Positions 1-36,564 of a stretch of 36,564 bases of DNA are shown here, piece by piece (position 1 is the first letter of the stretch; every line of letters begins with the position of its first letter). The DNA is taken from contig JAFAYW010000036.1 of the NCBI GenBank assembly GCA_019240125.1, forward strand, positions 1 through 36,564, written 5' to 3'. Under the pieces are notes generated by a model. The model was not told the origin of the DNA. It was given only the letters and a program-made list of their open reading frames with translations, and searched no databases. This DNA is from Alphaproteobacteria bacterium. GTDB lineage: Bacteria; Pseudomonadota; Alphaproteobacteria; ATCC43930; CGMCC-115725. The translations under genes were made by a program, and so were the position numbers.

Positions 1-1513
<1,513 letters not shown>

Positions 1514-1574
1514 CTCTGTTCCTTCGTCTTTCCTACATCATGCCATTGCCGGCGCCGAATGCGCCCAACGGCAA

Positions 1575-2135
1575 CTATCCTGCACTGCGCATCGCCAGCC
1601 GCAGACGCTGCAACCGGCTATTCAGCGACGCATCCACCATGCGCGACCCGACCCGCACGATCATGCCGCCGAGCAGAGCCGGGTTGACCTTGATGTCCAC
1701 CGTAACGCGCGACCCGACGGCGCGACGCAACTGCTCGGTCAGAGCGACCTGCCGCTCTTCATCCAGCGGCTGTGCCACGGTCACTTCGGCGGTTACCTCG
1801 CCGCGCCGCTCGGCCAATTGTGCGAGAAAGGCGGTAATCATGCCTGGGATTTCGAAGAGACGCCGGTTACGGGCGACGATCCCGAGGAAATTGCGTGTCA
1901 GCTCGGATAATCCTGCCTGCGAGCCGATCGCCGCGATGGCTTTGCCCTGTGCATCGCGCGTCAGTACCGGGCTGCGCAACAGCCGCGCCAAATCCGGGCT
2001 GGTCTGCAACATGGCCCACAATTCGCGAAGATCGCCTGCCACCGTATCGAGCGCATGCTGCTCGTCGGCCAGATCGAACAGCGCCGCCGCGTAACGTTCT
2101 GCCAGGCCGGAAGCGCCTGCACTTTCGGAAGCCAA
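1575..2135 (-). CDS. atpH: F1F0 ATP synthase subunit delta
   Basis: Delta subunit, the clamp joining the F1 head to the peripheral stalk. The frame is open far upstream (to 3449), but homology begins at GLAERYAAALFDLA, so the true start must be close to 2135. I chose the TTG at 2135-2133, which is preceded by GGAG at 2150-2147 (11-nt spacing) and yields 186 residues, the family's normal length. No ATG or GTG fits. The C-terminal segment with NPALLGGMIVRVGSRMVDASL is the conserved delta signature (about residues 148-170). The gene is first in the atp operon here, with no F0 genes next to it, as expected for alphaproteobacteria, where F0 is encoded elsewhere. The rare start codon could limit translation; that is inference. 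Confidence 0.93.
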   Translation of the reverse strand: MASESAGASGLAERYAAALFDLADEQHALDTVAGDLRELWAMLQTSPDLARLLRSPVLTRDAQGKAIAAIGSQAGLSELTRNFLGIVARNRRLFEIPGMITAFLAQLAERRGEVTAEVTVAQPLDEERQVALTEQLRRAVGSRVTVDIKVNPALLGGMIVRVGSRMVDASLNSRLQRLRLAMRSAG

Positions 2136-2223
2136 CGGAAACCGGTCTCCAATAAACGCGCCGGCTCGGCCGGGCCGCGATAATTCGCTGGTAGGGGTGA
2201 TCTCGGACGCAGCCGCCCGCACA

Positions 2224-2238
2224 GGGCCATTATGGCCC
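2224..2238. promoter_or_regulatory. Perfect 7-bp inverted repeat in the atpH/MFS divergent region
   Basis: GGGCCAT, a single T, then ATGGCCC: a perfect inverted repeat 89 bp upstream of the atpH start and 174 bp upstream of the MFS start. On the minus strand it contains CATAAT, which could serve as a -10 box for atpH, although no good -35 lies 16-18 bp before it. It may be an operator or a chance GC-rich palindrome. The 276-bp region 2136-2411 has no other convincing gene or site. Confidence 0.25.
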
Positions 2239-2411
2239 CGCGAAATCGGCGCGGTAGGTAGCACAGAAGCACAACCCGCGCAACCGCTGGCCGCCGGCTG
2301 ATTCACCCCGCAGGCAACCGGTGGGGCGGCGCTGATGGACAAGCCCGCCGCCTGCGATCTATCGTTTCGCGAAACGCGTGACGCGAACGCGATTATCGGG
2401 GGGAAACCAGC

Positions 2412-3740
2412 ATGCCGAGCGACAGCGCCGTGGGTGCGCTCAAATTTACGCGCGGGCTTTCCAGGTACCAGTGGACGGTCTTTCTTGTGGTGTGGGCGGG
2501 ATGGGCGCTCGACGCTACCGATTTCGGGCTGTACTCGGCCGTGCTGCGCCCGGCCCTGACGGAGTTGCTCGGCGGCAGTCCCGCGATGTCGGATATTGGC
2601 CGAGTTGGCGGCATCCTGGCGATGGTCGGATTGCTGGGCTGGGCCTTTGGCGGCTTTATCTTTGGCATCATCGCCGATTATATCGGCCGGGTTCGCACGC
2701 TGGCGCTCAGCATATTGATCTACAGCGTGTTCACCGCCGCGCAGGGCTTTTCCCACTCGCCGCTTGAACTCGGCTTCTTCCGCTTTCTTGGCGGTCTGGG
2801 GACGGGCGGCGAGATTATCGTCGGCATCCCGCTTGTCGCCGAGGCTTTCGCCGACAACGCACAGCGTGCCTGGGTACTCGGCATCATGATGACGGGCGGC
2901 GCCTTCGGCAGTCTGATCGGCGGCTGGGTTTACGGACTCATCGGGCCCTATGGCTGGCGCTGGGTGTTCTTCGTCGGGATCTGCCCCGCGATCCTGCTGG
3001 CTTTCATTCGGCGCGGCATGATGGAGCCTGAGCACTTCACGGCGATGCGGGCGCGGCGCCAGACCGTTCGGGCGGAGATCGATACGGCCACCGCCGAAGA
3101 CCGGGAGTTCCTCCGTTTTGTGCCGTTGCAGCTGTTCAATCCGCAGAACCGCTTCAGCACGTTCGTCGGGTTGATGTTCTGCCTCGGCACCCTGCTCGCG
3201 AACTGGACGACGGTGATCTGGCTGCCGACGATCATCACGCAGATGGTCGGTAACGACGGCATCAAGGGCGCGGACGCGATTCCGTTTGTCAGCCAGGGCA
3301 TGATGCTGTGGGGCGTCGGCGGCATCTTCGGCTATGCCTCGTTCGGCTTTATCGCCGACTGGATCGGCCGCCGCCCGGCGATCATCGGCTATAATCTGGG
3401 GACCCTGGTTCTCGGCCTCGTCCTCTATCTCGGGCTCAGCTCGTATCACCTCTACCCTTATTTGTTACCGATATACGGGTTCTTCGTGCTGGGCCAGTTC
3501 TCCGGGCACGCGGTGTATCTGCCGGAATTGTTCCCGACGCATATTCGCGCGACGGCTGTGTCGTTCTGCAATGGCACCGGCCGCATCATCACCAGCGCGG
3601 GACCGCTCGTCGCCGGCCTCCTCGTCGGTTATTTCGGCGGGTTCAACAAGGGCGCGGCGATCATGACCTGCTTCATCATCCTGAGCATCATCGCGCTGGC
3701 CATTGGCCGCGAGACCCGCGAGCAGCCCTTGCCGCAATGA
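2412..3740 (+). CDS. MFS transporter, AAHS/sugar-acid type
   Basis: Inner-membrane secondary transporter of the major facilitator superfamily, 442 residues with about 12 membrane segments. The first helix (WTVFLVVWAGWALDATDFGLY, about residues 22-42) carries an acidic D-x-x-D motif like the DGxD of aromatic-acid:H+ symporters. The loop after helix 2 has the MFS motif A variant GIIADYIGRVR (about 84-94), and ADWIGRRPAIIG after helix 8 is the duplicated copy. GIPLVAEAF and FRFLGGLGTGGE resemble the AAHS and metabolite:H+ symporter branches. The substrate is unknown; an organic or aromatic acid is the best guess. The ATG at 2412 follows GGGGGG at 2398-2403. It is divergent from atpH and may be transcribed alone, because a hairpin follows its stop. 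Confidence 0.85.
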   Translation: MPSDSAVGALKFTRGLSRYQWTVFLVVWAGWALDATDFGLYSAVLRPALTELLGGSPAMSDIGRVGGILAMVGLLGWAFGGFIFGIIADYIGRVRTLALSILIYSVFTAAQGFSHSPLELGFFRFLGGLGTGGEIIVGIPLVAEAFADNAQRAWVLGIMMTGGAFGSLIGGWVYGLIGPYGWRWVFFVGICPAILLAFIRRGMMEPEHFTAMRARRQTVRAEIDTATAEDREFLRFVPLQLFNPQNRFSTFVGLMFCLGTLLANWTTVIWLPTIITQMVGNDGIKGADAIPFVSQGMMLWGVGGIFGYASFGFIADWIGRRPAIIGYNLGTLVLGLVLYLGLSSYHLYPYLLPIYGFFVLGQFSGHAVYLPELFPTHIRATAVSFCNGTGRIITSAGPLVAGLLVGYFGGFNKGAAIMTCFIILSIIALAIGRETREQPLPQ

Positions 3741-3751
3741 CGTAACCGGGC

Positions 3752-3769
3752 GGGCGCCTGCAAGCGCCC
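3752..3769 (+). terminator. GC hairpin after the MFS gene
   Basis: GGGCGC, a six-base loop CTGCAA, then GCGCCC, 12 bp after the MFS stop codon. The next bases are CCCTCACATT, so there is no T-run. It is either a weak or Rho-assisted terminator or just a 3' stabilising hairpin. Confidence 0.35.
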
Positions 3770-3829
3770 CCCTCACATTGCGAACTCGGCAGCCATGACG
3801 CAACGCAACTGGAAAGATTATCATCTACC

Positions 3830-3857
3830 TTGTGAATAATTATTCATTCACTATAAT
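3830..3857 (+). promoter_or_regulatory. Sigma70-type promoter for the DUF2339 gene with an embedded palindrome
   Basis: TTGTGA (3830-3835), a 16-bp spacer and a perfect TATAAT (3852-3857) lie in an AT-rich island about 55 bp upstream of the DUF2339 start at 3914. The spacer and the edge of the -35 box hold a perfect 14-bp palindrome, TGAATAATTATTCA (3833-3846), where a repressor could block the promoter. The island stands out from the GC-rich surroundings. Confidence 0.65.
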
Positions 3858-3913
3858 GGAGTGATTTAAACGTCACCGGCCGCGTCGCTGGTCGACGGAG
3901 ATGAGGGGCTGCG

Positions 3914-6547
3914 ATGACAGAGTTGCTTCTCCTGGTTGCGATGGCGCTCGCGATCAGCGCCTGGTTTGTTGCAAGAGGCGCGCGTCGACAGATCGCGATC
4001 TTGAACCGGCGATGCGACATCTACGATCGCCGGCTATTGGATTTCATGGAGGAACTGCGCCGCGTCCGATCCCCCCTGCCTGGTATGGGCCCGACGGACG
4101 TTGCCCCGACCGAAGCTGCCCTGCCAGCGGCCGACGATTTCCTGAGCCCCGCCGAGGAGGTACCTGATCTCGAGCCGGTCATGGCGCAGTCCCCGCCGAT
4201 AGAGGCGACACCCGTCACGCCGGCGCGCCGGCCGGCGAACTGGGAAGGGCGCCTGACCGAAAACTGGCTGGTGTGGTTGGGGGGCGCCGCGCTTGCCTTG
4301 GGCGGCGCCTTCCTGGTCAAGGTGTCGATCGAGCGCGGGCTGCTGGTGCCCATCGTTCGCGTTATCCTGGGCCTCTGCCTCGGCATCGCGATTTCGGGTA
4401 CGGCGGAGCGATCACGCCGCGGTATCCGCCCCGGCCACTACGACCTCACCTACTACGTGCCGCAAGTGCTGGCGGGGGCTGGCGCGGCCATCATCTTTGC
4501 CAGCCTCTATGCCGCCTATGCCTTTTACGACCTGCTGCCGGGCCCGATCGCCTTTACCCTGCTCGCGATGACGGCGGGCGCGACAATCGCACAGTCGCTG
4601 CGGTACGGCCCCGCGGTAGCGGCTATTGGCCTGATCGGCGGCTACGTGGTGCCGATGCTGGTCGGCAGCACCGACCCGCAGGCCGTTCCGCTCTTCGCGT
4701 ATCTCACGGTCCTCACTGCCGCGGCGCTGGCCCTGCTGCGGCATCGCGGCTGGTGGTGGCTGGCTTGGCTGTCACTCGCCGGGGCGGTCGGATGGGCGTT
4801 CCTGTGGCTCGGTGCGGCAGACAAACCTGAAACCGCGGTAGTAGGATTCTATCTGCTCCTGCTGCTCGGCCTGTTCGTCGCCTTCCGTCACGGCGTACCG
4901 CGGGTCGGCTTTCTGCGGGGGACAATCGATGCGCCGATGGTCCCGATCGTATCCCGCACGGCATTCTGGATTATCGCGGCCGCGATTGTCCTGCTGGCCC
5001 ATGTCGATGGGTTTGCCAGCGGCAGCATCGGGACGGCCGTGGTTGCCACGGTCGCGCTGATGGCCATCGCCTTTCACGACAGCCGGCTTGACGACACGGT
5101 CGCCACTGCCGGCGCGCTGGCCCTGGTCCTGCTCGCCGGCTGGGCGTTGCCGCTGCCGGTGCCCGAGATGAACCTGTGGGTCTTCCGGGTGGCCACCGAC
5201 CACGTCGCGGATTTCAGCACCGCAGCTGTCGGCTTCGCGGCCTTGCTGGGAGTCGGCGGGTTCATCGCGACACGCCTCGTACCGCGCCCCGGACGCTGGG
5301 CCGCGGTGTCGGCTGCCGCGCCGCTGCTGATCATGCTGATCGCGTACTGGCGGCTGCAGCAATTCGATCTGCATATCGCGTGGGGCATCGCGGCGCTGGT
5401 GCTGGCCGGGATCGAACTGGCCGCGGCGAGCGCCATTGCGTCCCGCCGCGATGGCGCCATGGAGACAGAGATCGCCCTGGCGGCCTACGCGGTGGCTGTG
5501 CTCGGCAGCACGATCTCCGCGGCGGCGCTGAGTTTCTCGAATGCGTGGTTGACGGTGGTCTTCGCGCTGCATCTGCCGGCGATGGGTTGGATCGAGGGCC
5601 GCATCCGGGTCGGCGCGTTGCGCTGGCTGGCTGCCGCTGTTGCCGCAGCCGTTCTGGTGCGTCTGATGCTCAACCCATACGTGCTCGACTATCAGCTGGG
5701 ACCGACACCAATCTTCAACTGGCTGCTGTACGGCTACGGTGTGCCAGCGGTCGCATTTATTGTCGCGACGCGGCAGTTTGGCAGCCGCGCGGATAACCTG
5801 CTGGTCGGCCTGCTCGAACTCGGCAGCGTCCTGTTCTCGTTCCTGCTGCTGACATTGGAGCTGTTGCACGTGCTGCACGGCAGGTTGACCATGTCACTGG
5901 ACGATTGCCGCGACCTTGCGGTGCCGGCGTTGTGGCTTGCCTTCGGGACGGGCGTGCTGATCCTGGGGCAGCGACGGCATCGCCCGGTATTGCGGTGGAC
6001 CGGCGGCGGCCTGCTGGTCCTCGCGACCGCGACCGATTTCGTATTGCAGATCGCGACCGTGTTCGACGATGCCTCTGTCGGGCGGACCCCGGTGCTGAAC
6101 GCCTTGCTCGCGGCCGATGTGGTACCGGCGTTCGCCTACGCCGCGGTGGCGTTGCGGGGTACCACCCAACCGGTCCTATGCCGGGCGGCGCGGATCGTCG
6201 CGACCGGGTTTGCTTTTATCTGGGTCACGCTCGAGACCCGCCACCTGTTCCGGGGACCGCACCTGTTCAACGGCGCGGCTAGCGAAGCCGAATGGTACGC
6301 CTATTCGGTAGCCTGGCTCCTGTTCGCGGGTGCCGGGCTGGCGGTTGGCCTGGCGCGGCACAACGAATGGCTGCGCCGCGCGGGATTGGTCGGCATCGCC
6401 CTGGTGGCCGCTAAGGTGTTCCTCTCCGATACCGCGGAGCTCAGCGGCCTGTTGCGCGCGCTCTCCTTCCTCGGCATCGGCGGCGCCCTTGTCGGCATCG
6501 GCTACGCATATCGCCGGCTGCGACCGATCGAACCCGCAGCGCTATAG
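3914..6547 (+). CDS. DUF2339 multi-span membrane protein
   Basis: Large integral membrane protein of 877 residues and unknown function. A first membrane segment (LLLLVAMALAISAWFVA, about residues 4-20) is followed by a charged, coiled-coil-like stretch to about residue 50. Next comes a Pro/Ala/Glu-rich linker (about 55-105), and then the DUF2339 body starting ENWLVWLGGAALALGGAFLVKVSIERG (about 115-141), with a run of at least twenty hydrophobic helices to the C-terminus. This long N-terminal anchor plus polytopic body is typical of the family; no enzyme activity is established. Start: ATG preceded by GGAGATGAGGGG. It has its own promoter at 3830-3857 and is convergent with priA, whose stop it overlaps by six bases. 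Confidence 0.85.
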   Translation: MTELLLLVAMALAISAWFVARGARRQIAILNRRCDIYDRRLLDFMEELRRVRSPLPGMGPTDVAPTEAALPAADDFLSPAEEVPDLEPVMAQSPPIEATPVTPARRPANWEGRLTENWLVWLGGAALALGGAFLVKVSIERGLLVPIVRVILGLCLGIAISGTAERSRRGIRPGHYDLTYYVPQVLAGAGAAIIFASLYAAYAFYDLLPGPIAFTLLAMTAGATIAQSLRYGPAVAAIGLIGGYVVPMLVGSTDPQAVPLFAYLTVLTAAALALLRHRGWWWLAWLSLAGAVGWAFLWLGAADKPETAVVGFYLLLLLGLFVAFRHGVPRVGFLRGTIDAPMVPIVSRTAFWIIAAAIVLLAHVDGFASGSIGTAVVATVALMAIAFHDSRLDDTVATAGALALVLLAGWALPLPVPEMNLWVFRVATDHVADFSTAAVGFAALLGVGGFIATRLVPRPGRWAAVSAAAPLLIMLIAYWRLQQFDLHIAWGIAALVLAGIELAAASAIASRRDGAMETEIALAAYAVAVLGSTISAAALSFSNAWLTVVFALHLPAMGWIEGRIRVGALRWLAAAVAAAVLVRLMLNPYVLDYQLGPTPIFNWLLYGYGVPAVAFIVATRQFGSRADNLLVGLLELGSVLFSFLLLTLELLHVLHGRLTMSLDDCRDLAVPALWLAFGTGVLILGQRRHRPVLRWTGGGLLVLATATDFVLQIATVFDDASVGRTPVLNALLAADVVPAFAYAAVALRGTTQPVLCRAARIVATGFAFIWVTLETRHLFRGPHLFNGAASEAEWYAYSVAWLLFAGAGLAVGLARHNEWLRRAGLVGIALVAAKVFLSDTAELSGLLRALSFLGIGGALVGIGYAYRRLRPIEPAAL

Positions 6548-8824
6548 GAAGCTGTATGGGTCGACATCGATCTGCAGGCGGGTCGAGCCGCTGAGCTTCA
6601 CGCGGCTTACCCAATCGCGCAGCACCGCCTGCAGATTGACGCTGCGCTCGGCCTTGACAAGAAAGCGGCGCCGATGCCGGCCACGCAGGATCGCAAGCGG
6701 CGCCGGGGCCGGGCCCAGCACGCTCACGCCGGGCAATTGCGGCGCGGCCCGGGCCAGCGCCTGTGCCGTGAAATCGGCTGCTTCCGGCTCGTTCGCGCTG
6801 ACGATCAGCGCGGCCAATCGCCCGAACGGCGGCAGTGCAGCGGTGCGGCGCGAGGCGGCTTCGGCTTCGAGAAAGCCGTCGCGATCACCGGAGGCCAGCG
6901 CCCGCATGACCGGCTGCTCGGGCATATAGGTTTGCAGCAACACGTGCCCCGGCCGCTGCTCGCGCCCGGCGCGCCCCGCGACCTGATGCAGGAGCTGGTA
7001 GGTGCGTTCGGCGGCGCGCAAATCGCCGCCGCTGAGCCCGAGATCGGCATCGACCACGCCGACCAGGGTCAGCATCGGGAAATGATGGCCTTTGGCGACG
7101 ATCTGGGTCCCTATCAGCACGTCATAGCGATGCGCCACCATCGCATCGGCCAGCTCGGCGGCGGCACGCGGACCGGCCAGCAGGTCGCTGACCATCAATG
7201 CGGTGCGCGCCGCCGGAAAGCGCACCGCGACCTCCTCCTTCAGGCGTTCAACTCCCGGGCCACAGGGCACCAGGCTCCCGCTGGCGAGGCATTCCGGACA
7301 CAAGGCCGGCAAGGGCGCCTGATAACCGCAATGGTGGCACATCAGGCGGCCATTAAAACGATGCTCGACCAGCCACGCCGTGCAGCTCGGGCATTGCAGG
7401 CGAAAACCGCAGGCGCGGCACAAAGTGAGCGGCGCATAACCGCGCCGGTTTAGGAACAGCAGCACCTGTTCGCCAGCCGCCAATGTCGTGCTGACTGCCT
7501 CGACCAGCCTTGCCGAGAGAAAGCGGCCTGATTCCAGCCGCTCTCGCCGCATATCGACCAGCGATATCTCGGGCAGCGCCGCCTCGGCGTGCCGCCGCGG
7601 CAACGCCACCCGCGCGTATCGCCCGCGCGCCACGTTGATGACGGTTTCGAGTGACGGGGTCGCCGATACCAGGACAATCGGGATGCCGGCGATTGAGGCG
7701 CGCAAGACCGCCATGTCGCGCGCCTGATAGGAGACGCCGTCCTCCTGCTTGAACGACGGATCGTGCTCTTCGTCGACGATGATCAGACCGAGTTCGGGAA
7801 ACGGCAGAAACAGCGCGGAGCGCGCCCCGACGACGACGCGCGCGCGGCCGCTCGCGACCCCCCGCCAGGCGTCGCGCCGGCCGGCGTGCGACACGTCCGA
7901 ATGCCATTCGACCGGGGTTGCGCCGAAGCGGCGGCGAAACCGGTGGAGCCATTGCGCGCTGAGCGCGATTTCCGGCAGGAGCACGAGCACCTGCCGCTCG
8001 GCTGCCAGCGCGCTGGCGATCGCCGCGAAATAGGTCTCGGTCTTGCCGGAGCCGGTGACGCCGTCGAGCACAGTTACGCTAAACCCGTCCGCCTGAGTGC
8101 GTGCCAGGAGCCGGTCGGCGGCGTTTTGCTGGTCGCGCGACAGGGCAGGGCCCTCGGTATCCCAGCGTGGGAGTGGCGGTGCCGGAGGATCGCCCGCGAG
8201 CAGCACCTCATCCACCAGCCCGGCGCCAATCAGCGTCCGCACCACCCCGACACCGCAGCCAGCGAGGCGGCTGGCCTCGGTCACCGCGCAGGCCCCCTGT
8301 TCGTGCAGCGTTTCGAGTACGCGGCGGCGTGCGGCGGTGAGCTTGCCGTCTCCAGACGTGCCGCCGTCTGGATTGTGCAACACGGCCGCTCCGGCGGCAC
8401 TGATCGCGCAGAGACGCCTCGGCCGTGGTGGCAATAAGGCGTCCTCGACACTCATGGCCATGCGCAGCACCGCGCCGGCGGGGGCCAGATTGTAGGCGGC
8501 GGCGCGTTCGATGAAGGCGCGCAGCGCTGGTTCGAGCGGCGGCGTCGGCAGCGATTCGACGAGGGGCTTCAGTCGGTCCACGGGGACGTCGGGCGCAACC
8601 CCACCCCAGATGACGCCGATCGCCCGCCGCGATCCAAGCGGCACGCGCACAAAGCTGCCGGCCTCGGGTACCGCGAGTTCGTCAGGCACGAGGTAGTCGA
8701 GCGGCCCCGCCAACGGCAGCGGCAACAACACCCGCACGACCCTGGCGACATCGGCGGCATCCGTCGGCCGCGGCGCCTGCGCCGGCACGCCGTCCCGGGC
8801 GCAGTTGGCACGGCTGTCGGGCAT
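6542..8824 (-). CDS. priA: Replication restart helicase PriA (primosomal protein N')
   Basis: 3'-to-5' superfamily 2 DNA helicase that recognises stalled forks and reloads the replisome. With the ATG at 8824 (GGGGGTGAG upstream) it has 760 residues; the frame runs on to 8947, but homology starts at RVLLPLPLAGPLDYLVP (about residues 31-47). In order: the N-terminal DNA-binding domain, Walker A GVTGSGKTETY (about 254-264), the DEEHD Walker B (about 351), and the zinc-binding insert with eight cysteines, CxxC pairs between CRACGF and CPECLASG (about 466-512). Helicase motifs IVAKGHHFP and QVAGRAGR follow, and the end STRLQIDVDPYSFL is typical of PriA. It is divergent from DUF484-xerC. Its stop TAG shares the palindrome CTATAG with the stop of DUF2339. 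Confidence 0.96.
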   Translation of the reverse strand: MPDSRANCARDGVPAQAPRPTDAADVARVVRVLLPLPLAGPLDYLVPDELAVPEAGSFVRVPLGSRRAIGVIWGGVAPDVPVDRLKPLVESLPTPPLEPALRAFIERAAAYNLAPAGAVLRMAMSVEDALLPPRPRRLCAISAAGAAVLHNPDGGTSGDGKLTAARRRVLETLHEQGACAVTEASRLAGCGVGVVRTLIGAGLVDEVLLAGDPPAPPLPRWDTEGPALSRDQQNAADRLLARTQADGFSVTVLDGVTGSGKTETYFAAIASALAAERQVLVLLPEIALSAQWLHRFRRRFGATPVEWHSDVSHAGRRDAWRGVASGRARVVVGARSALFLPFPELGLIIVDEEHDPSFKQEDGVSYQARDMAVLRASIAGIPIVLVSATPSLETVINVARGRYARVALPRRHAEAALPEISLVDMRRERLESGRFLSARLVEAVSTTLAAGEQVLLFLNRRGYAPLTLCRACGFRLQCPSCTAWLVEHRFNGRLMCHHCGYQAPLPALCPECLASGSLVPCGPGVERLKEEVAVRFPAARTALMVSDLLAGPRAAAELADAMVAHRYDVLIGTQIVAKGHHFPMLTLVGVVDADLGLSGGDLRAAERTYQLLHQVAGRAGREQRPGHVLLQTYMPEQPVMRALASGDRDGFLEAEAASRRTAALPPFGRLAALIVSANEPEAADFTAQALARAAPQLPGVSVLGPAPAPLAILRGRHRRRFLVKAERSVNLQAVLRDWVSRVKLSGSTRLQIDVDPYSFL

Positions 8825-8972
8825 CGCTACACTCACCCCCGACCGGTTGCATGCGATGAGACAGTAAGCACCGGCCCTTTTACTGGTATCAGGTGCTGTT
8901 TGATGGTCACCCGCCTTTCTGCTTTCCGCTCCCCGCTGCCGTCGCATCTGGCCCGGTTCGCGTAGGCGCCTT

Positions 8973-9728
8973 GTGGTTGATCTGCCGCGCGATAAGCCTA
9001 AACCGGTCGGCCCCGACGTTGCCGTGCCGCCCGAGGCGGCGGCTGAGATTACGGGGCGCGATGTCCTCGCCTATCTGCGCCGTCATCCCAATTTCCTCGA
9101 CCGCCACCCCGAGGCGCTGCGATTGCTGCGCGCGCCTGAGCGCGAGGTCGGCGACCGGATCGTCGATTTTCAGCATTTTCAGATCGAGCGCCTGCGTCGT
9201 GAGCTGACCCGCGTGAATCAGGAGCACCGTAGCCTGATCGCTGCCAGTCGTGGCAATCTGGCAAGCCGCAACCGGGTGCACAAGGCGGCCGTCGCGATCA
9301 TCGCCGCACCGAGCTTTGAGCAGCTTCTGCAGACCGCGACCACCGACCTCGCGGTTGTGCTCGATGTCGATGTTGTGACGATCTGCGTCGAAACCACGGC
9401 CACGCCCGGCCGCAAGTTGACGACGCAAGGCATCCACGTGCTTAAGGAAGGGACAATCGAGGCCCTGCTCGGGACCGAGCGCGATGCCCTGCTGGTCGCC
9501 GATGCTCCGGGTGAGGCGGCACTGTTCGGCGGCGCCGCCGGGTTGGTGCGCTCGCAGGCGCTGCTGCGGCTCGGGTTCGGCCGCGGTTCGCCGTCCGGGC
9601 TGTTGTGCATGGGCACGCGCCAACCCGGCCGCTTTCATCCCGGACTCAGCACCGAATTATTGAGCTTTCTCGCGCGGGTGCTCGGGATCACGATATCGCA
9701 GTGGCTCAACCCGCCGCGCCTCGGTTAG
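8973..9728 (+). CDS. DUF484 family protein
   Basis: A 251-residue cytoplasmic protein of the DUF484 family (GAF-like fold; function not established). The conserved N-terminal segment DVLAYLRRHPNFLDRHPEAL (about residues 29-48) and the region FQHFQIERLRRELTRVNQEH (about 69-88, probably coiled coil) match the family. The C-terminus SGLLCMGTRQPGRFHPGLS (about 209-227) is the other conserved block. Start: GTG at 8973, preceded by the weak TAGGCG; no better start lies between it and the N-terminal motif. It is followed after 31 bp by xerC. DUF484 next to xerC is a recurrent proteobacterial pairing, which hints at a role connected with recombination or cell division but proves none. Confidence 0.88.
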   Translation: MVDLPRDKPKPVGPDVAVPPEAAAEITGRDVLAYLRRHPNFLDRHPEALRLLRAPEREVGDRIVDFQHFQIERLRRELTRVNQEHRSLIAASRGNLASRNRVHKAAVAIIAAPSFEQLLQTATTDLAVVLDVDVVTICVETTATPGRKLTTQGIHVLKEGTIEALLGTERDALLVADAPGEAALFGGAAGLVRSQALLRLGFGRGSPSGLLCMGTRQPGRFHPGLSTELLSFLARVLGITISQWLNPPRLG

Positions 9729-9759
9729 GGCTGAGTTCGCCGCCACAGGGGTAGGGTGG

Positions 9760-10740
9760 ATGGGCAGGGTGGATGGCAAGCCCTTTCCGACACTGCCTGA
9801 CGCGGTGCCGGTGGCGCGGTTTTCCTGCGCCGACGATCTGCGCGACGCGGTCGCGTTGTGGACGGCCTGGCTGAGCGGCGAGCGCCGCGCCTCGTCGCAC
9901 ACAATCGCCGCCTACGGGCGCGACCTGGTCGGGTTCTTCGACTTCATGACGGGGCATCTCGGCGCACCGCCCGCGCTTGTCGATATCGACGCGTTGACCG
10001 CCGCCGATTACCGCGCCTACCTCGCCTTCCGCGCTCGCGAGGTCGAGCGCGCCTCGGTGGCGCGGGGCCTCTCCGTCATCCGCGGCTTTGTGCGGTTTCT
10101 CGAACGGCGCGGCCTCGCCGCAAATGCCGCGCTGGCGGTATTGCGGGCGCCGAAATTGCCGCACAGCGTGCCCAAGCCGCTATCGATCGCGGATGCCGGC
10201 GACATCATCGAAGCGCCCGCGGAACTTGTCGCAAGCGCGTGGCAGGCCAAGCGCGACGTCGCGGTGCTAACGCTGCTGTATGGCTGCGGCCTGCGTATAT
10301 CCGAAGCGCTCGGCCTCAGCCGAAGCGAGGCCCCGCTCGGCAGTCAGTTGACTATCACCGGCAAAGGCCAAAAGGACCGTTTCGTGCCGGTATTGCCAGC
10401 AGTCCGCGAGGCGGTCGCCGACTATATCGCTGCCTGCCCCTATCCGCTGCCGCGCGAAGGCCCACTTTTCGTCGGCGCCCGCGGGGGGCCGCTCAGCCCG
10501 CGGCTGGTGCAGCAGAAGATGACGACGCTGCGCCGCGCGCTCGGCCTCCCGGAAACGGCAACACCGCACGCCCTGCGCCACAGCTTCGCGACGCACCTGC
10601 TGGGGGCCGGCGGCGACCTGCGCGCGATTCAGGAACTGCTTGGCCACGCCAGCCTATCGACGACGCAGCGCTACACCTCAGTCGAAACCGACCGCCTCCT
10701 CGCGATTTACGATTCGGCGCATCCACGCGCGCGGGCATAG
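9760..10740 (+). CDS. xerC: Tyrosine recombinase XerC
   Basis: Site-specific recombinase that, with XerD, resolves chromosome dimers at dif. It has 326 residues: an N-terminal SAM-like core-binding domain (about 25-125) and a C-terminal catalytic domain (about 145-320). The complete catalytic set is visible: Arg179 (GCGLRISEAL), Lys202 (GKGQKDR), His270 and Arg273 (HALRHSF), His296 (LGHASL) and the nucleophile Tyr305 (TTQRYTS). An intact set and the chromosomal context with DUF484 and priA favour the housekeeping enzyme over a mobile-element integrase. XerD cannot be fully excluded without alignment. Start ATG at 9760 follows GTAGGGTGG. It is probably co-transcribed with DUF484. Confidence 0.93.
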   Translation: MGRVDGKPFPTLPDAVPVARFSCADDLRDAVALWTAWLSGERRASSHTIAAYGRDLVGFFDFMTGHLGAPPALVDIDALTAADYRAYLAFRAREVERASVARGLSVIRGFVRFLERRGLAANAALAVLRAPKLPHSVPKPLSIADAGDIIEAPAELVASAWQAKRDVAVLTLLYGCGLRISEALGLSRSEAPLGSQLTITGKGQKDRFVPVLPAVREAVADYIAACPYPLPREGPLFVGARGGPLSPRLVQQKMTTLRRALGLPETATPHALRHSFATHLLGAGGDLRAIQELLGHASLSTTQRYTSVETDRLLAIYDSAHPRARA

Positions 10741-10846
10741 CGCCCATATCGCGCCAAGAATTGCCGTCCGAGCGAGCGTGGACCAGAAGCAAGTCTTCGT
10801 AACAACAGCGATACCCGCCCGCAGGATCCGCCAGCTCAAAGACCGG

Positions 10847-11020
10847 TTATAGTTGCGTCGCGACAGTGTTGAAGACGCTACTAAGATTTGAGCCGACCAC
10901 TTGAAACGCGCCAATAGCAGCAACAGCAATCAGCGCGGCAATGAGACCGTACTCGATTGCTGTAGCGCCGCCTTCGCACTTAAGCAGTAGATGAATTAAA
11001 TTTTGTGGGCGAAGATCCAC
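10847..11020 (-). CDS. Flp/Fap class IVb pilin
   Basis: Small pilin of the Tad/Flp type, 57 residues, assembled into thin adhesive pili after cleavage by a TadV/CpaA-type prepilin peptidase. The signature is GGATAIEYGLIAALIAVAAIGAF: cleavage is expected after the second Gly, leaving ATAIE with the conserved Glu at +5 and Tyr at +6, followed by one hydrophobic helix. The frame opens at 11062, but the GTG at 11020-11018 has an ideal AAGGAG at 11032-11027 (6-nt spacing) and gives the family's usual length. No tad/cpa assembly gene is in the window, so the gene is an orphan here. It is AT-richer than its neighbours, including its upstream region, which could mean transfer or simply a regulated promoter region. 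Confidence 0.93.
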   Translation of the reverse strand: MDLRPQNLIHLLLKCEGGATAIEYGLIAALIAVAAIGAFQVVGSNLSSVFNTVATQL

Positions 11021-11371
11021 AATGTTCTCCTTAGGCTGTGACAATATAAGTTGCATTGTCACGTTAAGGAGAAGTTAATTGTCGAAAGTACCTGCTTAAC
11101 TTTTACACTAATAAACAAAAAACTACAAAATACTACGTTGTAATCCGATGATGATATTCCGCCATGTGGCTAAGTTCATAGAGAGTGGCTTTCAAGTCTG
11201 CCAACCTATAGACATGGATGGCCGCGACAAGCCCGGTCAAGGGGGTCGAAGAAGGACTCCAGCGAGGCGCAGCATGTTCTGAGCTACAGCGCGATGCATA
11301 AGGCGCCCAGATCGTCGTGCTATCTCCGCCGGTTCAGCTCCGGGCTCGGCGAATCAGGGTGCGTGCCGACG
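11021..11371. other. 351-bp gene-free region between lpdA and the pilin gene
   Basis: The first 140 bp (11021-11160) are clearly AT-rich compared with the rest of the window and contain the ribosome binding site of the pilin (CTCCTT, 11027-11032), the inverted repeat at 11038-11062 and A-rich runs. The promoter of the pilin should be here, but no clear -35/-10 pair was found on the minus strand. From about 11200 the composition returns to GC-rich with no supported ORF, RNA gene or clear lpdA terminator. Confidence 0.6.
11038..11062. promoter_or_regulatory. 8-bp inverted repeat upstream of the pilin gene
   Basis: GTGACAAT, a nine-base spacer, then ATTGTCAC: a perfect inverted repeat ending 18 bp upstream of the pilin GTG, just before its Shine-Dalgarno sequence. 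Its dyad symmetry and spacing suit a dimeric repressor or activator. As RNA it would put a stem directly upstream of the ribosome binding site. Confidence 0.4.
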
Positions 11372-12781
11372 CTAGGTATGAATCGCCCGCCCATCGGCGG
11401 CGAGGGCGGCTTCCTTGAGGGCTTCGGGTAGCGTGGGGTGGGCGTGGCAGGTGCGGGCGATGTCTTCGGCGGAGGCGCCAAATTCCATGGCCAGGGTCGC
11501 TTCCGCGATCATCGTGCCGGCATCGGGCCCAATAATGTGCACCCCGAGCACACGGTCGGTCGCGCGCTCGGCCAGTACCTTCACAAAGCCGTCGGTATCG
11601 CCATTGGCCCGGGCGCGCGGGTTGGCGGTGAACGGGAACTTGCCGATGCGGTAATCGATGCCGGCAACCTTCAATTCCTCCTCGGTCTTGCCGACCGCCG
11701 CCGCCTCCGGCCACGTGTAGACGACCGATGGGATCGCATTGTAGTCGACATGCGTCTTCTGACCGGCCAGCCTCTCGACCAGCGCGATGCCCTCTTCCTC
11801 GGCCTTGTGCGCCAGCATCGGGCCGCGAATCACGTCACCGATCGCGTAAACGCCGGCGACATTGGTGGCAAAGGTGTCATCAGCCACGACGACACGGCCG
11901 GCGCGATCACGCTCGACACCGAGCTGGTCGAGGCCGAGCCCTTCGGTGAAAGGGCGCCGGCCGATCGACACCAGCACTATATCGGCGACCAGGTCGCTGC
12001 GGTCACCGCCCGTGGCAAGCTCAAGATCGAGCGTCACGCCGTCGTTGCCGGGAGTGGCTCCGAGTACCTTGGTCGAAAGCTTGAACGCCATGCCGCCGCG
12101 CGCCAGCAGCCGCTGCATCATCGGGCCGAGTTCCCGATCCATATTCGGCAATATACGGTCGAGATACTCAACAACCGTCACCTTGCTGCCGAGCCGCGCC
12201 CATACCGAACCGAGTTCCAGCCCGATATACCCACCGCCGATCACCGCCAGCCGCTCCGGCACGCGATCCAAAGCCAAGGCGCCGGTCGAAGATACGATGC
12301 GCTGTTCGTCGACCGTGACGCCCGGCAACGGGATGCTTTCCGAGCCGGTCGCGATCACGATCGCGCTCGCCTCGATTTCCTGCGCCGCGCCGTCACCCCC
12401 GGTGACAGTGAGCTTGCCCGGCGCGGTGATGCGCGCGTGTCCCTTCAGCCATGCCACCTTATTCTTGCGGAACAGGAACGCGACGCCGCCGGTCAGCGTC
12501 TGCACGACCTTGTCCTTGCGCTTCATCATCGCATCAAGGTCGAGGCCGAGACTGCCGATGGTGATGCCGTGTTCCGCCAGCCCGTGCTGCGTCTCGGCGA
12601 ATTTCTCCGAGGATTGCAGCAGGGCCTTGGACGGGATGCACCCGATATTGAGGCAGGTGCCGCCGAGACTGGCGCGGGCATCGACGCAGGCGGTGCGCAT
12701 GCCGAGCTGAGCCGCACGGATCGCCGCGACATACCCGCCGGGGCCGGCCCCAATGATGACGATATCGTACCGCTCAGCCAC
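11372..12781 (-). CDS. lpdA: Dihydrolipoyl dehydrogenase (E3)
   Basis: FAD enzyme that reoxidises the dihydrolipoyl arm of the 2-oxoglutarate dehydrogenase complex (and possibly others) with NAD+. It has 469 residues. The FAD-binding GAGPGGYVAA is at about 11-20, the redox disulfide GGTCLNIGCIPSK has Cys43 and Cys48, and the NAD-binding GGGYIGLELGSVWARLG is at about 180-196. The second FAD motif YAIGDVIRGPMLAHKA is near 315-330. The interface motif HAHPTLPE holds His446, His448 and Glu453. The start is GTG at 12781 with GAGAGGCAG upstream. It is last in the TCA block but separated from odhB by the amidohydrolase gene, whose stop lies 41 bp upstream. Confidence 0.96.
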   Translation of the reverse strand: MAERYDIVIIGAGPGGYVAAIRAAQLGMRTACVDARASLGGTCLNIGCIPSKALLQSSEKFAETQHGLAEHGITIGSLGLDLDAMMKRKDKVVQTLTGGVAFLFRKNKVAWLKGHARITAPGKLTVTGGDGAAQEIEASAIVIATGSESIPLPGVTVDEQRIVSSTGALALDRVPERLAVIGGGYIGLELGSVWARLGSKVTVVEYLDRILPNMDRELGPMMQRLLARGGMAFKLSTKVLGATPGNDGVTLDLELATGGDRSDLVADIVLVSIGRRPFTEGLGLDQLGVERDRAGRVVVADDTFATNVAGVYAIGDVIRGPMLAHKAEEEGIALVERLAGQKTHVDYNAIPSVVYTWPEAAAVGKTEEELKVAGIDYRIGKFPFTANPRARANGDTDGFVKVLAERATDRVLGVHIIGPDAGTMIAEATLAMEFGASAEDIARTCHAHPTLPEALKEAALAADGRAIHT

Positions 12782-12822
12782 GCCTGCCTCTCAGTTACGG
12801 TTGGGGAGCAGCGCCCCGGCTC

Positions 12823-13920
12823 TCATGCCTTCATGCCGAACACCCGCGCCGCGTTGCCGCCGAGGATCGCAACCTTCTCGTCGTCGCTGAGGCTTGAGGT
12901 TGCCATGATGGCATCGGCCGGGTGAAGCTCCCAGGGATAGGGATAGTCGCTGCCGAGCATGATCTGGCTTGTGCCGACTTGCGCCGCAAGGTGGCGCAGC
13001 CCTTCCGGTGAGAATACCAGCGCATCGAAATAAAGCTGCTTCAGGTATTCGGTCGGTTTCTTCTTCAAGGTGATGCTCGGGTCGCAGCCCGAGGGGTTGA
13101 CGAAGCAGGCGTGGTCCGACCGGTCGGCGTAGGAGGGCAAATAGCCGCCGCCATGCGCCGACAGCACTTTCAGGTTGGGGAATTTGTCGAGGGTGCCCTG
13201 AAAGATCAGGTGCGACAACGCGATAGTGGTTTCGAGCGGCAGGCCGACTGTGTTCTGCAGCCAGCCATTGCCGCTCAGCTTCTTGGCCAATTCGGGCGGG
13301 CTCTGCGGGTGGATGAACAATACCGCGTTCAATTCCTCGGCCTTGGCCCAGACCGGGTGATATTTCGGGTCGGAAAAGCTCTCGCCGGCAACCGTGCCGC
13401 CAATCGCCGCGCCCTTCAGCCCCTGTTTCTTCATCGCGGTTTCGAGCATCTGCGCGGCGAGGTCGGGGAATTGCAGCGGCAGCGACGCATAGGCGGCGAA
13501 GCGATCGGGCTTTGACGCGCACAGCTCGGCGAGCTTCTGGTTCTGGATTTCGCAGACCTTGCCGGCGAGCTCGCGGTCCTTGCCGTACCAGAATGGGTTG
13601 ATCGACAGAATTTCCATGTCGACACCTTGCGCATCCATGGCCTTCAGCCGCTGGTCCAGCGTAATGAAGGCCTCGGCCTGGCCCAAGGTCGTGTTCTGGA
13701 AGGCCGGATTGTCGCTACCGACCAGTTGCTCGGCCTCGTGGAACAGGCAATGCGCATGCACATCGACCGTCTTGACCCGTTTGCCGTTCACCGCAACCGG
13801 CAGCCGCATCCCGCCCGGTTGCGCCGCCGATTGCGCATGCGCGTCGAGCAGCGGACAGCTACAGAAAATCGCCCCGGCCGTGGCAGCCGCGCCTTGTAAA
13901 AATCCTCGTCTGCTGGTCAT
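12823..13920 (-). CDS. Tat-exported ACMSD-type amidohydrolase
   Basis: Metal-dependent hydrolase or decarboxylase of the amidohydrolase-2 (ACMSD-like) TIM-barrel family, 365 residues. The start is the ATG at 13920: GGAGGGGG (13931-13924) sits just before it, whereas the upstream ATG at 13932 would place that sequence inside the gene. The N-terminus MTSRRGFLQGAAATAG is a twin-arginine signal (SRRGFLQ), with probable cleavage near AHA-Q at 27-30, so the folded protein is exported to the periplasm. Metal ligands: HAH at 55-57, FIHPQ near 204, SAHGGG near 256 and GSDYPYP near 324. Substrate unknown; members act on aromatic acids and related compounds. It interrupts the odhB-lpdA pair and has its own promoter-like region. 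Confidence 0.88.
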   Translation of the reverse strand: MTSRRGFLQGAAATAGAIFCSCPLLDAHAQSAAQPGGMRLPVAVNGKRVKTVDVHAHCLFHEAEQLVGSDNPAFQNTTLGQAEAFITLDQRLKAMDAQGVDMEILSINPFWYGKDRELAGKVCEIQNQKLAELCASKPDRFAAYASLPLQFPDLAAQMLETAMKKQGLKGAAIGGTVAGESFSDPKYHPVWAKAEELNAVLFIHPQSPPELAKKLSGNGWLQNTVGLPLETTIALSHLIFQGTLDKFPNLKVLSAHGGGYLPSYADRSDHACFVNPSGCDPSITLKKKPTEYLKQLYFDALVFSPEGLRHLAAQVGTSQIMLGSDYPYPWELHPADAIMATSSLSDDEKVAILGGNAARVFGMKA

Positions 13921-13949
13921 TTCCCCCTCCATATTGGTCTTGGAGGGTC

Positions 13950-14000
13950 ACTATAGCGACTGCTACTACGTTGTGCTGCATCACCAAAAACTTTTCGGTG
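13950..14000 (-). promoter_or_regulatory. Possible promoter/operator for the amidohydrolase
   Basis: On the minus strand TATAGT (13955-13950) lies about 20 bp before the ribosome binding site, without a good -35. Centred at 13991, some 48 bp upstream of the implied start point, is a 19-bp near-palindrome (13982-14000): arms CACCGAAAA and TTTTTGGTG, one mismatch, one central base. A poor -35 plus an upstream dyad suggests activation by a bound regulator; this is inference. Nothing else is apparent in 14001-14124. Confidence 0.35.
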
Positions 14001-14124
14001 ACGGAGGGGAAGCGATAACACCGAGTCAGCGCGAAGCGTCAGTATGCTTCAGCGGTCGGGTAGTGATTAGCGCGACACGCTCGGGAAAGAATCACCGCGT
14101 CCTGTTGCGCCCCTAGCGTTAGAC

Positions 14125-14150
14125 AAAAAAACGCTGCCGCATAAACGGCG
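14125..14150 (-). terminator. Intrinsic terminator after odhB
   Basis: Minus strand: a stem pairing CGCCG with CGG-CA-GCG (two-base bulge, loop TTTATG; 14150-14132), followed directly by seven T residues (14131-14125). It lies 11 bp beyond the odhB stop. It should end or attenuate transcription of the suc/odh operon before the amidohydrolase and lpdA. Confidence 0.6.
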
Positions 14151-14160
14151 CACGCCGCGA

Positions 14161-15474
14161 CTAGATGTCAAAGAGCAAACGGGATGGGTCTTCGACGCCT
14201 TCCTTGATGCGCACGAGGAACGTCACCGCTTCGCGGCCGTCGATGATGCGGTGGTCATAGCTCAGCGCGACATACATCATCGGTCGAATTTCGACCCGTT
14301 CAGCCCCTGGGTCGCCGACCGCGATCGGCCGCCGCTCGATCTTGTGCATGCCGAGAATCGCCGATTGCGGCGGGTTGAGGATGGGCGTCGACAGCAATGA
14401 GCCGTAGACACCGCCATTCGAGATCGTAAACGTGCCGCCCGACAGATCCTGGATCGTCAACTTGCCGTCGCGCGCCTTGCGGCCGAGAGCGCCGATTTCC
14501 TTTTCGATATCGGCAAAGCTCTTGGCATCGGCGTCGCGCACTACCGGCACGACCAATCCCTGCTCGGTGCCAACCGCGACCCCAATGTCATAGTGGTTCT
14601 TGTAGACGATGTCCTCGCCATCGATCTCGGCATTGACCGCCGGCAACTCTTTCAGACCGGCAATCGCCGCCTTGACGAAGATCGACATAAAGCCGAGCCG
14701 CACGCCATGCTTCTTCTCGAACGCATCGCGCCAGCGCTCGCGCAAGGCCATCGCCGCCGACATATCGATTTCGTTGAAGGTCGTCAGCATCGCCGCGTTC
14801 TGCTGCGCCTCCTTGAGGCGCTCGGCGATGCGGCGGCGGAGGCGGGTCATGCGCACGCGGGTCTCGCGCTCTCCGGGGTCGCGGACCGGCGTCGGGGCCG
14901 CGGGCGGTTCGCGCGGCGGCGCCGGAGTCGGCTCGGGCGCGGGTTCGCGCACCGGCGCCGGCGCCGGCCGGTCGCTCGCGGCGATCACGTCGGCCTTGGT
15001 CAGTCGACCGCCGGGGCCGGTAGGGTTGAGTGCCGACACGTCGATGCCGCTCTCGGCTACAAGTTTGCGTGTAGCGGGACCGGTGCGTTCGAGTACCTGC
15101 GAGCCTTGCCCCTCACCCTGTCCCTCTCCCCCCTCGCGGGGAGAGGGGACACTTGGCACCAACTCGACCTTGTTCTCCCTCGCCCCGCTGGCGGGGAGAG
15201 GGCCGGGGTGAAGGGCAGCCGTCGCCGGGGCGCCCGCGCCGGCTGCAATCGTCCCCAGCACCGCGCCGACCGGCACGTTGCCGCCTTCCGCGACGCGGAT
15301 TTCACCGATCACTCCCGCCTCGGGGGCCGGTACTTCCAGCGTCACCTTGTCGGTCTCCAGTTCGACGACCGGCTCGTCGCGCTCGACGCGATCACCCGGC
15401 TGTTTCAGCCATTTCGCGACGGTCGCCTCGGTGACAGACTCACCGAGTGCGGGCACCTTGATTTCGCTGGCCAT
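14161..15474 (-). CDS. sucB: Dihydrolipoyllysine succinyltransferase (2-oxoglutarate dehydrogenase E2)
   Basis: Core of the 2-oxoglutarate dehydrogenase complex; transfers succinyl from the lipoyl arm to CoA. It has 437 residues. The lipoyl domain (1-78) carries the lipoyl-lysine in ETDKV at Lys43. The peripheral subunit-binding domain is at about 131-165 ([29 protein letters not shown] region), followed by an Ala/Pro/Arg linker to about 205. The catalytic acyltransferase domain ends with [12 protein letters not shown]: His408 and Asp412. The first linker contains an insert, residues 87-122, encoded by a palindromic repeat (15109-15215; see that entry), with [12 protein letters not shown] and [13 protein letters not shown]; the frame stays open through it. 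ATG at 15474, GAGG upstream overlapping the odhA stop, 9 bp gap: translational coupling is likely. Confidence 0.95.
15109..15215. repeat. REP/BIME-like double palindrome inside the odhB coding region
   Basis: About 107 bp with three nested symmetries. The outer arms are CCCCTCACCC (from 15109) and GGGGTGAAGGG (to 15215). Hairpin 1 has CCCTCTCCCC (15122-15131) and GGGGAGAGGG (15138-15147). Hairpin 2 has a 12-bp stem with one mismatch (15178-15189 with 15192-15203) and a two-base loop. The C-rich/G-rich unit resembles the dispersed extragenic palindromes whose translation gives LTLSPxGRGEG-like peptides in many proteobacterial genomes. Here it lies within the E2 linker and keeps the frame. It explains residues 87-122 of the protein, which have no counterpart in usual E2 hinges. 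Confidence 0.85.
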
Positions 15475-15483
15475 CGATTTGCC

Positions 15484-18255
<2,772 letters not shown>

Positions 18256-18313
18256 TTTCCTGTCTCGCGAAACCGAGGCCCGCCAAATAAGCTTGCCGGT
18301 TGCGCCCTCTAGG

Positions 18314-19189
18314 CTATCCCTGCAGTACCTGTTTCATTGTCTGACCGATCAAGGCGGGCGATTCGCAGACCGTGATCCCGGCGCTGCGCATCACCTCCAT
18401 CTTATCGGCTGCCGTCCCTTTACCGCCGGCGATGATCGCGCCGGCATGCCCCATCCGCCTTCCCGGCGGCGCCGCCGCTCCGGCGATAAACCCGACCGTC
18501 GGCTTCATGCGGCTGGCGGCACGCAACAATGCGACGCCTTCTTCCTCGGCCGTACCGCCGATCTCGCCGATCATCACGATCGCCTCGGTCTCGTCGTCGG
18601 CGAGAAACATTTCGAGCACATCGGTGAAGTCGAGCCCGTGGATCGGATCGCCGCCGATCCCGACGCAGCTGCTTTGACCAAGCCCTGCGGCGGTGGTCTG
18701 GGCCACCGCCTCGTAGGTCAGGGTGCCGGAACGTGACACGATGCCGATGCGGCCGCGCTGATGGATGTGGCCCGGCATGATGCCGATCTTGCACTCACCG
18801 GGAGTGATGACGCCGGGGCAATTCGGTCCGATCAGCCGGCTGTGCGAGCCGTCAAGCGCGCGCTTGACCTTGACCATGTCCACCACCGGTATGCCCTCGG
18901 TGATGCAGATCACCAGTTCGATCTGCGCGTCGATCGCTTCCAGTATCGCATCGGCGGCATAGGCCGGCGGCACGTAGATCACGCTGGCAGTGCAGCCCGT
19001 AGCAGCGCGCGCCTCATGCACCGTATTGAAGACCGGCAGATCGAGATGTTTCGTGCCGCCTTTGCCGGGCGTCACACCACCTACCATCTTGGTGCCGTAG
19101 GCGATCGCCTGCTCGGAATGGAAGGTACCCTGCGAGCCGGTAAACCCCTGGCAGATCACTGTCGTATCGGCATTGACGAGGACCGACAT
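18314..19189 (-). CDS. sucD: Succinate-CoA ligase subunit alpha
   Basis: Alpha subunit of succinyl-CoA synthetase, which couples thioester cleavage to nucleotide triphosphate formation through a phosphohistidine. It has 291 residues. The N-terminal Rossmann CoA-binding domain has [20 protein letters not shown] (about 13-32), [20 protein letters not shown] is at about 121-140, and the phosphorylated His248 is in [14 protein letters not shown]. The ATG at 19189 overlaps the sucC stop by one base (TGATG), so translation is coupled. A GTG one codon earlier is also possible. The stop is followed by 58 bp before odhA. Confidence 0.97.
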
Positions 19190-20358
19190 CACGCCGCCTC
19201 TTGCAGGGTCGCGACCACTTTGCGGGCCGCATCCTCGAAATTCTCGGCCGCGGTCAATGGCAACCCCGATTGGCTCAAGATGCGCCGGCCCAATTCAACA
19301 TTCGTGCCTTCGAGCCGTACCACCAGCGGCACGTGCAGATTGACCTCGCGCGCCGCCGCGACGATGCCCTCGGCGATCACGTCGCAGCGCATGATGCCGC
19401 CGAAGATGTTGACCAGAATCGCTTCGACGTTGGGGTCGGAGAGGATCAGCTTGAATGCGGCGGTCACCCGTTCCTTGGTTGCGCCGCCACCGACATCGAG
19501 GAAGTTGGCGGGGTTGCCACCGCACAATTTGATGATGTCCATCGTTGCCATGGCGAGCCCGGCGCCGTTGACCATGCAGCCGATATTGCCGTCGAGCTTG
19601 ACGTAGTTGAGCGCGTGCTTGCCGGCCTCGAGCTCGATCGGGTCTTCCTCATCGGCATCGCGCAGTGCTTCGATATCGGGGTGCCGGAAAAGCGCGTTGT
19701 CGTCAAAGCTGATCTTGGCATCAAGCGCCAGCAGATCGCCGGTACCGGTTACGACCAGCGGGTTGATCTCTACCAACGACGCGTCGAGTGCCGTAAAGGC
19801 CTCATAAAGCGCCGAGGTCAGCTTGACCATCTCTGCCACTTGCTGCCCGGTCAGGCCGAGCGCGAAGCCAAGACGACGGCCGTGAAACTCGGAGAGACCG
19901 GAGGCGGGGTCGATGGCCTCGCGGAGAACTTTCTCCGGCGCCCGCGCCGCCAATTCCTCGATCTCCATACCACCCTCGGCCGCGGCGATCAGTGTGATGC
20001 GCCCGGTCACGCGATCGATCGACATCGCGAGGTATAGCTCGTGAGCGATGTCGCAGCCCGACTCGACATAGACGCGCTTGACCTCGCGTCCGGCGGGGCC
20101 TGTCTGGTGCGTCACCAGCGTGCGGCCAATCAGCTCGCGCGCCGCCTCGGCGACAGCCGCTTCGCTGCGAGCCAGCCTGACACCGCCCGCCTTACCACGG
20201 CCACCCGCGTGGATCTGCGCCTTAACGGCCCAAACAGTGCCGCCCAGCCGCCGTGCCGCGTTCACTGCTTCAGCAGCCGTGTAGGCGACAGCTCCCGTCG
20301 GGATCGCTACGCCGAATTTGGCGAGCAATTCCTTCGCTTGATATTCGTGGATGTTCAT
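19189..20358 (-). CDS. sucC: Succinate-CoA ligase subunit beta
   Basis: Beta subunit of succinyl-CoA synthetase with an ATP-grasp fold and the nucleotide site. It has 389 residues, normal length. It opens [17 protein letters not shown], the conserved N-terminus, so the ATG at 20358 is preferred although the frame extends to 20451; the ribosome binding site is weak. ATP-grasp glycine loop [16 protein letters not shown] is at about 44-59, the metal/nucleotide region [15 protein letters not shown] near 195-209, and [14 protein letters not shown] near 320-333. It lies 108 bp downstream of mdh, with a terminator-like hairpin between them, and overlaps sucD. Confidence 0.96.
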
Positions 20359-20394
20359 CCGGTCGCTTCGCGCTGCCGTTTGCGGGACGCACAG

Positions 20395-20422
20395 AAAAGG
20401 TCGCCCCGTGACGAGGCGACCT
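20395..20422 (-). terminator. Hairpin plus T-run between mdh and sucC
   Basis: Minus strand: AGGTCGCC, a nine-base loop, GGCGACCT and then TTT (20422-20395). The 8-bp stem is perfect and the tract follows at once. It starts 45 bp after the mdh stop and ends 37 bp before the sucC start. As an intrinsic terminator or attenuator it would separate mdh from sucCDAB expression; the short T-run suggests partial read-through. Confidence 0.6.
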
Positions 20423-20466
20423 ATACATAAGGTCCATCCGGTGCAGCGCAATCACCGCGCCGCGAC

Positions 20467-21465
<999 letters not shown>

Positions 21466-21502
21466 TTAGCGCGAAACCCGGGAGCCGGCAAGCCATCCGC
21501 CT

Positions 21503-22681
21503 CTACAGCGGGGCCCGGTTGGCGATGTAGTCTTCGCTCTGCATCTCCATGAGACGCGATACGGTGCGTTCGAACTCGAAGGCGCCGTCGCCCTCGACAT
21601 AAATCTCGGTCGGCGTCACCTCGGCGGAGGCGATGAAGAGCGTGCGCGCCTCATAGAGCGCGTCGATCAGAATATGAAACCGCTGCGCCTCGTTACGCTG
21701 GCGAGGCGACAGGCGTGGAATTCCTTCCAGGATCACGGCTGCGTAACGTTCGGCGATTGCCAGGTAATCCGCCGCGGCGAGCGGGCGGGCGCAAAGCTCC
21801 TCGAACTGGAACCATGCGACGTTCTGGGCGGCACGCGGGACGATCAGCTCGCGCTTCATCACGACCAGGGTTTCCGGCGACTCGGACGCTCCTTCGGTCA
21901 GCTCTCCAAAGGTATGAGCCAAGGCTCGATGCGCCGCGGCCCCAAGCGGATGGTGATAGACCGGTTTGCCGAGGATGCGCGACAGGCGGTAATCGCGGCC
22001 GCTATCCAGCTGCATGACGTCCAGCCGTTGCTGCAACAGCGCGATAAACGGCAGAAACCGGTCGCGCTGCAGCCCGCCTTCATAGAGCCGGTCGGGGGTC
22101 CGGTTCGAAGTTGCGACGACCACGGTGCCCGCCTCGAACAGGGCACGGAACAGCCGCTCGATGATCATCGCATCGGCGATGTCGTTGACCTGGAACTCGT
22201 CAAAGCACAGCAGAGCGGCCTCGGCCGCCAGATCGGCGGCCACCTTGAGAACCGGCTCGGCGGCACGGGCCCGGCGCTCACGCTCGATGCGGGCATGCAC
22301 ATCGAGCATGAAGGCGTGGAAATGCACCCTGCGCTTCTGCGCAACCGGCGCCGACGCGAAAAACAGGTCCATCAGCATCGACTTGCCGCGCCCGACCGGC
22401 CCCCATAGATAGATGCCGCGCGGCGCCTCGCTGCGTTGCGTAGCGGCGCCGAGGCGCAGTCGCGCCAGCCAGCCACCCTGTCGCGGTGCCGGGCGGTAGT
22501 CGGTCAGCTCTTCGTAAAGGCGGTGCAGCCGGTCAACCGCGCGTTGCTGCGCCGGGTCGCTGCGAAGCACCCCGATCCTCTCGCGTGCCCGGTAAAGCTC
22601 GGCGGGGCCGCCTCCTGGTTCCGTCACGGTGTGGCCGACCGGAATCGGGATGATCTGCGGAGAGGCAATGTCTGCTGGCAT
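21503..22681 (-). CDS. zapE: Cell division protein ZapE (AFG1-like ATPase)
   Basis: AAA-type P-loop ATPase of the AFG1/ZapE family; in Escherichia coli ZapE associates with the Z-ring, and the mitochondrial relative acts in protein quality control. It has 392 residues from the ATG at 22681; an upstream TTG at 22702 is less likely, and no strong ribosome binding site is seen for either. The N-terminal family motif DPAQQRAVDRLHRLYEEL is near 45-62. Walker A is YLWGPVGRGKSMLMDLFF (about 90-107) and Walker B LLCFDEFQVNDIADAM (about 155-170). FVVATSNRTP-like sensor VVVATSNRTPDRLYEGGLQRD lies near 190-210. zapE just upstream of mdh is a common alphaproteobacterial arrangement. Confidence 0.93.
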   Translation of the reverse strand: MPADIASPQIIPIPVGHTVTEPGGGPAELYRARERIGVLRSDPAQQRAVDRLHRLYEELTDYRPAPRQGGWLARLRLGAATQRSEAPRGIYLWGPVGRGKSMLMDLFFASAPVAQKRRVHFHAFMLDVHARIERERRARAAEPVLKVAADLAAEAALLCFDEFQVNDIADAMIIERLFRALFEAGTVVVATSNRTPDRLYEGGLQRDRFLPFIALLQQRLDVMQLDSGRDYRLSRILGKPVYHHPLGAAAHRALAHTFGELTEGASESPETLVVMKRELIVPRAAQNVAWFQFEELCARPLAAADYLAIAERYAAVILEGIPRLSPRQRNEAQRFHILIDALYEARTLFIASAEVTPTEIYVEGDGAFEFERTVSRLMEMQSEDYIANRAPL

Positions 22682-22778
22682 CAACGCACGGGTCAGAAAC
22701 AAAATACGGCCCCTTGCGGGCGCATTGATGCGCGGGGTCGATACGCGGGGTCTACTTCAGCTCGCGGCGCCCACGCAA

Positions 22779-22804
22779 TGGTGCCGTTCACCTTTCTGGC
22801 ACCA
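22779..22804. promoter_or_regulatory. 7-bp inverted repeat between zapE and the MFS gene
   Basis: TGGTGCC, 12 bases, GGCACCA: a perfect inverted repeat in the 191-bp divergent region 22682-22872. The symmetry would suit an operator controlling one or both genes. No convincing -35/-10 pair was found next to it. Confidence 0.3.
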
Positions 22805-22872
22805 CCCAGTAGACTTGCCTGAAATCCGGGCATTGTCATTATGCTGCCGCTTTGCGGTGCGGGAGTGTGGGC

Positions 22873-24123
22873 GTGACCGAGATGAGTATAGACGGTACCG
22901 CAGACGGTACCGCGCCGGCCGCGATAGCCCGCGATGTCAGACTGATCGGCCTGATCAGCGCGGCGCACGGCATGAGCCATTTCTATCAGCTCGTCTTGCC
23001 ACCGATCTTCCCCTTGCTGACATCGGTGTTCGGGGTCGGGTATGCCGAGCTCGGTGTCGTGACCAGCCTGCTCTATATCGCCTCGGGGCTGATGCAGACA
23101 CCGGCCGGCATCCTGGTCGACCGGCTGGGTCCGGCGCGAGTGCTGATCGCCGGCCTCGGTCTGTTTTCGGGGGCGGTTCTGCTGTTCGGGCTGGTGCCGG
23201 GTTTCTGGTGGCTGGCGCCGCTGGCGATCCTCGCCGGCCTCGGCAACAGCACCTTCCACCCCGCCGACTACGCATTGATGACCGCCCGCATCGGCGCCGT
23301 CCGGCTCGGCCGCGCCTACAGCATTCACAGCCTTGCCGGCAACATCGGCTGGATCGCGGCGCCAGCCAGTGTGCTTGCCCTGACCGCGCTTTTGGGATGG
23401 CGTGCCGCGTTGGTGATCCTCGGCGCCAGCGGACTGGCCTTTACACTTTACCTGCTGTCGCAATTTCCGGTGTTGATCGGTAATTCCGCCCCGCATTTAG
23501 AGCATTCAGCCGGACAAACGGCGGCACGCCCGCGCGGTATTCTGTTCAGCCCTGCCATTCTGCTGTGCTTTGCCTACTTCACCCTACTGTCGGTAGCGCA
23601 GGTCGGCTTGCAGACCTTCCTGCCCTCGGCACTGGTAGCGGCGTTCCGCATATCGATCGAGTCGGCCAATTTCATGCTCACCTGTTTTCTGGTGGCGGCA
23701 TCGCTCGGCGTATTGGCCGGCGGTATCGCCGCCGACAGGTTTCCGCGGCATGAGCTGGTGATTGGCTGCGGCCTCGCTGCCGCCGCCGTGTTCAGCCTGG
23801 TTTTCGCGGTCGCCGCATTGCCATCGCCGCTTCTGGCGATGAGCGCGGCGATAGCCGGTTTTATGATGGGTGGCACGATGCCGGCGCGCGACATGCTGGT
23901 GCGCGGCGCCGCTCCGACGGGAGCGACCGGTAAGGTGTTCGGCTTTGTCTATTCCGGGCTCGACCTTGGTGCCGCCATTGCGCCGCCGATCCTTGGTCTA
24001 TTGCTCGATCGCGGCATGCCGCGTCTCGTGTTCGTGCTGGCGGCGGCCGCCCTGTTCATCGCAATCGGAAGTGCGGCGGTGGCCGGCGGACGCGGCACCC
24101 GGCTGGCGGCGGCACGCTCGTAG
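22873..24123 (+). CDS. MFS transporter, Fsr (fosmidomycin-resistance)-like
   Basis: Inner-membrane efflux-type transporter, 416 residues, 12 predicted helices. The first helix carries AHGMSHFYQLVLPPIFPLL (about 33-51), the hallmark His-rich start of the Fsr-like MFS subgroup. Motif A is GILVDRLGPARVLI (about 78-91). The subgroup includes E. coli Fsr, but the substrate here is unknown. I prefer the GTG at 22873, because GGGAG (22861-22865) stands seven bases before it; the ATG at 22882 is an alternative. Codons 7-14 come from a 12-bp tandem duplication (22891-22914). A small lipoprotein gene follows 8 bp after the stop and is probably in the same operon. Confidence 0.86.
   Translation: MTEMSIDGTADGTAPAAIARDVRLIGLISAAHGMSHFYQLVLPPIFPLLTSVFGVGYAELGVVTSLLYIASGLMQTPAGILVDRLGPARVLIAGLGLFSGAVLLFGLVPGFWWLAPLAILAGLGNSTFHPADYALMTARIGAVRLGRAYSIHSLAGNIGWIAAPASVLALTALLGWRAALVILGASGLAFTLYLLSQFPVLIGNSAPHLEHSAGQTAARPRGILFSPAILLCFAYFTLLSVAQVGLQTFLPSALVAAFRISIESANFMLTCFLVAASLGVLAGGIAADRFPRHELVIGCGLAAAAVFSLVFAVAALPSPLLAMSAAIAGFMMGGTMPARDMLVRGAAPTGATGKVFGFVYSGLDLGAAIAPPILGLLLDRGMPRLVFVLAAAALFIAIGSAAVAGGRGTRLAAARS
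22891..22914 (+). repeat. 12-bp tandem duplication in the MFS N-terminus
   Basis: GACGGTACCGCA followed by GACGGTACCGCG (one base differs). It encodes DGTADGTA in the cytoplasmic N-terminal tail before the first helix. It is in frame and probably a slippage duplication. Confidence 0.8.
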
Positions 24124-24131
24124 GAGACGCA

Positions 24132-24365
24132 ATGCGCCGGTTCGCCATGCTGATCACAATGGGCGTCGCGTCGTGCAATGCCGCAGGCACGCCACGGCAG
24201 GCCATCCCCGGGATCGAAAGCTGGCATTTCGCCTCCGGCAAGGCGCCGACCCGCGCCGAGTACAACGCGGTGGTGGCATCGTGCGAAAGCGGCGCGATCG
24301 CGAGCGCGCGGGGTAAGCCGCTGACCGCCTGCCTGGCCGAGCTTGGGCTGCGCAAGGCCGAATAG
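24132..24365 (+). CDS. Small putative lipoprotein
   Basis: A 77-residue protein not recognised from any family. MRRFAMLITMGVAS-C is a short positively charged and hydrophobic leader ending in a lipobox-like VASC, so Cys15 may be lipidated and the protein anchored in the cell envelope. The mature part has a second and a third Cys (VASCESG and LTACLAEL, about residues 50 and 67) that could form a disulfide. GGAG lies seven bases before the ATG, and the gene begins 8 bp after the MFS stop, which argues for a real, translationally coupled gene. Codon third positions are GC-rich, as in neighbours. It could assist the transporter; that is inference. Confidence 0.65.
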   Translation: MRRFAMLITMGVASCNAAGTPRQAIPGIESWHFASGKAPTRAEYNAVVASCESGAIASARGKPLTACLAELGLRKAE

Positions 24366-24378
24366 GCGTCGGAAGACC

Positions 24379-24415
24379 AAGGAAACCACCGCCGCCCCCG
24401 CTGGTCGCTGTCCTT
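24379..24415. terminator. Weak two-step hairpin between convergent genes
   Basis: AAGGA (24379-24383) pairs with TCCTT (24411-24415), and inside it ACCA (24385-24388) with TGGT (24402-24405). It lies in the 67-bp gap between the lipoprotein and ferredoxin reductase genes, which converge. There is no T-run on either side, so termination is only a possibility. Confidence 0.25.
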
Positions 24416-24432
24416 AGGGGAGACTACCTGCT

Positions 24433-25662
24433 TTAGCGCGCCATCGCAGCGGCGCGCAGGTCGAAGCTTGGATCGGCGGCCTGTTGTGGGGTGATATGGC
24501 GTTCGGCGGTGAGGATGCGCCTGGCATGGGCATGGTCGGCGGGTCGGTTGATCGACTCGACTCCGAGCAATGTGTCGCCGCGATAGCAGAAGACCGAGAA
24601 CTCGCCGCCGGCAATGTCGCCGCGCACCGCGGCCGCGTCGTGGCCGATGGTCAGGCCGGCGATCTGCAGCCGCATCGACCCTTGCTCGCTCCAGAACCAG
24701 GGCAACGCGGTATAGGGGTGCGGCTTGCCGACCAGCCGGTCGGCCACGCAACGTGCGTGGTCGGCCGCATTCTGCACCGACTCCAGACGTGCCAGCCTGC
24801 CCTCGAAATGCCGGCATGGAAACGCGGCGCAATCCCCTATCGCCGAGATATCGGGGTCGGCGGTCAGCAGGTGGTCGTCCACGATGATGCCGTTGCCGAC
24901 CTCCAACCCGGCGGCGCCGGCCAGTTCAACATTGGGCACGACGCCGATCGAAACCAATACTAGATCCGCCGGCAGCCGCCTTCCGTCGCCCAGCTCGACC
25001 CCGGCGACGCGATGCCCTTCGCCGACAATGCTGACCACCTGCGCACCAAAGGTGAACTCGACACCCGATTGCTTGTGAACCTCGCCGAAATGCTGCGAGG
25101 TCGGTACGGAAGCGACCCGCGCCATAACGCGGTCGACAAGCTCAACGATATGCACCGGCTTGTCAGCGGCGCGCGCGACGGCGGCGAATTCGAGGCCGAT
25201 AAAGCCGGCGCCGACGACCACAATTTGTCGCGCCACCGACAACCGGTCCCGCAAGGTCTCGGTTTCCGCCAAGTCGCGTAGATAGCACACCCCGGCGAGC
25301 TCGATGCCCGGGAGGGGCGGTACGCGGTTGCGAGCGCCTGTCGCCAGAACGAGGTGGCTGTACGGCACCGCATCGCCATTGTTCAAGCGCACGCGATGGG
25401 CGTTGCGATCGATCTCGGTGACCCGCGTGCCGGTTATCAGCTCGATGCGGTGCTCGCGGAAAAATGCGTCCGGCCGCATCAACAGCATGTCAAAGCCGAC
25501 CTTGCCCGACAGGTAGTCCTTCGACAAAGGTGGGCGTTGGTAAGGCAGAACCGGCTCATCCCCGATCAGGGTGATGCCGCCGTCGAAGCCATGCTGGCGC
25601 AATGATGCCGCGATCTGGAAGCCGGCGTGGCTGGCCCCGACAATGACGACAGGGTCGGCCAT
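24433..25662 (-). CDS. FAD-dependent ferredoxin reductase
   Basis: Pyridine-nucleotide-disulfide-fold flavoprotein of the putidaredoxin/rhodocoxin reductase type, passing electrons from NAD(P)H to a [2Fe-2S] ferredoxin. It has 409 residues. It starts with the FAD loop VIVGASHAGFQIA (about 5-17), and YQRPPLSKDYL (about 42-52) is the family motif following the first strand. A second Rossmann loop VVVGAGFIGLEFAAVA (about 144-159) binds NAD(P)H. ISAIGDCAAF near 268-277 completes the FAD site. The C-terminal domain with PWFWSEQG is typical. ATG at 25662 with GAGG seven bases upstream. The ferredoxin gene lies 31 bp upstream on the same strand; the two should be co-transcribed. No P450 or Rieske oxygenase is in the window. 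Confidence 0.92.
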   Translation of the reverse strand: MADPVVIVGASHAGFQIAASLRQHGFDGGITLIGDEPVLPYQRPPLSKDYLSGKVGFDMLLMRPDAFFREHRIELITGTRVTEIDRNAHRVRLNNGDAVPYSHLVLATGARNRVPPLPGIELAGVCYLRDLAETETLRDRLSVARQIVVVGAGFIGLEFAAVARAADKPVHIVELVDRVMARVASVPTSQHFGEVHKQSGVEFTFGAQVVSIVGEGHRVAGVELGDGRRLPADLVLVSIGVVPNVELAGAAGLEVGNGIIVDDHLLTADPDISAIGDCAAFPCRHFEGRLARLESVQNAADHARCVADRLVGKPHPYTALPWFWSEQGSMRLQIAGLTIGHDAAAVRGDIAGGEFSVFCYRGDTLLGVESINRPADHAHARRILTAERHITPQQAADPSFDLRAAAMAR

Positions 25663-25693
25663 TTCTAGGCCTCGGGGCCGATCAGATGGCTGG

Positions 25694-26020
25694 TCACGTC
25701 TGGTACTCGGGCATGGTGACGACGAGGCCATCCATCTCGGGCGTCATCGTCAGCTGGCAGGACAAGCGGCTGTTGGGCTGACGCGGGCTGACCGTGCCCT
25801 CGAGCATTGCCTCCTCGTCGGGGCCGATAGGCGGCAATTTCGCGAGCTGGTCTTCCTGCACATAGACGTGGCAGGTGGCGCACATGCACGAGCCGCCGCA
25901 CTCGGCGACAATCCCGTCGATGCCATCCAGCATGGCTGCTTGCATGATGGTTGTGCCGGGGGTGATATCGAGCGTCTTCTTCTGCTTGCCGTCGTGGCTG
26001 ATATAGGTCACTCGCGCCAT
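25694..26020 (-). CDS. [2Fe-2S] ferredoxin, adrenodoxin/putidaredoxin type
   Basis: A 108-residue soluble electron carrier. Cluster ligands are Cys41, Cys47, Cys50 and Cys88: spacing C-x5-C-x2-C-x37-C, which is the vertebrate/bacterial adrenodoxin-type pattern. An extra cysteine at 45 (CGGSCMCATC) is not a ligand in this pattern. The C-terminus SRLSCQLTMTPEMDGLVVTMPEYQ is characteristic of the class. The frame runs to 26098, but the ATG at 26020 precedes the conserved beta strand ARVTYISHDG and gives normal length. It is transcribed with the reductase downstream. Expected partners are cytochrome P450 or Rieske-type oxygenases. It is divergent from the amidohydrolase at 26147. Confidence 0.94.
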   Translation of the reverse strand: MARVTYISHDGKQKKTLDITPGTTIMQAAMLDGIDGIVAECGGSCMCATCHVYVQEDQLAKLPPIGPDEEAMLEGTVSPRQPNSRLSCQLTMTPEMDGLVVTMPEYQT

Positions 26021-26146
26021 GGTTTCCCGGCCCCTGCTGTAGACATCGACGGCAGCGTTACGCGAACAGCCTGCCGCGGTCGAGTATTTTCGGCACATCG
26101 CGGGCGGGTGTATAGAAGGGAAAACAACTCGGAACAGGAGGATGCC

Positions 26147-27295
26147 ATGAAAGACGGATTACGCGTTTTCGATGCCGATACCCATGTCGAGCCTTCCGCC
26201 GAAGTGCTTGATCAATATCTCGATCCAGCGTTCCGGGTGCGACTCGACGATCTCGCGCCGTATCGCGTGCCGGTACGACCCGGCAACCCCGGGAGCACGC
26301 CCGGCAACCACGTCTATCGCTATGGGCAGATTTCGTTTCGCCGGATCCTTGGCGAGGCGGCGCCGCGCGAGACGCATAGCGGCCGCGACACGCATTGGAT
26401 GGGTAGCAAGATGCCCCGCCCTGGTGTGCAGGATAACGAAGCGGAAAGCCGGGTCCGCGACATGGACGATGAAGGCACCGACGGGCATTTCCTAATCCCG
26501 ACGGCTTGGACCAGCTTTGTCGGCCACGACGACGTGTCGCTCGAAACCGGCCTGATCCGCGCCTATCACCGTCATATGGGCGATTTCTGCGCGCAATATC
26601 CCGACCGGCTGAAAAGCATGATCGTTGCCTCGGCGCGCGATCCCGATGCGGCGGTGCGGGAAATCCGCGAGTGGGGCAAGTCACGCTGGGCGGTGGCGGT
26701 AATGCCACTGGTCACCAAGGATGTTGCTGTCGATCACCCGTCGCTGGAGCCGGTGTGGCGCGCCTGCGTTGAGCACGACCTGCCGGTGGCGCACCATTCC
26801 TTTACCTGGACTCCGCCCTATTTTCCGGGTGCGTTCGACCTGTGGGACAACATCTTCCTGGGGCGGCTGGCGTCGCATCCCTGGGGGGCGATGCGCTTCA
26901 TCGCGGCGGTGATCGGCGGCGGCATCATGGACCGGCATCCTGCGCTGCGGGTTGCTACCTTGGAATGCGGCTTTGGCTGGCTGCCGTTCTGGGGCCGCCG
27001 CATGGACGAGCAATACGCCTATGTCGGCAGCACCGCTGAACTCAAGATGAAGCCAAGCGAATACCTGACGAGCGGCCGCTATTTCTGCTCGGTCGAACGC
27101 CACGAGGGCGCCGATATGTTCGATGCGGTCCGCAAATTCCTCGGCGACGAGGTGCTGATGTACGCCTCGGACTACCCGCATTCGGAGTGCCAGTTCCCGG
27201 AAACGGTGGAGAATTTCCTGAAATGGGAGATGCCGCCCAACACCCGGGCAAAGCTGATGGCGGGCAACGCCACGCGCTTCTTCAAGCAGGCCTGA
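26147..27295 (+). CDS. ACMSD-type amidohydrolase (cytoplasmic)
   Basis: Amidohydrolase-2 family TIM-barrel hydrolase or decarboxylase, 382 residues. The frame is open from 25571, but the ATG at 26147 has a perfect AGGAGG (26136-26141) five bases before it, and homology begins at RVFDADTHVEPSAEVLDQYL. The metal motif is DADTH (9-13). Further likely ligands are HHSFTW (about 207) and the barrel-end ASDYPHSECQFPETV (near 342-356), where the SDYPHxE sequence is characteristic of this subgroup. A Trp/Gly-rich segment, CGFGWLPFWGRRMDE, precedes it. No signal peptide, unlike the other amidohydrolase in the window (12823-13920). Substrate not known; ring-cleavage or aromatic acid intermediates are plausible given the adjacent ferredoxin system. 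Confidence 0.88.
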   Translation: MKDGLRVFDADTHVEPSAEVLDQYLDPAFRVRLDDLAPYRVPVRPGNPGSTPGNHVYRYGQISFRRILGEAAPRETHSGRDTHWMGSKMPRPGVQDNEAESRVRDMDDEGTDGHFLIPTAWTSFVGHDDVSLETGLIRAYHRHMGDFCAQYPDRLKSMIVASARDPDAAVREIREWGKSRWAVAVMPLVTKDVAVDHPSLEPVWRACVEHDLPVAHHSFTWTPPYFPGAFDLWDNIFLGRLASHPWGAMRFIAAVIGGGIMDRHPALRVATLECGFGWLPFWGRRMDEQYAYVGSTAELKMKPSEYLTSGRYFCSVERHEGADMFDAVRKFLGDEVLMYASDYPHSECQFPETVENFLKWEMPPNTRAKLMAGNATRFFKQA

Positions 27296-27302
27296 CCGGC
27301 AT

Positions 27303-27384
27303 CGTCATTGCGGGCGAAGCGAAGCAATCTCGGGTCTGTAACGCTCCGGCACGGGCCAGCGAGATTGCTTCGCCGCTGCGTGCA
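27303..27384. repeat. Dispersed palindromic element (GTCATTGCG...GAAGCAATC type)
   Basis: Starts CGTCATTGCGGGCGAAGC and contains a perfect 14-bp inverted repeat GCGAAGCAATCTCG (27319-27332) and CGAGATTGCTTCGC (27360-27373) around a 27-base loop. The CATTGCG-GCGAAGCGAAGCAAT core is one I know as a common dispersed repeat in bacterial genomes. It fills the gap between the amidohydrolase and the MBL-fold gene and may also act as a terminator-like structure. Confidence 0.8.
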
Positions 27385-27410
27385 TCGAGCAGCTATGATA
27401 AGGCTTGGAC

Positions 27411-28205
27411 ATGAGCGACACCTACGAAATCTACGCGCTGAAATACGCGCACCATGACCGCTCGGCGCGCGACAATTTCTATGGTGGCGATCCGCATGAC
27501 GGGCCGATGCCGCTGGATTATTTCGTCTGGGTATTGGTAAGCCCGGACCGCAAGCTGGTGTTCGATACCGGTTTTGACGAGGCTATGGCGCGCAAGCGCA
27601 AGCGCGAGTTCCTGACACCGCCGCGCGAGGGGCTGCTCAAGCTCGGCATCGACCCGCAGAGCGTGCAGGACGTGGTGATCAGCCACATGCACTACGACCA
27701 CGCCGGCAATAACGACCTGTTTCCCAATGCCACGTTCCACCTGCAGGATCGTGAGATGGCGTTCTGCACCGGGCGTTGCATGTGCCATGGCGATGTGCGG
27801 CGGTCGTTCGAGGTCGAGGATGTGACCGCAATGGTGCAGCGTATCTTCACCGGCCGCGTGCAGTTCCATGATGGCACCGGCGAGATTGCGCCCGGCATAA
27901 CCGTGCACCATGTCGGCGGCCATACCCAGGGGCTGCAATTCATGCGCGTCAACACGCAGCGCGGCCCGGTGGTGCTGGCGTCGGACGCATCGCATTTCTA
28001 CGCCAATTTCGAACAGATGCGCGCTTACGCGACGGTCTACAACGTCGGCGACATGCTCGAAGGCTTCAAGACACTGCGAAAGCTCGCGCCGTCGATCAAC
28101 CATGTCGTGCCCGGCCACGATCCGCTGGTAATGCAACGCTATCCCGCCGCCAAACCTGGCCTCGAAGGTCTCGCCGTCCGCCTCGATGTAGAGCCGCGGC
28201 TGTGA
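27411..28205 (+). CDS. Metallo-beta-lactamase-fold hydrolase, AHL-lactonase-like
   Basis: Zinc hydrolase of the MBL superfamily, 264 residues. The metal motif HxHxDH is SHMHYDHAGN: His92, His94, Asp96 and His97. The other ligands are His171 (GGHTQG), Asp192 (LASDASHFY) and His236 (VPGHDP). ASDASHFYxN and the long N-terminal region DYFVWVLVSPDRKLVFDTGF resemble the N-acyl-homoserine lactonase group (AttM/AiiA), in which lactone rings are opened; other lactones are equally possible. Start ATG at 27411, AAGG seven bases upstream; a TTG two codons earlier is less likely. It follows the repeat at 27303-27384 and may share a promoter with the upstream amidohydrolase. Confidence 0.87.
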   Translation: MSDTYEIYALKYAHHDRSARDNFYGGDPHDGPMPLDYFVWVLVSPDRKLVFDTGFDEAMARKRKREFLTPPREGLLKLGIDPQSVQDVVISHMHYDHAGNNDLFPNATFHLQDREMAFCTGRCMCHGDVRRSFEVEDVTAMVQRIFTGRVQFHDGTGEIAPGITVHHVGGHTQGLQFMRVNTQRGPVVLASDASHFYANFEQMRAYATVYNVGDMLEGFKTLRKLAPSINHVVPGHDPLVMQRYPAAKPGLEGLAVRLDVEPRL

Positions 28206-28224
28206 CCGAGGCTCACCTGCCAAG

Positions 28225-28259
28225 TTGAAGGAAGTTCAAGGATTATCAATTATTTGATA
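28225..28259. terminator. AT-rich hairpins between convergent genes
   Basis: Two small perfect stems: TTGAA (28225-28229) with TTCAA (28235-28239), and TATCAA (28244-28249) with TTGATA (28254-28259), the latter spanning the stop codon of the minus-strand gene. This AT-rich patch in the 44-bp gap could terminate both convergent transcripts. No long T-run is present. Confidence 0.35.
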
Positions 28260-29077
28260 CCGATCGACGCCGCGACGCGCACGAGGTCCTCGCGTCCGGC
28301 GAGCATGTCGTCGAGGGAGCCGAAGGCATTGGTGTAGTGGCCGCGAAAGCCGGCGGCTTCGATGCGGCGGAACATGTCAGCGAAATCCAGATCGCCGTCA
28401 CCCGGCTTCAGATGCACCTCGTACCCGTTACGAAAGCAATCGGCAACGCGGACTTCGGCGACCCGGCTCATGTCGATCGCCGCGACAAAGCCCTCAACCC
28501 CCTCCGGCACGAGATGCGCATGGTTGACCGTAAAGGAGAGGCGGAATGCCGGGGACTGAATGCGGTCAATGTAATAGCGCCACTCCTCGACCGTATGCGC
28601 CAGATAGTGCACCTCGGCGTCGGCCGGCTCCTTGTTGAGGTTTTCCAGCAACACCGTGGCGCCTTTCTGCTCCGCGTAGGCCGCAAGGCGCTGCAGCCGC
28701 TCCAGCCCAGCCTGCATGCGCTGCTCAATATCGGAGGTGAAATGGAAGCCGGCATGCACGACGATCCACTCGGCCCCGAGCTTCACCGACGCATCGACAT
28801 AGCCGCGAAGATAGGCGTCCACCGCATCGCCGACATACGGCGCGTATTCGGCGACGTTGACCGCTGACGACGTGTGCAGGCCAAGGTGAATACCGTCGCG
28901 CTCGCAGAGAGCGCGCAGGGCCGCGGCACGCGGATCGGTGATCGTGTTGAGTGCATTGTCGCCGGTATCGAGCTGCATGTCGATGTAGCGGACGCGGTGC
29001 TCCGCGGCCCAGGCGATCGCCGCCTCCAGCGGCAGCTTGCGTCCGATATCGATGCCGGTGCGCTCAAAGAGGTTCAT
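28250..29077 (-). CDS. Xylose-isomerase-like TIM-barrel protein
   Basis: Sugar phosphate isomerase/epimerase family (AP endonuclease 2 fold), 275 residues. The protein shows the family's pattern of strand-end acidic and histidine residues: HLGLHTSSAVNVAEY (about 64-78), EWIVVHAGFHF (about 103-113), ATVLLENLNKEPA (about 141-153), LSFTVNHAHLVPEG (about 181-194) and a C-terminal LKPGDGDLDFADMFRRIEAAGF (about 225-246). The glutamate in LLENLN and the histidines in VNHAH are likely metal ligands. The frame opens at 29119, but AGGAG before the ATG at 29077 (5-6 nt) fixes the start. Substrate unknown. The upstream glycosyltransferase gene ends 42 bp before it on the same strand, so it may be the last gene of that operon. 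Confidence 0.82.
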   Translation of the reverse strand: MNLFERTGIDIGRKLPLEAAIAWAAEHRVRYIDMQLDTGDNALNTITDPRAAALRALCERDGIHLGLHTSSAVNVAEYAPYVGDAVDAYLRGYVDASVKLGAEWIVVHAGFHFTSDIEQRMQAGLERLQRLAAYAEQKGATVLLENLNKEPADAEVHYLAHTVEEWRYYIDRIQSPAFRLSFTVNHAHLVPEGVEGFVAAIDMSRVAEVRVADCFRNGYEVHLKPGDGDLDFADMFRRIEAAGFRGHYTNAFGSLDDMLAGREDLVRVAASIGIK

Positions 29078-29119
29078 CCCAGCTCCTTTGTGATTCCGCA
29101 CCCAACCGCTGGTCAGCAC

Positions 29120-30601
29120 TCAGGCAAATTCGCGATGCAACTCGGCGGTGATGCGCTCGATGACCGGTTCATAGCGGCGCTCAGTGCCTTGTCGGAACAG
29201 GCGCAGCGTCGGATACCATGGGGTGTCGCTGCGATCGAGCAGCCAGCGCCAATCCGGCGCATACGGCAGCATGATCCAGGCTTCCTTGCCCATCGCGCCG
29301 GCGAGATGGCCGACCGAGGTATCGACGATGACGATTTTGTCGAGGCATTCGAGCACCGCCATCGTGTCGCCGAAGTCGCGCAGTTCGGGCCCGAGATTCA
29401 CCAGCGGCGCGCGGCCCCAGTAACCGCCGATCTGCGCTTGCGCCGGGCCCTTCTGCAGGGAAATCAGCGCGACGCCGGGGAGGTTGGCCAAGGGCGCGAA
29501 CGTTTGCAGGCTGGTCGAGCGGTTGCGGTCGTTATGATGCGTCGGGCGACCCGCCCAGATGATGCCGACCCTGCGGTACCCTGGCGGCGCCAAGGCATCG
29601 AGGCGCTTGACCCAGTGCGCCAGTCGCGCCGGCTCGGCTTGCCCGTAGGGTGCAGGAGGCGGGATCGAGTTGAGCCGCGTCCCGGCCAGCCGCGGCAGGC
29701 CGGACAGGGCGACATAGGCAACAAATTCCGGCGCCCGATCCCAATGATCAAAGACGAGATCGATTTCCGGCAGTTGCCGGATAAACGGGTGCAGCTCGGA
29801 GCTGCACGCCAACGCGACCTTGGCGCAGCGCTCCGCAGCCCAGGGGATATAGCGCGAGAACTGGATGACATCGCCATAGCCCTGATCGGCGACCAGCAAT
29901 AAGGTGCCGTTCAACAGCGGTTGACCGCCCCATTGCGGCCGGTCGGTCGGCGGCAGTAGTGGCGGCGCACTGGCGAGCTTCATCCGCCACTCGTACTCGT
30001 CCCAGCCACGCGCGAAATCGGCCCGCAGCAACGAGGCCTCGGCAATGCCAAAATGGCCGCCGGGGAAGCTCGGATCGAGCGCAATCGCGCGCTCGCCGGC
30101 GGCAATCGCCTGGTCCAGTTCCAGGCGATGATAATGAAGCACGCCGAGATTATGGTAGCAGTGCACGTCCTGCGGTGTCAGTGACGCGGCCCGCTGGCCG
30201 GCCGCGAGCGCCTCGTCGAACCGGCCGAGGACCCGGTACACCTCGCAGATATTGCGCTGATACAGCGCCTGCATCGGCGCCAGCTCGATCGAGCGCTCCA
30301 TCAGCTGCGCCGCTTCGGTCGTCCGGTCCCGCTTAAACGACACGATCCCCAGAAGGTGCAGCGCGGGGTGATGCTGCGGCACTTCCCCGAGGACCTGTCG
30401 CAGTATCTGTTCCGCCGCGTCCAGACGCCCGGCCTGTTCGTGCTCGTTGGCCAGCTGCATCATCTGGGCGATGCGGTCGGCCGGGCTCGGTGCACTGGGC
30501 GATGGCACCGCAACGGCCGGGGAGGGGCCGGCATCGCCGCCGGTCACCGCGCCGACCGGGATCTCCGAAACGACGCCGCCGCCGCTGACAACTTCAGTCA
30601 A
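29120..30601 (-). CDS. TPR protein with glycosyltransferase-like C-terminal domain
   Basis: A 493-residue cytoplasmic protein. Residues 1-40 are a low-complexity Ala/Pro/Ser linker. Tetratricopeptide repeats occupy about 42-205 (motifs AGRLDAAEQILRQVL, GRFDEALAAGQRAASL, LDQAIAAGERAIALDP). The C-terminal half (about 225-493) resembles the GT-B/heptosyltransferase-like fold seen in TPR-glycosyltransferase fusions: LLVADQGYGDVIQFSRYIP, VGIIWAGRP and IVDTSVGHLAGAMGKEAWIMLP, the last being the nucleotide-sugar site. The first codon is TTG at 30601, overlapping the sulfotransferase stop by 8 bp; GGGG stands 8 bases upstream. A later GTG is possible. It probably modifies a protein or polysaccharide together with the overlapping sulfotransferase; that is inference. 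Confidence 0.82.
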   Translation of the reverse strand: MTEVVSGGGVVSEIPVGAVTGGDAGPSPAVAVPSPSAPSPADRIAQMMQLANEHEQAGRLDAAEQILRQVLGEVPQHHPALHLLGIVSFKRDRTTEAAQLMERSIELAPMQALYQRNICEVYRVLGRFDEALAAGQRAASLTPQDVHCYHNLGVLHYHRLELDQAIAAGERAIALDPSFPGGHFGIAEASLLRADFARGWDEYEWRMKLASAPPLLPPTDRPQWGGQPLLNGTLLLVADQGYGDVIQFSRYIPWAAERCAKVALACSSELHPFIRQLPEIDLVFDHWDRAPEFVAYVALSGLPRLAGTRLNSIPPPAPYGQAEPARLAHWVKRLDALAPPGYRRVGIIWAGRPTHHNDRNRSTSLQTFAPLANLPGVALISLQKGPAQAQIGGYWGRAPLVNLGPELRDFGDTMAVLECLDKIVIVDTSVGHLAGAMGKEAWIMLPYAPDWRWLLDRSDTPWYPTLRLFRQGTERRYEPVIERITAELHREFA

Positions 30602-32414
30602 TGGGATACCCCAGCCGCGTGATCGCCGGTGCGAGAATATCGATCGCCGGTTGCAGATGATGCAGGTAGTGACGATAACGATAGCGCGATCGGTCGTAGA
30701 GGCGTTCCGTCACCTGCGCGTAGCTCGCGGTTCGGGCGTAACGGCGATTTTCGTGAAACGCCATGCAGTGCTCGTCAAACTCCTCGCCGACAAAATCAAG
30801 CATGCGGCGGATCGATTCTTCCTGGTCGTCGACAATGTCCTCATAGCGGATCGGCAGGTAGCGCAGTGTCATCTGCGAGCGGTAATGCTCCACCAGATCG
30901 AGGATCAGCGCGTAATGCCGCGCGGCGCTCTCCAGCGCGTAGGAGCAGTAAAACCCATGGGTCAGATGGTTCGACAGTGTCGACAGCACGATGTCGAGCG
31001 GGTGGCGCAGCACGTGGATCATCGGCGACTGCGGGAACATCAGCGCGATCAGCCCGAGATGTGTCTCGTTGAGCGGCATCTTGTCGGTGAACCAGGCCGC
31101 GCCCGGTTCGAGCACGCCCAACTGGCGCACCCGCTCCAGGTAATAATCGCGCAACTCATTGAGGCCCTGGCGGCGATCGCCCATCCATAATTCGGCGAGC
31201 GCCTCGGGATAGGTGAGGGGGCTGTTCAACACCCGCACCATCGCATCGGTGATCTCGTTGACGAAGGGCAGCTCATCCCCGGCGCAGATGCGGGGATGCG
31301 CCGACAGCGTCTGCTCGACGAGCGTCGTTCCGGAACGCGGAAAACCGAGGATGAACAGGGGCTGCGCCGTGTCATCGCGCGGCTGCGCTCGCGGCAGGAT
31401 CGCCAGCCGGTTCTCGACGAAGAAGCCCTTCAGCCGGTTTGTCAACTGCTGGGCATGCTCGCCCATATAGGAGAGGCCGCTGACCTCGCGGCACAGCTTC
31501 TTGCCCTCGCTGAACGCCTCGAACGCCTCGTCATAGCGACCCATGCGGTCAAGCAGGCGGCCTTTCTCGAGCAGCTCGTCGGGACCGAGCTTGCCATTCG
31601 ACTGCGCGCCGCTGGAAACGTCGAGTGCCGCGAGTGCCTGCGAATAAGCGCCGGTTCGGCCATCGAGCACCGCCCGCGACAGCGCGATGCTGGGGTTGCC
31701 GGGCGCAAGTTGCTCGGCGCGCGCAAGCAACTCGCCAGCCCGCTCGAAATCGCGGTCGGCCTCTTCCATACGCGCCCAGCCGAGCCAGGTCTGTACGACT
31801 TTTGGCGCCGCGGTCGTTGCCTCTTCGTAAAGTAAGCGCGATTCCGCCATGCGGCCCTGGTTCTTCAGGTTCCATGCCAGATTGGCGAGCACGATCGGGT
31901 CACGGTGGCGGGCCAGCTCAATGACACGGCGGTAATGGTATTCGCCGATCTGAGGCCGGTTGGCCTCGGTCATGATCATGCCCATCAGATTGTGCGATTG
32001 GGGGTTTTCCGGCGCGATCCGCACCGCGTTGCGCGCGTGGATTTCGGCCTCGGCGATCGCGCCCCGGCCAAACAGCGCGACGGTCAGTTCATGCGTTGCC
32101 CAGATGGTATTGGGATGCAGCTGCACGATGCGCCGCAACAGGGCGTGTGCCGCGGTCTCGACGCCGCTGGCCTTGCGAATCTGGTACAGCAGCGTCAGCC
32201 CGTCGAGCTGGCTCGGGAACAGTTCGAGCGCCTCGAGGCACAGCCGTTCGGCTTCGCCGGTGGCGCCCTGCCCATGCAGCTCGGTGGCGCGCTGGATAAT
32301 GGGCAATACCGGCCGGCTCGCCTCGGGCGGCGGTAGAACCGAAAAATCCATCTGGCAGCAGCGCATCAGGCGAAGCCCGCTGCCGCAACTGCACACTCGC
32401 ATATCGATCAGCAT
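30594..32414 (-). CDS. TPR-containing sulfotransferase with SEC-C-like N-terminus
   Basis: PAPS-dependent sulfotransferase family protein, 606 residues. The start MLIDMRVCSCGSGLRLMRCC has a CxCGSGx5-CC zinc motif (Cys8, Cys10, Cys19, Cys20), as in SEC-C proteins. TPR repeats fill about 40-320 (AERLCLEALELFP, AEAEIHARNAVRIAPENP, AGELLARAEQLAPGNP). The sulfotransferase domain begins at about 350 with the 5'-phosphosulfate loop FILGFPRSGTTLVEQTL, followed by the 3'-phosphate region MIHVLRHPLDIVLSTLSNHL (about 463-482) and YLPIRYEDIVDDQEESIRRML (about 518-538). ATG at 32414 with GAGG five bases upstream. The downstream glycosyltransferase overlaps it by 8 bp. The acceptor is unknown. Confidence 0.88.
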   Translation of the reverse strand: MLIDMRVCSCGSGLRLMRCCQMDFSVLPPPEASRPVLPIIQRATELHGQGATGEAERLCLEALELFPSQLDGLTLLYQIRKASGVETAAHALLRRIVQLHPNTIWATHELTVALFGRGAIAEAEIHARNAVRIAPENPQSHNLMGMIMTEANRPQIGEYHYRRVIELARHRDPIVLANLAWNLKNQGRMAESRLLYEEATTAAPKVVQTWLGWARMEEADRDFERAGELLARAEQLAPGNPSIALSRAVLDGRTGAYSQALAALDVSSGAQSNGKLGPDELLEKGRLLDRMGRYDEAFEAFSEGKKLCREVSGLSYMGEHAQQLTNRLKGFFVENRLAILPRAQPRDDTAQPLFILGFPRSGTTLVEQTLSAHPRICAGDELPFVNEITDAMVRVLNSPLTYPEALAELWMGDRRQGLNELRDYYLERVRQLGVLEPGAAWFTDKMPLNETHLGLIALMFPQSPMIHVLRHPLDIVLSTLSNHLTHGFYCSYALESAARHYALILDLVEHYRSQMTLRYLPIRYEDIVDDQEESIRRMLDFVGEEFDEHCMAFHENRRYARTASYAQVTERLYDRSRYRYRHYLHHLQPAIDILAPAITRLGYPID

Positions 32415-32475
32415 TAGGGCCTCGTTATCGCCTGTCGCCTCAGACGAGTAAAGACGAGGTCAAGCCGGCCTCCCT

Positions 32476-33729
32476 TTAACCGGTAACGGGCTGGCGGCGC
32501 AGCAAGGCGACGCTCGGCCACAGACAGATCATCCCCAGCAGGATGAAGGCCGGGCGGAAGCTGCCGGTCAACGCCGTCGCGGTGCTGAACAGTGCCGGCC
32601 CCGCCAACGCGCCGAGAAAGGTGAGCGCGATCGTGCCGGCAGAGGCTTCCGAGATCATGCCGGGTGGGGCCTGCCGTACGGTCTCGGCCAGACCGATGCC
32701 GGCCCAGCAATAAGCGGACAGGCCGAACAGGGTCGCGAGCCCCACCACCGCGATCCCGGGCCACGCGGCGCTGAGGAAAGCCCCGGTAAACGCAGCGACA
32801 CTCATCATCAGGCCCAGCAGGCCGAGGATCGGGCGCGAGCCGACGCGGTCGGCAACCCCGCCCCATGGGATGCGGCAGACGACGCCGACCGCGAGTGCGG
32901 TCGCCAGAATAATGCCGGCGCTCTTCAGGCTCCAGCCGATGCTCGCCAATACCGTCGTAAATACCGCGCTGAAACTGAATTGGATGGCGCCAAAGGCAAA
33001 TGACGCGGCTCCGACCGCCCGCAACCCCGGATAGCGAAGCAGCACCCGCGCCGGTAGCCAGAAGCGTGTATCGAGGCGGCCAGGTTGCGGCGGCGGGTTG
33101 CGGTCGAGTTGGCCGCGCCACGGTTCGATCAACAGCGCGAGAACCACGCACATAACTGCGATCACCAGCAGGGTGCCGCGCCATCCAGTCGCCGCGGCGA
33201 GGATCGGCGCCAGGGCGCCCGCCAGCGCGCCTCCGGCGGGGACCGCCGTCTGCTTCAGCGAGAAGATGCGGCTGCGCAGGGCCGGTGGCGTATACCGCGC
33301 CATCAACACCGTGCTCGCCGGGTTCATCGGGCCGTACGCAAGGCCGAGGATGAGGGCGCTGACGCCAAAGCCAGCCGGGATCGCCGGCAACAGGACCAGC
33401 AACGCCGCCACGGTCATCAGCAGCATGATCTGGTGGAGTCGGATCGCACCCGAATGCCGCAGCAGCCGCGGCGTCGCCAGTGAGGTCGCGGCAGCGCAGC
33501 CATAGACGGTCGATGAATAATAGCCGACGAGGTACGGCGGAATGCCGGCTGAGGCGAAGATCAAGCTGGCGAGCACCGGGATGGTCAACGATGCCATGAC
33601 GATCGTCACCTGCACCGCCACGGTCGCGGTGACGATCTTGCCGAGCGCCCATTTTGGAGCGGGCCCGGCGTCGCTGATCGGGGTCGTCACCGGTGGGGCG
33701 GGGTCGATGAATGGCGCGGCGCGGCACAC
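32476..33729 (-). CDS. MFS transporter
   Basis: Inner-membrane major facilitator, 417 residues, about 12 helices. After a Pro-rich N-terminal tail (1-28), the first helix is VTATVAVQVTIVMASLTIPVL (about 34-54). LKQTAVPAGGALAGALAPIL (about 160-179) and GGVADRVGSRPILGLLGL (about 291-308, motif A-like) are recognisable. The substrate is not recognised. The start is uncertain: the frame opens with GTG at 33729 without a clear ribosome binding site, and a later GTG within the Pro-rich tail could also serve. It lies 54 bp downstream of the ABM monooxygenase gene and 61 bp upstream of the sulfotransferase, all on the minus strand, so the four genes could form one transcript. Confidence 0.83.
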   Translation of the reverse strand: MCRAAPFIDPAPPVTTPISDAGPAPKWALGKIVTATVAVQVTIVMASLTIPVLASLIFASAGIPPYLVGYYSSTVYGCAAATSLATPRLLRHSGAIRLHQIMLLMTVAALLVLLPAIPAGFGVSALILGLAYGPMNPASTVLMARYTPPALRSRIFSLKQTAVPAGGALAGALAPILAAATGWRGTLLVIAVMCVVLALLIEPWRGQLDRNPPPQPGRLDTRFWLPARVLLRYPGLRAVGAASFAFGAIQFSFSAVFTTVLASIGWSLKSAGIILATALAVGVVCRIPWGGVADRVGSRPILGLLGLMMSVAAFTGAFLSAAWPGIAVVGLATLFGLSAYCWAGIGLAETVRQAPPGMISEASAGTIALTFLGALAGPALFSTATALTGSFRPAFILLGMICLWPSVALLRRQPVTG

Positions 33730-33783
33730 ACTGTCGGGTACCGCGCCGTCACGATGTCCAGAGTGGCGTCGGCGTCCGGGTTG

Positions 33784-34089
33784 TCAGGCGGCCGGCTGGC
33801 AGACGTGAATTTCGCGGTTGGCCAGCAGGTCCTTGGTCTTGGCCCCGTACTCGGCCATATGCGGCGACGCGGCGTGCGCTTTCAGATGGTCGAGACTTTC
33901 CCATTTCTCGACCACAACAAAGGTGTCGCCGCCAAACTTCGCCCCAAACCCGCCTTCGGCATCGATAACCGGGCCGTATTCGACGCAGCCGGCCTCGGCA
34001 TGGACCGCCGGCATGTTGGCACGGAAGAGGCTCAGCACCTCTTCGCGCTTGCCGGGCTTGGTGGTGATGATCGCGAGCACGTGGATCAT
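33784..34089 (-). CDS. Antibiotic biosynthesis monooxygenase (ABM) domain protein
   Basis: A 101-residue single-domain protein of the ABM/YgiN ferredoxin-like dimeric alpha-beta fold; members are cofactor-free monooxygenases, quinol oxidases or stress proteins. It starts MIHVLAIITTKPGKREEVLSLF (beta1-alpha1), and AEAGCVEYGPVIDAE, TFVVVEKWESLDHLKAHAASPHM and a final strand follow in family order. The Trp in EKWES and the His in AHAASPHM are conserved in the family. The frame opens at 34131 inside the inverted repeat; the ATG at 34089 has AGAGGA 5-6 bases upstream and gives normal length. That Shine-Dalgarno lies in the perfect 18-bp palindrome 34097-34137. It is divergent from the small gene at 34255. 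Confidence 0.9.
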   Translation of the reverse strand: MIHVLAIITTKPGKREEVLSLFRANMPAVHAEAGCVEYGPVIDAEGGFGAKFGGDTFVVVEKWESLDHLKAHAASPHMAEYGAKTKDLLANREIHVCQPAA

Positions 34090-34096
34090 GGCGTGG

Positions 34097-34137
34097 TCCT
34101 CTATGGTTGCGGCAGGAAGTGCCGCAACCATAGAGGA
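34097..34137. promoter_or_regulatory. Perfect 18-bp inverted repeat over the ABM ribosome binding site
   Basis: Left arm TCCTCTATGGTTGCGGCA (34097-34114), loop GGAAG (34115-34119), right arm exactly complementary (34120-34137). On the minus strand the 3' arm ends with AGAGGA, the ribosome binding site of the ABM gene, eight bases before its ATG. A TTGAGG/TATGGT promoter-like pair (18-bp spacing; -10 at 34132-34127) overlaps the upstream arm. If transcription starts further upstream, the RNA hairpin hides the ribosome binding site; if it starts from that pair, the palindrome would be a DNA operator. Confidence 0.7.
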
Positions 34138-34175
34138 AATGCCGAATTCGCCTCAACCTTGAGAAAAATTGAATT

Positions 34176-34195
34176 GCTGTGAGCCGCTTCACAGC
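34176..34195. promoter_or_regulatory. CRP/FNR-family-like binding site
   Basis: GCTGTGA, six bases (GCCGCT), TCACAGC: a perfect 7-bp dyad matching the CRP core TGTGA-N6-TCACA. It lies in the 165-bp divergent region between the ABM gene and the small gene at 34255. A -10 box TATAGT is at 34215-34220; the implied start point 34227 puts the dyad centre (34185.5) at -41.5, the class II activator position, and there is no good -35 box. Confidence 0.6.
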
Positions 34196-34214
34196 CGAGC
34201 GACCTCAGTCCGCC

Positions 34215-34220
34215 TATAGT
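34215..34220 (+). promoter_or_regulatory. -10 box of an activator-dependent promoter
   Basis: TATAGT with no recognisable -35 hexamer at 16-18 bp; the CRP-like dyad at 34176-34195 takes its place. It would drive the small gene at 34255 and possibly the dioxygenase downstream. Confidence 0.45.
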
Positions 34221-34224
34221 CGCG

Positions 34225-34246
34225 CCTCAGGCAGATTGCCTGGAGG
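34225..34246 (+). promoter_or_regulatory. Leader hairpin pairing with the Shine-Dalgarno
   Basis: CCTCAGGCA (34225-34233) pairs with TGCCT and GAGG (34237-34246) across a GAT loop with one bulged G: nine base pairs. The GGAGG ribosome binding site of the 34255 gene is inside the stem, so its translation may be restricted unless the stem is opened. Confidence 0.4.
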
Positions 34247-34254
34247 ACCATCTC

Positions 34255-34458
34255 ATGCGTCAACCCCCGACTTTGCGATGGATCACCGAGACGGAAGCGC
34301 GGCGGGTGCTGGTGACTGCCCTCTCGGAACATCAGGGCGACATCTCGGTTGGATCGAATTACCGGGAGCGCGCGGCATGGCCTTCCTGGCTGCGCCGCAT
34401 CGCGTTGATGATGCTGCCCTGCGCCCGCGGCGGGAGCTCGGTATCGGAGGCATGCTGA
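34255..34458 (+). CDS. Small protein of unknown function
   Basis: A 67-residue basic protein that I do not recognise: MRQPPTLRWITETEARRVLV..., then QGDISVGSNYRERAAWPSWLRRIALMMLPCARG and a short Ser-rich tail with a final Cys. It might form an amphipathic or weakly hydrophobic helix at WLRRIALMMLP (about 45-55). Support for a real gene: GGAGGA seven bases before the ATG, GC-rich third codon positions, a promoter with an activator-type site upstream and a fitting gap before the dioxygenase. Against: no known homologue and an overlapping open frame (34179-34493). It could be a leader peptide or small regulator; no evidence decides. Confidence 0.5.
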   Translation: MRQPPTLRWITETEARRVLVTALSEHQGDISVGSNYRERAAWPSWLRRIALMMLPCARGGSSVSEAC

Positions 34459-34464
34459 ATCGCG

Positions 34465-34512
34465 GCGACCGGAAGTCTTGCCGCGGCGTATAATGCGGCG
34501 AGTTCCGGTCGC
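34465..34512. promoter_or_regulatory. Long imperfect hairpin with TATAAT in its loop, upstream of the dioxygenase
   Basis: GCGACCGGAA (34465-34474) pairs with TTCCGGTCGC (34503-34512); after a two-base bulge (GT), CTTGCCGC (34477-34484) pairs with GCGGCGAG (34495-34502) with one wobble: an 18-bp stem. The ten-base loop holds TATAAT (34489-34494). There is no T-run after it, and it ends 14 bp before the dioxygenase GTG. It may be an operator around a -10 box or an RNA structure near the ribosome binding site. Confidence 0.6.
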
Positions 34513-34526
34513 AGAGAGAATACGGC

Positions 34527-35417
34527 GTGACCCCCGAGACGATATTGAGCTTTCCGGCCCGCGTGCTAACTGAAGAGCAGCGTCGCCGCTATTTCGAGAC
34601 CGGCTTCCTGGTTGCGCCGGGTGTTATCCCCCGGGCGTGGCTGTCGCGTCTGGTCGAACTGTCGAAATCGTTCGTCGAGCATAGCCGCTCGGTCAGTGGC
34701 TCGAATGAGGCGTTCGATCTGGGTCCCAATCACTCGCCCGCGACGCCCCACGTCCGGCGCCTGCGCGCGCTGGTTGACCGCCACCCCGATTTCTGGGGCT
34801 TTGCCGCGGACTCGCCGCTGGCCGACATCGCCGCCGATCTGGTCGGACCGGACGTCAAGTTTCATAGCAGCAAGCTCAACTACAAATGGCCGGGCCACGG
34901 CGAGATCGTCAAATGGCATCAGGATATTCCGGCCTGGCCGCACACCAATTACAGCCCGGTGACGCTCGGCGTTCACCTCGATGATGTCGGGCCGGAACAA
35001 GGGCCGTTGACGTGCATTCCCGGCAGCCATCGCGGGCCGATCTTCGTGCATCGCGATCGCGGCGGTTCCTGGACCGGCTCGGTGGCCGATCGCGACATGA
35101 ACGGCGTCGATCAGAGCCGCGCCGAAGATTTGGTTGGGCCTGCCGGCACGGTGATCGCGATCAACTGCCGCACGCTGCACGCCTCGCGTGCCAATGCGAC
35201 GGACCGGGTGCGGCCATTGCCGCTCTTTGTCTACAGCTCGGCCGATGCCTTCGCCTGGATGCCGGCCCCGACGCCAACCAGCAAGACCGGCGCCATCGTG
35301 CGCGGCGAAGCGGCTCGCACCGCGCATCTCGACCCGACCCCCTGCCCGGTACCGCCGGACTGGTCGAAACAGGGCTATGGCTCGATCTTTGTCGCGCAAG
35401 GCGCCGAGGTCGATTAG
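34527..35417 (+). CDS. Phytanoyl-CoA dioxygenase family (PhyH) protein
   Basis: Non-heme Fe(II)/2-oxoglutarate-dependent oxygenase of the PhyH family, 296 residues, double-stranded beta-helix fold. The iron facial triad is visible: His131 and Asp133 in KWHQDIPAWPH and His218 in RTLHASRANAT, with an arginine about ten residues later as the 2-oxoglutarate anchor. LDDVGPEQGPLTCIPGSHRGPIF (about 150-172) is the family's conserved core. Members hydroxylate fatty acyl-CoA, amino acids, ectoine or secondary metabolites; the substrate cannot be called. Start GTG at 34527 preceded by AGAGAGAA. It uses 2-oxoglutarate rather than the ferredoxin at 25694. It follows the small gene and the hairpin 34465-34512 on the same strand and converges on the LLM gene. 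Confidence 0.9.
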   Translation: MTPETILSFPARVLTEEQRRRYFETGFLVAPGVIPRAWLSRLVELSKSFVEHSRSVSGSNEAFDLGPNHSPATPHVRRLRALVDRHPDFWGFAADSPLADIAADLVGPDVKFHSSKLNYKWPGHGEIVKWHQDIPAWPHTNYSPVTLGVHLDDVGPEQGPLTCIPGSHRGPIFVHRDRGGSWTGSVADRDMNGVDQSRAEDLVGPAGTVIAINCRTLHASRANATDRVRPLPLFVYSSADAFAWMPAPTPTSKTGAIVRGEAARTAHLDPTPCPVPPDWSKQGYGSIFVAQGAEVD

Positions 35418-35427
35418 GCGCGGGCCT

Positions 35428-35453
35428 TAAAATCTCTAGCTAAAATCTCTAGC
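35428..35453. repeat. 13-bp perfect tandem repeat over the LLM gene's stop codon
   Basis: TAAAATCTCTAGC occurs twice without a gap (35428-35440, 35441-35453). The second copy contains the stop codon of the minus-strand LLM gene (CTA, 35449-35451), so the duplication also created a second in-register TAG-containing copy just beyond it. Each unit has GCTA/TAGC ends that can form a small stem. Confidence 0.85.
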
Positions 35454-36522
35454 GCAGCGCGTCCTTGATCCGCGCCCAGTCATCCAGAGCATCTTCCTGA
35501 CCGGGAGTGATCGCGATAACGAACTGGCTCCAGCCGGCATCGCGCAGTTGACCCAGTCGCTCGATTAACCTTGGCTCGGTGTCAGTAAAACTGGTGCGCC
35601 GGATGAGTTCGGCCGTAACAAAGCGGCGCTCGTCGGGCTTCACAAACACCAGATGGCCGCGATGGTTGTGCAGATAGCGTGCATCCGCTGGCTCGAAATT
35701 GCGCGCCATCTCGACATAGCCGGCGATAGCGTCGTCGATACCCTCTTGTGCGACCTGCATCGTGTTCTGCCAGCCCTGCTGGTCGGCATCGGCGGCGCGG
35801 TGCAGCAGGGTTGCGGCGCGTGGGCCGGCCTGCGCCATCGCGCGCTCGCTGTCGGCGGCCTCGCCCGGCCGCAAGACACAGCCGCAAGCCCATGCTGTTG
35901 CGTATAAGTCGCCGGCATCGCGACCCGCGACCGTCCAGGATCGCCGCATACTTGCGAGTGCGGTGTTGCCGCCGGGTTCATCCTGGATAAAGCACTTCCA
36001 GCCGGCGTTGAGCTTTGCGGTGAGGGCCTGTGAGCGCGGCCCGTACGCCGAAACATGCAGCGCGATCGGGTCGGTGGTGTTGAACACCCCAAGCTCGGGG
36101 TTGAGGAAACGGATTTTGCGGGCTTTGCCTTCGATCGGGGTCTCGATGGTTTCGCCAGCGAGGAGGCCGTAAACGACCCTGATATACTCTTCCATTTCGC
36201 TCAGCTTCATCGCGCCGAGCCCCATCGCGCGCCGCGCCGAAAAGCCGGTGCCGACCCCGAAATCGATGCGCCCCGGCGCCAGCCCGTTCAGCGTAGCAAA
36301 TGCATTCGCGGTTACCGCAGCGATGCGGTTTGACGGCACCAGCACGCCCGTGCCGAGGCGAATGCGCGATGTCTTGATAGCCGCCGCCGCCATGGCGACA
36401 AAGCAATCGGCGGTAATCATCTGCGTGTCGTAGAACCAGGCATGGCTGAAGCCCAGCGCTTCGGCGCGCTGTGCGAGCTTCCAGGAATCGCTCGCGGTGG
36501 CGATACCGATGCCGAAATCCAT
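35449..36522 (-). CDS. Luciferase-like (LLM class) flavin-dependent oxidoreductase
   Basis: Bacterial-luciferase/F420-type TIM-barrel oxidoreductase, 357 residues. Family segments in order: MDFGIGIATASDSWKLAQRAEALGFSHAWFYDTQ (barrel strand 1 and cofactor loop), IRLGTGVLVPSNRIAAVTANAFATLNGLAPGRIDFGVGTGF (about 55-95), LHVSAYGPRSQALTAKL (about 155-171) and a C-terminal FVIAITPGQEDALDDW (about 335-350). It probably uses FMN or F420; the sequence alone does not settle which. The substrate is unknown. ATG at 36522 has AGGAGG seven to eight bases upstream. It is convergent with the dioxygenase, with a 31-bp gap containing a tandem repeat. The 42 bp upstream (36523-36564) hold only its ribosome binding site. 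Confidence 0.88.
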   Translation of the reverse strand: MDFGIGIATASDSWKLAQRAEALGFSHAWFYDTQMITADCFVAMAAAAIKTSRIRLGTGVLVPSNRIAAVTANAFATLNGLAPGRIDFGVGTGFSARRAMGLGAMKLSEMEEYIRVVYGLLAGETIETPIEGKARKIRFLNPELGVFNTTDPIALHVSAYGPRSQALTAKLNAGWKCFIQDEPGGNTALASMRRSWTVAGRDAGDLYATAWACGCVLRPGEAADSERAMAQAGPRAATLLHRAADADQQGWQNTMQVAQEGIDDAIAGYVEMARNFEPADARYLHNHRGHLVFVKPDERRFVTAELIRRTSFTDTEPRLIERLGQLRDAGWSQFVIAITPGQEDALDDWARIKDALR

Positions 36523-36564
36523 TGCGCGTCCTCCTTGTGGCGACGGCGCGCTTGGCGATCAACT

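Follow-up and report, generated by a model that had tools for sequence, protein, structure and literature searches.

The 111-bp palindrome in the hinge of odhB, the gene for the E2 subunit of 2-oxoglutarate dehydrogenase in the window (the whole stretch of DNA analysed here, 36,564 nucleotides), is probably best explained as an in-frame copy of a dispersed family that arrived as a small non-autonomous mobile palindrome, with the hinge acting as a recurrent landing site at which one palindrome replaces another. Copies of the family are dispersed, their frames are open, and the occupancy of fixed protein loops is recurrent and exchangeable. Throughout, G000 is the window's own genome, and G, P and L numbers denote compared genomes, database proteins and loci.

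The palindromic element in the odhB hinge

The host gene, odhB (sucB), occupies 14161..15474 on the minus strand and encodes a 437-aa protein that scores above the cut-offs of TIGR01347 and PRK05704 and is the single match at E <= 1e-60 in its own genome. A profile search places the lipoyl domain at residues 4-76, the E3-binding domain at 132-163 and the catalytic domain at 203-434, and a spurious frame is ruled out since the gene lies above equivalog cut-offs with its domains intact. The first-pass annotation had described a double palindrome at 15109..15215 in the frame of the hinge between the lipoyl and E3-binding domains, and the symmetry, the open 437-aa frame and the E2 family models bear this out. 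The extent of 107 bp given there is slightly short: the place, the symmetry and the codons lying wholly inside (87-122) were right, but the type A copies among 18 aligned copies set the ends at TGCCCCTCACCC...GGGTGAAGGGCA, which gives a true element of 111 bp (15107..15217), two bases more on each side. This corresponds to 37 codons touching residues 86-123, of which 87-122 are complete, and to a translation designated type A (PHPxPLP...PSPR..GEGQGEG). The terminal inverted repeats, placed from the aligned type A copies, are 12 bp long with one mismatch, the left (TGCCCCTCACCC) at 15107..15118 on the plus strand and the right (GGGTGAAGGGCA as read on the plus strand) at 15206..15217 on the minus strand. 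Palindrome analysis resolves two 27-nt hairpin units, at 15121..15147 and 15176..15202, the second 89% like the first, which sit inverted in 52-nt arms that are 77% complementary. Could such symmetry be fortuitous? The RNA fold of 121 nt around the element has an energy of -83.7 kcal/mol (z -5.58) and the DNA fold of 107 nt of the element has z -5.12, with 0 of 200 shuffles as low in either case, and a chance palindrome is ruled out by folds so far below the shuffles.

The element had also been said to add about 36 residues. There are indeed 37 codons in frame, but the linker is not simply lengthened: the hinge measures 57 aa in the window, against medians of 45 aa (38-62) in 20 non-element E2s of the order and 55 aa (31-80) in 125 element-clade rows. 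The element has largely substituted for the usual Ala/Pro linker.

Copies in other genes and empty sites in relatives

A search of the 6.27-Mb own genome with the element unit returned many further copies, coding ones included, as 70 matches at E <= 0.01 (on both strands, with 40 of 47 candidates scored); for the fetched loci, a second query included, the matches form 55 clusters once merged, the window's own being counted twice. The same-genus genome G005 gave 85 matches to a 246-bp stretch that holds a related element of G006. These counts, to the unit and to the related element, indicate that the family is dispersed, with related subfamilies in several genomes. The hinge element of G025, used as query, matched 45 times in G025, 41 in G029, 39 in G034 and 83 in G006, and had no match in the G035 genome. 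The element in the UvrC loop of G004 (locus L293; 137 bp) is of another type, with 29 matches in G004 and 29-33 each in G004, G006, G007 and G034, and a copy of it also lies inside the Lhr gene of G007. Several copies stand at or near contig ends (L005, L008, L010, L217, L227), so the repeats may break assembly and copy numbers may be lower bounds.

Is the element itself built to code? Open frames number 3.5 of 6 in the elements versus 3.4 of 6 in shuffled sequence (70 pairings, not made unique), and a specially coding-ready element is rejected because the elements are no more stop-free than the shuffles. A structured RNA of Rfam was also rejected, the sole match at E <= 0.1 reaching 25 bits, far under the gathering score of 90. 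The inserted peptide, used as query, found four proteins: the window's own E2, a second E2 and a pair with a UreF domain. In the middle of P0004 and P0005, PF01730 proteins of which one bears the source name urease accessory protein, a translated type A palindrome is present, and such urease-accessory-type proteins are likely another landing site.

Twenty ORFs that span copies were scanned with Pfam, and eight proteins with NCBIfam. In UvrC the element lies within the RNase-H endonuclease domain, and the insert is clean because its flanks align contiguously to a solved UvrC (query 465-513 and 547-724 to residues 8-55 and 55-225). Mfd carries two units between its UvrB-interaction and RNA-polymerase-interaction domains, an Lhr-like helicase has elements in frame at two sites, a nitrate-reductase- or formate-dehydrogenase-like molybdoenzyme has an in-frame element, and in a bifunctional CofGH the element occupies the linker that joins CofG (74-395) to CofH (which begins at about 460). 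In-frame copies within protein genes, a mark of the Rickettsia palindromic elements, are therefore present. A hydantoinase-B tail ORF (L233:2458-3426) that spans a copy is set apart from the clear coding cases. ORFs without two-sided family support were not counted as coding (L006, L214, L219, L220, L228, L229, L232, L233:187-2409, L244, L250), as were ProB and NadD (L222), where the copy precedes the likely start. At L218:1798-3366 (minus strand) an APH-family ORF is followed in frame by a weak DUF6285 match with the element between them, either joining two fused genes or lying within one.

Are the same loops occupied in relatives? The Mfd loop, read for the 30 loci returned of 40 genomes with a match, is filled at the same point in three (double elements in G000 and G005, a single one in G007), and the empty site is seen in the DNA of G001-G004. 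The UvrC loop, read for the 30 loci returned of 39 genomes with a match, is filled in five, G000, G004 and G005 together with G011 and G020 of another genus, whose DNA folds have z of -4.6, -5.4, -7.6, -4.1 and -4.2, respectively. Three empty UvrC loops have z of -0.4, 0.0 and +0.2, a fourth of 21 nt being too short to shuffle, and loops of 26-33 aa (L288, L289, L290, L295) were called empty by reading, not by folding. Besides G000, Lhr was read in 7 of the 9 further genomes that gave a match, fragments in G001 and G009 being left out; by translation, site one is filled in G003, G006 and G007, site two in G000, G003, G005, G006 and G007, and site three in G000, G005 and G006, while G002, G011 and G014 are empty at all three. 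At site one the G007 insert coincides with the match of the G004 UvrC-loop element. The CofGH linker is filled in 2 of 9 rows, G000 and, by another type, G005; G001 and G002 may hold remnants and five others are without the element. The molybdoenzyme insert is absent in all five relatives that have both halves. The occupancy of a given protein loop varies between orthologues, some being empty and others filled, frequently with differing palindromes, and the proposal that insertion goes into tolerant linkers is backed by these further in-frame copies with empty sites in relatives.

AlphaFold2 models from shallow alignments (mean pLDDT 58 for E2 and 55 for UvrC) give pLDDT < 50 and no structure at E2 residues 74-122 and at UvrC residues 493-532, a stretch flanked by one strand and one helix of the RNase-H fold. 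This weakly suggests that the loops are disordered and that the proteins would fold around the insert, evidence that is thin because many conserved residues also have pLDDT < 50 (362 of 710 UvrC residues, conserved ones included, and 165 of 437 in E2).

Turnover at the E2 and UvrC loops

Comparison of relatives' E2s revealed no case of the same residues encoded by non-palindromic DNA. Among the genera of the order that were read, those outside the window's genus and one neighbouring genus have an Ala/Pro/Lys linker as the hinge. In these two it consists mostly of palindromes, which in the nearest genomes mostly differ from the window's: the double palindrome of G006 has different arms, a shorter palindrome is present in G025 and G034 and yet another in G029, the G002 hinge looks eroded, and no clear element was seen in that of G035. 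No near-clade E2 was seen with a plain Ala/Pro linker, and the E2 pattern is for this reason one of replacement rather than of a fresh single insertion. The first-pass annotation had suggested a process comparable to that of the Rickettsia elements, which holds for the dispersed in-frame copies and does not hold for a fresh single insertion at E2; mobility itself we infer. In the odhB of G034 (L237) a short hinge element is followed by loss of most of the E3-binding domain and the second linker with the frame open, a gap that is due to deletion or to an assembly fault. Five of the eight same-genus genomes, own included, have no odhB over the TIGR01347 cut-off (G001, G003, G004, G005, G007), and two of those five are 94-96% complete.

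Among the best 120 of 8000 scored E2 candidates from a set of 5.8 billion proteins, nearly all hinges read as palindrome translations, of at least three types. Types were assigned by regular expressions on translations and then corrected by hand, and most swaps are known from proteins only. Labels DA and D were merged into A (7 rows) and BA into B (1) before counting, L048 was reset to none, P0043 to A and P0084 to B, and P0100, P0109, L036, L033 and L032 were left untyped; P0002, a copy of P0001, was dropped, and P0053 and L031, nearly the same protein, were both kept. In a FastTree tree of 145 rows, with the hinge and the second linker (about residues 165-204) excluded, the 125 element-clade rows form one branch with support 99 (62 A, 32 C, 26 B and 5 untyped, hence 120 of 125 typed), and the 20 rows without elements need one change. 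The tree requires a minimum of 43 changes among types A, B and C (or 44 if the empty state is counted; the shuffled mean is 68.3), which overestimates what is secure because the tree is weakly resolved, with 23 of 140 inner branches well supported and 54 open; well-supported branches alone force seven changes for A, seven for C and five for B. Types A and B are clustered on the tree (0 of 500 shuffles as low) and C hardly (65 of 500), and there is therefore inheritance as well as exchange.

The type differs in 5 of 19 E2 pairs that are at least 98% identical outside the linkers and in 103 of 232 pairs at 95-98%. P0087 and P0090 are identical at the 336 residues compared outside the linkers and carry different palindromes, and the other four type-differing pairs at or above 98% all share P0063. 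Translations also reveal layered hinges, with a remnant of C and then a complete A in P0018, P0025, P0038 and P0061, and with a further palindrome at the tip of an A hairpin in P0029 and P0039. Paired changes in the two arms distinguish type A from type B and alter the reading frame within the hairpins, and most typed hinges begin in one frame (PHP).

For UvrC, the loops of the best 120 of 8000 scored candidates comprise 76 that are element-like by motif, 41 that are not and 3 that are unclear; 18 loops missed by the pattern were entered by hand, and P0124 and P0125 both come from the own genome. Element presence changes at least 19 times on the FastTree tree. In one RNase-H loop, four first inserts that are unrelated to each other (F, C, E and H), most of them recovered in more than one record, are distributed over P0200 and nine UvrCs whose identity to it, across 642-681 residues with the loop excluded, is 98.8-99.6%. 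P0173 matches P0200 at 678 of 681 positions beyond the loop, and their first inserts are unrelated. P0177 and P0211 are 99.9% identical. The second insert of P0173, P0177, P0179, P0189, P0190, P0194 and P0211 is preceded by a copy of GGDDYA, the motif after the loop, which resembles a duplication of about 18-21 bp. Database relatives P0167, P0169 and P0210 are named Stellaceae bacterium, which in the NCBI taxonomy is Allostellaceae, Rhodospirillales; P0135 is labelled Thiohalocapsa sp. by its source yet is 77% identical to the own UvrC, and perhaps comes from a mislabelled bin.

Origin of the exchange and comparison with known systems

How could unrelated palindromes come to succeed one another at one loop? 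We propose that a trans-acting transposase would move them in a REP-like manner, leaving no target duplication, and that they would insert into or beside older palindromes, the moving enzyme perhaps preferring palindromes as targets. Selection would keep only in-frame, stop-free insertions in tolerant loops, element codons would be translated as part of the proteins, and some of the exchange may be due to recombination among alleles or among copies. None of 34 pairings of terminal inverted repeats (which include alternative pairings of some copies) has an abutting direct repeat of >= 3 nt, the shuffled mean being 1.5, and REP-type mobility fits better than a classical MITE because there is no target duplication. 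A search for a cognate transposase with the Y1_Tnp profile only gave one weak match in G000 (23.9 bits, cut-off 23), with no element found beside it in that region, and none in copy-rich G005. A bolder version, which we offer tentatively and consider rather unlikely, is that the E2 hinge, the UvrC RNase-H loop, Mfd, Lhr and CofGH are fixed cassette sites in housekeeping proteins, where unrelated palindromes would be actively written, overwritten and nested in frame, such that strains of one species would make different enzyme versions; this would amount to genome-wide linker-shuffling with its own putative palindrome-targeting enzyme.

An alternative hypothesis is that the swaps are homologous recombination, in which loop alleles pass between strains or species, or dispersed copies convert one another via shared arms, and transposition into genes is rare and ancient. 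Conversion would be easy between A and B, which share an architecture and have similar outer arms and whose labels cluster on the tree beyond the shuffles, and the single change of the non-element group means that the E2 clade may trace to one ancestral filling. However, inserts C, E, F and H read quite unlike A and B, empty and filled orthologues occur within one genus for Mfd, UvrC and CofGH, and the layered hinge remnants look like insertion, such that we regard recombination as possible but on the unlikely side. Another hypothesis is that the hairpins are kept for a job, either as mRNA structure that slows the ribosome between domains or as a selected acidic, Gly-rich linker. The strong RNA fold and a rise in D+E per hinge from 3.4 to 6.5 would suit this, but the stem varies freely in sequence and the element in type, the other genera read manage without, and the inserts lie in unrelated proteins, which makes such a role improbable. 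Single ancestral insertion with vertical inheritance and divergence by point mutation, the types being stages of decay, is consistent with the common branch of the 125 near-clade rows, the shared PHP frame and the eroded look of G002 and G035, but is very improbable: it is contradicted by proteins of differing type whose remaining sequence is 98-100% identical, provided that they are not artefacts, and it sits badly with the frame-shifting paired changes between A and B and with empty orthologues in other genes. Misassembly, by which short-read assemblers joined flanks to wrong repeat copies, is scarcely credible, for although the sequences are from metagenomes or MAGs as far as the records tell and some copies lie at contig ends, the UvrC C loop recurs in separate records (P0179, P0189, P0190 and P0194, possibly from overlapping samples), P0200 represents a 90% cluster of 38 members and shares its loop with the G004 locus, 545 of 549 residues being alike outside it, frames are open across the joins, and empty sites occur in five genes.

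The mobile palindromes of the preferred reading resemble several known systems. Rickettsia palindromic elements are described as dispersed palindromes of about 100-150 bp that lie in frame in unrelated protein genes and are tolerated (Ogata 2000, 2002, as related in PMC10969869 and PMC3733652), and by that description palindrome size, dispersal, in-frame insertion in unrelated genes and tolerance are all shared. In contrast, the elements here belong to another bacterial group, are GC-rich, and are of several types exchanged at one loop between near-identical proteins. With REP/BIME elements they share short palindromic units in many dispersed copies, paired in inverted orientation. The account of GTAG/CGTC REPs (Di Nocera et al. 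2013; PMC3733652) describes inverted pairs inside ORFs, many in DNA repair and recombination genes with excinuclease ABC included, reports that recB of X. campestris and recB of X. oryzae have different REPs at roughly one site, and suggests that REP insertion may be neutral in flexible linkers or loops; its main text holds the term 'UvrABCD', and odhB, sucB, uvrC and mfd are absent from it as terms. The same account lists TGTC as a variant of the CGTC tag and says that A-T pairs open CGTC stems. In the 18 copies here the tag after the terminal CACCC is TGTC (in some type A copies), CGGC, GGTC, CAAC or others. The difference is that here the tag is not conserved, A-T pairs are lacking at the stem foot, terminal repeats are 12 bp long, and turnover is seen on trees and at 98-100% identity in two proteins. 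Intragenic ERIC/RU MITEs are described as small non-autonomous repeats with open frames fused to genes (Delihas 2007; PMC2759123); this too applies here, with terminal inverted repeats of the kind given above, but neither a target-site duplication (0 of 34) nor, by the Y1_Tnp search, a parent transposase was found. The odhB element family is filed as a variant of coding palindromes and not as a member of a named family, because the target duplication of MITEs is absent and the REP tag is not conserved among copies.

In the open-licence literature no title or abstract was found to name these elements, and, apart from the remark on Xanthomonas recB, no description was found of unrelated coding palindromes that replace one another repeatedly at the same protein loops. 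The loops offer a natural series for the rate at which non-coding mobile DNA becomes protein, for the tolerance of a folded enzyme and for the relevance of linker content, and a warning that some peptides of real proteins in these genomes may derive from repeats. Most of what is known of coding palindromes comes from Rickettsia and scattered intragenic REPs; in the present case, the same loop of a conserved enzyme is found empty, filled or refilled, in comparisons that range from different genera to near-identical proteins. What appears to be new is the turnover: in several genes of a single clade, unrelated coding palindromes would be exchanged at fixed loops, even between near-identical proteins.
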